Assembly: GCA_021324655.1 (NCBI GenBank)
Contig: JAJPIP010000016.1
Location: 1-57,918, forward strand
Length of the DNA stretch: 57,918 nucleotides
Origin: Pseudomonadota bacterium
Lineage (GTDB): Bacteria > Chloroflexota > UBA5177
Direction of reading: 5' to 3'
Of this stretch, positions 1 to 57,918 are shown piece by piece; position 1 is the stretch's first letter; every line of letters starts with the position of its first letter. The position numbers and the translations under genes are program-made. The notes beneath the pieces were generated by a model, which saw nothing but the letters and a program-made list of their open reading frames with translations, did not search any database and was not told where the DNA came from.

Positions 1-927
1 CTGGTCAGCGTCGCCGCCGCGCTCGGCCCACCGCTCGGCGGCGTGCTGGTCCAGTTCGGCGGCTGGCGCGCGATCTTCGCCGCCAATATCCTGCTGGTCG
101 GGCCGGCTCTCGCCATCGGCTGGCAGGTCTTTCCGCGTGCCGCAGTGCGACGGCAGCACCCACGCTTTGATCTGCTCGGGGCGATTCTCCTCTCGTCCGC
201 TCTGGTGGGGCTCGCGGCGCTTCTCATCCGCCTGCCGAACCAGAGCGCTGTTGTCTCCGCGCTGTGGGGTACCGGCGTCGCCGCGCTCGGTCTCCTCTTC
301 GCCCGCCACGAGCTGGCCGCGGCCGATCCGGTGCTGCAGTTGCGCCTTTTCCGCAACGCAACGTTTGCCGGCGGGAACGCCGCCATCGCGCTCAGCAATC
401 TGGCGATGTACACGACGCTGATCGCCGTCCCCTTGCTGGCAGCGAGGCGAACGCACCTGACGCCGGTCCAGGTCGGACTCCTGCTGGCCGCCATGTCCGC
501 GACCAATGTCCTGGCTGCGCCCCTCGGGGGACGCCTGGCGGACCGACTGGGGCGCCGCCTGCCGACTGTCATCGGTCTCGTCCTGGCCGTGCCGGGACTG
601 GTGGCGCTGGTCGTCGCCGGGGCGCACATCACCATCCCTGTCCTGGCTGGTGGCCTGGCCGTGGCCGGCTTCGGTTTCGGAATGGGCTGGGCGAGTTTGC
701 AGACCGCGGTCATCGAATCCGTCCAGCCGCGCCTGGCCGGCTCCGCCTCCGGGATATTCTCAACCGCGCGCTATCTCGGCAGCATCGTGGGTACCAGCGT
801 CCTGGCCGCGCTCGTCGCCGGCTCGGGGGAACACGATTTCACCCCGATCTTCGCGATGGCAGCCGTCGCTGCCGCGGCGGCCGCCGTCTCCTCTCTCTGG
901 CTGGCCAGCCGGCCGTCAACTGATTGA
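1..927 (+). CDS. MFS drug-exporter-type transporter, C-terminal part (5' end outside window)
   Basis: The reading frame is open from base 1, so the N-terminal half of the protein lies outside the window. The visible 308 residues begin with a motif-C-like stretch (GPPLGGVL, then GGWRAIF), typical of DHA2 (EmrB/QacA) multidrug transporters. About eight hydrophobic membrane segments follow, and an internal loop carries the MFS motif-A-like GGRLADRLGRR. Proteins of this family export drugs or small molecules using the proton gradient across the inner membrane. The substrate cannot be told from sequence. The gene ends at TGA 925-927. The next gene encodes part of a rifampin-phosphotransferase-like enzyme, so the pair could form a drug-resistance neighbourhood, but this is inference only. 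Confidence 0.85.
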   Translation: MVSVAAALGPPLGGVLVQFGGWRAIFAANILLVGPALAIGWQVFPRAAVRRQHPRFDLLGAILLSSALVGLAALLIRLPNQSAVVSALWGTGVAALGLLFARHELAAADPVLQLRLFRNATFAGGNAAIALSNLAMYTTLIAVPLLAARRTHLTPVQVGLLLAAMSATNVLAAPLGGRLADRLGRRLPTVIGLVLAVPGLVALVVAGAHITIPVLAGGLAVAGFGFGMGWASLQTAVIESVQPRLAGSASGIFSTARYLGSIVGTSVLAALVAGSGEHDFTPIFAMAAVAAAAAAVSSLWLASRPSTD

Positions 928-935
928 CGGCTCAA

Positions 936-964
936 TTGCCAATTCCGACCGGCGGGTGTACACT
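936..964 (+). promoter_or_regulatory. Predicted sigma-70-type promoter
   Basis: TTGCCA (936-941) and TACACT (959-964) are separated by 17 bp, a canonical spacing. The predicted start near 971 would give a leader of about 90 nt to the ATG at 1061. The same TACACT -10 box recurs at other promoters in this window. Confidence 0.55.
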
Positions 965-1060
965 GCACTCTCAGTGCCTGATTGCTACGCCCTCATTTTA
1001 TGAACGTCAATATGGCGACAGGCGGGGCAGTAACGATGCAGGCAGAAGGAGCGCCGCCTC

Positions 1061-2776
1061 ATGGAAACGCGTGACCGAGCTCAGCATGCCCCGCCCGGGC
1101 CTGGTGAGACCATTCCAGTCCCACCGGATTTCCCCGTGACCTGGCGGACGGCCGCGGCGGAGAACCTGTTCTGGCAGCGGGATCGTATGCACTTTCCCGA
1201 TCCCTTGCCGCCCCTGGTGACGACCCTCTTTATCGATGAGGTGTTCTCGCAGGCGTTCGGGTATGCCGCAGATGCGCATGCCTTGCCGATCAGCCTGGCG
1301 GCCTGCGCTCAGAACGGCTACTTCTATCAGACGGCTATTCCAAAGGGACACAGCCCGGAGGAGATGGAAGAGCTCGGGGCAAAGGCGCAGGAGGCGCTGG
1401 GTTCCGCCATGGGCCGGCAGCTGGAGCGTTGGAACACCGAGACGCTCCCCGAGGTGCGTGAGCATATCGCCGCCTGGGATCGCATGGACCTGGCGGCCGC
1501 CTCGCCCTCGCAGCTCCGCGCCTATCTGGACGAGACGGTGGAGCGGACGCTGCGTCTGTGGCAGCTCCACTTCCTGACGGTCATTCCGGGTTTCCCCTCG
1601 GTCAGCATCTTTGAGGACATGTGTCGCGATCTCTTCGCGGACGACCCCGAGTTTGTGCCGCATCAATTGATCCAGGGCATCCCCACCAAGATCACCGAGA
1701 TGGGCCTCGCGCTGTGGGGCCTGAGTCGGCAGGCCCGCGAGATGCCCTCGGTGCGACAGATTTTGGAGGAAGAGGCCGCTGCCGACGTGATCCCCGCGTT
1801 GGTGCGGACAGAAGAGGGCCGCGAGTTCCTGGCCGATTTCCACGGGTACCTTGCAAAGTTCGGACAGCGCGGCGATTCGGCGCTGTGCGTGGCCGAGGTG
1901 ACCTGGATCGAAGACCCGACACCGGCGATCAAGATGCTGAAGGACTATGTCGGGCAGGACGATCGTGATTTGCAGGCGGAGGCGGAGGCGCTGGCGACGG
2001 AGCGCGAGGCGGCGATTGCTCTGGCGCGGACGCGGCTGGAGGGTTTCCCCGAGCAGGTGCGTGGCCAGTTTGAGTACCTGCTGGACGCTGCTCAGCAGGG
2101 GATCTACCTCGCCGAGGAGCACAACTACCACATCGACTTCTGCGGCATGTACCGGGTCCGCGTCGTCACGCGCGAGCTGGGACAGCGGCTGGTCGAGGCG
2201 GGCACCATTGAGGACGCCGAGGATGTGTATTTCCTGACACTGGACGAGCTGCGCGCCGCCCTCGACACCTTTGGCGAGAGTGACCTGCGCGCGGCAGTGA
2301 CCGCGCGCCGCGAGGAGCACGCGCGGCAGAGGGCCATGCAACCTCCGCCCGTTCTCGGTGCCATGCCCCCCGGCCCGCCGCCCGATGATCCCCTCAGCCT
2401 CGCCTTCATGAAGTTCTTCGGCGGCCCACCGCAGATCTCGGAGGAGCCGAACACGGTCCAGGGCACAGCCGGGTCGCCGGGTGTCGTGCGCGGCACAGCG
2501 CGCGTCCTGCGCTCACTGGCCGACGCCGACCGGCTGCAGCGCGGCGATATCATCGTCGCCGAGACCACAGCCGTCCCGTGGACGCCGCACTTTGCCACGG
2601 CCGCGGGCATCGTGACCGATACCGGTGGAACGCTCAGCCACTCCGCGGTGACGGCGCGCGAGTACGGCATCCCCGCGGTGGTCGGGGCCACGATTGCCAC
2701 CGCCGTCATCCGCGATGGACAGATGATCGAGGTTGACGGCTTCACCGGCCTCGTTCGCATTCTGGACGCCGTATAG
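1061..2776 (+). CDS. PEP-utilizing swivelling-histidine protein (rifampin phosphotransferase/PEP synthase C-terminal type)
   Basis: This 571-aa protein carries a C-terminal PEP-utilizers mobile domain. Its phosphohistidine motif, TDTGGTLSHSAVTAREYGIP, has the carrier His at about residue 527. The roughly 450 residues before it resemble the middle (rifampin-binding-like) region of rifampin phosphotransferase. The protein has no ATP-grasp domain of its own; that domain is encoded by the next gene after a 56-bp gap. Together the two proteins total about 860 residues, close to the length of one-piece Rph enzymes, which transfer the beta-phosphate of ATP through a histidine to the substrate. The ATG has an AGAAGGA ribosome site 10 nt upstream. 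The substrate is unknown; drug inactivation or PEP synthesis are both possible. Confidence 0.75.
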   Translation: METRDRAQHAPPGPGETIPVPPDFPVTWRTAAAENLFWQRDRMHFPDPLPPLVTTLFIDEVFSQAFGYAADAHALPISLAACAQNGYFYQTAIPKGHSPEEMEELGAKAQEALGSAMGRQLERWNTETLPEVREHIAAWDRMDLAAASPSQLRAYLDETVERTLRLWQLHFLTVIPGFPSVSIFEDMCRDLFADDPEFVPHQLIQGIPTKITEMGLALWGLSRQAREMPSVRQILEEEAAADVIPALVRTEEGREFLADFHGYLAKFGQRGDSALCVAEVTWIEDPTPAIKMLKDYVGQDDRDLQAEAEALATEREAAIALARTRLEGFPEQVRGQFEYLLDAAQQGIYLAEEHNYHIDFCGMYRVRVVTRELGQRLVEAGTIEDAEDVYFLTLDELRAALDTFGESDLRAAVTARREEHARQRAMQPPPVLGAMPPGPPPDDPLSLAFMKFFGGPPQISEEPNTVQGTAGSPGVVRGTARVLRSLADADRLQRGDIIVAETTAVPWTPHFATAAGIVTDTGGTLSHSAVTAREYGIPAVVGATIATAVIRDGQMIEVDGFTGLVRILDAV

Positions 2777-2832
2777 ACCGGCCGCGGGGGAGTGGCGTGC
2801 GCCGCTCCCCCGCCCGGTGCCGGAGGGCACGC

Positions 2833-3702
2833 ATGACGTCAACCATCGACCAGATGGTGCTCTGGCTGGACGAGCCGGGCAGCATCGACGTGGCGCTCGT
2901 GGGGGGCAAAGCAGCCAATCTCAGTGTGCTGGCCGGACGCTTCCCCGTGCCGCCCGGCTTCACCGTGACGACGCCGGCGCTGGCGGGCGGGATGAATGAG
3001 CGCGGGTCTCGACTATCACCGGATCTGCGTGACGCCATCTCGCGGGCCTACGCGGCTCTCGGGGCAGGGCTGGGCTCCGCCCAACCCCCGGTGGCGGTCC
3101 GCTCGTCGGGGGTGGATGAGGACGCGGGCGACGCGGCTTTTGCCGGTCAGTTCGAGACCCTACTCAACATCTCGGGCCCGGAGGCGGTGTGCGAGGCCGT
3201 GGAGGCCTGCTGGGCGTCCGCGCGTTCCGAGCGCGTCGCCGCCTACCGACGCACCCATGGCGGGGGCGACGGAGCGGTTGCCGTGCTGGTGCAATCCCTG
3301 GTGCCGGCCGACAGCGCCGCGGTTGCCTTCAGCGTTAACCCCGTGACCGGAGACCGCGGCGTCGTCGCCGTCAACGCCAATTACGGCCTCGGCGAGAGCA
3401 TCGTCGCCGGCACCGTCACGCCTGATTCGTACCTGGTGCGCAAGTCCGATCTCACCCCGGTGGATGTCCGGATCGGAAGCAAGCAGCGCATGACCGTACG
3501 CACCGCGGGCGGGACACGGGAGGTCGGCGTGCCGGCGCTGCTGCGCTCGGTGGCCGTCCTCGATGACCGGCAGCTCGCGGAGGTTGCGCGCCTGGCCATC
3601 GATCTCGAGGCCGCGATGTGGCGGCCGGTGGACATCGAATGCGCCTACGCCGGGGGAATCCTCTACCTCCTGCAATGCCGCCCGGTTACAACGCTCGGAT
3701 GA
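2833..3702 (+). CDS. PEP synthase/PPDK-type ATP-grasp domain protein
   Basis: This 289-aa protein covers the whole N-terminal ATP-grasp domain of PEP synthase, pyruvate phosphate dikinase and rifampin phosphotransferase, and nothing else. Visible landmarks are GGKAANLSVLA near the start, VAVRSSGVDEDAGDAAFAGQ, the nucleotide-binding segment VLVQSLVPADSAAVAFSVNP, and the closing DIECAY...LLQCRPVT. It should phosphorylate the swivelling histidine of the preceding protein, acting as the missing half of a split enzyme. The ATG at 2833 is preferred over an in-frame ATG at 2797 because GGAGG lies at a good distance upstream and the family similarity begins directly after it. The gene order (His protein first, ATP-grasp second) is the reverse of the domain order in one-piece Rph. 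Confidence 0.8.
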   Translation: MTSTIDQMVLWLDEPGSIDVALVGGKAANLSVLAGRFPVPPGFTVTTPALAGGMNERGSRLSPDLRDAISRAYAALGAGLGSAQPPVAVRSSGVDEDAGDAAFAGQFETLLNISGPEAVCEAVEACWASARSERVAAYRRTHGGGDGAVAVLVQSLVPADSAAVAFSVNPVTGDRGVVAVNANYGLGESIVAGTVTPDSYLVRKSDLTPVDVRIGSKQRMTVRTAGGTREVGVPALLRSVAVLDDRQLAEVARLAIDLEAAMWRPVDIECAYAGGILYLLQCRPVTTLG

Positions 3703-3774
3703 GTTGGTGCGAATGGCATGATCGACGCCGATCGCTCCTGCGCCGGCACGACGTCGCCCCGCAGGCAGACGCTG

Positions 3775-4245
3775 TTATCCGCCGCCGGATTGGAGGGTTT
3801 CCAGTACGTCGTCGGCGTGGCCGTTGGGGCTGACGCCGCGCCAGATGTGGGCGAGCTTCCCCTCCTTATCGATGTGGAACGTGCTGCGCTCCGTGCCCAT
3901 CGCCCTCCGGCCGTAGCTCGTCTTCTCGACCCACGTGCCGTAGGCGCGAGCCACCGTATGGTCCTGGTCGGCCAGCAGCGGGAAGGACAGGCCTTCCTTC
4001 GCGGCAAACTTTCGGTGTGATTCCACTGAATCCGGGCTGACGCCGAGGATGGTGACACCCAGCCGATCGAAGTCGTCCAGCTTCGCACGGAAGCCCTGTG
4101 CCTCGGTCGTTCAGCCGGAGGTGTTGTCCTTCCCGTAGAAATACAGGATGACCTCGTGGCCGCGGAGGTCGCTGAGCGTGATCGGGCCCTGTGTCGATGG
4201 GAGGGTGAAATCGGGAGCCGTATCGCCGGTTTGCACGCGATCCAT
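3775..4245 (-). CDS. bcp: Peroxiredoxin of the BCP/PrxQ family, predicted selenoprotein (in-frame UGA at the peroxidatic position)
   Basis: The frame reads 156 residues from the ATG at 4245 (GGAGAAGG upstream) to TAA at 3775, interrupted only by TGA at 4113-4111. The TGA falls exactly where BCP/PrxQ proteins have the peroxidatic cysteine: KDNTSG, stop codon, TTEAQGFR, matching the family pattern KDNTPGCTTEA. Clear BCP similarity continues in the same frame on both sides (APDFTLPSTQG before; TILGVSPDSVESHRKFA and GVERSTF-like GTERSTFHID after). The simplest reading is selenocysteine at residue 45. The usual resolving cysteine five residues later is Gln, so the protein would act as a 1-Sec type enzyme. 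The family reduces hydrogen and alkyl peroxides. No selenocysteine machinery genes lie in this window. A nonsense mutation is the alternative, but the exact position and downstream hairpin argue against it. Confidence 0.82.
4085..4113 (-). promoter_or_regulatory. SECIS-like hairpin directly after the in-frame UGA
   Basis: On the minus strand, 16 nt after the UGA (4113-4111), a 4-nt loop GCUU begins. The stem pairs G4101-C4098 with G4088-C4085 and G4096-G4095 with C4090-C4089, leaving a single bulged A4097. Bacterial SECIS elements sit within the coding region just after the UGA, with a short apical stem, a bulged base (usually U) and a G at the start of the loop. Spacing and shape fit; the bulge is A rather than U. 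Confidence 0.6.
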
Positions 4246-4272
4246 GTCCTTCTCCGGCAAGAATCTCTGTGC

Positions 4273-4279
4273 TATCCTA
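4273..4279. promoter_or_regulatory. Overlapping divergent -10 boxes between the peroxiredoxin and C39-like genes
   Basis: The 43-bp intergenic gap contains the near-palindrome GCTATCCTAGC. It supplies a -10-like TATCCT on the plus strand (4273-4278, 11 nt before the ATG at 4289) and TAGGAT on the minus strand (4274-4279). The plus-strand transcript would have almost no leader. Confidence 0.4.
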
Positions 4280-4288
4280 GCGGGTTCT

Positions 4289-5305
4289 ATGGCGTTTCGC
4301 TCTCTTGGCCGCGTCGTCTCGGCCGCCGCCGTGGCCGTCGTTTTCCTCGGCCCCGCACATCCCAGCCACGCCGCCTCCGGTCCCGTCATCCTGGCCGGTT
4401 TCCCCACGCTGCGCCAGCAACACACGCTCACCTGCGAGGCATCGGCGGCCAGCATGGGCACGCAGGGCGCGCTCTCGGAGGGGCAGATCATGGCGGTGAT
4501 GCCCCGCAGCCCGGATCCCAATCGCGGCTTCCGCGGCAACCCCGACGGTGAGCAGGGGACCAGGCTGGTGGATTACGGTGTGTACGCCGGCCCCATCCAG
4601 AAGGCGTTGGCCCGCTATGGGTACGACAGCCGCCTCGTCATGGAGGCGACCCGCGGCGACATCGAAGGGGCGATCAACGGCGGACGGCCGGTGGTGGTGT
4701 GGGTCACCTACGCTTTGCAGCACGCCGTTCCCCGGTTGGAGCAGTGGCACGGCCGTCCCTTCGTGCTCGTGCCGCACGAGCACGCCGTCCTGGCGGTGGG
4801 CTATGACGCGCACCACATCGTGGCCAATGATCCCTGGACGGCGAAGCAGGTCCAGTACACCTGGACGGCCTTCGAGCACTCGTGGGATCTCTTCGGCAAT
4901 ATGGCGCTCATCATGGATCCGTGCCCCACGCCGGCGTCCGTGCCCAATCTCGCCGTGCAACACGTGAGCACGGCCGGTGTGACCTGGACATGGGGGGCGG
5001 CTCGCTATGCCGTCCAGTACGATGTAACGGTCCGCGAGGTGAGTCCGGTGAAACGGCTCGTCCAGCACGGACGCCAGACGGCGCGTACCCTCACCCTGGT
5101 CTCCCCGATTGCCGGCGCCTCTTACCGCATAGACGTGCGCGGCGTCGCCGCTTGCGGCATCGCCTCACTGTCGCCGACCCGGCTCTGGGTGACCTTGCCG
5201 GCCCCGCTACCGACACCATCTCCCACGGCCACGGAAGGGACATCCCCCGTCTCCACGTCGACTCCAACACCGTCTCCGGCCACAACTGGCACGCCCACGG
5301 GCTAG
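4289..5305 (+). CDS. Secreted C39-like peptidase family protein
   Basis: The 338-aa protein begins with a signal peptide (hydrophobic core about residues 8-22, AHPSHA-type cleavage region near 28). It continues with a papain-like C39_2 domain: a candidate catalytic Cys49 in TLTCEASAASM, His165 in PHEHAVLAVGYD, and N180-D181 in ANDPW. A fibronectin-like beta domain follows (about 215-300), then a Pro/Thr/Ser-rich tail of the kind often found at cell surfaces. The ATG at 4289 is chosen because the longer upstream frame is antisense to the peroxiredoxin and the signal peptide starts here. The target is unknown. It shares a short divergent promoter region with the peroxiredoxin gene. Confidence 0.75.
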   Translation: MAFRSLGRVVSAAAVAVVFLGPAHPSHAASGPVILAGFPTLRQQHTLTCEASAASMGTQGALSEGQIMAVMPRSPDPNRGFRGNPDGEQGTRLVDYGVYAGPIQKALARYGYDSRLVMEATRGDIEGAINGGRPVVVWVTYALQHAVPRLEQWHGRPFVLVPHEHAVLAVGYDAHHIVANDPWTAKQVQYTWTAFEHSWDLFGNMALIMDPCPTPASVPNLAVQHVSTAGVTWTWGAARYAVQYDVTVREVSPVKRLVQHGRQTARTLTLVSPIAGASYRIDVRGVAACGIASLSPTRLWVTLPAPLPTPSPTATEGTSPVSTSTPTPSPATTGTPTG

Positions 5306-5319
5306 CCTCTGCCCTCTGG

Positions 5320-5325
5320 TAGAAT
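5320..5325 (+). promoter_or_regulatory. Possible -10 box for the glycine cleavage operon
   Basis: TAGAAT lies 51 nt before the chosen gcvT start, just after the preceding gene. No good -35 box is visible. The roughly 45-nt leader is too short for a glycine riboswitch and shows none of its conserved segments. Confidence 0.3.
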
Positions 5326-5375
5326 GATGGGCAATTTTGGCGCCGGTATTGGGATCGCGGCGTCCGGGGACAGAG

Positions 5376-6464
5376 GTGGAGAAGGAGACGCCGCTTTACG
5401 CGGAGCACGTGGAGGCCGGTGCCCGCATGGTGCCGTTTGCCGGCTTTCTCATGCCGCTGCAGTACTCCTCCATCATCGAGGAGCATCGCGCGGTGCGGGA
5501 AGGCATGGGGATGTTCGATCTTTCCCATATGGGGGAGTTGCGCGTCTCCGGGCCTGATGCCGCCGCGGCCGTTGATTATCTGGTCACCAACGACATCGCC
5601 GGACTGGAGCCCGGCCAGATCCGCTATACCCCCATGTGCTATCCCGATGGCGGCATCGTGGATGATCTCCTCGTCTACCGCTTCCCCGATCACCTGATGC
5701 TGATCGTCAACGCGTCCAACATCGAGAAAGACCTCGCCTGGGTGCGTGATCACCTGCGGGGCGATGCCACTGTCGAGAACGAGAGCGACGCGACCGCCCT
5801 CATCGCGGTGCAGGGACCGCGCAGCGTTCCCTTTGTTCAGGATCACACCGACACCGACCTGGCTCCCATTGCGTACTACCATTTCACGCAAGGGACGGTC
5901 GCCGGCCGGCCGGCGGTCATCTCACGCACCGGCTACACCGGTGAGGACGGCGTCGAGTTGTACGTGGCACCGCAGGACGCCGCGCCAGTGTGGGAGACGC
6001 TGTTGGCGGCGGGAGAAGCGCTGGGCCTGAAACGGGTTGGCCTTGGGGCGCGAGACACCCTCCGGCTGGAAGCGGGCTACATGCTGTACGGCAACGATAT
6101 CGATCACAGCACCTCGCCGCTCGAAGCGGGATTGGGGTGGACGGTGAAGCTGGAAAAGGACTTCATCGCGCGCGACGTGCTGGAACGCCAGAAAGAGGAA
6201 GGCGTGCAGCGGCGCATGGTGCAGCTGGAGATGTTGGACCGTGCCATCCCGCGGCCGCATTTCGCCATCTGGCAGGGACCGGGCGATGTTGTTGGATCGA
6301 CGACGAGCGGAACGATGTCGCCGACCTTCAATCGGGGCATTGCCCTGGGCTACGTGGCGCGCGGTGCGGCGAAGGCAGGAACGGACGTGGACGTCGAGGT
6401 ACGCGGTGCTCGCCACCCGGCGCGTATCGTGAAGAAACCACTCTACAAGCGGGAGGCATCCTGA
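5376..6464 (+). CDS. gcvT: Aminomethyltransferase, T-protein of the glycine cleavage system
   Basis: The 362-aa protein matches GcvT along its whole length: ETPLYAEHVEAGARMVPFAGF at the N-terminus, FDLSHMGEL, the substrate-site stretch LEAGYMLYGNDID, and a C-terminal barrel ending near ARIVKKPLYKR. GcvT takes the aminomethyl group from lipoyl-GcvH, transfers the C1 unit to tetrahydrofolate and releases ammonia. A GTG start at 5376 is preferred, because the family's N-terminus begins there. The longer frame opening at TTG 5337 would add 13 residues of no family similarity. It is the first gene of a tight four-gene operon with gcvH 1 bp downstream. Confidence 0.95.
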   Translation: MEKETPLYAEHVEAGARMVPFAGFLMPLQYSSIIEEHRAVREGMGMFDLSHMGELRVSGPDAAAAVDYLVTNDIAGLEPGQIRYTPMCYPDGGIVDDLLVYRFPDHLMLIVNASNIEKDLAWVRDHLRGDATVENESDATALIAVQGPRSVPFVQDHTDTDLAPIAYYHFTQGTVAGRPAVISRTGYTGEDGVELYVAPQDAAPVWETLLAAGEALGLKRVGLGARDTLRLEAGYMLYGNDIDHSTSPLEAGLGWTVKLEKDFIARDVLERQKEEGVQRRMVQLEMLDRAIPRPHFAIWQGPGDVVGSTTSGTMSPTFNRGIALGYVARGAAKAGTDVDVEVRGARHPARIVKKPLYKREAS

Positions 6465-6465
6465 C

Positions 6466-6852
6466 ATGGCGGATTTTCCGGACGATCTACGCTACACGAC
6501 GTCGGACGAGTGGGTGCGCCTGGAGGGAGACGAGATGGTGTCCGGTATTACCGCCTACGCGGCTGAGCAGCTGGGTGATATCGTCTACGTCAAGCTTCCC
6601 GAGGCGGGGCAACAGATCGAGCAGAGCGAACCGTACGGTGAGATCGAATCGGTGAAAGCGGTGTCCGATCTGAAGGCCCCCCTGTCGGGCGAGGTCACGG
6701 TCGTCAATGCCGACCTCGATCAGAACCCCGCCGTCATCAACGACGACCCATACGGTCAGGGCTGGATCTTCCGTTTCCGGCCATCGAACCCCGGCCAATA
6801 CGACTCACTGTTGACCGCAGAGGCGTACGAGGCGAAAACGAAAGAAGGATAG
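6466..6852 (+). CDS. gcvH: Glycine cleavage H-protein (lipoyl carrier)
   Basis: This 128-aa protein is a standard H-protein. It has the lipoyl domain with the modified lysine in GEIESVKAVSDL (Lys64), preceded by ITAYAAEQLGDIVYVKLPEAG and followed by the usual NADLDQNPAVINDDPYGQGW. The lipoyl arm shuttles the aminomethyl intermediate from the P-protein to GcvT and is reoxidised by lipoamide dehydrogenase, which is not in this window. The ATG is 1 nt after the gcvT stop and gcvPA begins 2 nt after its own stop, so translation is probably coupled. Confidence 0.97.
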   Translation: MADFPDDLRYTTSDEWVRLEGDEMVSGITAYAAEQLGDIVYVKLPEAGQQIEQSEPYGEIESVKAVSDLKAPLSGEVTVVNADLDQNPAVINDDPYGQGWIFRFRPSNPGQYDSLLTAEAYEAKTKEG

Positions 6853-6854
6853 TT

Positions 6855-8231
6855 GTGTCATATCTGCCCCATACCCCTGCGGAGCGCGAGGAGATGCTCC
6901 GCGCCATCGGCGTGCCGAGCGTCGAGGATCTCTTTGCCAACATCCCGGAGCACCTGCGGGGCACGTTACCGATTCCCGATGCGCTGAGCGAGATGGAGAC
7001 ACTCCAGCTCGTCCAGGCCCTGGCCGCCGAGAACCTCAATCTAGCCGGCCGCCCGGCCTTCCTGGGGGCCGGTGCCTATCGGCACTACATCCCGGCGGCC
7101 GTCCCGGCGATCACCGGACGCTCCGAGTTCTATACCGCCTATACCCCGTACCAGCCGGAGCTCAGTCAGGGCACGCTGCAGGTGATCTACGAGTATCAGT
7201 CGATGATCGCCGAGTTGACCGGCCTCGACGTCGCCAATGCCTCCCTCTACGACGCGGCAACCGGCGTCACCGAGGCCTGCACCATTGCGATCAACGCCAC
7301 GGGACGCAGCACGATCGCCACCGTCGGCGGCCTGAATCCCCAGTACGCGCGTGTGCTGCGGACCTATCTCCATCAGGAGGGCTTCAATCTCCTCGAGATT
7401 CCGGAAGAGTGGGTCCTCGATCCCGAGCAGGTGGCCGCGGCGCTCGACGAAAGTGTGGCGGGGCTGGTGGTCCAGTCACCCAATCTCTTCGGTTCCATCG
7501 AGCCCATGGCGGATCTGGCGGCGGCCGCGCACGATGCCGGCGCCCTCTTTATCGCCGTCAGTAATCCGCTCTCGCTGGCGATTCTCGCGCCGCCCGGTGA
7601 CGTCGGCGCCGACGTGGCGGTCGGCTGCGGGCAGCCGTTCGGCATTCCCCTCCAGTACGGGGGTCCCTATCTTGGAATCATCGCGGCCCGCGCCGGGCTG
7701 GCGCGTCAGCTCCCGGGGCGAATTTGCGGCGCCACGGTTGACGGTGAGGGACGGCGCGGCTACGTCCTGACGCTGCAGGCGCGCGAGCAGCACATTCGCC
7801 GTGAGAAGGCCACCTCCAACATCTGCACCAATCATCAACTGATGGCGCTGGCCGCGACCGTCTATCTCTCGCTGCTCGGCAAGCAGGGACTGCCCGAGCT
7901 GGCGACGCTGTGCGCCCAGAAGGCACACTACGCGGCACGACGCATCGCCGCCATTCCCGGCTTCGCCCTGGCCTCCGACGCCCCCTTCGTGAATGAGTTC
8001 ACGGTGCGCACGCCGGTCCCGGCGGCGGAGGTCAACCGTTACCTGCTGCGGCGTGAGATCATCGGCGGCTTCGATCTGGGACGTGTCGATCCTGCCCTGC
8101 AGAACTACCTGGTCCTCGCCTTCACCGAATTGAACACGCGGCAGCAGATCGACGATCTGGTGTCGACGCTGGAGAGCCTGCAGCCGGAAGTGGCCGTCGA
8201 GGCGCTGCAGAGCGCGGGGGGTGTGGCGTGA
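6855..8231 (+). CDS. gcvPA: Glycine dehydrogenase (decarboxylating) subunit 1
   Basis: This 458-aa protein is the alpha subunit of the two-subunit P-protein. Typical segments are [15 protein letters not shown] at the start, the [16 protein letters not shown] region, [16 protein letters not shown], and the C-terminal [20 protein letters not shown]. With GcvPB it forms the PLP enzyme that decarboxylates glycine and loads the aminomethyl group onto lipoyl-GcvH. The GTG start at 6855 has AAGAAGGA just upstream. The catalytic lysine is on the other subunit, as expected. The 3' end overlaps gcvPB by GTGA. Confidence 0.95.
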
Positions 8232-9691
8232 CGGAACCTCTCATCTTCGAGTTGGGTGCGCCGGGCCGCAAGGGCTATACCCTACCGGCGCCGGACGTGC
8301 CCGCGGAGCCGCTGGAGGAGATGATCCCGGCCCGCTACCTCCGCCGGACGCCGGCCAACCTGCCGGAGGTCTCGGAGCCGGATGTCATCCGCCACTTCAC
8401 CCACCTCTCGCAGATGAACTACAGCATCGATTCCGGCTTCTACCCTCTCGGGTCCTGCACCATGAAGTACAACCCGAAGGTCAACGAGGTAGCGGCATCC
8501 CTGCCCGGGTTCCGGGATATCCATCCTTTGCAGCCGGAGAGCACGGTGCAGGGCGCCCTGCGGCTCATGTACGAGCTGCAAGAGCTGCTGGGCGCTATTG
8601 CCGGCATGGACGCCTTCACCCTCCAGCCGGCCGCCGGGGCTCACGGTGAGCTCACTGGACTCTTCATCATTCAGGCGTACCTGCGCAGCAAAGGCGAGCA
8701 CCGCGATGAGGTGATCGCTCCCAACTCCTCGCACGGGACCAATCCGGCGAGCGCCGCCATGGCGCGGGCCAAGCTGGTGACGGTGGGAACGGACGCGCGA
8801 GGACGCGTGGACATCGAGGAGCTGCGGCGGCTGGTCAGCGACCGCACGGCTGCTCTCATGCTCACCAATCCCAACACGCTCGGCCTCTTTGAGGAGGACG
8901 TGGAGGAGATGGCGCGCATCGTCCACGAGGCGGGTGGTCTGATGTACTACGACGGCGCCAACCTCAACGCCATCATGGGCAAGGCGCGCCCCGGCGACAT
9001 GGGCTTCGACGTCGTGCACCTTAACCTGCACAAGACGTTTACCACGCCGCACGGCGGCGGTGGACCGGGCGCCGGGCCGGTGGGCGTCAAGGAGTTCCTC
9101 AGGCCCTTCCTCCCGGTGCCGATCGTCGAGAGGGCTGACGCCGGCTACATCTTGCAGGAAGATCTCCCCCAGACGATCGGCAAGGTGCGCTCCTTCTACG
9201 GGAACTTCGCCATGCTGGTCCGTGCCTATACCTATATCCGTGAGATGGGGCGCCAGGGCCTGACGCAGGTCAGCGAGGATGCCGTGTTGGCGGCCAACTA
9301 CCTGCGGGCGCGCCTCCAGGATCTCTACGAGGCGCCCTTCCCCGGTCCCAACATGCACGAGGTCGTCCTCTCCGCCAGACGCCAGAAGGCACAGGGCGCC
9401 CGGGCTCTCGACATCGCCAAACGCCTCATGGATTACGGCTTCCACGCGCCGACCATCTACTTCCCGCTGACGGTGGAGGAGGCGCTGATGATCGAGCCGA
9501 CGGAAACGGAGAACAAGGGCACGCTGGACGCCTTCATCGAGGCGATGCGTGCCATCGCCGGTGAAGCGGCGGAGAACCCGGAGATCGTGCGTGGGGCGCC
9601 CCACGACGCCCCGGTGAGCCGGCTGGACGAGGCGCGGGCCGCCCGGCAGCCCGATCTGCGCTGGCGCCCCGCCGAGGAAGCGAGCGCGTAG
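8228..9691 (+). CDS. gcvPB: Glycine dehydrogenase (decarboxylating) subunit 2
   Basis: This 487-aa beta subunit of the P-protein carries the PLP-binding lysine in [17 protein letters not shown]. Other hallmarks are [20 protein letters not shown] near the N-terminus, [11 protein letters not shown], and [10 protein letters not shown]. It completes the glycine decarboxylase with GcvPA. GTG at 8228 overlaps the gcvPA stop (GTGA), a classic coupled junction. It is the last gene of the operon; 115 bp separate it from the ABC ATPase genes. Length and motifs are normal for the split P-protein found in Chloroflexota, Firmicutes, Thermus and archaea. Confidence 0.96.
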
Positions 9692-9806
9692 ACCGGGTCG
9701 TCTGCTTCTTCTTTGGCGCTATACAGGTCCATGGCTACTATGGGACAAACCATCTCACTTTCTCCGTGCCGGCGTTACGGCATGGCATCGTAAGGATCAC
9801 AAGCCC

Positions 9807-10862
9807 ATGGCAGATGAGGCCGGGGGCGACACCCTCCTCCAGATCGAGAACCTGCGCACCTACTTCCATACCCATGCCGGCATCGTGCGGGCGGTGCAGG
9901 GCGTCAACCTCCACCTCGACAAGGGAGAAACGCTCGGCATCGTCGGCGAGTCGGGAAGCGGCAAAAGCGTGACGGCGCTCTCCATCATGCGTCTCATTCC
10001 GCAGCCGCCGGGTGAATTCGCCGGCGGCCGCATCCTCTTCCGCGGCACCCCCATCGTCGATGTCCGCGAAGAGAAGCGTGGCAACGAGATCCGCCGCGTC
10101 GACAAGAGCATCTCCGAGTCCCAGATGCGGCGTATCCGCGGTGGAGACATCGGCATGATTTTCCAGGACCCGATGACCTCACTCAATCCCCTCCTCACCA
10201 TCGGGCGGCAGATCGCCGAAACCGTGCAGGAGCACATGGGAGTCGGCCGCAAAGAGGCGTATGACCGCGCGACGGAGATGCTGATGAAAGTGGGCATCCC
10301 CAGCGCCAAGCAGCGCCTGAAGGACTTCCCTTTCCAGTTCAGTGGCGGCATGCGGCAGCGCGTGATGATCGCCATCGCCCTCTCCACCAATCCGGATCTC
10401 TTGATCGCCGACGAGCCGACGACGGCGCTGGATGTGACGATCCAGGCGCAGATCCTCGATCTGATGCGTGGCCTCTCCGCCGAGTTTGGATCCTCGGTGA
10501 TCCTGATCACGCACGACCTGGGGGTGGTGGCCGGCATGGCTCAGCGCGTCGCCGTCATGTATGCCGGCTATGTGGTGGAAACGGCGGTGCTGGACGACAT
10601 CTTCTACCATGCCCAGCATCCCTACACGCACATGCTGTTACAGTCCATTCCGCGTCTGGACCTCCCGCGCGATCAGCCGCTGCATCCGATTCCGGGCTCG
10701 CCGCCCGATCTGCTGACGCTAGGCCCGGGCTGTCCCTTCGTGCCGCGCTGCCCCAACGCGCTCCCCATCTGCCGCCAGCAAATGCCGCCGCTTGATCCGG
10801 TTGGCGGTTCCGGCGGCCACCTCGCGGCATGCTGGAATCCCGTGAAGGAGAAAGCCGCATGA
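9807..10862 (+). CDS. Oligopeptide/dipeptide ABC transporter ATP-binding protein (DppD/OppD type)
   Basis: The 351-aa protein has Walker A GESGSGKS, signature FSGGMRQRV, and Walker B LLIADEPTTALD. It also has the C-terminal oligopeptide-ATPase extension with clustered cysteines (GCPFVPRCPNALPIC). ATPases of this kind power import of peptides, nickel or sugars, as a heterodimer with the partner encoded by the next gene. The stop overlaps the next start (ATGA). No permease or solute-binding protein gene lies in the window, so the membrane partners must be elsewhere. AAGGA lies 11 nt before the ATG; the 115-bp gap upstream has -10-like boxes (TATACA, TACTAT) but no clear -35. Confidence 0.9.
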   Translation: MADEAGGDTLLQIENLRTYFHTHAGIVRAVQGVNLHLDKGETLGIVGESGSGKSVTALSIMRLIPQPPGEFAGGRILFRGTPIVDVREEKRGNEIRRVDKSISESQMRRIRGGDIGMIFQDPMTSLNPLLTIGRQIAETVQEHMGVGRKEAYDRATEMLMKVGIPSAKQRLKDFPFQFSGGMRQRVMIAIALSTNPDLLIADEPTTALDVTIQAQILDLMRGLSAEFGSSVILITHDLGVVAGMAQRVAVMYAGYVVETAVLDDIFYHAQHPYTHMLLQSIPRLDLPRDQPLHPIPGSPPDLLTLGPGCPFVPRCPNALPICRQQMPPLDPVGGSGGHLAACWNPVKEKAA

Positions 10863-11896
10863 CGGACGGCAAGAACACGCTCCTCGAGATCCGCAACCTC
10901 ACCATCCAGTTCCCCATCAAAGGCGGGTTCCTGGGGCGTCAGGTCGGTGCGGTGCATGCCGTCAACGACGTCAACCTGACAGTCTACGAAGGAGAGACGC
11001 TTGGTCTGGTGGGGGAGAGCGGCTCGGGCAAAACGACCCTGGGACGCGCCATCCTCAAGCTGCTGCCGATTCGCGCCGGGCAAGTGATCTTCGAGGGGAA
11101 GGACATCACCAACCTCTCGCCGGGCCAGGTGCGGCCGCTGCGGCGGGATATGCAGATGGTCTTCCAGGACCCGTTCGGCTCGCTCGACCCGCGCATGACC
11201 GTCTTCCAGATCGTCTCGGAACCGCTCGTCAACTTCAAGATGGGCGACAAGCGGCGCCAGCGCGAGTACGTGCAGGAGCTGCTCAAAACGGTGGGTCTCA
11301 ATCCCGACCACATCAATCGCTATCCGCATGAGTTCTCCGGCGGCCAGCGGCAGCGCGTCGGCATCGCTCGCTCCCTGGCGCTGCGGCCCAAGTTTGTGGT
11401 GGCCGATGAGCCGGTGTCCGCCCTCGACGTCTCGATCCAGGCGCAGATCCTGAACCTGATGGAGGAACTGCAGGGAGAGTTCGGCCTCACCTACCTCTTT
11501 GTGGCCCACAACCTGAGCGTGGTGCGGCACATCAGTGACCGCGTGGCGGTGATGTATCTCGGCCACCTGGTGGAGATCGCCGACAGCGAGGATCTGTACG
11601 ACCACCCGCTGCACCCGTATACCCAGGCGCTGATGTCCGCGATTCCGCTGCCTGATCCGATTCAGGAGCGCAACAAGCAGCGGATCATTCTGACCGGCGA
11701 TATTCCCAGTCCGGTCAATCCGCCCTCGGCCTGTCCCTTCCATACGCGTTGTTTCAAGGCGCGCCCCATCTGCAGTCAGGTGACGCCCGCCTTCGAGGAG
11801 AAGCGTCCGGGTCACTGGGTGGCCTGCCACTTCGCCGAGGTGCCGGGTGTGACGCGGCCGGAAGAGATCAAGCCACCGGAGGCCGCTACTCCCTGA
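10859..11896 (+). CDS. Oligopeptide/dipeptide ABC transporter ATP-binding protein (DppF/OppF type)
   Basis: The 345-aa partner ATPase has Walker A GESGSGKT, signature FSGGQRQRVGIARSLAL, Walker B VVADEPVSALDVS, switch His in VAHNLSVV, and the same Cys-containing C-terminal extension (ACPFHTRCFKARPIC). The ATG at 10859 overlaps the preceding stop and has AAGGAG upstream; a longer frame from 10829 lacks a site and is not used. It should form a heterodimeric motor with the preceding protein. The absence of adjacent permease genes is unusual, since these ATPases usually end five-gene operons. Confidence 0.9.
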   Translation: MTDGKNTLLEIRNLTIQFPIKGGFLGRQVGAVHAVNDVNLTVYEGETLGLVGESGSGKTTLGRAILKLLPIRAGQVIFEGKDITNLSPGQVRPLRRDMQMVFQDPFGSLDPRMTVFQIVSEPLVNFKMGDKRRQREYVQELLKTVGLNPDHINRYPHEFSGGQRQRVGIARSLALRPKFVVADEPVSALDVSIQAQILNLMEELQGEFGLTYLFVAHNLSVVRHISDRVAVMYLGHLVEIADSEDLYDHPLHPYTQALMSAIPLPDPIQERNKQRIILTGDIPSPVNPPSACPFHTRCFKARPICSQVTPAFEEKRPGHWVACHFAEVPGVTRPEEIKPPEAATP

Positions 11897-11948
11897 GCGC
11901 GTCTCTTACGGCCCGCCAGATGTGCTACTGTGTGCATCGTCTGGCCTT

Positions 11949-14813
11949 ATGGAGACGCGCAAAACTCGCCGCATTGATTCGCGCGCCGCCGCCCTCGTGC
12001 TGGCGAGCGCGGCTTTTGTTGCGCTGATCGCCGCCGCCGATACGGCGGGCTTCTTTGGCTTGATCACGCTGCACCATCTCACCGATGCCGGCTGGACGCT
12101 GTGCGCCCTGGTGGCGGTTGCCGGGTGCATCTCGGCCACGCGGCGCAGTGACGGCCTGGCCCGTCAGGGCTGGATCGCCTTCACGCTGGGGACCGCCTCC
12201 TGGTTGGCGGGCCAGCTGGCCTGGGATTATTACGACCTGGCGGGCCATTTCCCCGCCTCTCCGAACCTCTCCGACATCGCCTGGATCGCGCTCGTTCCCT
12301 GCTTCGTGATCGGGCTCTTGATCGTGGGCGCGCGCTCCGGCCAGGCGCGCCTCCTCCTCGGACTGGATATGGGCGTCATCCTGCAGGTGTCCGGCCTGGT
12401 TTATCCTGCCGTGTTCTGGTCGGAGATCCAGTCCTCGACTCTGAGCACGCCAGGGCTGACGACCGCCCTTCTCTACCCGATCCTGTACTCGCTCCTGCCG
12501 TTCGCCCTTCTCCTGCTGCCGGTAAGAGAGATTCGGCACAACTTCAGCATGCTCGCCCTCTTCGTGGGCTTGCTCGGCCAGGTTCTGCCGTTCATCCTCT
12601 GGACGCCCTTGCTGCTGGCGGGAACCTATCGAGAGGGCACTCTTCTCGACGTCATGTGGATGATCGGTCTGCTCTCGATCGCCGGCGCCGGGTTTACCTT
12701 CGAGCGCTTTCCGTCGCTGGACCCGGAGCGGCAGGTCCATGGCACGCTGGCCAACCTTTCACTCGCTCTGACCGGTGTCGCCGCGCTTCTTCTGGTCTGG
12801 CGTTCCACCGACCAGGAGATTGCCCGCGGGACGGAGACCATCTTCGTCGCCGTCACTGCCGCCGCCATCGCTCTGACCAGTCTGCGGCAGATTCTCACCA
12901 ACAGCAGCAGCCGGCGCCTTTTCGACCGCGCCCGGACCCTGCTCGACCGAACGCGGGAGGCGCAGCGTGAGCTGCTGGAAAGCGAGGGGAGACTGGCCGC
13001 GATCGTGGCCGCCCAGCGTGAGATTGCCGAGACGCATCTCGACCTGGACGCGGCCCATGCGCTCGTCGCCGGACATGCGCGCCGCCTGACCCGAGCCGAC
13101 GGCGCGGCGGTGGACATGCTGGACGGCGACATCCTGCACACGACGGTGGGAGTGGGGACGCTGGAAGCGGCGCAGGGACTGCGTGTTCCGCTGAAAGGGA
13201 GTATTGCCGCCTGGTGCGCGCGTACCGGCTGGGTGGCCCGGGTGGACGATGCCGAGACCGATCGGCGAGTGAACGGTGAGATCGCCTGGCGGTACCAGGA
13301 GCGATCCCTGATCGTCGTTCCCTTGCTTCGTGAGGAGCAGCTGGTGGGAGTGCTGCGCGTGGCCTCGATCCAGCCGTCCGCCTTCGGACAGCGCGAGGTA
13401 CAGACCGTCCAGCTGCTGGCGTCCGCCCTCTCGGCGGCCATCAGCAACGCCGCCGCCTATCAGGCCAACCAGCAGATGCTGGCAGAGCGCACCGCCACGC
13501 TGGAAACGGTCCAGCACCAGGCGCTGCACGACGCAATGACCGGCCTGCCGAACCGCGCCCTGCTGCACGACCGCCTGGATCAGGCGGCGCGCTCGTCTCA
13601 CCGCCGCGGCGTCAACTTCGCGCTCTTCCTTATGGACCTCGACGGCTTCAAAGACGTCAACGATTCACTGGGCCACCACCGTGGCGACCAGTTACTGCGC
13701 GAGGTGGCGGGACGCCTGGATCGGGTGCTGCGCGACTCGGATACGGTCGCTCGGCTGGGAGGCGACGAGTTCGCCCTGGTCGTGACCGACGTGACGGCGG
13801 AGGAAGCCTCGCTGGTTGCCGCGAAAGTGCTGAAAGCGGTGCAGGAGCCGGTGTGGCTGGGTGAGCAGAGCGTGGTTATCTCCGGCAGCATCGGCATTGC
13901 GCTGTATCCCGACCACGGTGAGGACGCCACGGCGCTCCTGCAGCACGCCGATATCGCCATGTACGATGCCAAGCGTTCCGGCATTGGGTGTGCCGTGTAC
14001 GATCCCGGCCGCGACATCGATCTCCAGAGCCGGCTTGTCCTTCTTTCCGGGCTGCGGCAGGCGCTGGAGCTCGATCAGTTCCGCCTGCTCTATCAGCCGG
14101 TCCTGGATCTGAGTGACGGGCACGTGCAGGCGTTCGAGGTCTTGCTGCGCTGGGAGCATCCGGAGCGAGGGTTGGTGTCGCCCGACGAGTTCGTTCCACT
14201 GGCGGAACGCTCCGGACTGATCAGCCCACTGACGATGTGGGTGGTCGAGCGAGCGCTGGACCAACAGGAAGAGTGGACGCAACGCGGCTGGGACGGTGAG
14301 CTCGCCGTCAATCTTTCGGCGCGGGCGCTGCACGACCGCGCCCTGGCCGACGCGCTCGTCGCGCAGATACGCGACCGTGGCCTCGCACCCGGCCGCTTCT
14401 CCATCGAAATCACGGAGAGCGCGCTGATGGAGGATCCGGAATTGGCGCGAGCCACCATTCAGCGCCTCCACGATCTGGGCGTCCGCATCGCCATCGACGA
14501 TTTCGGCACCGGCTACTCCTCACTGAGCTACCTGCGCCGGCTGCCCCTGACCGAGATCAAGATCGACCGCGCCTTCGTGCGCGACCTGGCGACCAACGAG
14601 AACGACGCCATCATCGTGCGTTCCATCATCGATCTCGGTCACAACCTCTCGCTCAGTGTGGTGGCCGAAGGCGCAGAAGACAGGGCCACGATGGACCGCC
14701 TCGCCCTCCTGGGCTGCGACCGGGTGCAAGGGTATTACGTCAGCATGCCCGTGCCGGCGGATCAAGCCGAGGAGTGGTGGTTACCGGCCAGGGAGCAAGC
14801 AGTCGGGGAGTAG
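11949..14813 (+). CDS. Membrane GAF-GGDEF-EAL protein (cyclic-di-GMP turnover)
   Basis: The 954-aa protein opens with about nine hydrophobic segments in residues 10-310, then a linker helix, a GAF domain (about 360-510), a GGDEF domain (about 530-690) and an EAL domain (about 705-940). The diguanylate cyclase site is intact (LGGDEFAL), with an inhibitory I-site RDSD five residues upstream. The phosphodiesterase site also looks intact: EVLLRW in place of EAL, ITESALMED, DDFGTGYSS, KIDRAFV and VVAEGAED. It could make or degrade cyclic-di-GMP depending on signals from the membrane part or GAF domain. The ATG at 11949 is chosen over GTG 11922 because a natural cytoplasmic Arg/Lys-rich start follows it. 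It stands alone and converges on the hemerythrin gene. Confidence 0.85.
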   Translation: METRKTRRIDSRAAALVLASAAFVALIAAADTAGFFGLITLHHLTDAGWTLCALVAVAGCISATRRSDGLARQGWIAFTLGTASWLAGQLAWDYYDLAGHFPASPNLSDIAWIALVPCFVIGLLIVGARSGQARLLLGLDMGVILQVSGLVYPAVFWSEIQSSTLSTPGLTTALLYPILYSLLPFALLLLPVREIRHNFSMLALFVGLLGQVLPFILWTPLLLAGTYREGTLLDVMWMIGLLSIAGAGFTFERFPSLDPERQVHGTLANLSLALTGVAALLLVWRSTDQEIARGTETIFVAVTAAAIALTSLRQILTNSSSRRLFDRARTLLDRTREAQRELLESEGRLAAIVAAQREIAETHLDLDAAHALVAGHARRLTRADGAAVDMLDGDILHTTVGVGTLEAAQGLRVPLKGSIAAWCARTGWVARVDDAETDRRVNGEIAWRYQERSLIVVPLLREEQLVGVLRVASIQPSAFGQREVQTVQLLASALSAAISNAAAYQANQQMLAERTATLETVQHQALHDAMTGLPNRALLHDRLDQAARSSHRRGVNFALFLMDLDGFKDVNDSLGHHRGDQLLREVAGRLDRVLRDSDTVARLGGDEFALVVTDVTAEEASLVAAKVLKAVQEPVWLGEQSVVISGSIGIALYPDHGEDATALLQHADIAMYDAKRSGIGCAVYDPGRDIDLQSRLVLLSGLRQALELDQFRLLYQPVLDLSDGHVQAFEVLLRWEHPERGLVSPDEFVPLAERSGLISPLTMWVVERALDQQEEWTQRGWDGELAVNLSARALHDRALADALVAQIRDRGLAPGRFSIEITESALMEDPELARATIQRLHDLGVRIAIDDFGTGYSSLSYLRRLPLTEIKIDRAFVRDLATNENDAIIVRSIIDLGHNLSLSVVAEGAEDRATMDRLALLGCDRVQGYYVSMPVPADQAEEWWLPAREQAVGE

Positions 14814-14831
14814 GAGTGGTTGAGGGCCACG

Positions 14832-15410
14832 TCACACCACGATCGAGGATCTCCCCAACGGCCCCAGCAATTCGTTTTCCTCGTAGGCGAAGTGGGAGAG
14901 AAGGGCGTCACCCAGCTCCTCCGCCATAGCGCGGATCTCTTCCACGCCGTCCGGGTTGGCCAGCATGTCCACCAGCTGCCGATCGAACCGGTCCAGCACC
15001 TCGGCGATGATCTCGTGCTCCTCGCCCAGCCGATTCAGCACGGCGGACAGCGCCTCGTCTTCCTCCCGAAGGGCGGGGAACATGTAGCGGTCCTCGATGG
15101 TGTGATGAACGGTCACGACGCGGCAGTACTGGGCGCAGAAGGCGCCGAACGTCCAGTAGTTCTGGCGCAGCGTCATGGTGTTGATGAGGGAGCGCGCCTC
15201 AGCGGCGGTTAGCTGTCCGGCCGCAACCTGGGCGGCTGCGTGCTGAATCTGCGCCAACTCCTGGCGCAGATGCTCGTGTACCGCCAGGAGGGTCTGTTGG
15301 CCGGCCCGGCCGGTGGGAGTGACGGTCCCGTCCGATGCCGGCGGCAGATGGGGCCGGTCGGCATCGGGCAGGAGGGGGGAGTGGGGCGCCTCGTGGTGGG
15401 AGGCGCTCAT
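14832..15410 (-). CDS. Hemerythrin HHE-domain protein
   Basis: In this 192-aa protein, residues about 40-185 form a four-helix HHE cation-binding domain. The metal-ligand pattern is His in AVHEHLRQEL, His-His-Glu in VHHTIEDRYMFP, EEHEII, and HFAYEENELL. Such proteins bind a di-iron centre and sense or store oxygen, NO or iron. The first 40 residues are Pro/His-rich and probably disordered. The start lies 3 nt after the stop of the small His/Gly-rich gene, so the two are co-transcribed. The gene is convergent with the c-di-GMP gene across an 18-bp gap. Confidence 0.85.
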   Translation of the reverse strand: MSASHHEAPHSPLLPDADRPHLPPASDGTVTPTGRAGQQTLLAVHEHLRQELAQIQHAAAQVAAGQLTAAEARSLINTMTLRQNYWTFGAFCAQYCRVVTVHHTIEDRYMFPALREEDEALSAVLNRLGEEHEIIAEVLDRFDRQLVDMLANPDGVEEIRAMAEELGDALLSHFAYEENELLGPLGRSSIVV

Positions 15411-15413
15411 TCC

Positions 15414-15650
15414 CTAGTGATGGCCGCCGTGACCACCGCGGCCGCCGCTGCTTCCTTCGTGGCCGGTCCCTTCGGATGAATCATGGTGACCGCTGCGGCG
15501 TCCCAGCCGCTCATCGCGGGTCTGTTTGGCCGTGCCGGGCACGGGCGTAGAGGGCGGATGGCCCCAATAATCCGGCTCGCCGGGAGCCTCGGGATCCTGA
15601 ATACCGTAGCGCTCGGGATCATCCATCCCGGGAATGACGTCTTCGGTCAT
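15414..15650 (-). CDS. Small hydrophilic protein with Gly/His-rich tail
   Basis: This 78-residue protein is not recognised. It is supported by a good ribosome site (AAGGAG, 6 nt before the ATG at 15650) and tight coupling with the hemerythrin gene downstream. It starts acidic (MTEDVIPGMDDPERYG) and ends in a low-complexity Ser/Gly/His tail finishing GGHGGHH, which could bind metal. The pairing with a di-iron protein suggests a metal-related role, but this is inference. The protein may be largely disordered. Confidence 0.5.
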   Translation of the reverse strand: MTEDVIPGMDDPERYGIQDPEAPGEPDYWGHPPSTPVPGTAKQTRDERLGRRSGHHDSSEGTGHEGSSGGRGGHGGHH

Positions 15651-15770
15651 GATGGTCTCCTTCCGTACGGCTAACTGCGTGCAAGACGTGTTCCAGCTAC
15701 CGCATCAGCAAGATCGACCGGTTCCATTCCTCATCAGCTATACGTCCCGGTTCCATTCCTCGGCGCATAC

Positions 15771-15949
15771 GTAGTGGTTCAATTCATTGAACCACTGCGC
15801 CGCAGCGCAGCTTCGGTCCCCCCACCACATCGTCCATCCGGGTACGAGGCAACGACCGGCAATCAGAGGGCGTGGCCATGGATGAGGGGTCTGATGGTCA
15901 AGGGGAAGCTCGGCTGCGGCCGAGCGGTTCGATGAAGTCGAACCCCTAC
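15771..15949. repeat. MITE-like inverted-repeat element, copy A (179 bp)
   Basis: Both ends are about 40-bp imperfect inverted repeats. The left arm starts GTAGTGGTTCAATTCATTG and runs into TGCGCCGCAGCGCAGC. The right arm runs GCTCGGCTGCGGCCGAGC into GGTTCGATGAAGTCGAACC and CCCTAC. Each arm is itself a nested palindrome. A second element of identical length (179 bp) and layout lies at 49494-49672, while the interiors have diverged. No coding capacity. It occupies most of the gene-free stretch 15651-16046. Confidence 0.75.
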
Positions 15950-15956
15950 CAGGGGA

Positions 15957-16021
15957 AGCGGTTCAATGGAATCGAACCCCCAACCAGCGATACCGCGCGG
16001 TTCCATGAAATCGAACCGCCA
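15957..16021. repeat. Extra hairpin units related to the 179-bp element
   Basis: Two more units of the form GCGGTTC(A/C)ATG(G/A)AATCGAACC follow copy A of the 179-bp element. They look like partial or collapsed element ends. They resemble the T-arm of a tRNA by chance, but no cloverleaf can be built. Together with copy A they account for the 15651-16046 gap. Confidence 0.5.
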
Positions 16022-16046
16022 GAGGACTGGAATCAGGTGTATGCAG

Positions 16047-16917
16047 TCACCCTGCATACCCATGCGTGGGCATGCCCGTCACGCCGGGCCGATAAGCAAA
16101 GAGGGCGCCGGCATGGGGTTGCCGTGCACGCTCGGCATCGGGCACGCCCACCGATGCCGTGGTGATGAAGAGGACATCCAGATCCGGACCGCCGAAGACG
16201 CAGCTGGTGACGCGCTGGACGGGGAGCGGGATGGTGCGGTCGAGAGTGCCGTCGGGGGCGTACCGGCGCAGACCCCAGCCGTCCCAGAGGGCCACCCAGA
16301 GATAGCCGTCGCTGTCGACCGTCATGCCGTCCGGGTAGCCGGCGGCGGCGGGAATGTGGAGGAGCGGGCGGCGATTGCGAATGTCGCCCGAGGCCTGGTC
16401 GTAGTCGAAGAGGTCCACCCGGCCGGTCGGCGTGTCGATGTAGTACATGTGTCGCCGGCTCGGATCCCAGCCGAGGCCGTTGGAGACGGTGACATCCCCG
16501 AAGACGCGCCGCACCGTGATCGGGATCGAGGCGGTAGAAGGCGCCGAGCGGCTCGGCCTCGGCATAGGACAGGCTGCCCGCCCAGAAGCGCCCCGCCGGA
16601 TCGCATTTGCCGTCATTCATCCGGTTGCCCGGCTGATCGGCTTCGACGGCGGCGATCATCTCGAGGGGAGAGCCGAGGTCTGCGGACACGGCGAAGCCGC
16701 CCTTGAGGGCATAGGCGTAGCCGCCACGCGCGCGGGGCACCACTGCCCCGATCTCCCGGCCGATCTCATAGGCGTGATCCTCACCGGACGCGGGATCGAA
16801 GCGGTGCACGGTTCCGGCGGGAATATCGGTCCAGAGAAGAGAGTTGTCACGCGCGTCCCAGGAGGGTCCCTCCGCCAGGACGGCATGGGCATCCAGGACC
16901 AGTTCCACGTCAGTCAT
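16047..16917 (-). pseudogene. SMP-30/gluconolactonase family protein, frameshifted
   Basis: Frame one runs from ATG 16917 through residues typical of SMP-30 beta-propellers (EGPSWDARDNSLLWTDI, NDGKCDPAGRFWAGSL, LGAFYRLDPD). The family continues in another frame as RRVFGDVTVSNGLGWDPSRR, DGMTVDSDGYLWVALW and ends at 16047. The shift lies near 16510-16525 and corresponds to one extra or two missing bases. Intact members are about 290-aa calcium-dependent lactonases acting on sugar lactones. The rest of both halves is well preserved, so this is either a very recent mutation or a sequencing error. The start overlaps the stop of the CBS gene (ATGA), indicating an operon. Confidence 0.8.
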
Positions 16918-18203
16918 GCGGCGCTCCCCACCAGGACGGACAGGAGATCAACCCGATCCACCACCCCGATCAAGCGCTCTGAGTCGTCCACCACCGGCAC
17001 GACCTGGCGCTCGTTGCGAATGACGGCGGCCAGCACCTCACGGATCGGCTCGTCCTCCGCCGCGATCACGGCATCCGGCAGCATCAGGTCGCGGGCCGAC
17101 TTGCCCGTGGTGAGCCGCCACATGTCCTCCTCCCCGGCATCACCGTGCATGAACGGCAGGTGATGCATGAGCGCATTGAGACGGGAGGGATGCAGAGACG
17201 GCGTGAGCCGGCAGACCAGCTCGGCATCGCTGACGAGGCCCACCACGTGCCCATCGCCGCCCACGACGATCGCCCGATGCAGGCGAGTGGAGAGGACCGC
17301 ATCGACGATGGCACGCAACGGCGCGTTGTAGGCGACGGCCGGAGGATCGAGGATCATGATGTCGCGCACCGGAGTGAGGCCGTCGGCTCCGGGGTGAATG
17401 GGACGGGGCAACGGCCGCTCGCCGGCCCCTCCTGCCACCACGCGCAACAGATCGGCCCGTGCCACGATGCCCACCAGCGCGCCCTCGGCATCCGCAACGG
17501 GTAAGCGGAGCAGACCACGCTCGCACATGAGGGCTGCCGCGTCCCGCACATCGGTGTGGGGCTGAACGGTGGTGACGGGTGTCGTCATGACGGCCGCGAC
17601 ATCCGGTTGCGGCTGGGTGAGGTGGGCAAGCTCCTGGTGAAAGGCCGGCGTGTCGAACGTGGCCGCGATCTCGGGTGGGACGGGCAGGCCCCCTTTCAGA
17701 AAGAGATCGCCGATGGTGACGATGCCCACCACCTGTCCGTCCTGCACCACGGGAATCGCATGCAAACGCCGCCGGATGAGAAGCGCCACCAGATCCGCCA
17801 TTGGCGTGTCGGGGGCAACCGTGATGACATCGCGCGTCATGATGTCGCCGACGGGAACGTGGGGAGGCAGATCAGGCACGACACTGGTGGCGACGCGCAC
17901 GATCTCGACGTCGTCCACGGTGATGATGCCGTCGGTGATGAGCGGCTCGATAAGAGGCAGGATGCGCTCGACACGGGCGGCAGTGTCGATCCAGAGGATG
18001 ACGGAGGGGAGATCGGGCACCACATCGGCCAGCCGCACCGTCTCGACATTGCCGAGGAGGCCCAGCGCGGCAATCGAGCGCATCACCAGCGCCTCACCGG
18101 CTCCCTCCTCGCGCAGCGTCTGCAGCACGCGTCGCGTGGTCGGCTCGTGATGCCCCACCACGATGGTGACCCGCTTCCCCGTCCCCCGTGGCAGCACGCT
18201 CAT
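16914..18203 (-). CDS. DUF190 plus multi-CBS domain protein
   Basis: The 429-aa protein starts with a DUF190 domain (about residues 8-105; RVTIVVGHHE, VETVRLADVVPDLPSVILWID). Four CBS motifs follow: VGDIMTRDVITVAPDTPM, VAAVMTTPVTTVQPHTDV, VRDIMILDPPAVAYNAPL, and ARDLMLPDAVIAAEDEPI. CBS pairs bind adenine nucleotides and regulate enzymes or channels. DUF190 (ferredoxin-like fold) is related to PII-type regulators. It is probably a cytosolic energy-state sensor; the partner is unknown. AGAGGA precedes the ATG, and the gene overlaps the SMP-30 gene downstream. Confidence 0.85.
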   Translation of the reverse strand: MSVLPRGTGKRVTIVVGHHEPTTRRVLQTLREEGAGEALVMRSIAALGLLGNVETVRLADVVPDLPSVILWIDTAARVERILPLIEPLITDGIITVDDVEIVRVATSVVPDLPPHVPVGDIMTRDVITVAPDTPMADLVALLIRRRLHAIPVVQDGQVVGIVTIGDLFLKGGLPVPPEIAATFDTPAFHQELAHLTQPQPDVAAVMTTPVTTVQPHTDVRDAAALMCERGLLRLPVADAEGALVGIVARADLLRVVAGGAGERPLPRPIHPGADGLTPVRDIMILDPPAVAYNAPLRAIVDAVLSTRLHRAIVVGGDGHVVGLVSDAELVCRLTPSLHPSRLNALMHHLPFMHGDAGEEDMWRLTTGKSARDLMLPDAVIAAEDEPIREVLAAVIRNERQVVPVVDDSERLIGVVDRVDLLSVLVGSAA

Positions 18204-18318
18204 GGAGTGTCCTCTGGTGTGGGTGGATTGGATTCATGATAGGCAGATTTGCCGCGAGGTACGGTGCTACCTGGACGGGACGGGCGTAAACGTATGTGCG
18301 TGACGCCGACCCCCTCCG

Positions 18319-19050
18319 CTACCCGGCAGAAGCGATGACATCCTCGTCCAGGCCCTGCCGAAACGTCCTCAAGCCGGCACGGCCGGCCAGGCGAGTTGCC
18401 TGCAGAGGTGGGATGGCGAAGGGAAAAAGGGCCGGATCGCGTGAGAGAGATTGAAGGGGGCGCGGCGGCCCGCCCTGGAGGATGATCTCCACCAGCCATC
18501 CGGCCACGTCTTCGTCCACCTTGTGGCCGACACCTGTCCGATAGAGACCCTTCTCGCCCGTCTCCGCCAGGAGGTCCCAGCCGACGAGAGTTCTCAGTGC
18601 ATGGCGTGCCGGTCGGGACACGAACTGACGATCGCCGAGCTGCTCTTGCAGCCGCCTCTGCACCTGCGCTGCACCCACCGTGTCCTGGAGTGACAGCAGC
18701 CGCCCGGCTGCTGCCGTGACGTGCGCGAAAAACGGATACGCCGCCGACGTCATGCCCCAGTGCAGCGGAAGATGCTGCTCGGACGGTAGCCGGCGAAGGT
18801 GGGACAACCCTTCCTGACGGAGCCGCGCGACCTCCTCGCGCGGCGTCACCCAGATACGCATCAGAAGCCTCAGCGTTTTCTCGCGCCCCTCGCGCCCCTG
18901 CGCCGGATCGGCCGCCTCTGATGCCAGCATGTCGGCGAGCAGGCGCCGAATCTCCGTGGACGGTGTGCCCAGGAGAGCCAGCGAGGCCGCCTGCTCCAGC
19001 CAGCGAAGCTCGAGACGCCGGTCGAACCCAATTATCGGAACGGTACTCAC
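18319..19050 (-). CDS. brxA: BREX locus terminal protein, BrxA-like by position
   Basis: This 243-aa, mostly helical cytosolic protein has no catalytic motif I can see. GTG at 19050 overlaps the pglZ stop (GTGA), so it is translationally coupled and clearly part of the BREX operon. Type 3 BREX loci end pglZ-brxA, and the size fits BrxA (DUF1819). BrxA is a small DNA-binding protein in the systems where it has been studied. Segments such as LHWGMTSAAYPFFAHVTAAAGRLL and ARHALRTLVGWDLLAETGEKGLY suggest a winged-helix-like core. The assignment rests mainly on location, so I keep it moderate. Confidence 0.6.
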   Translation of the reverse strand: MSTVPIIGFDRRLELRWLEQAASLALLGTPSTEIRRLLADMLASEAADPAQGREGREKTLRLLMRIWVTPREEVARLRQEGLSHLRRLPSEQHLPLHWGMTSAAYPFFAHVTAAAGRLLSLQDTVGAAQVQRRLQEQLGDRQFVSRPARHALRTLVGWDLLAETGEKGLYRTGVGHKVDEDVAGWLVEIILQGGPPRPLQSLSRDPALFPFAIPPLQATRLAGRAGLRTFRQGLDEDVIASAG

Positions 19051-21020
19051 GAATCCTCCATCATCACGCGCAGAAATGGAACGACGACCTCGTCGAGGGT
19101 GATTCCGCCGTGGGCAACGATCCGCTCCCCTCTGGTCTCGAAGGCTTCGCCGGCGGCGGCCAATAGCGGCCAGTAGTCGGGCGGCAGCCCATACGACGGC
19201 GGCCAGGCGATCGCATTGGGAAACGCCGCCAGAAAGCGAGCGCGAATGACCTCGCTCTCGTATGCCCGCACCCGCGCGCCGCGCGTCTCCGCCATCACAC
19301 CTTCCTGCGGCCGGCCGACACCGACCGCCTCGACGTTTCCATGGTCAGAGGTCAGAAACACATCATACTCACGTTCGTGCAGCATCGACAGCAGCCCGGC
19401 CAGGACGCCGCGGTCGGTCCACGCCGCCAGTTGGCCGTGTAGAGCCGACATCCCAAGGACAGCGCCGTGCATGATCTTATCCGCCGTATCCAGCACCAGT
19501 CCGATGATCTGTGTTCGCGGGCGGAGCGCATCGTCCACCCGGGTGACCGTATCATCCCCGCCCAGGCCGCGCAGGTACACCACCTCGTCCCGCCGCGCCA
19601 CGTCGGCCCAGGCGCTTTCCCACAGACTCCCCTCACGGTTCGTTGTCCCGATGGACGGCGCGAAGTCTCGTGGGATCTTTCCGGCAAAGAGAGCCTGGCG
19701 CGAGACGGGCGTGATGGTCGGCACCCAGGCGAAGAGCGCCTCCTCGTCATAGTGGAACGTGGCCGGCAGCCGGCTCCGGACCACCAGCCAGCCGGCGAGG
19801 GAGAGGCCGTCGAGGACGAGGAGGGCGATCTTGCGCCCGCTCTCCGCCCGGTGACGGCGCAGGAGTCGGGGGATCTGGTGCACCATGGTTCGCTGCCGGC
19901 TGTAGAGTGGACCAAAGTGGGTGAGTAGCCAGTCCTGGAGAGCGGTATTGACGTTCGCGTGCAGAGCGCCGATGCGTTCGTCCAGCGCCCCCGGGAGTGG
20001 CGACGCGTAGCGTAGTGCTGAGAGATCGCCCCAGCGCCCCGCCAGGGAGAGCCAATCCGCTGCTCCCCCGACCGTATTGAGATCCGACTCGATCGCCCCC
20101 ATCAGCCGCTCCAGGCGCCGCCGCCTTTCGACTTCCGGGTCGGTCCGGATGCCGATGGTCACCCAATCCCGCCCCAGCACGTCGCCACTGGCGTGCTCGA
20201 CCGGAGTCAGGCGTCCGTCCAGGAAGAGCGTATCGATGTGCGCCCGGACGGGAGGATGGTCGAAGGGTAAGTCGAGCGGCCCGGGAACCTGCATGTGATA
20301 CGTGATGTTCGTTTCTCGCGCGGCGCCGGTGGCCGCGGCGACCTTTTGCTCCAGAAATAGCGGCCAGCGTTCTTGCAAGAACTGCAGGAACGCAGCACGA
20401 TCGAGGACCAGGGTTTCCAGCGGCCAATCGGCGAAGCGCCCCTCGCGCCGCAGAGAGGTCACAGTGTAGTCGTCGAGGATCGCCGGCAAACGATTCCCTG
20501 CATGGTGCCGGATCAGCAGCAGGTTGAGGAGGTCTTCCGCACGTGCGACGGCAGCAACGTCGATGTGAAAGAGGCGCCGCAGGAGAAGCTCTTTTGTCTC
20601 GCTTTCGGTGAGCGGCTCGGGCCGAATCTCATCACGAATCTCCCACAGACGGTCGAGAGACGAGTGATCCAGCGCGCGCACGACAGTGGAATCGAGTGTG
20701 GCGAAGAGATCCGCCGGCGAGAGGCGTACCAGCCGGCCCGCATGCAGCAGGTCGTCGGGCAGATCCGCGGGATCACCGGCCGTCCAGAGGATAGGAGAGG
20801 TTTCCACCGGTTCGCCGCGATCGCGGGGAGCGCGGTAGGCGGACTCGTAGCGGCGCCGGAAGGTCACGTGATCCTCGAAGGGGATCAACTCGAAGCCGCG
20901 ATGCTGCAGCTCGGCGGCGATTACCTCATCTGCCAGCAGGTCATCGGGATCGACGGCAATGGTCAGAGGTGCGAGACCGGGGACAAACCGCGACACGATC
21001 TCGTCACGCCACGACGGCAT
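19047..21020 (-). CDS. pglZ: BREX alkaline-phosphatase-fold protein PglZ
   Basis: The 657-aa protein carries the PglZ domain in its second half. The metal-binding segments are KIALLVLDGLSLAGW (Asp and Ser), FLTSDHGNVEAVG (Asp-His) and IVAHGGITLDEVVVPF (His). The N-terminal half resembles the helical region of other BREX PglZ proteins. PglZ is a core BREX subunit with metal-dependent phosphodiesterase-type chemistry, required for defence in systems tested. The ATG at 21020 is preceded by an in-frame GTG at 21023, so either may be used. The start overlaps the helicase stop by 17 nt and the stop overlaps the next start, so helicase, pglZ and brxA form one coupled unit. Confidence 0.85.
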   Translation of the reverse strand: MPSWRDEIVSRFVPGLAPLTIAVDPDDLLADEVIAAELQHRGFELIPFEDHVTFRRRYESAYRAPRDRGEPVETSPILWTAGDPADLPDDLLHAGRLVRLSPADLFATLDSTVVRALDHSSLDRLWEIRDEIRPEPLTESETKELLLRRLFHIDVAAVARAEDLLNLLLIRHHAGNRLPAILDDYTVTSLRREGRFADWPLETLVLDRAAFLQFLQERWPLFLEQKVAAATGAARETNITYHMQVPGPLDLPFDHPPVRAHIDTLFLDGRLTPVEHASGDVLGRDWVTIGIRTDPEVERRRRLERLMGAIESDLNTVGGAADWLSLAGRWGDLSALRYASPLPGALDERIGALHANVNTALQDWLLTHFGPLYSRQRTMVHQIPRLLRRHRAESGRKIALLVLDGLSLAGWLVVRSRLPATFHYDEEALFAWVPTITPVSRQALFAGKIPRDFAPSIGTTNREGSLWESAWADVARRDEVVYLRGLGGDDTVTRVDDALRPRTQIIGLVLDTADKIMHGAVLGMSALHGQLAAWTDRGVLAGLLSMLHEREYDVFLTSDHGNVEAVGVGRPQEGVMAETRGARVRAYESEVIRARFLAAFPNAIAWPPSYGLPPDYWPLLAAAGEAFETRGERIVAHGGITLDEVVVPFLRVMMEDS

Positions 21021-23790
21021 CACCGGCCTCGATCCTCAGCAGGGACACCGGTTCCAGGTCGGGCGTCACCGTCTCCCGTGCCGCCATCTCCCGCTGCCAG
21101 GTCCAGCGCTCAATCTCGAGCTGTGCCAGCCGGCGCGCCCTGACAGCGGGCAGTCCCAACCGCTCAATCGCCCGGCGCCGCGCGGTAAAGGCGCGGTGCC
21201 CCTTCTCCCGCTCACGCTCCAAACGCTCACGGTGGATCCGAATCATCTCGCCATAGACGGCTTCGCCATGCGTTTCCATTGCCTGCCGCGCCTCGGTCAG
21301 CACAGCGGCCGTCTCTCCGGTCGCAATGCCGCGGACGGTCGGAGGCGCGGCGATCAGCGCATCCCAGATGAACTGCGCCGTGGGCAGAAAGACCCGCCCG
21401 TTGTCGTGGCGGAACATGGGTGCCAGGCGAGTGAAGCGACGTCCACCGGCGCGGGCGGTGATCCGCCACAGCGACCAGTACCCGGCAACCGACGCGGGGA
21501 GACCTTCCACTCTCACCGACGGCACCGGGTCTCCCTCGACGAGACGCGGCAGACCGTCAACCAGGCGCCGTACGCGATCATTGTCCAGGGAAAGCCGCTC
21601 CGCCTGCGGGTGGCGCGCTGCATCGGCGGCGGTGAACACGGCATCGTGCCGCGTGCCGTCCGGCCAGCGGAGTGCCCAGATCCCTCCCTGCTGCTCGCAG
21701 GCGCCGTGAGCGCCGAGATAGGAGACGGTCATGCGCTCCACCCAGTGCGGCAGCGGATGCTGCGTGAGATCACGGGCATCCGCGGCGGCCGGATCATCGG
21801 TTCCCAGGATCGCTGCGGCGCCGACCACCTCCTGGCCCTGGCGGCGGATCTCCTCCAGGGCGACACCGATGCGCTCTTCCAGTCCCTCCGGGTTGACGAT
21901 GCCCTGCAGATAGAGATCATCGAAGATCGTTCCCGCCTGCGCCGAATCAAGCACGTCTCCCGTCTTGTCGACGCCGAGATCGTGGAGGATCACGGCGAGC
22001 TTCTCCTCCAGGACGTCGCGGACGCGGTGCTCGACCGATTCCTCCAGCACCAGATTGAGCGCCTGAACCGCGTGCGTCTGTCCGATGCGGTCCACCCGGC
22101 CGATCCGCTGCTCCAGCCGCATCGGGTTCCAGGGAATGTCGTAGTTCACGACCACGTGGCAGAACTGGAGGTTGAGGCCTTCCCCACCGGCATCCGTGGA
22201 AATCAGGATCTGAGCGTCACGGGCGAAAGCGCTCTGCACCCGGCCCCGTGCCTCCAGATCCATGCTGCCGTTGAGGCAGACGGCCGAGAAGCCGCGATCA
22301 GCGAGGAACGAGGCGAGCATCTCCTGCGTGGCGACAAACTCGGTGAAGATCAGTACCTTCAGATGCGGATCGGATTCGGCACGCTGCAAGGCATAGATCT
22401 GCGCGAGAAGCTCCTCCGCCTTGGCGTCGGGACCGCGCGCCTCGGCGCGTTCGGCCAGCGCGAGCAGCCGCTCGATCTCGTCCAGCTCGCTCCCGAAGGC
22501 CTGCCGCAGCTGTAGCACCAGCTCCGCCTGCTCCGCCGCATCGAGATCTTCCCACTCCTCCTCGGCGGACGCCGGGATGACGCTGAGCCGGCTGTCCGGC
22601 TCACGCAGAGCGTCACGTCGCCGTTCCAGGGCCGAGCGGATCGCCGCTGTCGAGGAGGAGACGAGGCGCTGCATCAGGATCATGAGGAAGCCGATGTGCC
22701 GGCGGCGATCCTGGAGCGCGGCGTTATATCCCTCACGCACATACTCGGTGACTGCCTCATACAGGCGCTGTTGATCGGCGTGGCGATCCCAGCGCACGGG
22801 CAGCATCCGCGTGTGGCGCGGCCGGAAGAGCGCTTTGCCGTCACTATCCACCGCATGCCGCTTCTCCGTCCGAATCACGTATGGACGAACCCGCTCTCGC
22901 ACCACGCTGGCCGTATCGGGGAAGGCGCGTTCGTCGAGCAGGGTGATGAGGCGATGGAAGGCATCGCTCTTACCGTTATGCGGCGTGGCGGAGAGCAAGA
23001 GAAGGTAGGGAGTAGCGGCCGATAGGCCCTGCCCCAGGCGGTAGCGCGCCACGTACTCGCTGCTGCCGGCGAGACGATGCGCCTCGTCGACGATGATCAG
23101 GTCCCAGCCGGCGTCGATCAGATCGTCGAAGCGTGGGCGGTTGTACTCCGCGAGCTGCTGCGGCGACCAACCACGCCGCGCCTCGATCGGTTTGACCGAG
23201 TCCATGGGACAGACGACCTGATCGAAAGCGCGCCAGATCGTGCCGTCCGAGGAGTGATGAGGCAGCGCTTCGCCCGGCTGAATGAGATGGAACTCCTCGC
23301 CGAAGTGAGTGCGCATCTCCGCGACCCATTGCGTGACGAGCCCCCTGGGCGCCACGACCAGCGCTCGCCGCACCAATCCGCGCAGCTTCAGCTCCTGCAG
23401 GATCAACCCGGCCTCGATCGTCTTGCCGAGTCCCACTTCGTCCGCCAGCAGAAAACGCACATCGTCGCCGGTAATAGCGCGCTTGAGGGCATGAATCTGA
23501 TGCGGCAGCGGGATAACCGATGCCTGGAGCGGCGCCAGGATTTCGTCACGCTGCGTCGCATCAAGAATCCGCGCGGCGGCCGCGACATACGAGATCTGCG
23601 AGGCCGGCGGGAGGGTGCTCTCGTCCGGTAGGCACACGCCAGACGCCGGTAACCGCTCCAGACGATCCTCTGCCGGCAACCAGACGGTATAGATCGCTTG
23701 CCCCCATAAGGTCTCGACCTCAACGATCCGGCACGGCGTGCCATCCGCCGCCCTTCGCAGCCACGTCCCCGGCGAGTACGTCTCGCTCAC
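21004..23790 (-). CDS. brxHII: SNF2-family helicase of type 3 BREX (BrxHII-like)
   Basis: The 928-aa superfamily-2 helicase has motif I LLADEVGLGKTIEAGLIL, motif II LIIVDEAHRLAG, motif III LLLSATPHNGK, and C-terminal motifs VLIFTEFVATQEML and ISTDAGGEGLNLQ...QRIGRVDRIGQ. This arrangement is shared by BrxHII and the DISARM helicase DrmD; the neighbouring pglZ and brxC genes decide for BREX. The start is GTG 23790. The upstream extension of the frame runs into an inverted-repeat element and is not plausible protein, although a ribosome site overlaps the start closely (GGAGG). Because a repeat cluster separates it from the upstream genes, this unit may have its own promoter. Confidence 0.85.
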   Translation of the reverse strand: MSETYSPGTWLRRAADGTPCRIVEVETLWGQAIYTVWLPAEDRLERLPASGVCLPDESTLPPASQISYVAAAARILDATQRDEILAPLQASVIPLPHQIHALKRAITGDDVRFLLADEVGLGKTIEAGLILQELKLRGLVRRALVVAPRGLVTQWVAEMRTHFGEEFHLIQPGEALPHHSSDGTIWRAFDQVVCPMDSVKPIEARRGWSPQQLAEYNRPRFDDLIDAGWDLIIVDEAHRLAGSSEYVARYRLGQGLSAATPYLLLLSATPHNGKSDAFHRLITLLDERAFPDTASVVRERVRPYVIRTEKRHAVDSDGKALFRPRHTRMLPVRWDRHADQQRLYEAVTEYVREGYNAALQDRRRHIGFLMILMQRLVSSSTAAIRSALERRRDALREPDSRLSVIPASAEEEWEDLDAAEQAELVLQLRQAFGSELDEIERLLALAERAEARGPDAKAEELLAQIYALQRAESDPHLKVLIFTEFVATQEMLASFLADRGFSAVCLNGSMDLEARGRVQSAFARDAQILISTDAGGEGLNLQFCHVVVNYDIPWNPMRLEQRIGRVDRIGQTHAVQALNLVLEESVEHRVRDVLEEKLAVILHDLGVDKTGDVLDSAQAGTIFDDLYLQGIVNPEGLEERIGVALEEIRRQGQEVVGAAAILGTDDPAAADARDLTQHPLPHWVERMTVSYLGAHGACEQQGGIWALRWPDGTRHDAVFTAADAARHPQAERLSLDNDRVRRLVDGLPRLVEGDPVPSVRVEGLPASVAGYWSLWRITARAGGRRFTRLAPMFRHDNGRVFLPTAQFIWDALIAAPPTVRGIATGETAAVLTEARQAMETHGEAVYGEMIRIHRERLEREREKGHRAFTARRRAIERLGLPAVRARRLAQLEIERWTWQREMAARETVTPDLEPVSLLRIEAGDAVVA

Positions 23791-23831
23791 CTCCGGCCTC
23801 GGGCGCAAGCACCGCGTGAAGGCCTCACGCC

Positions 23832-23975
23832 GTAGGGGCCGGCTCCTGCCGTGCCCGCCCTGACCCCTCGTGCCGTCATGGTGGGATTGGCCGACGGGCG
23901 GAAGACAGACGGCGGGAATTCTCGCGAGGAGTGGGCACGACGGACCAAGCGGGCACGGCAGGAGCCGGCCCCTAC
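23832..23975. repeat. MITE-like element with perfect 26-bp inverted ends
   Basis: Bases 23832-23857 (starting GTAGGGGCCGGCTCC) are repeated exactly in inverted orientation at 23950-23975 (ending GGAGCCGGCCCCTAC). The 92-bp interior holds a second smaller inverted pair (TCGTGCC and GGCACGA) and no gene. The element lies inside the BREX locus, 42 bp upstream of the helicase start. Confidence 0.75.
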
Positions 23976-23978
23976 CAG

Positions 23979-24128
23979 GCATGGTGGCCCCTCTAATGTC
24001 AAGACGCCACGAGCCGGCCGCAGCCAGAGGATGGTGACCCCTCTGATGCCAATACAGCAGGAGGCAGTCCCGATAGGTGGATGATGCCCCGTCTTCACGC
24101 CAATGCGGCAGGAGTCGGCCCCGACGCG
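23979..24128. repeat. Three degenerate tandem units of 50 bp
   Basis: The segment ATGGTGxCCC recurs at 23981, 24031 and 24081 (ATGATGCCCC in the last), a strict 50-bp period. Each unit ends in a degenerate form of the inverted end of the element at 23832-23975 (GGCAGGAGTCGGCCCCGAC in the last unit). The gap from 23791 to 24248 contains only this array and that element; I see no gene in it. Confidence 0.6.
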
Positions 24129-24248
24129 CAGACCAAACGATCGGTCTTGCGCGCCGCGTTCAGCGATCACTCGGTTCGCGGTCCCAATGTGACCGGCTGC
24201 CATCTCCGCCCGTAATGGATGCCGAGAGGTGAGAAGCCGGACGTCCAC

Positions 24249-24665
24249 TCAGGAAAGCGCCTGCTCAATAACGGGAGACTGATCCTCCAGCCAGGACGCC
24301 AGTTGTGCCACGTCCGCATCGACCGCGTACCCGGCCCTCGGTTCATTCAAGGCAACCTCGAAATGCGGACCTTCCGCCAGGATCATGCCGTCATCGCGCA
24401 GAACCTCGGCGTACAGGTCCACAACCCCGGCGGCGCCTGTCGTCTCCCGCCGGCACTGCAGCGACAGCACGAGCACCTCATCGGCACTCGGGCCCGATCC
24501 GCGCACAGCCGAGGCATAGGCCCAGAACGGGAAGGACTCACTACCGGAGACATCGTAGTGCCAGTGAATGTCAGGGGAGATGAACCGAAGGTGAGTCACA
24601 ACTCCCTCCAGGATCGCGCGTAGCGATCCCTCTGTGATTCCCGATGACCCGATCGTCTCTATCAT
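24249..24665 (-). CDS. Hypothetical protein, possible immunity/antitoxin partner
   Basis: This 138-aa soluble protein is not recognised. It is mildly acidic, with alternating strands and helices (GVVTHLRFISPDIHWHYDV, EVLVLSLQCRRE, GVVDLYAEVLRDDG). ATG 24665 overlaps the stop of the preceding 116-aa gene by four bases (ATGA), so the two are translated together. Its size, fold pattern and position behind a toxin-like small protein match many immunity proteins, but the role is inferred only from that arrangement. It is the last gene before the repeat cluster that separates it from the BREX helicase. Confidence 0.6.
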   Translation of the reverse strand: MIETIGSSGITEGSLRAILEGVVTHLRFISPDIHWHYDVSGSESFPFWAYASAVRGSGPSADEVLVLSLQCRRETTGAAGVVDLYAEVLRDDGMILAEGPHFEVALNEPRAGYAVDADVAQLASWLEDQSPVIEQALS

Positions 24666-25012
24666 CTCGTCACTCGCCTCTCGTCAATTATCGCCTGCTG
24701 CAGCTCGCGCGTGAGGGGGTGCACATAATCCTCTCGTCCGCGACTTGCGGCCCACTCGTCCAGTTCTCCCTGCGACTCGGGGCGGATCGTGATGTGATGG
24801 GCATCGTCGGGATCGTGAACCAGCCGCAGGCTCTGCAGCCGGGCCGTATCAATGACCTGCACTTTACCACCCCGCGGCGCGGCCATGCCCGGCTCGTCGA
24901 ATGTCGACAGTCCCTTCGGATCGTGCGCCGTATCGACGTCGGGCCGCGGGGTGAGATTCATCGGCGTCCGTGGACCGGAGCGATAGATGTACCGCGGTCC
25001 ACCGGCCGTCAC
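24662..25012 (-). CDS. Small protein resembling a polymorphic-toxin C-terminal domain
   Basis: The 116-aa protein has the order RSGPRTPMNLTPRP, GLSTFDE, GGKVQVIDTARLQSL, HHITIRPES, and closing VHPLTRELQQAIIDE. To my eye this order resembles C-terminal toxin domains of large secreted polymorphic toxins, but here it stands alone without a delivery domain. The catalytic activity is unknown. It begins 10 bp after the stop of the HATPase gene and overlaps the following 138-aa gene by ATGA, a layout like a toxin and immunity or toxin-antitoxin pair lodged in the BREX operon. The toxin call is from memory of the pattern and needs a profile search. Confidence 0.55.
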   Translation of the reverse strand: MTAGGPRYIYRSGPRTPMNLTPRPDVDTAHDPKGLSTFDEPGMAAPRGGKVQVIDTARLQSLRLVHDPDDAHHITIRPESQGELDEWAASRGREDYVHPLTRELQQAIIDERRVTR

Positions 25013-25022
25013 GAGCCGCCGC

Positions 25023-27434
25023 TCACGTGCGGCTCTGCCTGGCCCGCACCTGTGCCTGGTCGAACCAGTTCAGTACCTGGGCGTCTCGCTCCAGGAGTTC
25101 CTCGCGAACATGCTCGCCCACCGCGACGATCGTCCGATAGTCATGACGCTGCCAGGCGTCGCGGAAGCCGGCGCGTAGCGCCTCGAGGCTGATGTCACGT
25201 CGCCCCGGTGATTGGCGGAAGGCCTCGAAGTCTCGCAATAGATCGGCCTCATGCAGGCGTGCCCGATCCTCGGCGCTCTCGCGGTCCGGGACGTACCAGA
25301 GGCCCTCATGCGCCGCCCCGTCGTACGGAACCTGCCCCTCGGCGAGCGCCCGGGCAATCTGCCGCGGCACCGGCTCACCGCCCCGGTATTCGAGGAAGTG
25401 TGCCAGGATCCCCTTGAGCTCCTCCCGCGCCTCGTCCGCCGTCAACTGCCCCTTCACGTGTCCCGCGAATAGCGGCAGCAGCTCATCGAAGGTGCGGGGC
25501 CGTTCCTTGAGGAGACCACTCACCCACTGGATGAGGCGCGCCTGGTCAGCGACCTCCTGGAGGTGCCGCTGGATAAAGATCCGGCCGTCGCGCTCATAGA
25601 CCAGCGCCTTTTTGCAGAGATCGTCCGACACATGGCGCGCGGCAGCGACCGTGATCGCCGCGGCCGAAGCGATCTCCTCCGGTGTCGCCCCGCCGGCGTC
25701 CGCCGCCAGTGACAGCGCCAGCGCCTCCTCCGGCGAGACCTTGACCCCGAGTCTCTCGCGCCAGAAGGTGTCGGACACATCGAGGAGGCGGTGCCAATCG
25801 AGGACAAGGGTGAAGGAGTTGTGCTCCGGATCGGAGGCGATGCTCGGCGGGCGGCGATGTTCCTCTCGCCAGGCGTGATGGACCATGCGCAGGCCGGTCC
25901 CGGCGAGCTCCGCGAAGTGAATGAGGCGAAAGGCGCGGGCGATGATGGGGTTGCGGGAGTGGCTGACGCCGCCCTCGATGAGCCGCGCGGCGGCGACCAG
26001 CGCGTGTCCCGGATTGAAGAAGGTGCAGCGCTCCGCCTCCAGATCGATCTGCGCCGGGGCCGAGGCATCGTTGTAGTCCTGGTGGAGGAAGGCATTGACT
26101 ATCGCCTCGCGAACGGCGATGTAATCCGCCGTGCCACCGGTGGTGTCCAGGTTGTCGAGGGTCGCCTCATCGAGGTCGAGATGCTCCCGGAGGAACTCGA
26201 GTGCCGCACCCAGGCAGCGAAAGATGTTCTGCTCGCACTCGAGCCGGGCATCCCAGCGCGGACTGCCGGAACTGCGGATGCGCAGGTCGAGGACGGGCCG
26301 GTGCAGGGTATGGCGGACCGACTCGTCGGTGCCGAAGAGGAGGGTGAGCTGCGCGATGTCATCCGGGTTCAGGCGGTTGCGGCCGTCGATCAAGCGCTCC
26401 TGAATCGCCGTGCGCGCCGAGGCGGGCTTGACGCCGAGCCGCGCCGCATACCAATTGACGGTATCCTCATCGAATGTGTCCCACGGGATCGGCTGCTGGG
26501 GCAGCAGGGAATCGCTCAGATGCTTCCACTCGGCGGTCAGCGTGGTGCCGTCGGCCAGGCGCACCTGCTCCACCGGTACCGCTTCACCGGCCATGATCGC
26601 CTCCACCCGGCGCAGCAGGTCGCCGTTCAGGCTGACGTCCTCACCTCCCAGAGGCTGGTACGAGAGGCTCTTCTCCTCGATGCGGTCGAGGATATAGAGC
26701 GCGTCATGACCGGCCGCCGGCAGGTAACGCCGGACCAGCCACGGCGCGAGGGGGACGGCGCCGCCCTTGACAGCGATATACGGCGCATCGTCGTGTGTCA
26801 GGCAGCCGTCGATGGCGATGTCGTCCGGCGCCGGGTCGCCCGACTCACCCATGAGCAGGAGGCGTCGCGCTCGCGCCTGGCCCGCGCGAAAATACTGGAG
26901 CTCGAAGACGAAGAGCGGCAGCGAAAGCAGCGAATGGGTCGCGGACAGCGCCTCGTACAGCAGGGCGTCCGGCCGGCGCGCGGTGAGGATTGCGGCGGCC
27001 TGGGGCGCGGTCATGGCCTGCAGATCGTGACTGACGTCGTTGCGCAACTCGAGGAGCTTCACCAGCGCCTCGTCGGCCGCTGCCGGCCGATCGCCCTGCG
27101 CCACAAAGGCCTGAGCGAGGGGGCCGCGGAGCGGATGCTCGGCCGGAAGAGCGGCGACAGCCTGGACCACCGCCAGGAAGGTTCCCCAGCTTAGCGGGCC
27201 GTGCAGCCTGGTCCGGATGTCATCGGGGAGCATGGCAGACAGATCGTCGCGGGCGGCGAAGGAGGCGAGCGCAGCGGCGCAGAGGTAGCGCGTCAGAACC
27301 TCGCCGCACTTGATGACGGCGGCGAGCCGATCCTGCGGCTGCGCCGCGTGCTCGATGCGGCAGCAGCTGATCGCGACCGGTTGCGGGTAGAGCCGGCTGG
27401 CGCGCTCAAACGACGGGCGCTGTCGAGGCGTCAT
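25023..27434 (-). CDS. HEPN-like/HATPase protein with a BREX-methyltransferase-type C-terminal domain
   Basis: The 803-aa protein has at least three parts. Residues about 30-200 are helical and carry RNDVSH (131-136), matching the Rx4H motif of HEPN ribonuclease domains. Residues about 320-550 resemble the C-terminal half of AlbA_2/RecG-like regulators with a HATPase_c_4 module (REAIVNAFLHQDY 442-454, AGTGLRM 511-517); the usual AlbA DNA-binding domain is absent. A winged-helix-like segment follows (about 565-625). Residues 634-803 match the last 180 residues of the neighbouring methyltransferase. ATG 27434 overlaps the methyltransferase stop (ATGA). The gene is not part of the standard type 3 BREX set as I know it. 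It could be a regulator or an abortive-infection effector. Confidence 0.7.
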   Translation of the reverse strand: MTPRQRPSFERASRLYPQPVAISCCRIEHAAQPQDRLAAVIKCGEVLTRYLCAAALASFAARDDLSAMLPDDIRTRLHGPLSWGTFLAVVQAVAALPAEHPLRGPLAQAFVAQGDRPAAADEALVKLLELRNDVSHDLQAMTAPQAAAILTARRPDALLYEALSATHSLLSLPLFVFELQYFRAGQARARRLLLMGESGDPAPDDIAIDGCLTHDDAPYIAVKGGAVPLAPWLVRRYLPAAGHDALYILDRIEEKSLSYQPLGGEDVSLNGDLLRRVEAIMAGEAVPVEQVRLADGTTLTAEWKHLSDSLLPQQPIPWDTFDEDTVNWYAARLGVKPASARTAIQERLIDGRNRLNPDDIAQLTLLFGTDESVRHTLHRPVLDLRIRSSGSPRWDARLECEQNIFRCLGAALEFLREHLDLDEATLDNLDTTGGTADYIAVREAIVNAFLHQDYNDASAPAQIDLEAERCTFFNPGHALVAAARLIEGGVSHSRNPIIARAFRLIHFAELAGTGLRMVHHAWREEHRRPPSIASDPEHNSFTLVLDWHRLLDVSDTFWRERLGVKVSPEEALALSLAADAGGATPEEIASAAAITVAAARHVSDDLCKKALVYERDGRIFIQRHLQEVADQARLIQWVSGLLKERPRTFDELLPLFAGHVKGQLTADEAREELKGILAHFLEYRGGEPVPRQIARALAEGQVPYDGAAHEGLWYVPDRESAEDRARLHEADLLRDFEAFRQSPGRRDISLEALRAGFRDAWQRHDYRTIVAVGEHVREELLERDAQVLNWFDQAQVRARQSRT

Positions 27435-30196
27435 TCCTCGTCGCCCGTCCTCATGAGGGCCAGGTCGTAGTACTGGAACAGACGCTGATCTCCGACGAGG
27501 CGATCCTCCGAGATCCGCGCTCCCAGGGCGACGATCGTCGCATAATCGTGCGCTTCCCACGCACGCTTGAAGCCCTCCCGCATGGCCTCGCTGCGGAAGA
27601 CCTTCAGCTTCCGCTCTGACGACGCCACGTAGCCGTCGAACTCCTTCAGTAGTTCCCGCTTCTTGATGCGCTCCAGGTCGGCTTCACTCCGTTTGTTCGG
27701 TAGATACCAGTAGCCGGCGGCCTTTTCACGGAGCCTGGGGTCGTCTTTGGGGAGGTTGCGCAGATCTTTGAAGTTGGTCGAGAGATAGCTGTGGACAGGA
27801 CCCGGGACGTCACCGTCACCGTCGTATTCGATGAAGTTTTCCTGCAGAAGCTCGCGCAGCTCGAGGCGCGTCTCGCCCTTATCCCAGGCCATGACTTCCT
27901 TCAGGAAGTCACCGGTCAGCTCCTGCTGGGTGTGAGGCCTCTCCTCCAGCCGGCGCCGCAACCACTGGATGGCGCTTGCCTCGTTGTTCACGAACAACTC
28001 CAGGGGCTCGATCTGCTCGGCGCGGAGCCGCTTCTTGTCGTACTCGGCGACCTGATCGGGCAGGAAGTACATCCCGTCACGCTCCGGGAATCGGTCCTCC
28101 AGCCCGGCGCGGAACTCGGCGAAGTCCAGGGGGATGGTGAGGCCGCGCTGGAGATTGAAGGCAATCATGCGGTCGTACAGACGATGATTCGTTCTCTCCA
28201 CAATCGTCTGCAGTGAGCCATCTTTGCCGGTGACGGCGACCGGCAGCTGGCGCAGGTGGGCGCGAACGAAGTCCCAGACACCCTCCGGCGTGCCCTGGGA
28301 CGCCTGCACTCGTCTCTCAAACTCGGCGCTCGGCTTGTACGCAGAGATCACCAGGTCCTGCTTCATGGCCGTGCTCGTGACCTGTCGGTAGGAGCCCTGC
28401 TGCTTGTCGAGGGTACGTACGTCGGCGATCATGAAGCCGGCCGCGAGCATCCCCTCCTGAATCGCATTCCAGACGGAATTGCTGGAGTTATGGAACACGA
28501 CCGTCATCCAGCGGCCTGACTTGAGGACGCGGTGATACTCCTCAAAGCAGCGTTGCATGAGGTGCTGGTACTCGGGCAGACCTTTGTGCTTCGCCTGGTC
28601 GACAATCGCCTCCGGCTGTGAGTTCGTCCAGACGCGGTGCCACGACTCGACGAGGAAGTTGAGGTCGGCGTAGTAGATGTTCTCGCCGAACGGCGGGTCG
28701 GTGAAGATGTAGTCAACGGAGCCATCGGGCAGGCGGAGGGTGGTCGTGCTCGAAGTCTCGGTCGTGACGCCGGTGTTTGTCATTCCACTGCTCTTGAACG
28801 CCCTGACGAGACGCTGGAGCTTTCCATCGAGGATGTACCAGGGCGAGACCTCGGCGTGCTGCGAGGCGACGTAATAAACTCCGTTCAGTTGTTGATTCAC
28901 CTGGGAGAAGTGTGTCGGACTGTACCGGTTGAGAACCGACAAGCCCCAAATCGCCTGCTCGACAAAGAACAGGATCATGTGGCGCAGACGCGCATCTTGG
29001 ATCGCCTCCGCAGCGGACCACAGCCGGCCGAGCGCTTGCGCGGCTCGTGGAAGGTACAGGTGGTGGACGTGCGTGAACCCCTTGGGCGCGAGCCGTGACC
29101 CGTGATACATGTCCTCGATTGGAAATCGGTTGGTGGGCACGCCGGCCGGCAAGGCGAGCTCACTTATCCGTCGCAGCGTGGCCAGATCGTCCTCGTCCGG
29201 AACCTTCTCATACTTGGAGCGGCCAATGTGGTAGGCGATGAGCGCGGGAACCAGTCGGATACGCTGCCACGCCTCACCCGTCGCTTGATCGACAAGCGTT
29301 TCCAGCACCTTTTCAAGATTGTCCTTGGTGAGGTCGGCGGTGCAGTGCGGACACGGGAAGGTCTCATGGACACGTTTCGTCTCGGGGTCGAGCGCTTCTC
29401 GGAGGAACACGACCTCCTCGCCGCAGTTCGGGCAAGCAAATACCTGGCTCCAGACGGTGTAATCGATCCGACCCACTGTCTTCCCGTCGGCGTGCAGCGT
29501 TTCATACATCCAGCTAATCTCTCGCTCCAGCTCGGCGAGAATCCGCTTGCCTTCCTTCTCGAAACGCCCCACATCGAAGGGGATCGTGTAGTTGGAGGCG
29601 ATAAAGGTCGCGGCCGGACCCAGGTCGTTGAGTATCGAAGGCCGCTCTCCCCACCTGGGAGTCCCCTGTCCCGCTTCGTGCCAGGCTGCCTCGACCGAAG
29701 CTTTCAACTCGGCGTCCGGCCGGCCGCACATTTGCGCGGCAACGCCGGTCATGCCTGACCCCGCGAATCCGTCCATTACCAGATCACCCGGTTCCGTGTA
29801 GTGCAGGATCGCCGGGACGATGGCCTTGTAGGGGACCTTGGTGTGGTACGAGTGCGCGGCATAAAACGGGTCAGTCTTCCCCTCGCTCACGTCGACTGCC
29901 AGCGGCTCGCGGTGGTAGTCGTCTACGGTCTCAGCCGCACCGTTGCCGACGACGTCCGTCAGGAAGGGGTTCGGGCAGGCCGTGTAGTACGGCGGGTCGG
30001 AGAGGCGCAGAATATCCTCGTCGGAGCCAATGGGGAAGCCCTCGATGGCCCGAAAGTCGGGATCCTTGAGCTTCTCTGCCAGGATGCCCAGGAAGTATTC
30101 ACGGCGGGCATTATCGTTCGGAAACGTCTTGCCCAGGCATTCGACCGGACCGCTTTCCCGCTCATCCGATTCGCCAAACAGCGATACCTCTGCCAC
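27431..30196 (-). CDS. pglXI: BREX DNA methyltransferase (PglX-type, type 3 BREX)
   Basis: The 921-aa amino-methyltransferase has DPPYYTACPNPF at residues 67-78, the AdoMet motif MDGFAGSGMTG (141-151), and a second catalytic-like TDPPFGEN at 499-506. It also has a likely zinc ribbon formed by CPNC (255-258) and CPHC (282-285). In BREX the methyltransferase marks host DNA at adenines so that the defence complex spares it. Residues 742-921 form a separate C-terminal domain also found in the next gene product. GTG 30196 has AAGGGGAAG upstream, 9 bp after the brxC stop. The gene overlaps the HATPase gene by ATGA. Confidence 0.85.
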   Translation of the reverse strand: MAEVSLFGESDERESGPVECLGKTFPNDNARREYFLGILAEKLKDPDFRAIEGFPIGSDEDILRLSDPPYYTACPNPFLTDVVGNGAAETVDDYHREPLAVDVSEGKTDPFYAAHSYHTKVPYKAIVPAILHYTEPGDLVMDGFAGSGMTGVAAQMCGRPDAELKASVEAAWHEAGQGTPRWGERPSILNDLGPAATFIASNYTIPFDVGRFEKEGKRILAELEREISWMYETLHADGKTVGRIDYTVWSQVFACPNCGEEVVFLREALDPETKRVHETFPCPHCTADLTKDNLEKVLETLVDQATGEAWQRIRLVPALIAYHIGRSKYEKVPDEDDLATLRRISELALPAGVPTNRFPIEDMYHGSRLAPKGFTHVHHLYLPRAAQALGRLWSAAEAIQDARLRHMILFFVEQAIWGLSVLNRYSPTHFSQVNQQLNGVYYVASQHAEVSPWYILDGKLQRLVRAFKSSGMTNTGVTTETSSTTTLRLPDGSVDYIFTDPPFGENIYYADLNFLVESWHRVWTNSQPEAIVDQAKHKGLPEYQHLMQRCFEEYHRVLKSGRWMTVVFHNSSNSVWNAIQEGMLAAGFMIADVRTLDKQQGSYRQVTSTAMKQDLVISAYKPSAEFERRVQASQGTPEGVWDFVRAHLRQLPVAVTGKDGSLQTIVERTNHRLYDRMIAFNLQRGLTIPLDFAEFRAGLEDRFPERDGMYFLPDQVAEYDKKRLRAEQIEPLELFVNNEASAIQWLRRRLEERPHTQQELTGDFLKEVMAWDKGETRLELRELLQENFIEYDGDGDVPGPVHSYLSTNFKDLRNLPKDDPRLREKAAGYWYLPNKRSEADLERIKKRELLKEFDGYVASSERKLKVFRSEAMREGFKRAWEAHDYATIVALGARISEDRLVGDQRLFQYYDLALMRTGDEE

Positions 30197-30205
30197 GTCT
30201 TCCCC

Positions 30206-33200
30206 TTATTCCAGTACGATGCGTACACGCTGCGGGTCTTTGCCCCGCGTCTTGTCGGTCAGAAAGTCGTCGAAGCGCTGCCGAACCTCGTCCACTCGGG
30301 CCGGCGCGCCGCCGTTGCCGAGGGCGGCCCCGAGGTCGGCGGCGCTGACGGTCACCGGGCTGAAGCCTTTAAGGACTTCCTGTACACCTTCGATAAAGGT
30401 ATCGCTCAGCGGGTCCGGCAGCCGGCCGGTGTCAATGAGCCGCTCGATGGGCTCGCGCTGGCTCTCCGGTAGATAGGTCAGGCTGTCCTTCACGATCGGG
30501 TCGGCCAGGTTATCGGCCAGCGTTGCCGTCCAGGTGGCGAGCAGCTGATCGAGGCCCTCATCGGCGTTGGCCAGCGCTCGGTCGGCGGCGATCGCGGCCT
30601 CCTCGTTCACGGGCTTGAAGCTGCAGTGCGGACAGATGGCGTGCGTCTGCATCTCGGCGTCGGTCAGCTCGGTGCAGGTGCGGAGTGAGGCGAGTTCGGT
30701 CTCCAGGTCGTGCAGCTGCGCCGCCGGCATCAACTCGATGCCGGCGAGGCGGCGTAGCTCCTTCAGCCGCGGATCATTCAGCAGCGCTTTCTTGCGCCGA
30801 TCGTCCGCCATGCCGAGGCGGGCGCGGGTGTGCAGAGTCAGATAGGTCTCGACGTAGCGGCGTTTCAGGTCCTCCAGCGTCCGGCGCAGCTCGCCGCGCA
30901 ACGCCGGGGCTGCCGAAGCTCCCCGCGCGCGCAGCGCGTCCAGCAGCTCCCGCCGCCGGCGGTCTACGTCCTGCACCCAGGCATCGCCGGAGGGCAGGGC
31001 GATCTCCGCCTGGGAGAGATAGGAGGCGAGCGGCCCCAGCTCCGCCGCGATGCCGCGGAGAGCGTCGACGGCCGCGAGCGCCTCCAGCCCGGCTTGCTGC
31101 GCCGCGATCTCTCGCTCGTCGTAGCGCAGGTTCTTTAGCTTGGCCGGCGTGTTGTACGCCTGTAGCGACTCCAGAAAGGTCTTGGCGCCGTCCAGCAGCT
31201 TGCGGTACTCCTCCTGCTCACGCGCGTCGAGCAGCGTGCCGCCCCAGAAGGGGATACCGCTCTGCACCTGCTGGCCGGCCAGGACGAGCGCTTTGACCAG
31301 CTCCCCGATCTTTCCCTGCAGGGCGTTCACCGCACCGGCATCGCCCTGCGTCACCAGTTGCGCGTTCCCGGGAGGGAGGTCGACCAGCGCGTAGAGGGCG
31401 CGGATGGCGGGGAGCGGCCACTCGCGCGGACGCTCGATGTGCTTGAAGTCGGCGATCCGCTCCACCGGGGTGGTGACCAGGATGTCGAGATTGCCGGCAT
31501 CGAACTTCTGGCCGGGCAGGGCGAGCACGGCATCGCCGTTGTACACGAGCGCCGCCAGCAGGACGGCAACCCACTCCGGCTCGAGCCGGAAATCGTGGGG
31601 GGCCATGTAGTCCACGCCCCCTTCGTCGGTGATAATCTCGTCGCGGTTGACGACCTGCCCCTGCCCCTTCCGATTGAGGATGTCCAGGATGTAGCGGGCG
31701 TATTCGGACCGGCGCGGCACGATCTGGTCGCCGTCGAGGAGCTGCAGGGCGTCGAGGACGGCCGTCCCCTGCTGGGTCACCGTGCCACGCAGCACGCGGA
31801 GCGCGTCCTGCGCGGCCTGCGGCCGGTTACGTGCCGTGATGAGGACCGAGAACTTCGGGTAGCGCGGCGCCTCTTCCTCGAACCAACCCGCGAGGCAGAC
31901 CGAGCCGGCGGCGTTGATCGCGTCGCGCACGTTGGCGCTCGCGCCCTGCACCGCGGCGCTCTTCCCTTTCAGCCACTCCAGCAGCGCCTTGCTCTTTCCG
32001 CCGTGCGACACCTCCATGTACAGCATCATGTGGTCGCGCAGCCAGCCGGTGAGCCGTTTGCGATAGTCGTCGGCCTTCTCGTTGTACGAGCGCTTGGCCT
32101 CGCCGGTGGCGTCGGCCGACAAGAGGCGGGCGGCGGCGTATTTCTTGAGTATCTCGATCAGATCGTCGTCCGGCTTGAGGCGGAAAAAGACTTCGTCGGG
32201 ACGCTGCTCGTTCCGGAACCTGGGCGGCGCGAACGGCTGCAGGAAGTAGAGGTAGAAGTCGCGCTCCGGCACGGCGGTGGAGCGCTCGTTGGGCGCGCCG
32301 AAGAACAGGTAGCCACGGCGGGTCGCCCGCCGCTCGGTCCACTCCAGTTCGTACTCCCAGATCTCGTAGCCCGTGACGTAGGAGCCGGCGTCCGGATCCT
32401 CCAGCACGACCTGGCGGAGCGCCTCGTAGTAGTAGCGATCCAGCTCGTTCTCTTGCAGAGAGCCGGCGCGGTTGGCGATGCGGGCGTCGTAATCGACGTT
32501 CTTTTTCAGGTCGAGGTAGTACTGTCCGTTCTCCTCGTTCCGGGAGATAAATTGCCCGCTGACGGTCCGCATGATGTGCCCCAGGACGCTCTCGACCTGA
32601 GTCAGGAGGTTCTCGGCGACATCCCCGCCGAGCTCGGCCGAGGTGGGATCGAAGAGGCAGAGGCCGTCGCGCAGCTCTTCGGCGGTAACGCCGATTTTCG
32701 AGTAGATGTCGCCGGTGGTGAGGCGCTGGATGGCGAGGGCCCGGATGATGCGGATCGCCATCGGTCGGGACGCCGGACGGGGGAAGCCTGCCTCGATGCG
32801 GCCCTCCAGGACACGGGCGCAGTCCACCACTTCGCGGATCTCCGGAACGGCGCGGAGGCCGGGGTTGGTGGAGAGCGTCTCCCAGTAGCTGTCGTAGGCG
32901 ATGACACCCGGCTCATCGTCCGGCACCGGGCGGTCGAGGCGCTCTTGCATCTCCTTCGAGAGCGTCTTGAGGACTTCCCGCTTCTCGGCGTAGCTGATGC
33001 GGTCGAACACGTCGATGTAATCGGGGTGGACCGGGAAAAGGCGGACGAAGTCTTCCATCCGCTCGTTCATGTGGCCGTAGAACTTGGGGAAGGGGCTCAG
33101 GTGGTCTCTGATCTTGACCTGCTGGTCGGCGGTCTTCTTGAGGAGGCGCTCGGCGACGACGTACTTCACGTCGGTGCGATCGATCTGAATCTGCTCGAAG

Positions 33201-33919
33201 CGGTCCTTGACGCGCGCCAGCGAGGATGCGGTGAAGCTGAAGCGCGGGTTGTCGAAGAGCATCTCTTGCAGACCGGCGATGACGCGGAAGCGGAGATCCC
33301 GGCAGACCTCGCCGAGCTCGCGGAGCAAGCCGAGATCCAGAATGAGGTCGAGATCCTTGCGCGCTCGGAGGTAATCGAGGAGCTCGTCGATGACGAGAAG
33401 CAGACCCTGGTCGGGGTACACCGCGCTGAAGGCGGCCATCATGTCCTCGAACGCCGACTTGTTGTTGACGATCTGGTCGGCGGCGGGGAAGCGGTAATCC
33501 ACGCCCATCGCCGCGAGGTGGTCGGTCAGTTCGGCGGTTATGATCTCGCGCAGCGACATCGTCGTCGCTCCGATCTCGGTGCGGATCACTTTGAACTTGC
33601 CGGCAATGGGCGCGGCGGCTTGCGCCACCTCCTGGCTCTGCAACTCCCCCGCCAGTTCGGCATGCTCGGCGACGGCCGAGATGACCGACATGAGGTGCGA
33701 TTTTCCGGTGCCGTAATTACCCACGATGAGGAGGCCCATATTGTCGTGCGGCTCCTCGAACTGCAGCTCGGGGATGATGACGCCGGTGAGCTTCTCGGCC
33801 ATCTGCTCGGAGATGACGTAGCTGGAGACGAGCCGCTTTGCCTGCCGCTCCCTGTCGGCGGAGCGCAGCTGGACGACGGACTCGATGGGCTCGAACTGGA
33901 TCAGATCGCCGTAATTCAT
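30206..33919 (-). CDS. brxC: BREX ATPase BrxC
   Basis: This 1237-aa P-loop protein has Walker A VGNYGTGKSH (residues 66-75), Walker B-like LLLVIDELLDYL, long helical stretches, and a CPHC cysteine pair near the C-terminus. BrxC is the large core ATPase of BREX and is related to DNA-replication-type AAA proteins. The start MNYGDLIQFEPIESV at 33919 is chosen because it matches family N-termini and the longer frame is antisense-like low complexity. It follows brxF by 31 bp and precedes the methyltransferase by 9 bp. Length and position fit type 3 loci. Confidence 0.85.
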   Translation of the reverse strand: MNYGDLIQFEPIESVVQLRSADRERQAKRLVSSYVISEQMAEKLTGVIIPELQFEEPHDNMGLLIVGNYGTGKSHLMSVISAVAEHAELAGELQSQEVAQAAAPIAGKFKVIRTEIGATTMSLREIITAELTDHLAAMGVDYRFPAADQIVNNKSAFEDMMAAFSAVYPDQGLLLVIDELLDYLRARKDLDLILDLGLLRELGEVCRDLRFRVIAGLQEMLFDNPRFSFTASSLARVKDRFEQIQIDRTDVKYVVAERLLKKTADQQVKIRDHLSPFPKFYGHMNERMEDFVRLFPVHPDYIDVFDRISYAEKREVLKTLSKEMQERLDRPVPDDEPGVIAYDSYWETLSTNPGLRAVPEIREVVDCARVLEGRIEAGFPRPASRPMAIRIIRALAIQRLTTGDIYSKIGVTAEELRDGLCLFDPTSAELGGDVAENLLTQVESVLGHIMRTVSGQFISRNEENGQYYLDLKKNVDYDARIANRAGSLQENELDRYYYEALRQVVLEDPDAGSYVTGYEIWEYELEWTERRATRRGYLFFGAPNERSTAVPERDFYLYFLQPFAPPRFRNEQRPDEVFFRLKPDDDLIEILKKYAAARLLSADATGEAKRSYNEKADDYRKRLTGWLRDHMMLYMEVSHGGKSKALLEWLKGKSAAVQGASANVRDAINAAGSVCLAGWFEEEAPRYPKFSVLITARNRPQAAQDALRVLRGTVTQQGTAVLDALQLLDGDQIVPRRSEYARYILDILNRKGQGQVVNRDEIITDEGGVDYMAPHDFRLEPEWVAVLLAALVYNGDAVLALPGQKFDAGNLDILVTTPVERIADFKHIERPREWPLPAIRALYALVDLPPGNAQLVTQGDAGAVNALQGKIGELVKALVLAGQQVQSGIPFWGGTLLDAREQEEYRKLLDGAKTFLESLQAYNTPAKLKNLRYDEREIAAQQAGLEALAAVDALRGIAAELGPLASYLSQAEIALPSGDAWVQDVDRRRRELLDALRARGASAAPALRGELRRTLEDLKRRYVETYLTLHTRARLGMADDRRKKALLNDPRLKELRRLAGIELMPAAQLHDLETELASLRTCTELTDAEMQTHAICPHCSFKPVNEEAAIAADRALANADEGLDQLLATWTATLADNLADPIVKDSLTYLPESQREPIERLIDTGRLPDPLSDTFIEGVQEVLKGFSPVTVSAADLGAALGNGGAPARVDEVRQRFDDFLTDKTRGKDPQRVRIVLE

Positions 33920-33950
33920 GTCTGCTCGCTCTCTAGAGGACGGTTCGCCG

Positions 33951-34427
33951 TCAGGTGAGGGTGACCGCCAGGAAATCTCCCGTGGGATAGGTCCGATACT
34001 CGCGGTGGCCGGGAGAGGCGTAGCTAAGCCTCTCCCCGGTCCTGTGCCCGGTCCAGGCGGCAACGACGGTTCGGTGACGGGCCAGGCGCTTCAGCGCAGC
34101 CATCGGGTCGAGCCGGAGATCGGGATAGAACAGCATCTCAAGGTTGTCGAGGAGGACGAGCGGCGCGCCGGCAGGCAGGAGGTCATCGAGAATCTGAGGT
34201 GCCCGGAGCGCCCGCTCCTCCCCGGTCAGTCCCTCAAGGGCGCCGGCCAGCTCCAGGTTGACGTTGACGAACGGGGCGCCGGTCTCTCCGGCCAGCTCGC
34301 GCAGGATGCCGGTCTTCCCGGCACCGCTCGGTCCGACTACTAGAACTAGCCGGTAGTACTGATCCTTTGCTTCGCGAATCGCCGTCCTGATGTCCCCGGC
34401 GAGGCTGGTCCGTCCTTGCGTCCCCAC
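33951..34427 (-). CDS. brxF: BREX-3 P-loop protein BrxF
   Basis: The 158-aa protein has Walker A VVGPSGAGKTGIL and a Walker B-like PLVLLDNLEMLF, preceded by the BrxF-like segment IRTAIREAKDQYYRLVL. BrxF is the first gene of type 3 BREX operons, which supports the subtype call. GTG 34427 is preferred over the TTG at 34442 because TGGAGG lies 4 nt before it. Its role in the complex is not established; a small ATPase subunit partnering BrxC is likely. Confidence 0.85.
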   Translation of the reverse strand: MGTQGRTSLAGDIRTAIREAKDQYYRLVLVVGPSGAGKTGILRELAGETGAPFVNVNLELAGALEGLTGEERALRAPQILDDLLPAGAPLVLLDNLEMLFYPDLRLDPMAALKRLARHRTVVAAWTGHRTGERLSYASPGHREYRTYPTGDFLAVTLT

Positions 34428-34447
34428 GTGTCCTCCACGCAACGCGC

Positions 34448-34453
34448 ATTATG
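34448..34453 (-). promoter_or_regulatory. -10 box of the BREX operon
   Basis: CATAAT on the minus strand would start transcription near 34441, leaving about 14 nt including the TGGAGG site before the brxF GTG. No clear -35 box is visible. On the plus strand, TACACT at 34503-34508 may serve the divergent helix-hairpin-helix gene. Confidence 0.45.
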
Positions 34454-34577
34454 TCACAAACGCAAGTGGCGTGCACGCCGTCCAGCCGAGGTCACGAGTT
34501 GCTACACTCGGTGCCGCCATCCGTCTCGGGCGATGGCTGTGTGCGGCCGGCCACCTGGCGGACTTTTAGGGGTAACC

Positions 34578-35441
34578 ATGCAGCGCGTTGACCTCACGGA
34601 TTTTGAGCAGCTTGGAGCGCTGTACGGGCCCTTCTGGCCGCAGTCACTCGACCCGTTCCATGATCCCTGGGACAGCCTTGCCCTGTTCCTGGGCGGCTAC
34701 GCATACGAGCGTCAGGGTGCGCCCCGCATCTACTCCCAGGCGGCGGTCGATGTGATCCGGGGCCAGCAGGGGGAGGGACGAGCACTCACGGACCCCGGCC
34801 TCGGACGTTGCGTCTGGGACCAGTACGTCGAGCTCCTTGAGTTCCTTGCGCAGCTCAGGGCCAACCCACGGAACAATCCCCTGGCTACGTCGGAGGTTGC
34901 CCGGCAGATGTCGGTGGTTGAATACGCGGCAGATCTGGCGAGAGACGGAGGATCGACGCTGGCCGGACGGTCTCGAGCTGCGCTGCAATCCGGCAGTACC
35001 AGAGAGATCCACACCCAGCTGACCGGGATCAACGGGGTGGGAACGAAGATCGCGTCATTCTGGCTGCGTGATATTGCCCTGGTCTCGCGCCTGGCCGGGG
35101 ACACCGACGGCGAACTGCTGCAGCCCATTGACGTGTGGGTGCAACGGGCTGCGGAGATCAGCATCGGGGCCGCAGACGACCAGGCCGGCGCCATTGTCGA
35201 GGCCAGCCGGCGGGCGAGAGTGAATCACATGAGGGTGAACGCGGGCATGTGGTACATCGGCGCGCGCGTTGCGTTGTCGGAGTACCGCTTAGGGCAGGCG
35301 CTGAGCAACAGGAGCTTATTCTGGTCGCTGGTGGCAGATCACTTGCGAGTCCTTCAAGGCGCGGTGCGTGCCTATGAGGCGCTCAAGTCAGGTCCATCGT
35401 CTCCATGGCGCGCCGAAACACCTGCCGATCCTCGTCGGTGA
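34578..35441 (+). CDS. Helix-hairpin-helix protein, DNA-glycosylase-like
   Basis: The 287-aa protein has a helix-hairpin-helix motif at residues about 146-165 (TQLTGINGVGTKIASFWLRD) within an all-helical context, as in HhH-GPD DNA glycosylases and endonuclease III relatives. No iron-sulphur cluster cysteines are present, and the catalytic Lys/Asp cannot be placed with confidence. It may bind or cleave modified DNA. It is divergent from brxF and lies at the edge of the BREX locus. The start at ATG 34578 lacks a strong ribosome site (GGGGTAACC upstream). The last 59 bp overlap the convergent macrodomain gene. Confidence 0.6.
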   Translation: MQRVDLTDFEQLGALYGPFWPQSLDPFHDPWDSLALFLGGYAYERQGAPRIYSQAAVDVIRGQQGEGRALTDPGLGRCVWDQYVELLEFLAQLRANPRNNPLATSEVARQMSVVEYAADLARDGGSTLAGRSRAALQSGSTREIHTQLTGINGVGTKIASFWLRDIALVSRLAGDTDGELLQPIDVWVQRAAEISIGAADDQAGAIVEASRRARVNHMRVNAGMWYIGARVALSEYRLGQALSNRSLFWSLVADHLRVLQGAVRAYEALKSGPSSPWRAETPADPRR

Positions 35442-35919
35442 ACAGCACCATGGTCACCTCTTCGATGCCCGTCTCCCCCTCGAGGTAGTCCGCTATCGTC
35501 TTCAGAACCAGGGGCGCCGCCCGCTCGACCGGGTAGCCGTAGATCCCGGCGCCGAGCGAAGGGAAGGCGATGGTGCGGTCGCCGATCTCGTCGGCGACCT
35601 CCAGGCTGCGGCGGTAGGCGGAAGAGAGGAGATCGTCCTCACCGAAGGTGCCGCCGCGCCAGATGGGAGCGACGGCGTGGATGACGTGGCGTGCCGGGAG
35701 CCGGCCGGCGGTGGTGGCGACGGCATCGCCGGTGTCGCAGTGGCCGATCGCCGCACATTCGCGCGCGATGTCCGGTCCGCCGGCGCGATGAATGGCACCG
35801 CAGACCCCGCCACCCGGCACCAGAGCCGAGTTCGCGGCGTTGACGATGGCATCGGCCGGGTATCGGGTGATGTCGCCCTGCACGAGACGGATCGTGCGGC
35901 CGTTGCTGGTGCGTTCCAT
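35383..35919 (-). CDS. Macrodomain protein (ADP-ribose-binding/deacetylase type)
   Basis: The 178-aa protein is a complete macrodomain: RLVQGDITRYPADAIVNAAN, LVPGGGVCGAIHRAGG and the phosphate-binding loop AFPSLGAGIYGYP. Members hydrolyse O-acetyl-ADP-ribose or remove ADP-ribose from proteins, and some occur in defence and toxin contexts. ATG 35919 is preferred over GTG 35931. It converges on and overlaps the HhH gene by 59 bp. Confidence 0.9.
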   Translation of the reverse strand: MERTSNGRTIRLVQGDITRYPADAIVNAANSALVPGGGVCGAIHRAGGPDIARECAAIGHCDTGDAVATTAGRLPARHVIHAVAPIWRGGTFGEDDLLSSAYRRSLEVADEIGDRTIAFPSLGAGIYGYPVERAAPLVLKTIADYLEGETGIEEVTMVLFTDEDRQVFRRAMETMDLT

Positions 35920-35969
35920 GGGCTCTCTCACACAGTACGGTAGATGTGAGACGAAGGGTCGTCAGGTAG

Positions 35970-36227
35970 TTGCACCAACGGCGTGATCGTTCCGATCAGC
36001 TGGTTGTCACCAGCGAGACTCTCGACGTACTGGTGCGCCCGCTTGTCGAGGCTGCCAATCCGCACCAAATTATTTTCTTCGGATCCTACCCCGCGGGGAC
36101 CCTCACCGGCGCCGCCGATCAGGACGACAACCTGATCTGGTTCACCGAACAGTGCCCGAGTCATGCTCTCAGGCTGAAGACGTACCGGCAGGACACAGAT
36201 CCGGATCTCGGCTATGCTCTTGTTTGA
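35970..36227 (+). pseudogene. Decayed MNT-type nucleotidyltransferase remnant
   Basis: The 85-codon frame shows TLDVLVRPLVEAANPHQIIFFGSYPAGTLT followed by ADQDDNLIWF, a degraded version of the minimal nucleotidyltransferase pattern (IILFGSYARG then DSDLDLLV). The second metal-binding aspartate pair is displaced, the domain ends early and no good start codon exists (TTG). MNT proteins are antitoxins of HEPN toxins, which is notable beside a BREX locus that contains a HEPN-like protein. Confidence 0.4.
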
Positions 36228-36268
36228 GGCCCGTATCAGTCGAGGCGCACCACCGGCAGGAGGCAGAT

Positions 36269-36751
36269 GTGGAGCAGCAGATCGTCGTCTGCGTGGCATC
36301 GATGCCGGAAACGGACGCGAGGGCAGACGACATCGCCGCCCGTCTCCGGACCGCAGACATCGAGGTGCGACGATACCAGGCGCGAGCCTACGGGAGCCAG
36401 GACGAGCAGCAGGCGGCTTATCATGCCGCTCTGGACAGAGCCAACCGGTTCATCCTCGTCATATCCGGTGGCTGGGCATCCTGGTTCGATCTCGACGCCT
36501 ACACTCGATTTATCAAAGAGCCCTTTGGCCATCCGTACTGTCAGATCGAAGACATGCTGGACGACACGCTTCCGAGTACACCGGGGAATGAGCACGTTCT
36601 GATGGTGCTGGATGGAGCGCGGGCCGATCAGTGGCTGGGATATGCGCCGTACAACAAGGACGTCCTCGAGAACGTTATGGTGACCATCGGACCAGAGGGA
36701 CTCGACGGGGTCATGCCGGCTATCTGGAACCTCATGGAGACAGACGACTAG
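36269..36751 (+). CDS. Hypothetical protein with TIR-like alpha/beta pattern
   Basis: This 160-aa protein starts at GTG 36269, with AGGAGG five nt upstream. The sequence alternates strands and helices (IVVCVASMPETDARADDIAARL, IEVRRYQ, AALDRANRFILVISGGWASWFDLDAYTRF), resembling a TIR or related flavodoxin-like fold in which the fourth strand ends FILVIS. The catalytic Glu expected of NAD-cleaving TIR domains is not evident. I do not recognise a specific family. Its neighbours, a macrodomain and an EVE protein, suit a defence or NAD-related setting. Confidence 0.5.
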   Translation: MEQQIVVCVASMPETDARADDIAARLRTADIEVRRYQARAYGSQDEQQAAYHAALDRANRFILVISGGWASWFDLDAYTRFIKEPFGHPYCQIEDMLDDTLPSTPGNEHVLMVLDGARADQWLGYAPYNKDVLENVMVTIGPEGLDGVMPAIWNLMETDD

Positions 36752-36972
36752 ACACGCTCGCCACTGCATGCTGTTCCGGCGGCACGGAGAGCAGCTCTGA
36801 TAAGGGGCTGCGGAGCCAGTGGGGCACCAAGGGCTCTATCGCGCTGCTCACGGAGATCGGCTGATGTGGCCTAACGAGATGTATCGGGCACCTATCTGCT
36901 CCTTGGACAGGGTTCGCCCGCTCCCACTCTCTGCTACCCTGAGGCGCATTTCTGCCATGTGAGGTACCAGCT

Positions 36973-37428
36973 ATGTCCGACACCCCAACCTATTGGATGA
37001 TCGTCACCTCGCCTCAGAACTTCGCCAGGACACGTGAATTGGGCTTCACCCTTCAGGGCATCAAGAGCCGGCACGGCAAGAAGGCGGCGAAGATGCAGGC
37101 GGGAGATCGGCTTCTCTGGTATCTCACCGGCATCCAGTCGTTTGCCGGCACGGCCACCATTACCGGCCCGGCCTACGAGGATCACACCATCGTCTGGACG
37201 TCGAAGCCCGGCGAGGATTATCCCTGGCGTTTCCCGATCAGGGCGGACACGATCCTCGATGCCGACTCCGCGGTGAAGGCCGCCGATCTCCTGCCGGGGC
37301 TGGGATTCGTGAAGAAGTGGCCGATCGAGCACTGGCATCTGGCCTTCCAGGGGAACGTGCACACCCTGCCGGCGGCCGACTTCGATTTCATCGAGCGATC
37401 CCTCCAGACGGCACGCGCCGCCGCCTGA
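36973..37428 (+). CDS. EVE-domain protein
   Basis: The 151-aa protein consists of one EVE domain: TPTYWMIVTSPQNFARTRELGF at the start, then KMQAGDRLLWYLTGIQSFAGTATITG and FIRADT-like FPIRADTILD. EVE domains share the PUA/YTH fold and are thought to recognise modified bases in DNA or RNA; they are frequent in defence islands, often fused to or beside restriction enzymes. It lies downstream of BREX and just before the frameshifted hydrolase gene. Confidence 0.85.
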   Translation: MSDTPTYWMIVTSPQNFARTRELGFTLQGIKSRHGKKAAKMQAGDRLLWYLTGIQSFAGTATITGPAYEDHTIVWTSKPGEDYPWRFPIRADTILDADSAVKAADLLPGLGFVKKWPIEHWHLAFQGNVHTLPAADFDFIERSLQTARAAA

Positions 37429-37438
37429 TCTCATCGCT

Positions 37439-38607
37439 GTGGCGGGCATCACCTGTCTCGTCACCATTCACGGTATCGGCTTTCAGCACGCGCCGGAGGC
37501 CGGGAGGCTGGGATACGCCGATGGCCTGCAGGTGCGCCTCGGGCTGCATCTGGCCGGCCTCCTCGGCGGCGATCCCGTCGCCGAGTTCGGCCGCCCCGCC
37601 GGCACCGGAGCCATCTACGTCCACAGCGATTGGCCGCCGGGCAGCGGCAAAACGGCGGAAGGACTGCTGCGGATCGGCCACTGGCAGGCGGGCGATCTCA
37701 GCCACCGGCGGATCGATACCAGCGGCGCGCCGCTGACGGACGGCAGGCATCCCATCGCCCACGTCGCGCTGGTGTATGCCGGGCTGGAAGAGCAGCAACC
37801 TCATCCCGGCGCTACCTTGAGACGCTCGCCAAGGCGGTTGTCTCCGCGCGCCACTACACGACGGTGTCCGGAGTACTTCGGTCCGCGGGCGCCGATCTCT
37901 GGGCGATTGCGCGGCACCGGCCGCTCACCGGCGTGCGGCTCACGCCGAGCCTGCAGGTCCGGCCGCGCATCACCGGCACCAATCCGACGTCGGCCGCCGC
38001 GCCGCAGCCCAGCGGCCCGCTCGCCATCATCCGGCAGCTTGACGATGACGTGACGACCTACGTCGCGCGCAACGATCTGCGGGAGCGGGTGCGCGGGTTC
38101 GTCCACGAGGCGATTCTGCGCCTCGCCTGCCGTGATGATGTGTCCCACCTGGTGGTCAACGCCCACAGCCAGGGAACCGTCCTCGCCTACGACGTGCTGC
38201 GCGAAATGCCGCCCTTCGCTGCCGCCAAAGTGCAGCATCTCGTCACGGCCGGGAGTCCGCTGCGCAAGTACGTCGACCTCTTCTACTGGGGTACCGATGC
38301 GTCCGGCATCAACACCACGCCGTGGTCCAATTTCTGGGACGCCACCGATCCCGTCGCCGATCCACTCGAGCCGCCGCGCAGCTGGCGCCTCGGCGACCCG
38401 GTTCCGCCGTCCAGCGGTGTGTCGCAGCTCTATACGGCGACTGACCCCGACACCGGACACACTCTGCCTGTCCCCCTGCGTGACACTGAAGTGAGCAACG
38501 CCGCCCATGGCGCGGGAGGAGGGCTGCCGGCGCACAATTACTGGGACAACGATGCGGAGTTTGTGCGGCCGCTGGCGGATATTCTGCGGGGTGTGACGGC
38601 CGGGTAA
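37439..38607 (+). pseudogene. Alpha/beta-hydrolase-like protein, frameshifted
   Basis: The N-terminal part (ITCLVTIHGIGFQ to HVALVYAGLEEQ) is in one frame. The rest (RRYLETLAKAVVS onward, with nucleophile motif VVNAHSQGTVLAYD and a late His in NAAHG) is in another. The shift lies around 37785-37810 and equals one missing or two extra bases. Both halves keep good codon use, so the gene may be intact with a sequence error. An intact product of about 390 aa would be a serine hydrolase; the substrate is unknown. It starts with GTG 10 bp after the EVE gene. Confidence 0.7.
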
Positions 38608-38659
38608 GGGTCTGTCCATCAAGCGATTGCATTCGTGACCGTCCGGTGTGGCGATTGGT

Positions 38660-38984
38660 GTAGGGCGGTACCGCGCGTCGCGCCGTGTCCCGCCGCCCTC
38701 GTCCTCGGGTACGAGACCGGCGGGAGTTGCCGGCCGGTTGGGGATGCGGGACGGCGACCAAGATCGACACTTTGGTACGAGGGAGTGACATGAGGACAGA
38801 GGCGTCACGCTACAGGTTGTGGTGGCATCGCACGTTGCGGTAGATGAGGTGTAGCGCGGTATCTCTGTCTCCGTGCCGGTCACTCGTCCCAATGGGCTCG
38901 GACGGGTGGACAGTGCAGAATCAACAGGGCGGATGACGGAGGCGGCGGGACACGGCGTCGCTACGCTTCGCGGTCCCGCCCTAC
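38660..38984. repeat. Inverted-repeat element of about 325 bp
   Basis: The left arm 38660-38697 (GTAGGGCGGTACCGCG onward to GTGTCCCGCCGCC) is repeated inverted at 38941-38984 (GGCGGCGGGACACGGCG to CCCGCCCTAC) with a few mismatches and one small insertion. There is no open frame with protein-like sequence between. It occupies most of the gene-free stretch 38608-39048; the remainder shows nothing recognisable. Confidence 0.6.
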
Positions 38985-39048
38985 GGTTGGGCCGAGGCCC
39001 TGCCCCCTGCCGGTCGGGTTGAGGTGGTGGGCGAGAGGCGCACGTCGC

Positions 39049-39627
39049 CTACGCGAAGAGCGCGCCTTCCCATTGCAGCAGCCGGCGCTTGGCGTCGGGG
39101 CCACCGAGGCTGTACTGACCGATCGTCCCGTCGGCCCGGACAACTCGGTGGCAGGGGATGAGCAGCGGAATGGGGTTGTGGGCCAGCGCCGTGCCGACGG
39201 CGCGCGAGGCGCCGGGACGCCCCATCTCGCGAGCGATCCAGTTGTAGGGGCGAACCTGCCCCCGCGGGATGCGGAGCGCGGTGTGGAGCACCTCGCGCTC
39301 GAAGGGCGTCACCCGATCCAGGTCAAAGGGGACCGTGCTCTCCTGGCCTGCCAGGTGCGCGCGCACCGCCGCTTGCAGCGCGGCGTCCTCGGCCGGCAGG
39401 GCGCGGCGGCCCGTCTCCGCGCGGTAGCGCGTCTCAAACTCCTCCGGCGAGGCCGCGAGGGAGACGCGCGTCACGCCGCGCTGGTTGTACGCGACATAGA
39501 CAGTCCCCAGTGGAGACTCGAGGGGAAAATACGCGTCAGCCGGTAGCACCCGTCGCATCACCGCGGGCAGCAGGTCCGCCGGCGCCGTCACCTGGCGCAT
39601 CTCCGCCAGCATCTCTTCAATCGTCAT
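39049..39627 (-). CDS. ogt: Methylated-DNA-protein-cysteine methyltransferase
   Basis: The 192-aa protein has the acceptor motif LIPCHRVVRADG, the HhH-like helix SRAVGTALAHNPIPLL, and the usual N-terminal beta domain (FPLESPLGTVYVAY). It repairs O6-alkylguanine by irreversible transfer of the alkyl group to the cysteine. The first 30 residues (MTIEEMLAEMRQVTAPADLL) are extra relative to minimal Ogt. ATG 39627 overlaps the stop of the ECF sigma factor gene (ATGA), so the two are coupled. Confidence 0.93.
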   Translation of the reverse strand: MTIEEMLAEMRQVTAPADLLPAVMRRVLPADAYFPLESPLGTVYVAYNQRGVTRVSLAASPEEFETRYRAETGRRALPAEDAALQAAVRAHLAGQESTVPFDLDRVTPFEREVLHTALRIPRGQVRPYNWIAREMGRPGASRAVGTALAHNPIPLLIPCHRVVRADGTIGQYSLGGPDAKRRLLQWEGALFA

Positions 39628-40172
39628 GCCGTCACCTCTTCCGTCATCAATTCGCGCAGGGTGCGCAATCCGCGGTGCACGTGCGATCGCGCCGTCCCTT
39701 CCGGGATCCCCAGGACACCCGCGATCTCTCCGTAGCTCAATTCCTCCACGTACCGCAGCACCACCGCGGCACGCGGGACCTCCGGCAGGAGCGTTAGCGC
39801 CTGTTGGAGATCCCGTACCCGCTCCGCTCTCACCGCCAGCATCCCCGGATCCGGGGTCCCGGCGGCATGTTCCCCCAGTTCCTCCCCTGGAGGTGTCCGC
39901 CGGCGCAGCCGGTTGCGCGCCACGTTCAGGGTGATGCGATAGAGCCAGGCGCGCAGCGAGAGAGCCCGGATGCGGTCCGGCATATACCCCTGTAGCGCGC
40001 GATAACAGCGGACAAAGGCATCCTGCGCGATCTCCTCGGCGTCTGACGGTGATCCGCTGACGCGCAGCGCGAAGCGGTAGAGACGGTCTTGCCAGGAGAT
40101 CACGAGGTGCTCGAAATTGCCGTCCAGATCGGCGGCCAGGGCATCGCAGAGGGCGCGATCGTCGGTGTTCAT
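39624..40172 (-). CDS. ECF-type RNA polymerase sigma factor
   Basis: The 182-aa protein has sigma region 2 (DRLYRFALRVSGSPSDAEEIAQDAFVRCYRAL, split here by wording: DAEEIAQDAFVR is the core) and region 4 (LPEVPRAAVVLRYVEELSYGEIAGVLGI, whose helix-turn-helix is YGEIAGVLGI). There is no adjacent anti-sigma gene; instead ogt follows with an ATGA overlap. Such a pairing suggests control of an alkylation or stress response, though this is inferred from order alone. Upstream lies a MITE-like element. Confidence 0.9.
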   Translation of the reverse strand: MNTDDRALCDALAADLDGNFEHLVISWQDRLYRFALRVSGSPSDAEEIAQDAFVRCYRALQGYMPDRIRALSLRAWLYRITLNVARNRLRRRTPPGEELGEHAAGTPDPGMLAVRAERVRDLQQALTLLPEVPRAAVVLRYVEELSYGEIAGVLGIPEGTARSHVHRGLRTLRELMTEEVTA

Positions 40173-40209
40173 ATCTTTATCAACACGGTTGTGGTGAGAT
40201 TTGTTGCAC

Positions 40210-40362
40210 GGGCCGGCCCTTCGGGCTCGTGCATTATGCCGTGGTGGTCGCCCCGCGTGGCGACCAGCCCGGTGTGGTCGACGCCTGCGTCAGGCCGGCC
40301 GGCACTCGGGCCGGCCACGACGACCCGGCGATGCCGATCATGCACGAGCCCTGGGCCGGCCC
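40210..40362. repeat. MITE-like element family 2, copy 1 (153 bp)
   Basis: Its 12-bp inverted ends GGGCTCGTGCAT (40223-40234) and ATGCACGAGCCC (40340-40351) are flanked by a further inverted GGGCCGGCCC on each side (40210-40219 and 40353-40362). The interior contains palindromes (TCGCCCCGCGTGGCGA and GGCCGGCACTCGGGCCGGCC) and is nearly identical to the inverse of 42833-42961. Confidence 0.75.
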
Positions 40363-40372
40363 TCGCCCTCGC

Positions 40373-40400
40373 TTGACTTTTCTTTGTTCAGTGTTATGGT
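40373..40400 (+). promoter_or_regulatory. Sigma-70-type promoter of the response regulator gene
   Basis: TTGACT (40373-40378) and TATGGT (40395-40400) are 16 bp apart, giving a start near 40407 and a leader of about 22 nt before the ATG at 40429. It begins 11 bp after the MITE-like element. Confidence 0.65.
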
Positions 40401-40428
40401 GACTTTGAGTCCCGAGACGGAGAGGACG

Positions 40429-40824
40429 ATGCGCATCACCTGCCTCGATGACGATAGTGGCTTCCTCGATCTGTTGCGCTGGGCCGCCGAGGAGCGCGGA
40501 TGGCAGGTATCCGTGCACGACGAAGCCGTCAGCGCGCTGCAAGAGATTCCGCGCCTGCGGCCTGATGTCATCATGCTCGATCTGCGTCTTGGCCCCGGTC
40601 TCTCGGGCTGGGACGTCATCGCCCTGCTGGAGCGTGACGCTCGCACCGTCGGGATGCCGATCATCGTCTGCTCGGCGGCCATTGATGATCTGCAGCGTGG
40701 CCAGGCGGACCTGGAACGGCGTGGCATCCGGTTCCTGCCGAAACCGTTCGATATCGACGACCTCTACCGTATTGTCGAGGAGGTTGCCGCCGCTGCCACG
40801 CCGAGGAGCGTGGCCGGCGCCTAG
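40429..40824 (+). CDS. Stand-alone response regulator receiver protein
   Basis: The 131-aa protein is a single receiver domain. It has the acidic pocket CLDDDSG (residues 6-11), phosphoacceptor Asp51 in VIMLDLRLG, a switch Ser in IVCSAAI and Lys in FLPKPFD. There is no output domain and no kinase gene alongside, so it probably receives phosphate from a distant kinase and acts by protein contact. ATG 40429 follows a GGAGAGG site. The longer frame upstream crosses the repeat and promoter and is rejected. Confidence 0.88.
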   Translation: MRITCLDDDSGFLDLLRWAAEERGWQVSVHDEAVSALQEIPRLRPDVIMLDLRLGPGLSGWDVIALLERDARTVGMPIIVCSAAIDDLQRGQADLERRGIRFLPKPFDIDDLYRIVEEVAAAATPRSVAGA

Positions 40825-40831
40825 GCGGTTC

Positions 40832-41068
40832 CTAGCTGGGGCATTGACCGGCCGGGATCGGGATGCTGAGCTCGGTGCTGGCCGTCCAGTTCGTGACCTG
40901 AATCTCGATGCCGCGGTCGATATTCTTGCAGTTCAGGCTGTAGCCGTCGGCCACCAGCCCAACACCGACACCGCAGGCAAGGACGGGAGCAGCGATGATC
41001 AGCAACGCCATGACCCAGCGGCGCATCCCCATGCCTCGGGGCCGGAGAGTGACGGGCTGTTGGTTCAT
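40832..41068 (-). CDS. Small membrane or secreted hypothetical protein
   Basis: The 78-aa protein has a basic N-terminus, one hydrophobic segment (about residues 16-37, WVMALLIIAAPVLACGVGVGL) and a polar C-terminal part with two further cysteines (LNCKN and GQCPS), possibly disulfide-linked outside the cell. I do not recognise the family. The start at ATG 41068 is set by the promoter at 41075-41103, whose -10 box ends 6 nt before it. The longer frame from 41098 would start inside that promoter. Confidence 0.5.
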   Translation of the reverse strand: MNQQPVTLRPRGMGMRRWVMALLIIAAPVLACGVGVGLVADGYSLNCKNIDRGIEIQVTNWTASTELSIPIPAGQCPS

Positions 41069-41074
41069 AGGGGA

Positions 41075-41103
41075 AGTGTATGCCCTGAACCGCGTCATAT
41101 CAA
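41075..41103 (-). promoter_or_regulatory. Promoter giving a leaderless transcript
   Basis: On the minus strand TTGATA (41103-41098) and TACACT (41080-41075) are 17 bp apart. Initiation about 7 nt downstream coincides with the ATG at 41068, so the mRNA probably has no leader. Confidence 0.6.
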
Positions 41104-41155
41104 GAGGGAATTTCGGCTTCTCTGCGACCGTGACAATCGGCCCTTGCCCGCCGGG

Positions 41156-41509
41156 TCAGGGCAAATCGCCGAGATACTCCGCGAGGACCTGGGCGTTGTT
41201 GTGCTCCGGATCGCGGGCGGCGAAGAGGAGCGTCAGGGTGGAGTTGACGGCGCCCTGTGCCAGGGCCCGGAGATGCTCCGGCGGCTGCGCCGCCAGCTGG
41301 GCACGGTAGGCGTCGCGAAACGCGGCCCAGCGCTCGGGACGGTGTCCGAAGTCACGGATCACGTCCGGCGTCGGGGCCAGATCGCGTTCCCAGGCATCGA
41401 GGGCGGCCGCCTCGCGACTGAGACCGCGAGGCCAGTAGCGATCGACCAGCACGCGGCGGCCGTCGTTCGGCGACGGATCGTCGTAGACGCGCTTCACACG
41501 GATGGTCAC
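41156..41509 (-). CDS. DUF488 family protein
   Basis: The 117-aa protein matches DUF488 (YeaO type): IRVKRVYDDPSPNDGRRVLVDRYWPRGL, a central LAPTPDVIRDFGHRPERWAAFRDAY, and C-terminal LTLLFAARDPEHNNAQVLAEYL. The function is unknown; the family is small and cytosolic. GTG 41509 is chosen because similarity begins there and a TACACT -10 box (41520-41515) lies 5 nt upstream, implying a leaderless transcript. Confidence 0.85.
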   Translation of the reverse strand: MTIRVKRVYDDPSPNDGRRVLVDRYWPRGLSREAAALDAWERDLAPTPDVIRDFGHRPERWAAFRDAYRAQLAAQPPEHLRALAQGAVNSTLTLLFAARDPEHNNAQVLAEYLGDLP

Positions 41510-41514
41510 GAGAT

Positions 41515-41520
41515 AGTGTA
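41515..41520 (-). promoter_or_regulatory. -10 box for a leaderless DUF488 transcript
   Basis: TACACT on the minus strand ends 5 nt before the GTG start at 41509. The -35 region is not convincing. Confidence 0.4.
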
Positions 41521-41579
41521 GGCACCAGGTAGACTCGGATCGGACGCAAAGTGAATTTCGGACGAGGATCGGAGGGGAG

Positions 41580-42005
41580 ATGAAGTTTTCCTTTGCGGTG
41601 GACGAAGGCGCGCTCGTCAATCTGCCGGACGTCACGAGCCGCAACATCGATGTGGATGTGACATCGGATCAGCTCGTGGTGCACTTCGGGCCCGAGTTCA
41701 ATGCTTCCATCGATCGGACGCGCGTCGCTTCGGCGGAGGACATGGCGGACCCGCGCCCTCGGGTCTACTTCCCCATGGGCATCTCGGCCGCCGTCGAGCA
41801 GTTGGGGCGCGACACCATCTGTGTTGTCACCTCGTACCAGGGCCTGGTCCGGATCAACTTCGACCGCGCCGTGAACGGCACAACCGTTGCGCCGAATTAC
41901 TCAGGCAAGGCCTCGACCGAGGCAGGAGTCGACGTGCAGTTCGGCACCCTGATTCTGAGTCTGGAGAAGCCGGCCGAGTTCATCCGCGCCCTGCGCGGAT
42001 CCTAG
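41580..42005 (+). CDS. Hypothetical protein, beta-rich
   Basis: This 141-aa protein is not recognised. It is mainly beta strand by eye (IDVDVTSDQLVVHFG, DTICVVTSYQGLVRINFD, VDVQFGTLILSLEKP), with no signal peptide or membrane segment. The ATG at 41580 has GGAGGGGAG just upstream, a strong site. It is flanked by genes on the opposite strand and appears to be transcribed alone. Confidence 0.65.
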   Translation: MKFSFAVDEGALVNLPDVTSRNIDVDVTSDQLVVHFGPEFNASIDRTRVASAEDMADPRPRVYFPMGISAAVEQLGRDTICVVTSYQGLVRINFDRAVNGTTVAPNYSGKASTEAGVDVQFGTLILSLEKPAEFIRALRGS

Positions 42006-42133
42006 CTGCGCTCGGCCGCACGGGAAGCATGCCGTCCCATCCCGCCCCGGCCCACCGACAGACGAACCGCACGGATCGGTCATGTCGGGAGGCGTCTCGA
42101 CGGAGATGGACGCGGGAACCGATCTGCTAGGTG

Positions 42134-42751
42134 CTAGGCACCTGCCGGCGCTCTCTCCGCTGCCTCTTGCCGCAACGGGGTCAGAGCCTCCGTCAGCTTG
42201 TACAGCTCGGCGAGCATGGCGTCGGCGGCTTGTTCCAGGATCTCGTTCGGCTCGAACCGGCCGTCTTTGATTAACTGCTGGACGAAGGGAATCTGCACCG
42301 CTTCGACCACCGGATACATCTTGAGGGTCGTCACCACCTGCTTCAGCATCTGAACGGCGCGCGTTCCGGCCGAAATGCCGCCGTAGCTCACGAAGCCCAC
42401 CGGCTTGTACTGCCATTCGTGATGGAGATAGTCGATCGCGTTCTTGATGGGAGCGTTGAAGCCGTAGTTGTACTCGGGCATGACGAAGACGAAGGCATCC
42501 GCCGCCTCCACCATCCGGCTCCAGGCCCTGGTGTGCTCGTGTATGTATTGCCGGAAGCGGGGATGCTTGGGCTCATCCATAAAAGGAAGGTTGAGCGCGG
42601 CGAGATCGACGACCTCGAGGTCGAAGTCACCTTCCTCCCGGGCTCGCCGTTCAAACCAGTCGGCCACCACGCCGCCGACGCGCCCCGGCCGCGTGCTGGC
42701 AATCACAATCATCAGTTTCGGTTTCCGCGTCGAGCGGGTCTCAATCTCCAC
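42134..42751 (-). CDS. NADPH-dependent FMN reductase-like flavoprotein
   Basis: The 205-aa protein has a flavodoxin-like fold with the FMN-phosphate loop MIVIASTRPGRVGG, the family motif MPEYNYGFNAPIKNAIDYL, and FVSYGGISAGTRA. Members reduce FMN, quinones, azo dyes or chromate with NAD(P)H. The start is GTG 42751. The gene lies just before a MITE-like element and is probably a single transcription unit. Confidence 0.9.
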   Translation of the reverse strand: MEIETRSTRKPKLMIVIASTRPGRVGGVVADWFERRAREEGDFDLEVVDLAALNLPFMDEPKHPRFRQYIHEHTRAWSRMVEAADAFVFVMPEYNYGFNAPIKNAIDYLHHEWQYKPVGFVSYGGISAGTRAVQMLKQVVTTLKMYPVVEAVQIPFVQQLIKDGRFEPNEILEQAADAMLAELYKLTEALTPLRQEAAERAPAGA

Positions 42752-42832
42752 CAGGGCACCTTCCCCACATGCATTTAGTTGAGCTTACAACAATTGCGAG
42801 TGATCTGTCACGGGGTGGCCGTCCTGGACGCA

Positions 42833-42961
42833 GGGCTCGTGCATGATCGGCATCACCGAGTCGTAGTGGCCGGCCCGAGTGCCGGCCAGCCTGACGCCGG
42901 CGTCGACCACACCGGGCTGGTCGCCACGCGGGGCGACCACGACGGGAGAATGCACGAGCCC
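42833..42961. repeat. MITE-like element family 2, copy 2 (129 bp), with a 9-bp direct repeat at both flanks
   Basis: The ends are GGGCTCGTGCAT (42833-42844) and ATGCACGAGCCC (42950-42961). The sequence is the inverse of 40223-40351 with few changes. TCCTGGACG occurs at 42822-42830 and 42964-42972, each two bases from the element, resembling a target-site duplication. Confidence 0.75.
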
Positions 42962-42976
42962 TATCCTGGACGTCTC

Positions 42977-44929
42977 TTATGAGGCGGCTTCCACCACGCC
43001 GTCGGCGCACTGGGCCTCCACGCGACCGTCGGAGAACTGCTCGTGGTAGAGGGAGGCGTAGGTGCCGCCGCGCCGGAGGAGCTCCTGATGAGTGCCACGT
43101 TCCACGATGTGGCCGCCCTCCACCACCAGAATCTGGTCGGCGGCCAGGATGGTGGAGAGGCGGTGGGCGATCGCCAGGGTGGTGCGTCCCTGCATGAGGG
43201 GACGCAGGGCGGCCTGGATGAGGCGCTCGGAGTGGGTGTCCAGCGAGCTGGTCGCCTCATCGAGGATCAGGATGCGGGGATCTTTCAGCACGACGCGCGC
43301 GATGGCGAGACGCTGCTTCTCGCCCCCCGAGAGGCGGTAGCCGCGCTCGCCGACCACCGTGTCGAAGCCCTCCGGCAGCTGCATGATCCGGTCGTAGATA
43401 TTGGCGGCGACCGTGGCGTGCATCAGATCCTCGTCGCTGGCGTCGGGGCGGGCAAAGAGGAGATTCTCGCGGATGGTGGAGTGAAAGAGGTACGTCTCCT
43501 GCGTCACCATGCCGAGGATGTCGGCCAGCGACTCGAGGCGGATGTCGCGCACATCGGTCCCGTCGATGCAGACATGTCCCTCGGTGACGTCGTACAGGCG
43601 GGCCGCCAGGTAGGAGATGGTGGTCTTGCCGGCCCCGCTGTGTCCGACGAGGGCAACCAACTGTCCCGGCTCGGCCGTGAAGGAGATATCACGCAGCGCC
43701 CAGATCGGTCCGGTCTCCTCCTCCAATCGCTCTTCCGCCAGGAGATCCGCCGGCGACATGCCCTCGGCCATCGCGGCTTCGTCAATGGGGCGTTCCACGC
43801 CGTAGGTGAAGGACACGTCGTTGAAGCTCACCTCACCCCGCACCGCCTCCTTGGCGATGGTGCGGGCGTGCGGGGCGTTTTGAATGCTGATGGGCAGATC
43901 GAGGTACTCGAAGATACGGTCGAAGAGGGCGAGAGCCCCCTGGATTTGCACCTGGACATTCAGCAGCTGGCCGATGGGGAAGAAGATGCGGCTCTGCAAG
44001 GTGGTGAAAGCCACGATGGTGCCGACGGTGACGGCCGGTATCCGTCCCGGCGGCGTGCTCAGAATGATGCGGCCGGCGAGGTAATAGACGAAGGCGGGCA
44101 CGATGGAGAAGAAGGTGCCGATCAGCATGAAGAACCAACGGCCCACCATCTGCTGCCGCAGCTCCAGATCGGCCAGGCGCTGGTTCTCGGTGCGGAAGCG
44201 CTGTGCCGAGCGCTCCTGACGTCCGAACACCTTGGTCAGCAGAATCCCCGAGACGGAGAGCGTTTCCTCCACCAGCGCGCTCATGTCCGCCATGCTCGAC
44301 TGGGTCTGCTTGCTCAGCTCACGGCGTATATTGCCGACGCGATACGTGATGAACATGAAGACCGGCAGAAGCGCCAGGGAGAGGACCGTCAGTTGCCAGG
44401 ACAGAATGAACATGGCGATGACGGTTGAGGCGACGGTCGTGATGTTCGCGACGACGCTGGTTGCGGTGTTGGTGATGACATCCTGCACGCCGTTGACGTC
44501 GTTGGAGAGGCGGGACTGGATCTCTCCCGTGCGTGTCGCCGTGAAGAACTGCAGCGGCATGGCCTGCAGGTGCGTGTAGAGGTTGTTGCGCAGGTCACGC
44601 ATCACCCGCTGCCCGATGAGTGTGTTGAGATAGGTCTGCCCGACGCCCAGGAGCCCGGTCACGATCGGAACGACGATCATGATCACGACGTAGAGCGTGA
44701 GCTTGCCCAGATTCCGCCCGCGAATGGCGTCGTCGATGATGAGCTTTATAAGGAGGGGGTTGATGATGCCGAGGAGGGCGATCGTCAGGATCAGAACGAG
44801 GACGACGGTGATTTGCAGGCGATACGGTTTGAAGTAGGCCGCGATGCGCCGCAGCGTGCCGGGGCGCGCCTTACGCTCCGGCTTGTCCATGAGGAACCCG
44901 CGTCCGATACCGTGTCCGCCTCGTCCCAT
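42977..44929 (-). CDS. ABC exporter, fused membrane and ATPase domains (MsbA/LmrA type)
   Basis: The 650-aa half-transporter has six membrane segments in residues about 40-330, Walker A VGHSGAGKTT, signature YRLSGGEKQRLAIA, Walker B ILILDEATSSLD and switch His in IAHRLST. It probably works as a homodimer exporting lipid or drug-like compounds. There is an unusual stretch of about 25-30 acidic residues (PIDEAAMAEGMSPADLL onward) between the first NBD strands and Walker A. ATG 44929 follows GGGGAG; the upstream TTG in the same frame is not needed. The 3' end lies 15 bp from a MITE-like element. Confidence 0.9.
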   Translation of the reverse strand: MGRGGHGIGRGFLMDKPERKARPGTLRRIAAYFKPYRLQITVVLVLILTIALLGIINPLLIKLIIDDAIRGRNLGKLTLYVVIMIVVPIVTGLLGVGQTYLNTLIGQRVMRDLRNNLYTHLQAMPLQFFTATRTGEIQSRLSNDVNGVQDVITNTATSVVANITTVASTVIAMFILSWQLTVLSLALLPVFMFITYRVGNIRRELSKQTQSSMADMSALVEETLSVSGILLTKVFGRQERSAQRFRTENQRLADLELRQQMVGRWFFMLIGTFFSIVPAFVYYLAGRIILSTPPGRIPAVTVGTIVAFTTLQSRIFFPIGQLLNVQVQIQGALALFDRIFEYLDLPISIQNAPHARTIAKEAVRGEVSFNDVSFTYGVERPIDEAAMAEGMSPADLLAEERLEEETGPIWALRDISFTAEPGQLVALVGHSGAGKTTISYLAARLYDVTEGHVCIDGTDVRDIRLESLADILGMVTQETYLFHSTIRENLLFARPDASDEDLMHATVAANIYDRIMQLPEGFDTVVGERGYRLSGGEKQRLAIARVVLKDPRILILDEATSSLDTHSERLIQAALRPLMQGRTTLAIAHRLSTILAADQILVVEGGHIVERGTHQELLRRGGTYASLYHEQFSDGRVEAQCADGVVEAAS

Positions 44930-44996
44930 CGACTCCCCTTTCGTCAACCGTGTGTACCTTGACCATAAGCCGGACCTCTCGTGTGGTGCGAACCGG

Positions 44997-45551
44997 TCAC
45001 ACCATGATCAGACCCTGGCGGATGCCGATCGTCACCGCCTCGGTCCGGCTGGAAGCGCCCAGCTTACCCATGATGGAGCCGACGTGAAATTTGACGGTGT
45101 GCTCGGTGATGCCGAGATCGCGGGCGATGCGCTTGTTTCCGGCTCCCTCCGCCAGCAGCGCCAGCACCTCCTGCTCACGCCCCGTCAGGCGTTCGGTGCC
45201 TTCACCGGTGCGGCGCATGAGCGGCGCCATATCCTCCGGACGTAGCGCGACCAGGCCGGCCCCGGCCGCGGCGACCGCCGCCACGATTTCCGCCTCATCG
45301 GCATCCGCGGGGAGGACGGCCCGCGCTCCCCGGGCAATGGCGTTCCCTGCATCGGCGTCGGACAGCAAGACCGCGGGCAGGGGAAACTGCGCGACGCCGT
45401 CGGCGTCCCCTGCCACCAGCAGCACGTCGGCATCGGGGTGGGGCGGGAGGGACGGCACGGCGCCGGCGACCTCGAGGCCACCGGCGCCGGCGAGGGAAGA
45501 GAGTCCGGCGCGCTCCACGGCCGAGCGCGCGATCACCAGGACGCGGGTCAC
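44997..45551 (-). CDS. LuxR-type regulator with degenerate receiver domain
   Basis: The 184-aa protein ends in a clear LuxR helix-turn-helix (LTGREQEVLALLAEGAGNKR, IARDLGITEHTVKFHVG). The N-terminal 110 residues have the length of a receiver domain but lack the acidic pocket and a convincing phosphoacceptor Asp (VLVIARSAVERAG at the start, then VLLVAGDADG). It is probably regulated by something other than phosphorylation. GTG 45551 overlaps the stop of the protease gene upstream (GTGA), so it is the last gene of a three-gene protease operon and may regulate it. Confidence 0.8.
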   Translation of the reverse strand: MTRVLVIARSAVERAGLSSLAGAGGLEVAGAVPSLPPHPDADVLLVAGDADGVAQFPLPAVLLSDADAGNAIARGARAVLPADADEAEIVAAVAAAGAGLVALRPEDMAPLMRRTGEGTERLTGREQEVLALLAEGAGNKRIARDLGITEHTVKFHVGSIMGKLGASSRTEAVTIGIRQGLIMV

Positions 45552-46105
45552 GCCACCTCCGTCTGCGGCTCCCATTGCCGGAGAAAAGCCTCCACGGCGT
45601 CGAGCGGGATGGCCAGGCCGAGTCCACCGGCCACCATGGCGTTGATGCCGATGAGCCGCCCCTGGACGTCGGTGAGCGGCCCGCCCGAGTTGCCGGGAAG
45701 CAGGCGGATGTCGGCACGAACCCAGTGGGCATCGGCGGCGTGCAGGATCCCGGCGCTGACGGCGCCCGACGCTCCCAGCGGATGCCCGACGGCGATCACC
45801 AGAGAGCCGGGGCGCAGAGAGTCGCGCGGCGCCAGGGGCAGCGGGGTGAGGTTGGTTGCCGGAATCTGCAGCGCGGCGAGATCGCGCTGTCGGTCGGCGC
45901 CGATGATGGTGGCGCGGTAGACACGACCCTCCGCCTCGACCTCCGCCCGTCCGGCGGCGACCACATGGGCATTGGTCACGATGATCCCGTCCCGGGACCA
46001 GACCACGCCGGCTCCGCCACCGCGCGGGCTCTGAATCTGGACCGTCGAGCGCTGGATGCGTCCCACCAGGGCTGTCATCGCCTCGTTGACCTCTGTGATG
46101 GCCAT
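45548..46105 (-). CDS. Trypsin-like serine protease without PDZ domain
   Basis: The 185-aa protein has a compact chymotrypsin fold with catalytic His in IIVTNAHVVAAG, Asp in RQRDLAALQI and Ser in LLPGNSGGPLTD. There is no signal peptide and no PDZ domain, so it is probably cytoplasmic. ATG 46105 has GAGGAG upstream and lies 1 nt after the stop of the PDZ protease gene. The two proteases and the LuxR gene are tightly coupled. Confidence 0.85.
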   Translation of the reverse strand: MAITEVNEAMTALVGRIQRSTVQIQSPRGGGAGVVWSRDGIIVTNAHVVAAGRAEVEAEGRVYRATIIGADRQRDLAALQIPATNLTPLPLAPRDSLRPGSLVIAVGHPLGASGAVSAGILHAADAHWVRADIRLLPGNSGGPLTDVQGRLIGINAMVAGGLGLAIPLDAVEAFLRQWEPQTEVA

Positions 46106-46106
46106 C

Positions 46107-46973
46107 TTACTCTCCTCGCTCGCCCACCGTAACGGAGACGGTCTGCGGCTGACCGCCCCGCAGCAGAGACACCTCGACCGGCTTGCCGATGCTGTCACTG
46201 TCGAGGGCCGAGCGGACGGCGCCGTGCTCCTGGACGGGCTTACCGGCGATCGCGGTGAGGACGTCGCCGACGATGACGCCGGCCTTCGCCGCCGGGCCCT
46301 CCGGCTCCAGGGAGACGACCACCAGGCCGGCCTGGTCCTCATTGAGACGGACGGGCTGGAGGCCGACCCCCAGGTAGCCGCGGGCCACGCGGCCATGCTT
46401 CAAGAGCTGGTCGGCGACGCGCTTGACGGTCGCAGCCGGAACGGCGACCGGCAGGCCCCGCGTGAGACCGGAGGTATTGATGCCGAGCAGCGTTCCGTCG
46501 GCACCGATCAGGGGGCCGCCGGAGAAGCCGGGGTAGAGGGTGAGATCGGCGCGGATGAGGGCATCCAGCCGTCCGCCGCTCCAGCTCCTCCAGGCACCAC
46601 CCCAGTGACTGATCACGCCCATCGTGGCGCTCAGATGCTCGGGCCGTGCCACCGCCAGCGCCAGCGAGCCAACCCCGGCCGGGTTCTCGGCGGGGGTGAG
46701 CGCCGGCAGATCGGCCTCCACCCGTAACACGGAAATATCGGTCCCGCCGTCCGATCCGGCGAGCTGCGCCTTGACCTGCCGGCCGTCCGGCAGCGTGACC
46801 GCGATGTCCTCGGTCTCGATCGTGTGGGCCGCCGTGACGACGACGCCCGGCTGCCAGATTGTCCCGCTGGAAGATACGCGCTGCCGCGCGTGCACGGTAA
46901 CCACCGAGCGTGCCGCCGTCTCGACGGCGCTCGCCAGGGCAGCGGAGAGCTGGACCAAAGGATTGTCTGTCAT
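46107..46973 (-). CDS. HtrA/DegP-like serine protease with PDZ domain
   Basis: The 288-aa protein has a trypsin-like domain (His in VVVTAAHTIETED, Asp in GGTDISVLRV, Ser in LYPGFSGGPLIG) and a C-terminal PDZ domain (about residues 195-285; GYLGVGLQPVRL, AGVIVGDVLTAIAGKPV). No signal peptide or membrane anchor is visible, unlike most HtrA proteins, so it may act in the cytosol. ATG 46973 follows AGGAGG. It is the first gene of the protease-protease-LuxR operon, divergent from the DUF2089 gene. Confidence 0.87.
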   Translation of the reverse strand: MTDNPLVQLSAALASAVETAARSVVTVHARQRVSSSGTIWQPGVVVTAAHTIETEDIAVTLPDGRQVKAQLAGSDGGTDISVLRVEADLPALTPAENPAGVGSLALAVARPEHLSATMGVISHWGGAWRSWSGGRLDALIRADLTLYPGFSGGPLIGADGTLLGINTSGLTRGLPVAVPAATVKRVADQLLKHGRVARGYLGVGLQPVRLNEDQAGLVVVSLEPEGPAAKAGVIVGDVLTAIAGKPVQEHGAVRSALDSDSIGKPVEVSLLRGGQPQTVSVTVGERGE

Positions 46974-47189
46974 ATGAATCCTCCTATCTGCCTCAGCATG
47001 CCGCCGAACGGGAAGGGAGCGCGCCACCCGGAGGTCTGGTGATCGCCTGCCTCTTCGGCTAGGGAGGAGCCCTCCATCTATCGCTGGGGGCCCTCCATCG
47101 ATCCGGGGTGCCCTGCCCTATGCCCAACGGTGGCGCCCGTGGCCGTATGCGAGGTAAGTGATAGGACCATCATGATAATGAAGATGGCG

Positions 47190-47218
47190 TTGCATTTTCT
47201 TTACTTGCGCTTTATGAT
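47190..47218 (+). promoter_or_regulatory. Promoter of the DUF2089-DUF4097 operon
   Basis: TTGCAT (47190-47195) and TATGAT (47213-47218) are 17 bp apart. A start near 47225 leaves about 13 nt, containing AAAGGAGGG, before the ATG at 47238. Confidence 0.65.
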
Positions 47219-47237
47219 GATCTCAAAGGAGGGCAAT

Positions 47238-47624
47238 ATGCATCCGGTGATCGGGCGCTGCCCCATTTGTCAGGACGAGCTGGCGGTCACCCGCCTCCAC
47301 TGCGATACCTGCGGCACCACCCTGGAGGGAGCCTTCAACCTCGGTCCGTTGCAACGGCTGAGCAGCCAGCAGATTCGCTTCGTGGAGTCGCTGGTGCGCA
47401 ACCGCGGCAGCCTGAAGGATGTGGGCGCCGAACTGGGCATGAGCTACCCCACGGTGAATAGCCGGCTCAACGACATCCTGATTGCCATGGGGTACGGCGA
47501 TCGGGTCAAGGCCGCCGAGCCGGCGGAAACAAGCACGAATCCCGACCGCAAGCGCGAGATCTTGACCGCGGTGCGTGAGGGGCGGATGACGGCAGCAGAG
47601 GCGGAGAGCCTGCTGCGCGGCTAG
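47238..47624 (+). CDS. DUF2089 zinc-ribbon/HTH regulator
   Basis: The 128-aa protein has an N-terminal zinc ribbon (CPICQDELAVTRLHCDTCG) and a helix-turn-helix (LKDVGAELGMSYPTVNSRLND), as in DUF2089. A C-terminal helical motif follows (REILTAVREGRMTAAEAESLL), similar to the end of the next protein. It is probably a DNA-binding regulator of its own operon. It has a strong AAAGGAGGG site and the promoter at 47190. Confidence 0.88.
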   Translation: MHPVIGRCPICQDELAVTRLHCDTCGTTLEGAFNLGPLQRLSSQQIRFVESLVRNRGSLKDVGAELGMSYPTVNSRLNDILIAMGYGDRVKAAEPAETSTNPDRKREILTAVREGRMTAAEAESLLRG

Positions 47625-47635
47625 GAGGAACGATC

Positions 47636-48721
47636 ATGGGCGACAAATGGGACATCGACCTGAGCGGGATCGGGGAGGCGGTCGAGGCGGCGATGGGCAG
47701 CCTGGGGGTGATGCATGAGGAGGACGACGTGGACCACGACACAACCGCTGACGATGTGACAACCGGCGTGTTTGACGTTGGGTCTCCGGCGGCGCTCCAG
47801 GTCAACACGGTGTCCGGAGAGGTGCGCGTTCGTGTCCATGACGAGCCGGTCATCCGGGTCCACGCCGAGAAGAACGGCAGCCCGCGCGCCCGGCGCGGCA
47901 CGACGATCGAGCATCGGACCGAGGGTAACACGCTGATCTTGCGGACGCGCGGAGGCGGTGACCACGGTACTCCGGGCTGGGTAGGGAACAACCTCGCCTC
48001 GGTGGACTACGACATCACCGTGCCGCGGCGGTGCTCGGTGCGCGTGAAGACGGTGAGCGCAGAGGTCGACGTGCGAGGGCCGGAAGGTGCTCTCAATCTG
48101 GAGACGGTGAGCGGCGAGGTGGATGCCGAGGACGTGCGGGGTGATCTCGCCATCAGCACGGTGAGTGGCGACATCACGGTGAGCCGCGCTGCCGGCGAGT
48201 TGACGCTGCGGACCACCAGCGGGGACGCCGATGTGCGCGATTCCTCGCTGCACGATTTCAACCTCCACACGGTGAGTGGTGACCTCACCATCGAGACGCC
48301 GCTCCGCCGCGGGGCTCACTATCAGGCCAAGACGGTGAGTGGCGACCTGGATCTCATCGTGCCGCGCGACACCGGCGTGACGGTCGTCATGAAGAGCATG
48401 AGCGGGGATGTCGAGTCCGAGCTGCCGGCTGAAGTCATCAGCAAGGGAAAGCACAAGTGGACCGGCCGCATCAACGGTGGCGGCGCCACGATCGAGATGA
48501 ACTCGGTGAGCGGCGACCTCAGCATCCGCGGGGGAGACCGTCGGGGGCAGCCGGAATCCTGGGACGTACCGGGCCGGCACGAGTCGGATGTCAGTCCCCG
48601 TTCGGAGACATCGCCCGAGACGGAAAGCGTGCCGGACGAGGGCACGACCAACGTGCTGCAAATGCTCCAGGACGGCGAGATCGACGTGGAAGAGGCGCTG
48701 CGGCGCCTGGAGGAACGCTAA
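47636..48721 (+). CDS. DUF4097 beta-repeat protein
   Basis: In this 361-aa protein, residues about 45-300 contain repeated strands carrying TVSGE/TVSGD-type turns about every 19-20 residues (VNTVSGEVRV, LETVSGEVDA, ISTVSGDITV, LHTVSGDLTI and others), the pattern of DUF4097 beta-helix-like proteins. It has no signal peptide. The C-terminus (NVLQMLQDGEIDVEEALRRLEE) repeats the short motif at the end of the preceding regulator. It starts 11 bp after that gene with GAGGA upstream. The role is unknown; the DUF2089 partner may be its sensor or regulator. Confidence 0.85.
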   Translation: MGDKWDIDLSGIGEAVEAAMGSLGVMHEEDDVDHDTTADDVTTGVFDVGSPAALQVNTVSGEVRVRVHDEPVIRVHAEKNGSPRARRGTTIEHRTEGNTLILRTRGGGDHGTPGWVGNNLASVDYDITVPRRCSVRVKTVSAEVDVRGPEGALNLETVSGEVDAEDVRGDLAISTVSGDITVSRAAGELTLRTTSGDADVRDSSLHDFNLHTVSGDLTIETPLRRGAHYQAKTVSGDLDLIVPRDTGVTVVMKSMSGDVESELPAEVISKGKHKWTGRINGGGATIEMNSVSGDLSIRGGDRRGQPESWDVPGRHESDVSPRSETSPETESVPDEGTTNVLQMLQDGEIDVEEALRRLEER

Positions 48722-48732
48722 AGCGCGGTTCC

Positions 48733-48759
48733 TGGCACCCGGCTACGTGCCGGGTGCTA
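48733..48759. terminator. Hairpin between the DUF4097 gene and the deaminase gene
   Basis: GCACCCGGC (48735-48743) and GCCGGGTGC (48749-48757) form a perfect 9-bp stem with a 5-nt loop, 12 bp after the DUF4097 stop. There is no T run, so it is a weak intrinsic terminator at best. Its right edge merges with TAGGAT (48758-48763), a -10-like box 6 nt before the deaminase ATG, which suggests a leaderless start there. Confidence 0.5.
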
Positions 48760-48769
48760 GGATAGCCGC

Positions 48770-49447
48770 ATGATCGCTCCTGCCTGCTTCGACACCCTGC
48801 CGGACGGCGCGGCGTGGCGAACCTGCTTCGAGCTGGCCTGGGAGGCGTTCCGCGCCGGCAGCATCCCGGTGGGAGCGCTGGTCGTCGACGCCGAGGGTCG
48901 CATCGTCAGCGTGGGGCGCAATCGGATCTACGAGGACGATGCGCCGTCCGGGGAGCTGCGCGGAACCTTTCTGGCGCACGCCGAGATAAATGCGCTGGCC
49001 GCGCTGCCGCCCGGTCACTATCCCGACCACACCCTCTACACCACGCTTGAGCCCTGTCTTCTCTGCACCGCCGCCTCCGTGCACTCGCACATCGGCACGG
49101 TCCGGTTCGCCGGCATCGATCCACTGTGGGAGGGTGTCGTGCGCCTCCCGGAGATTAACGCGCACGTCGCGCGCCGCTGGCCGCAGCGCATCGGTCCACT
49201 GCCTCATCCGCTGGCGCTCTGGGGGACGCTCCTACCGTTGCTTCGCTCCCTGGAGTTGTACCCGGACGGGGTCGTCGTCGAGACCCACCATCAGACCATG
49301 CCGGCCCTCGTGGCGCTGGGCCGCGATCTGATCAACTCGGGAGAAATGGATCGGCTGGCGGATGTGACCCTCGATGCGGCACTGGAGGTGATGTGGGCGC
49401 GTCTGGAGAGTTGTCTGCCGGCAGCTCCCACCGAATCGACACTCTGA
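48770..49447 (+). CDS. Cytidine/deoxycytidylate deaminase-fold protein
   Basis: In the 225-aa protein, residues about 15-140 form a zinc-dependent deaminase domain with FLAHAEINALAAL (His and catalytic Glu) and TLEPCLLCTAASV (two Cys ligands). This is close to the TadA/guanine/CMP deaminase group. A C-terminal extension of about 85 residues (from LPHPLALWGTLLPLL) is helical and unassigned. The substrate base or nucleotide cannot be set from sequence. There is no ribosome site; the TAGGAT box immediately upstream points to leaderless transcription. Confidence 0.85.
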   Translation: MIAPACFDTLPDGAAWRTCFELAWEAFRAGSIPVGALVVDAEGRIVSVGRNRIYEDDAPSGELRGTFLAHAEINALAALPPGHYPDHTLYTTLEPCLLCTAASVHSHIGTVRFAGIDPLWEGVVRLPEINAHVARRWPQRIGPLPHPLALWGTLLPLLRSLELYPDGVVVETHHQTMPALVALGRDLINSGEMDRLADVTLDAALEVMWARLESCLPAAPTESTL

Positions 49448-49493
49448 GCAGCGCCTCCACCGTGCGGTCCCTCACCGAATGCAGGCAGCATGT

Positions 49494-49672
49494 GTAGGGG
49501 CTTGATTCATCAAGCCGCTGCGCCGCAGCGCAGCTCTCACCTCCGTTGCCGGATTGTCTGTTCCGAGACGAGGCGATGGACGGCGATTTGACGGCGCGGA
49601 GTGAGCCGATAGATTGGATCGGTGACCGGATCCTCGGCTGCGGCCGAGCGATTCGATAAATCGAACCCCGAC
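49494..49672. repeat. MITE-like inverted-repeat element, copy B (179 bp)
   Basis: It has the same size and layout as 15771-15949. The left arm GTAGGGGCTTGATTCATCAAG continues into GCTGCGCCGCAGCGCAGC. The right arm CTCGGCTGCGGCCGAGC continues into GATTCGATAAATCGAACCC and ends CGAC. Ends are conserved and the interior has diverged. It fills most of the gene-free stretch 49448-49800. Confidence 0.75.
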
Positions 49673-49751
49673 ACGAGATATGGTGCGGATGGGTGAAATT
49701 GAACGCCACCGTCGGGCGACGGTTCGACGCGGGTCAGTGACCTCAGGCCCC

Positions 49752-49767
49752 TGGCACGCTCCTTGCA
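49752..49767 (+). promoter_or_regulatory. Sigma-54-type (-24/-12) promoter
   Basis: TGGCACGCTCCTTGCA matches the consensus TGGCAC-N5-TTGCA with GG and GC ten bases apart. The start would be near 49778, followed by ACAGGAGGTG and the ATG at 49801. No activator gene or upstream activator site is evident nearby. Confidence 0.55.
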
Positions 49768-49800
49768 GTTAGAACACATGTTCGCAACAGGAGGTGCACG

Positions 49801-50220
49801 ATGGCTCAGACACAGACCTCGCCCACGGAACGGAGCGACGATCTCCAGGCGTCGCCGATGATGCGACATCTGATGGATGCGCTGAAGGACGGCAAAGACA
49901 TCGGCCACTATGGGCGGCTGGTGTTCGTCATGGTGGCGCGGTTCTTCCTTCCGGAAGAGAAGATTGTCGCTTTGCTCGCCAAAGATCCGGACTTCAGCAA
50001 GGAAGACGCGAAGGCGCTGTATGCGGAGGTGAAGGCGCACGGCTACAACCCACCGAAGGAGAACAAGATCCGGCAGTGGCAGCAACAGCAGGACTTCCCA
50101 ATCTGTCCCAGCGCCGACGATCCCAACGCCTGCGATGTGTACCAGACGCTACGCTTTCCTGATGAGGTGTACGACAACATTGAAGAGTTCTGGGAGCAGC
50201 GGGTCGAGGCACAGAGCTAG
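49801..50220 (+). CDS. Hypothetical protein, possibly related to the C-terminal domain of primase large subunit
   Basis: This 139-aa soluble protein has an excellent ribosome site (CAGGAGGTG). The order HYGRLVFVMVARFFLPEEKIVALLAKDPDF, shown here by its cores HYGRLVFVMVARFF and IVALLAKDPDF, then YNPPKENKIRQW, FPICPSADDPNAC and RFPDEVYDN recalls the helical iron-sulphur domain of archaeal/eukaryotic PriL (His-Arg helix, pDF, PPsC, late Cys). Only two cysteines are present instead of four, so a cluster is unlikely. I cannot assign a function. It is probably expressed from the sigma-54-type promoter upstream and ends at a strong hairpin. Confidence 0.65.
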   Translation: MAQTQTSPTERSDDLQASPMMRHLMDALKDGKDIGHYGRLVFVMVARFFLPEEKIVALLAKDPDFSKEDAKALYAEVKAHGYNPPKENKIRQWQQQQDFPICPSADDPNACDVYQTLRFPDEVYDNIEEFWEQRVEAQS

Positions 50221-50228
50221 ACGGTGCG

Positions 50229-50256
50229 GACGGGACCGGCCCCAGCCGGTCCCGTC
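50229..50256 (+). terminator. Strong hairpin after the 49801 gene
   Basis: Bases 50229-50240 (GACGGGACCGGC) pair perfectly with 50245-50256 (GCCGGTCCCGTC) around a CCCA loop, nine bases after the stop codon. There is no T tract. A second small hairpin (GGGACA/TGTCCC) follows at 50266-50279. Confidence 0.6.
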
Positions 50257-50392
50257 TCACTGTTCGGGACAAATGTCCCAATAAACGGACCGATTGACAC
50301 TATTCCGTCCTCCGGCCGCGGGGTATGCTGCCGTTCGTGGTTCCGATCCGGTTCTCCTCCCACCGGATCACACCGCCACGGAGGTGAGACAT

Positions 50393-50701
50393 ATGCCCCA
50401 CGACGCGGACCAGCACCCCGGCTCTGACTTCTACCTCGGCCGTCTCCTGCCTGACGATCGCGATGCTTTCCGGGCCGCCTCGCCCGATGCGGATCTCTCC
50501 CACGAAATCCGCCTCCTGCGCGCGATCCTCTCGCACCTGGCCGAGGACTTCTCGTCCAATGGACGCATCCTGGCTCAGATGCTCGGCCTGCTGGTCCGCG
50601 CCGTCTCCCTCCAATCGCGCCTCGCCGACGGGCCGTCCGATCTCTCGGCCGTGCTGCGTGATGCCGCCCGCGACGTCCTGGAGGGGAACGGCGATGACTG
50701 A
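50393..50701 (+). CDS. Small hypothetical protein of the portal cassette
   Basis: The 102-aa acidic, helical protein (DADLSHEIRLLRAILSHLAEDF, ILAQMLGLLVRAVSLQSRLAD) has GGAGGTGAG upstream. It is unrecognised. Small helical proteins upstream of portal genes can be terminase small subunits, but no DNA-binding motif is visible and no terminase large subunit is present, so I do not make that claim. It overlaps the next gene by 8 bp. Confidence 0.6.
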   Translation: MPHDADQHPGSDFYLGRLLPDDRDAFRAASPDADLSHEIRLLRAILSHLAEDFSSNGRILAQMLGLLVRAVSLQSRLADGPSDLSAVLRDAARDVLEGNGDD

Positions 50702-50885
50702 GTCGCTGCCGCGCCTCGTCATGCTGGAAGAGATCACCGAGCCGTCCCTCCCGCTGCGGCCGGACGACCCCAATCCGCCGGTGCGCACCTTGCGCGACCG
50801 CCGCGGCAACCGCTACGTGTTGCTCTCTGTCGCCGGCTACCTGCGCCTGCTCTCCAGAAAGGAGGACGACCATGGGGTTGCGTGA
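50694..50885 (+). CDS. Very small hypothetical protein of the portal cassette
   Basis: The 63-aa protein (LPRLVMLEEITEPSLPLRPD onward to GNRYVLLSVAGYLRLLSRKE) lies between the 102-aa gene and the portal gene and overlaps both (8 and 14 bp). The overlap chain and a shared codon style support it as real. The function is unknown. The ribosome site of the portal gene (AAAGGAGG) is inside its 3' end. Confidence 0.5.
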   Translation: MTESLPRLVMLEEITEPSLPLRPDDPNPPVRTLRDRRGNRYVLLSVAGYLRLLSRKEDDHGVA

Positions 50886-52284
50886 GCTCTACCGCACCCA
50901 GATCGCCCGCGAGCGGCAGCTCCGCGAGCAGGTCTCCGCCCCCGTCACCACCGAGGACTGGTTCTGGGGCCGCATCGGCACCACCGGCTCCGAGGAGGAC
51001 TACTTCTGGCGCCGCCTCTCCGACAACTGGACCCAGAAAGACGTCCTCCCCTCCACCTACCTCGAGATCCACAACCAGGTCTACGAGGCCTACAACGCCA
51101 ATCCCCTCGCCAACGCCATCGTCGAGATGGGCGTCAACTTCACCCTCGGCGACGGCCTCCAGATCGATGCCCGCCACAAGAAGGTCCAGCGCCTCATCGA
51201 CGCCTTCTGGCACGACCCCGACAACCACATGGCGCTCCGCCAGTTCGACATCGCCACCGAGCTCTCCCTCTACGGCGAGGTCTTCATCCGCTGCTTCGTC
51301 AACCCCTACTCCGGCCATCTCAAGATCGGCCAGATCGATCCCTCGCTGATCGACGAGATCGAGTGCGATCCCGACAACATCGAAAAGCAGATCCGCTGCC
51401 ACCGCCGCTCCCTCGGCCAGACCAACGCTCCCACCACCACCGTCACCGCTCCCACCCCCAACCCCGGTCCCGGCGTGATGCAGGGCTCGATCGAGCCCGA
51501 CCCCAAGTTCGTCAACGGCGAGTGGTTCGCCATGCCCGACGAGGTCATGCACTTCGCCATCAACAAGGTCGCCAACGCCAAGCGCGGCAAGAGCGACCTC
51601 GCCACCATCCTCCCCTGGCTCCGGCGCTACAAGGACTGGCTCATCGACCGCGTCCGCATCAACAAATACAAGTCCGCCTTCCTCTGGGACGTCACCCTCA
51701 CCGGCGCCAACCGCCAGGCCATCGAGGCCAAGATGATGGAGTACGCCCGGCCCCCCGAGCCCGGCACCGTCCTCATCCACAACGAGTCGGAAGAGTGGAA
51801 AGCCGTCCAGCCCCTGATCGACGCCGGCAACGTCGCCGCCGACGGCCAGGCCATCAAGATCATGGTCGCCATGGGCGCCGGCCTGCCCGAGCACTATCTC
51901 TCGGAAGGGGGCGACGTCAACCGGGCCACCGCCAGCGAGATGAGCCTCCCCGTCCTCAAGCGCTACCAGCGCCGCCAGGACATGCTGGCCCACATCTTCC
52001 GCGCTCTCCTCGATCGCGCCATCGCCGAGGCCCAGGACGCCGGCACCCTGCCCCGCACCATCGACACCACCTACACCCTCACCTTCCCCGAGCTCCGCAC
52101 CGAGGACTCCTCCGACATCGGCATGGGCGCCTACCACATGAGCCAGGCCCTCCAGGCCGGCGTCGGACTCGGCATCATCTCGCGCGAGACCGCCACCGCT
52201 CTCTTGATCGGGGCGACGCGGACAGACGTTGATGTGCGCGAGGAACTGGAGCGGATCGCGGCGGAGCGAGGAGACGGCGCATGA
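50872..52284 (+). CDS. Phage portal protein
   Basis: The 470-aa protein has the layout of a phage portal: EIHNQVYEAYNANPLANAIVEMGVNF, in short the NPLANAIVEMGVNFTLGDG segment near residue 75-95, then ALRQFDIATELSLYGEVFIR, MHFAINKVANAKRGKSDLAT, and MGAGLPEHYLSEGGDVNRATA. Portals form the dodecameric DNA gate of the capsid. Codons from 50880 to about 52200 end almost always in C (for example GCCTACAACGCCAATCCCCT), unlike neighbouring genes and unlike the last 80 bp of the gene itself, suggesting recent transfer or mosaicism. No terminase, protease or capsid gene is nearby. AAAGGAGG precedes ATG 50872. Confidence 0.8.
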   Translation: MGLRELYRTQIARERQLREQVSAPVTTEDWFWGRIGTTGSEEDYFWRRLSDNWTQKDVLPSTYLEIHNQVYEAYNANPLANAIVEMGVNFTLGDGLQIDARHKKVQRLIDAFWHDPDNHMALRQFDIATELSLYGEVFIRCFVNPYSGHLKIGQIDPSLIDEIECDPDNIEKQIRCHRRSLGQTNAPTTTVTAPTPNPGPGVMQGSIEPDPKFVNGEWFAMPDEVMHFAINKVANAKRGKSDLATILPWLRRYKDWLIDRVRINKYKSAFLWDVTLTGANRQAIEAKMMEYARPPEPGTVLIHNESEEWKAVQPLIDAGNVAADGQAIKIMVAMGAGLPEHYLSEGGDVNRATASEMSLPVLKRYQRRQDMLAHIFRALLDRAIAEAQDAGTLPRTIDTTYTLTFPELRTEDSSDIGMGAYHMSQALQAGVGLGIISRETATALLIGATRTDVDVREELERIAAERGDGA

Positions 52285-52706
52285 CGGAAGTCGTCGCACC
52301 AGACCTGAGTGCAGCGATTGCTTCTACCGAGACACGGCTGCTACGCGCTCTCAACGAAGGTCTGCAACAGGTGAGCAGTGCTCTCACCAACCTGTCGGAG
52401 ATGCACCACCGCGCCATGCTCGAGCAGGAGCGGCGCAACGCCTCATTCGCGACGGTGGAGCGCCTTGATGCGCTGGCGGTGCGGGTGGATAGCGTCAACG
52501 CCGCGCTCTCCGGCGTGTGTCAGAGATTGGAGAACGTCGAGGCGGGCCTGGCGCGGTCCGAGCGGGAGTCCTCCTCGCTGCGCCGCCAGCTGAATGAGAG
52601 TTCGGTCTCGTCGCTCACCACGGCGACCGGCTATCTCGTCACGGCCCTGCTGCTCATCGGCTCGAACATTCTGACCTTTATCCTCGCCCACGTCGTCGTC
52701 CACTGA
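52281..52706 (+). CDS. Coiled-coil protein with C-terminal membrane segment
   Basis: The 141-aa protein is a long helical or coiled-coil region (about residues 10-105; LDALAVRVDSVNAALSGV, LENVEAGLARSERESSSLRR) followed by one hydrophobic segment (TATGYLVTALLLIGSNILTF) and a short tail. This resembles holin-like or anchored tail proteins of phages, but no family is recognised. The ATG overlaps the portal stop (ATGA) and the stop overlaps the next start (TGATG). Confidence 0.65.
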   Translation: MTEVVAPDLSAAIASTETRLLRALNEGLQQVSSALTNLSEMHHRAMLEQERRNASFATVERLDALAVRVDSVNAALSGVCQRLENVEAGLARSERESSSLRRQLNESSVSSLTTATGYLVTALLLIGSNILTFILAHVVVH

Positions 52707-53191
52707 TGATCAACGTTGTCTGCACGATTCGTGACTACAACGCGGCCGACGATACCTGCACGGTCGAGATCCAGGGCGTCGGGATCATCGATCTGTGGGT
52801 CGACGGCGTGGCAGTCGCACCCACCGTCTCTCGCGGCTACCTGGTGTACGGGGCAAGCGGTGTACTCTCGCTGCCCGATCAGCATCGTCTCTGTGAGGCA
52901 TCGCTGATCCAGGTCGTGCCTCCCACGAACCTGCAAACGCTGCAGGGTGGGAGCGTGCAGAGAACGCTTACCGGGCGGACCCTGATCACGACCGACGGCA
53001 CCGGCAACGGCAGCGCCACCGTGACCTTCAGCAGTGCCTTCACCACCGCACCCACCGTCAGCCTGCTGGGTGATAACCTGGCCGGTCTCACGGTCTCCAC
53101 CGTCAGCACAACCGGCTTCACCGCTGCGCTCACCAAGCCGGGTCTGGTCCACGCCTATGTGTGGTTCTCCTGGAGCGCCACCGGGACATAG
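52706..53191 (+). CDS. Phage-like beta protein with H-type-lectin-like C-terminus
   Basis: In the 161-aa protein, residues 1-75 look like an OB-type or baseplate-associated beta domain (VCTIRDYNAADDTCTVEIQG, SRGYLVYGASG). Residues about 95-160 resemble the H-type lectin domains on phage tail tips (TVTFSSAFTTAPTVSLLG, TTGFTAALTKPG, VWFSWSATGT). It may bind carbohydrate or be a receptor-binding protein. It is coupled to the preceding gene by TGATG and ends the cassette. Confidence 0.55.
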   Translation: MINVVCTIRDYNAADDTCTVEIQGVGIIDLWVDGVAVAPTVSRGYLVYGASGVLSLPDQHRLCEASLIQVVPPTNLQTLQGGSVQRTLTGRTLITTDGTGNGSATVTFSSAFTTAPTVSLLGDNLAGLTVSTVSTTGFTAALTKPGLVHAYVWFSWSATGT

Positions 53192-53209
53192 GGTCGCCGG
53201 GCGAGGGGC

Positions 53210-53398
53210 GGCCCTCACCCCCAGCCCCTCTCCCATTGCGATGGGAGAGGGGAGATGTGGTGCGGAGTGGGCTGGAGAAATCAATGTCCAGCTCGCTGAA
53301 GGGCGTGCTGATAGCGGTACCTTCCCCTCAAGATTCCCCCTCGCCCACCGCAGTGGGAGAGGGGGTAGGGGGTGAGGGCCAGCAGGGGGTGAGGGCCA
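53210..53398. repeat. Inverted-repeat element with internal hairpins
   Basis: GGCCCTCACCCCCAGCCCC at 53210 is mirrored by GGGGGTAGGGGGTGAGGGCC ending at 53380. Inside the left arm CCCCTCTCCCAT pairs with ATGGGAGAGGGG (53225-53252). An extra GGGGGTGAGGGCC follows, ending near 53398. It is non-coding, although an open frame reads through it into the next gene. Confidence 0.6.
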
Positions 53399-53445
53399 CC
53401 CGGGCATCACGGCCGCCCGGTCCGGGTCTTGCTGCGGGGCTGAGC

Positions 53446-53832
53446 ATGGTCAGCGTCAATCGGGTCTGGCAGGGAATGACCGTCTATGGGTCGGATGGCG
53501 AGGAGATCGGCACGATCGAAGCGGTCTATCCGGAGGGTTCCGACGTGGCCGTCGGCGACTCCAGGCCGGCGAGGGCGCCGGGGGAACTCGGCGCGCCGTC
53601 CGATCCCGATTTACTGGCCGGTTCGACGGATAGCGCGCCGGGGAGTGGGACAGCACCCAATCCGATAACGGAGCGGACGCAGGTGGGGCGGATCGAGGTG
53701 ACGCGCGGCGGTCTGCTCGGCATCGGAGCCCGCAAGTACTCCGTGCCGGGCGCTGTCATCGCGTCGGCGGAGGCGGGGGAAAGCGTCACGCTCACCGTGA
53801 CGGCTGAGGAGTGCCGCCGGCGCTACGGATAG
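53446..53832 (+). CDS. PRC-barrel/DUF2171-like protein
   Basis: The 128-aa protein opens with VNRVWQGMTVYGSDGEEIGTI, the typical start of DUF2171/PRC-barrel proteins, which are small beta barrels often linked to stress. A low-complexity middle follows, then ARKYSVPGAVIASAEAGESV. ATG 53446 is chosen because the frame upstream crosses a repeat element. The gene converges with the histidine kinase gene with 13 bp between stops. Confidence 0.65.
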   Translation: MVSVNRVWQGMTVYGSDGEEIGTIEAVYPEGSDVAVGDSRPARAPGELGAPSDPDLLAGSTDSAPGSGTAPNPITERTQVGRIEVTRGGLLGIGARKYSVPGAVIASAEAGESVTLTVTAEECRRRYG

Positions 53833-53845
53833 GGGTTGTCCGTCG

Positions 53846-55852
53846 CTACGTTTCGCGTCCGAGAGGCAAGCGGACGGTGAACGTCGAGCCGCCGTGCGAT
53901 CCGCTCTCCACCGTGATCCAGCCGCCGTGCTGTTCCACGATGGCGCGAACGCCTGCCAGGCCGATGCCGGCGCCATCGATGCCTTCCGTGTTGGAGCCGC
54001 GGTAGAAGCGATCGAAGATGTGCGGCAGATCGTCCGCCGGGATGCCGATCCCGTTGTCAGTAATCGCCAACACTGCCGTCTCCCCCTCTCGTGCGGCGGT
54101 GCAGGTGATGGTGCCGCCATGGGGGCTGTAGCGGATGGCATTTCCCAGCAGGTTGCCGGCCACGCGTGCCAGACGGTGCCGGTCCCAGTAGCCTTCGACG
54201 GGTCCCCTGGCCTGGACCTCAATAGAGTGGCGGGAATGATGCGCCTGCTCAGCCACGGCGGCCCGCACGACCTCGACGAGATCAACCCGGACGCGGTCCA
54301 GTTGGAGTGCGTCGGTGACCTCGAGGCGGGTGAGATCGAGCAACCCGTTGATCATGGCCGTCATGCGAGACGTGGTCGCCGTGATCGTGTCGAGATGCTC
54401 GAAGACACGGGCGTCCGGCTGAACGGTACCGCGCCGGATGTCGCGAGCAATGAGCTGTGTCATGCCGCGAATGACGGTGAGCGGTGTTTTCAGGTCGTGG
54501 GCGACGGCGGAGAGAAAGTCATCCTTCTGACGCTCGAGGAGACGCTGCTGGGAGATGTCGCGGATGGTGACGACGGCGCCGAGCGGGACGTGATCCTCGT
54601 CGTGGATGGGTGTCACACTCGCCTGCACGTCGAGCCGGCTGCCGTCGGGCCGCCTGATGTCGGCCAGCAGATCGGTCGCCGGGATGCCGTCCGAGAGGGC
54701 ATGAGCGATGACCGGTTCCTCGGATGCCGTCTGCCATAGCGCGTCGGCCGCGGCACCAACCAGCTCACGTCCCAGCAGGGAATGGGCCGCGCGGTTGGCG
54801 TAGGTGATGGTGCCGCCGGCGTCGACCAGGAGCAGGCCGTCCACCATCTGCTCCAGCACCACATCGCGCTCCGCTGCCAGGAGCTCCGTGTGCTTGCGGG
54901 CCTCCACCAGGTCCGTGACGTCGGTGCCATGGAAGATGGTCCCGGTGATGGTCCCCTCCCGGTCGCGAGTCGGCTGGATAACCACATTGAGGTACCGCTG
55001 CTCGCGGCGCCCACTGCGGCGGCGACGCAAGGAGAGCGGCACCTCGTTGGCGACGAACGGCGTCCCGTGAATGAAGACACCGTCGAGGGCTTCCAGGATG
55101 CCCTGGCCGGCCAGATCGGGGGCGATCTCCCGTGCCGGACGCCCCACCGCGTGGCGGCCCGGCAGGAGACGCAGGACGCTGTCGCTGCAGAACTCCACGG
55201 TTTGCTGTGGGCCGCGGAAGGCGATCACCAGGCTGGGAGCCTGCGTGAACAGGGCGGCGAGACGTTCCCGTTCCAGACGTGCCTCCAGCGCCGCTGCCCG
55301 TTCTGCCTCGAAGAGGATGGCACGGTGTAGAGCGAGGGCGCACTGTCCCGCCGCGATCAGGATAAAGAGCCGATCGTGATCGACGAACGTCTGCGGACGG
55401 CGGAATGAGATGCTCAGGACGCCGAGCGGAGTGCCGTCGGCGATGAGTGGGATCGTGCACGCCGATCCCACTCCCAACTCCTGGCGGTGGTGAACGGCGT
55501 TGGGGAATCTCTCATCCCACTCTGCGGGGGACTTCAGCCAGACCGCTTCGGCCGAGCGGAGGGCCACCGCGGTCGGCAGATACTCGTCCAGCGCGATGGA
55601 AGGGCGGAGGCGACCGAAGGCGAGCGCTCCCTCTACCCCGATGCACTCCAGACGGTCGGCGCCGGGCGCGAGGAGATAGAGGCTGGCGGCGTCTGCCTCC
55701 AGGGTCATCACGCCCTGGCTCAGGACGACATGCGCCACCGACCGCACATCCAGCGTCGACGCCAGGGCACTGGTGAGGGTCTGAAGGCTGATGAGACGCG
55801 AGGTAGAGACGGACGAGAGCGCTGTTGCCCCGTCGGCGAGGTGGTCGGGCAC
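53846..55852 (-). CDS. Sensor histidine kinase with GAF and two PAS domains
   Basis: The 668-aa soluble kinase has an N-terminal GAF domain (about 20-175), a PAS domain (about 195-320; TGTIFHGTDVTDL), a second PAS (about 335-440; MVDGLLLVDAGGTITYANRA), HisKA with SAVAHDLKTPLTVIRG (His near 455) and a HATPase domain (N-box LGNAIRYSPHGG, G1 DNGIGIPADD, F-box HIFDRFYRG, G2 GIGLAGVRA). There are no membrane segments, so the signal is probably intracellular. No response regulator is adjacent. The GTG start has AAAGGGA upstream; the gene follows the amidase gene on the same strand after 71 bp. Confidence 0.92.
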   Translation of the reverse strand: MPDHLADGATALSSVSTSRLISLQTLTSALASTLDVRSVAHVVLSQGVMTLEADAASLYLLAPGADRLECIGVEGALAFGRLRPSIALDEYLPTAVALRSAEAVWLKSPAEWDERFPNAVHHRQELGVGSACTIPLIADGTPLGVLSISFRRPQTFVDHDRLFILIAAGQCALALHRAILFEAERAAALEARLERERLAALFTQAPSLVIAFRGPQQTVEFCSDSVLRLLPGRHAVGRPAREIAPDLAGQGILEALDGVFIHGTPFVANEVPLSLRRRRSGRREQRYLNVVIQPTRDREGTITGTIFHGTDVTDLVEARKHTELLAAERDVVLEQMVDGLLLVDAGGTITYANRAAHSLLGRELVGAAADALWQTASEEPVIAHALSDGIPATDLLADIRRPDGSRLDVQASVTPIHDEDHVPLGAVVTIRDISQQRLLERQKDDFLSAVAHDLKTPLTVIRGMTQLIARDIRRGTVQPDARVFEHLDTITATTSRMTAMINGLLDLTRLEVTDALQLDRVRVDLVEVVRAAVAEQAHHSRHSIEVQARGPVEGYWDRHRLARVAGNLLGNAIRYSPHGGTITCTAAREGETAVLAITDNGIGIPADDLPHIFDRFYRGSNTEGIDGAGIGLAGVRAIVEQHGGWITVESGSHGGSTFTVRLPLGRET

Positions 55853-55923
55853 CGTTTCCCTTTAAACCGGGTTCCGCTGATGAATGCGCGAGTGTACCAC
55901 AGTGGTACCGCGCCCGGCGCGGG

Positions 55924-57429
55924 TTAGCGCGGCAGCAGATTGGGCGGCCGACGCAGCTGCGTCGCCTGTTCGTAGGCATACGCCAGCCGGATGAGAAGGG
56001 ACTCCGACCATGCCGTACCCATGAAGGTCAGACCGAGCGGCAGCCCGGAGGCAAAGCCCATCGGGACCGTGATGGCGGGGTATCCGGCCATGGCGGGGAC
56101 GGTTGATGTGGACGGCCCTTCCGAGCGGTCCCCGTGCCCATCCAGGTTCTCATAGGCGATCGGCCAGGGAAGGCCGGCCGTCGGCGCGGCGAGCGCGTCC
56201 AGGCCGTGCTCCGTCAGCACGGCATCGATGCCCTCGGCGCGGGAGAGGCGGCGTGATTCCTCGAGGACGGACCGATATTCCTCGGCATCGAAGCCGGCGG
56301 TGGCCTCGGAGAGGAGAAGGATCTCCTGCGCGAAGTACTTCAGCTCGTCGCCGGCGGTATCCACGTTGAAGTGGATGAGATCGGCCAGCGACTGGATGGC
56401 CGCGTCGGGGCGCGTCCGCAGATAGGCATTCAGATCCTGCTTGAACTCATAGAGCAGGATCTTCCACTCCGCTTCGCTCTCGGAGATGCGCGGCATGGAC
56501 GGGATATCGGCCGGATCGATGATCTCGGCGCCGAGGGCACGCATCACCGTGATGGCCTCCTCCGCAGCGGCATCGGCCTCCGCGCTCTTGCCGAAGATAC
56601 CCTCGCGCGGGATTCCGACGCGTTTGCCCTGGAGTCCGTTGGGATCGAGAAACAGGGTGTAGTCGCCGGCATAGTGACTGTCGGCGACGAGAGTGGCCGG
56701 GTCACGCGTATCCGGACCGGCGATCGCGCTCAAGACGGCCGCGGCGTCGGCCACGGTGCGCGTCATGGGACCGACGGTATCCTGCGTGTGGCTGATGGGA
56801 ATGACCCCGGCTCGGCTCACCAGCCCGACCGTCGGCTTGATGCCGACGACGCCGTTCATGGCCGACGGGCAGAGAATGGACCCGTCCGTTTCGGTCCCGA
56901 TGGCGCCCGCACAGAAGTCGGAGGCGGCGGCCACGCCGGAGCCGGAACTGGAACCGCACGGTGTTCGCGTCAGGTCGTAGGGGTTGCGGCACTGACCGCC
57001 GCGGGCGCTCCAGCCGCTCGTCGAGTGCGTCGAGCGAAAATTCGCCCACTCGCTCAGATTCGTCTTGCCGAGGATGACGGCACCGGCTTGCCGCAACCGG
57101 GCGGCGACCGTAGCGTCGTCGCGCGGGGTCGAGTCGAGCAGCGCCAGAGATCCGGCCGTCGTCTGCATGCGGTCGGCGGTGTCGATATTGTCCTTGAGGA
57201 GGATGGGGACGCCATGGAGCGGTCCGCGGACGTGCCCGGCCCGACGCTCGGCGTCGAGCTCGGCAGCGATGGAGGCGGCATCGGGGTTGGTCTCGAGGAC
57301 GGCGCCCAGCGTGCCGTCCAGTCGGTCGACGCGGCCCAGGTAATACGACACCAGATCGGCAGCCGACGTCTCGCCCGCCTCGAGCGCCGCAGCTAGATCG
57401 GCGATCGAGGCCTCGTTCGGAATCACCAC
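55924..57429 (-). CDS. Amidase-signature family hydrolase
   Basis: The 501-aa protein has the Ser-cisSer-Lys triad context: Lys in PILLKDNIDTADRM, and the Gly/Ser-rich loop RTPCGSSSGSGVAAASD with the nucleophile Ser in GTETDGSILCPSA. The length fits stand-alone amidases rather than GatA, and no gatB/gatC is nearby. Substrates could be aliphatic or aryl amides or peptides. The start is GTG 57429 (a second GTG follows at once). It may be co-transcribed with the downstream histidine kinase. Confidence 0.9.
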   Translation of the reverse strand: MVIPNEASIADLAAALEAGETSAADLVSYYLGRVDRLDGTLGAVLETNPDAASIAAELDAERRAGHVRGPLHGVPILLKDNIDTADRMQTTAGSLALLDSTPRDDATVAARLRQAGAVILGKTNLSEWANFRSTHSTSGWSARGGQCRNPYDLTRTPCGSSSGSGVAAASDFCAGAIGTETDGSILCPSAMNGVVGIKPTVGLVSRAGVIPISHTQDTVGPMTRTVADAAAVLSAIAGPDTRDPATLVADSHYAGDYTLFLDPNGLQGKRVGIPREGIFGKSAEADAAAEEAITVMRALGAEIIDPADIPSMPRISESEAEWKILLYEFKQDLNAYLRTRPDAAIQSLADLIHFNVDTAGDELKYFAQEILLLSEATAGFDAEEYRSVLEESRRLSRAEGIDAVLTEHGLDALAAPTAGLPWPIAYENLDGHGDRSEGPSTSTVPAMAGYPAITVPMGFASGLPLGLTFMGTAWSESLLIRLAYAYEQATQLRRPPNLLPR

Positions 57430-57503
57430 ACCCCAGGGTAGCGTGTCGGCTTACCGGTCCAGATGGTATGTATCTTGCCCTCTATCAGGTGAGGAGGTGC
57501 ACA

Positions 57504-57812
57504 ATGTCCGACGACAATAGTGACAGCGTGCTCGACAAGGCGAAAGGCGCCCTGGAGGAAGTCATCGGCGCCAAGCCGGACGTCAACCTCGAAGATCCCA
57601 AGGGCCTTGCCGACGATCTGAACCTCAGTCCGCACATGCGGCAGGATGTCGGTCTCGGCCTACGCGACGTCGACTCAAATCCCTACGGCGGCAGCGCGGG
57701 ATCGCAAGCGCTGGAGATGGCCGAGGGGATAACGCCCGGCACCAAACGCGCCGTCTCGGATTACCGGGATGATGACAGCGCACTCGCCCCAATGGATGTC
57801 GACACGGAATAG
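57504..57812 (+). CDS. Small acidic hypothetical protein
   Basis: The 102-aa hydrophilic protein starts MSDDNSDSVLDKAKGALEEV. The first 20 residues slightly resemble CsbD-type stress proteins (KAKGALEEVIG), but the rest does not. No catalytic or membrane features are visible. ATG 57504 has an excellent GAGGAGG site; a frame extending to 57468 is not needed. It is divergent from the amidase. Confidence 0.55.
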   Translation: MSDDNSDSVLDKAKGALEEVIGAKPDVNLEDPKGLADDLNLSPHMRQDVGLGLRDVDSNPYGGSAGSQALEMAEGITPGTKRAVSDYRDDDSALAPMDVDTE

Positions 57813-57918
57813 CTAGTATACTGTTACTCCTGATTTGACCGTTTGGAGCGAGGTCGGTATGCTGGGCATTATGCACAAGAAGTATCCTGTTACCCTGACC
57901 GACACCGAACGAGACCAG
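57813..57918 (+). mobile_element. Left end of an IS630-type insertion sequence (continues outside the window)
   Basis: The segment after the 57504 gene leads into a frame starting ATG 57859 or 57871 and open to the window edge, reading MHKKYPVTLTDTERDQ from 57871. This closely matches the N-terminus of IS630-family transposases (KKYxVxLTxxER). CTAGTATACTG at about 57812-57822 may lie at the terminal repeat; IS630 elements duplicate TA. Confidence 0.6.
57871..57918 (+). CDS. IS630-family transposase, N-terminal 16 codons only
   Basis: Only MHKKYPVTLTDTERDQ is visible before the window ends. The pattern is that of the transposase's first helix. An in-frame ATG at 57859 would add MLGI. The call depends on 16 residues and the preceding possible element end. 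Confidence 0.55.
   Translation, partial: MHKKYPVTLTDTERDQ

Follow-up and report, generated by a model that had tools for sequence, protein, structure and literature searches.

Gene transfer agents (GTAs) are defined in PMC9662315 as packaging mostly random host DNA and delivering the packaged DNA to other cells, with a head too small for their own genome to be fully packaged. The functional GTAs named there belong to alphaproteobacteria, a deltaproteobacterium, a spirochete and an archaeon. As described there, RcGTA and its relatives (Rhodogtaviriformidae) combine caudoviricete-type head and packaging genes with several loci and host co-diversification, and the genes of the Brachyspira GTA (Brachygtaviriformidae) are reported as likely dispersed over several loci. 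According to PMC9765227, codon bias in alphaproteobacterial GTAs is uneven and peaks in the genes for capsid and tape measure. No description of a Chloroflexota GTA, or of such a system, was found in the titles and abstract openings returned by searches of open-licence PMC papers.

The window considered here (the whole stretch of DNA that was analysed, 57,918 bases) is one whole contig, C27, of a Chloroflexota MAG (G000; 3.8 Mb, 114 contigs, 96% complete, 2.4% contamination). It harbours a lone portal gene, which looks like a piece of a virus-derived particle kit, i.e., a DNA-packaging particle tamed by the bacterium. We consider it reasonably probable that this gene belongs to a vertically inherited, dispersed and co-regulated phage-derived particle system working like a GTA. 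For this reading, the parts, their separation, a common promoter module, the codon signature of the portal and the C71 locus, purifying selection and host-tracking divergence were computed. The system is said to work like a GTA, rather than being filed as one, because three of the six defining features are seen at the sequence level: caudoviricete-derived particle proteins (portal, terminase, protease-capsid, holin and tail matches), endogenisation at multiple loci (contigs C27, C71 and C2; likewise in G067, G175, G051 and G147) and mostly vertical inheritance with host co-diversification (portal and RpoB distances). RcGTA is alike in its type of head and packaging genes, its several loci, its co-diversification and, according to PMC9765227, an uneven codon bias that is strongest in head genes. 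By described features, the G000 system differs from it in phylum, in a fused protease-capsid, in separated portal, capsid and terminase loci and in a private palindrome module; the Brachyspira GTA, alike in its dispersal by description, has an unrelated host. Full packaging of the system's own loci appears unlikely given their spread: with genes this far apart, particles could hardly take up the whole gene set, and this is how a GTA behaves.

The sequence-only reading had described a portal that is preceded by two small genes and accompanied by a coiled-coil/membrane protein and a lectin-like protein, and gene calls along with a match to phrog_10963 bear this out (Table 1). The order is, from 5' to 3', g50393, g50694, portal, coiled-coil/TM gene and lectin-like gene, and host genes flank the cassette on both sides of the same contig. 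Searches of Pfam and PHROGs with the two small genes gave no match. Homologues of g50393 stand 5' of the portal in two related genomes (G003 and G001) and in the IMG/VR contig L019, and weaker relatives stand 5' of the terminase in G023 and G032. Its structure model is helical and of low confidence (pLDDT 69.6), and because of this the small-terminase role stays a guess. The second small gene shows 75% identity over 24 residues to a gene directly 5' of the portal in L018, another IMG/VR contig, and the coiled-coil protein is 45% identical to the gene 3' of the portal in G002. The lectin-like protein matches Pfam H_lectin under the cut-off (0.005). PDB structures similar to its model (pLDDT 85.8) are pyocin tail-fibre knobs and H-type lectins, with a pyocin tail fibre as the best match and the sole one at E <= 0.001 (7.6e-4). 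Among viral models, 29 matches at E <= 0.001 point to phage tail fibres or H-type lectins. A foreign origin of the coiled-coil and fibre genes was considered and dismissed, since orthologues exist in relatives. Directly 5' of the cassette, gene 49801 has far-under-cut-off similarity to NCBIfam NF002589 (1.5e-4) and to Pfam PF04104 (7.9e-4), with no homologue in the relatives' loci compared. The LexA-type-like match preceding it is not significant on its own, because six such matches were found in 427 kb of G000 against about four expected.

Table 1. Features of the portal cassette and its surroundings in the window (C27)
Feature	Position	Strand	Remarks
LexA-type-like box 5' of gene 49801	49770..49784		GAACN4GTTC; system membership possible
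Gene directly 5' of cassette, weakly PriL (primase large subunit)-like	49801..50220	+	membership uncertain
Palindromic operator GGGACAAATGTCCC	50266..50279		also at C71; half-site at C2
Promoter element TTGACACTA, 14 nt 3' of palindrome	50294..50302	+	spacing identical at three loci
-10-like TATGCT, 24 nt after TTGACA	50324..50329	+	promoter role inferred
First operon gene (g50393), all-helical 102-aa protein	50393..50701	+	could be the small subunit of the terminase or a head accessory protein
63-aa protein (g50694), no role assigned	50694..50885	+	relative in L018
Portal protein, intact	50872..52284	+	phrog_10963, 1.4e-39
Coiled-coil protein with C-terminal hydrophobic segment	52281..52706	+	coiled coil and TM read from sequence
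Tail-fibre/spike-like protein, beta N-terminal domain and H-type-lectin-like knob	52706..53191	+	weak Pfam match; model
REP-like inverted repeats at 3' end of cassette	53210..53380		copies by blastn

The cassette had also been called isolated, being without terminase, protease and capsid. This holds for the window contig, where inspection of the ORFs of 46-58 kb by eye revealed none of these genes and no integrase; it fails for the genome, in which partner loci bearing the same promoter module lie on contigs C71 and C2. A capsid search with a relative's protein led to G000:C71:65327-67729, inside an 816-codon ORF encoding a prohead-protease/capsid fusion (PF25209, 4e-47). The protein matches the fusion families NF045541, phrog_4523 and phrog_133 over most of its length; in contrast to these it is under the NCBIfam cut-off (NF045541, 3.6e-64; 217 bits against 525), chromosomal and part of a dispersed system. 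Next in line are an SGNH-hydrolase-like gene (by eye), a 145-codon gene that is conserved and has homologues in six other loci, a holin (phrog_1299, 1.9e-17) and further genes up to the contig end; any phage-like genes beyond are out of sight because the contig ends inside the cluster, a point counted against the particle-system reading. The search suggested earlier for a terminase elsewhere in the genome was likewise successful (G000:C2:75203-76600), and only with a relative's protein as the query: the PF03237 profile found no terminase in G000, yet matched in 6 of 14 control genomes. The C2 terminase adjoins a 672-codon tail-hub-like gene, a pair also present in G002. In alignments of 12 terminases (A3) and 11 capsid fusions (A2), the presumed catalytic residues are invariant. 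Homologues of the first C71-operon genes stand 3' of the fibre gene in L019, so that the break in an ancestral contiguous run probably came directly behind this gene.

No tRNA is present in the window, and no integrase or replication genes lie beside its cassette. The locus thus does not have the make-up of a temperate prophage, with no integrase or att site seen at C27 and its parts on three contigs (C71 read to the contig end), nor that of a phage satellite, since there is no integrase at the locus and G000 has its own capsid and terminase. The earlier suggestion of a satellite particle system is therefore not supported, the loci being dispersed and single-copy as well. A search of G000 with its own portal returned a single copy; the cassette is thus no shortened duplicate of a complete prophage elsewhere, a possibility that had been raised and was checked.

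The three loci share a module of the form GGGACAnnTGTCCC-N14-(T/A)TGACACTA, which precedes g50393 on C27, the opening gene of the C71 operon and the tail gene on C2, with the palindrome GGGACAnnTGTCCC present as a half-site only at C2. At C27, the palindrome is expected 0.11 times in the window by chance (at most one mismatch), and a -10-like hexamer follows at equal spacing at C71 (TAGGCT) and C2 (TATGAC). Scanning G000 and six relatives for the module with up to three mismatches gave five matches in G000 (0, 0, 2, 3 and 3 mismatches), one in G001 (2) and one in G003 (3), while a reversed-module control gave none in the seven genomes. The three best matches in G000 are exactly the C27, C71 and C2 loci, and since the six relatives gave just two weak matches, G000 seems to be the only one of these genomes to use the module. 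Further, only system loci and one poor match were found in 1.37 Mb scanned at up to two mismatches of 14. The two weaker sites in G000 lie 5' of a PrimPol-helicase gene on C57 (PF09250, 3e-44) and of a gene for a 124-aa GerE-type regulator on C59 (PF00196, 2e-14). They are possible module sites at most, because of their three mismatches and low scores (12.0 and 13.8; the core sites, from which the matrix itself was built, score 75-78). In a promoter comparison within G005, G051 and G059, just short common words were found, and these were given no weight.

Such a module also bears on the assembly. In a MAG of 114 contigs with 2.4% contamination, C71 and C2 might be contaminant contigs, leaving the cassette alone in its genome. 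This is very improbable: the near-identical module is on all three contigs with no equal match in six relatives, C27 and C71 have a common codon signature, the terminase on C2 shares 67% identity with its counterparts in G003 and G002, which belong to the same family, and like dispersal occurs in single-contig genomes.

The codon signature is pronounced. Portal codons 1-437 have C at the third position (C3) in a proportion of 0.72, and on C71 the capsid fusion reaches 0.65 and the four genes after it 0.63-0.72. The background (219 genes from 20 other G000 stretches) has a mean of 0.429, a standard deviation of 0.053 and a maximum of 0.563, so that none of the 219 attains the level of the portal or capsid. 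The terminase (0.45), tail protein (0.49), fibre (0.51) and coiled-coil gene (0.40) are without the C-rich style, and the genes neighbouring the portal, when checked, lacked its profile. Codons ending in C up to about 52200 and reverting thereafter had been noted from the letters alone, and the change-point over 442 four-fold sites indeed comes after 52197, with a C share of 0.895 up to there and 0.444 beyond; the log-likelihood ratio is 54.5, whereas none of 2000 shuffles exceeded 9.7. The drop is in part general to portals: C3 in the final 34 codons is below that of the body in 26 of 30, the G000 portal included. What is peculiar to G000 is that the coiled-coil and lectin genes have ordinary codons; related coiled-coil genes in L018, L019 and G002 and the lectin gene in G001 keep the C-rich style. 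Among related portals, four-fold C amounts to 0.80-0.84 in L018, L019 and G003 and 0.71 in G002, and is lower elsewhere. Translational optimisation of the ribosomal type was rejected as a cause of the C-ending codons, EF-G (0.47), RpoB (0.45) and RpsG (0.41) being at ordinary values; genes of the ribosomal operon on C98 (about 0.35-0.46) are also without the style, these gene names having been assigned by reading translations. The unlikeness to ribosomal genes was counted against the particle-system reading.

Among 400 Chloroflexota genomes, a portal match was found in 64, a terminase in 122 and a capsid in 61. The portal genomes include 58 with a terminase, 57 with a capsid and 54 with both (6 are without terminase and 7 without capsid); four capsid genomes have no portal, and 62 genomes have a terminase only. 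The absence of a portal match from 336 of the 400 makes the distribution patchy, which was counted against the particle system, as were copies broken by stops or breaks (the portals of G004 and G067 and several capsids). Separation of the parts is seen in single-contig genomes as well: in G067 some 0.4 Mb lie between the terminase and the other two parts, portal and capsid, in G175 the distance is 1.7 Mb (contig coordinates), and about 0.39 Mb on one contig separates parts in G051 and G147. Other genomes (G351, G299 and G320) have the parts within about 17 kb. At both the portal/capsid locus and the terminase locus, G051 and G059 have identical host neighbours (by eye).

These data allow two further explanations to be weighed. 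A decayed prophage, its pieces scattered by rearrangement and now functionless, would account for the parts lying apart, the C-terminal terminase fragment present on C59, the broken copies in some relatives and the REP-like repeats beside the cassette (blastn finds copies inside the window and next to the regulator gene on C59; speculatively, they may have taken part in the dispersal of the loci). It is unlikely given that the ORFs of G000 are intact, the promoter module is retained at three loci, all three parts occur in 54 of the 64 portal genomes and the portal evolves under constraint, with dN/dS of 0.06-0.17 in 12 of 13 close pairs, i.e., purifying selection. The exception (0.38) is a pair with G067, whose portal is split.

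Equally to be doubted is a host-restricted temperate phage family, with its own prophage in each genome and badly assembled in the G000 MAG, even though compact clusters exist (G023, G036, G299, G320 and G351) and the genes stand side by side on IMG/VR contigs. In L018 (IMGVR_UViG_3300022557_000093) and L019 (3300047160_019974), the stretch from portal to capsid is contiguous, with the order portal, coiled-coil, lectin and capsid, 62-63% portal identity and C-rich codons as in G000. The database calls both viral; they could be real phages, which was counted against the particle system, or may represent host loci like those of G000. The closest deposited phage portal, that of Microcystis phage Mae-JY22 (PP438414.1; 94% query coverage), belongs to a phage genome and not a dispersed system, and no deposited phage exceeds its 30% identity. 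Against a phage family also stand the position of the cassette between host genes on one contig, the distances of the terminase in G067 and G175, the identical host neighbours of G051 and G059 at both loci and a divergence that follows RpoB. Portal and RpoB distances over 30 genomes are correlated with a Mantel r of 0.877 (reached in 0 of 2000 permutations, the largest being 0.46), and within family f18 (19 genomes) with r 0.674 (0 of 2000). This host-tracking test is a distance test on the portal only, and nearest neighbours disagree in places (for example, the G115 portal is closest to portals of another genus). Host-restricted prophages could track the host phylogeny too, a point likewise held against the particle system. 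A recent mosaic import, as proposed from the abrupt codon change, does not agree with orthologues in host relatives diverging along with RpoB, nor with C-rich codons common to the C71 capsid operon. The alternative proposal of domestication is supported by the missing parts found elsewhere in the genome, the common module, the host-tracking divergence and the purifying selection.

Under the dispersed particle system favoured here, the host lineage would long have kept phage-derived machinery split into several chromosomal loci. C27 would supply the connector and adsorption part (portal, coiled-coil/TM protein and tail fibre), C71 the prohead-protease/capsid fusion, virion-like proteins and holin, and C2 the tail-hub-like protein and terminase. 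Since one operator/promoter module is common to all three loci, they would be fired together. Building a head and filling it with DNA would fall to portal, capsid and terminase, binding of a recipient cell to the fibre and the tail protein, and release of the particles to the holin (with an amidase alongside in the compact relative G023). Induction may proceed via a regulator that acts at the palindrome and perhaps responds to DNA-damage signals. That particles form and carry host DNA, as well as their mode of induction, we infer. A domesticated particle or partial assembly with another job, such as a lytic weapon or a protein shell, would also fit a lectin-like fibre and a holin. It is nevertheless quite improbable, as a portal is kept along with a terminase whose motor and nuclease residues are conserved. 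It is established that such parts are needed only for DNA packaging.

Operators in the relatives provide a further handle on regulation. The pattern TAGAAN6TTCTA, which we take to resemble a LexA-type SOS box, occurs at 8 distinct places in 1.45 Mb of scanned loci (15 listings, some loci overlapping). Six of these are directly 5' of system genes (the G003 portal operon, the G003 terminase, G004, G032 and twice G023); the one in G225 is 5' of a Cys-rich gene about 8 kb past the terminase, and that in G175, about 640 nt from the terminase, is probably due to chance. A TAGAACN4GTTCTA-like box stands at system promoters of G003, G004, G023 and G032. Genera differ in operator, and in G000 and G003 one operator is common to each separated locus examined. 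It is conceivable, though doubtful, that Chloroflexota hold an ancient, independently domesticated GTA lineage with a two-step switch, an SOS-type box followed by a regulator on the palindrome. DNA damage would first relieve the SOS-type (TAGAACN4GTTCTA-like) box, which in G000 would be carried, together with a weak module copy, by the small LuxR/GerE-type regulator gene on C59 and the PrimPol gene on C57. The C59 regulator might then fire the three unlinked particle operons via the private palindrome GGGACAnnTGTCCC.

If true, the Chloroflexota system would represent an independent GTA-like origin and would show that head genes can be scattered yet held as one regulon. The module, the box and the operon heads would serve as sequence handles for tests in culturable relatives. 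Moreover, "orphan" portal genes can belong to larger machines overlooked by family models, as in the case of PF03237.

Among the portal matches of the genome scan, the portal gene is broken at about one conserved place in five Chloroflexota genomes (G067, G278, G345, G363 and G083), the break falling at model positions 325-357, except in G363, where it lies at about 270-349. The two halves stand on the same strand, 20-225 kb apart, in G067, G278, G345 and G363, while those of G083 are located on two contigs. In G067, a large serine-recombinase-like gene sits at the break. Mobile elements may use the portal gene as a site of integration.

A single TGA lies inside the capsid match in four of the six genus g32 members with such a match (G076, G156, G220 and G307); the matches of the other two, G036 and G116, contain none. 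Decay and recoding are the candidate readings of these codons.

On the capsid fusion/holin contig of the window's own genome (G000:C71), the holin is followed by a membrane protein gene (DUF1003, 3.6e-26) and an open-ended ORF whose product looks like a C1-type peptidase; the C-rich third-position codon style of the operon extends to both. Elsewhere in this genome, a terminase fragment shares contig C59 with the GerE-type regulator. In G018, a GerE/LuxR-type regulator gene (PF00196, 1e-16) adjoins the portal.

The 1.5 Mb genome G012 gave no capsid match in the phylum-wide scan. The Cys-rich, HTH-like protein (CPLPxC) encoded beside its terminase and the apparent truncated portal and tail genes resembles one from G225.

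Coordinates of the features (L, fetched locus)
Feature	Genome or contig	Locus	Positions
Split portal	G067:C1	L164, L165	1040345-1083316
DUF1003 gene and open-ended ORF, 3' of holin	G000:C71	L047	16637-17780
Short ORF with terminase C-terminal fragment	G000:C59	L049	8604-9068
Terminase, apparent truncated portal, apparent tail genes	G012	L187	6676-11203
Cys-rich protein downstream of TAGAAC box	G225	L190	19292
Portal head to head with GerE/LuxR-type regulator	G018	L022	7893-8981

Two IMG/VR contigs called viral (L018 and L019) carry the gene set of the system without a terminase; instead of viruses, they may represent host loci.
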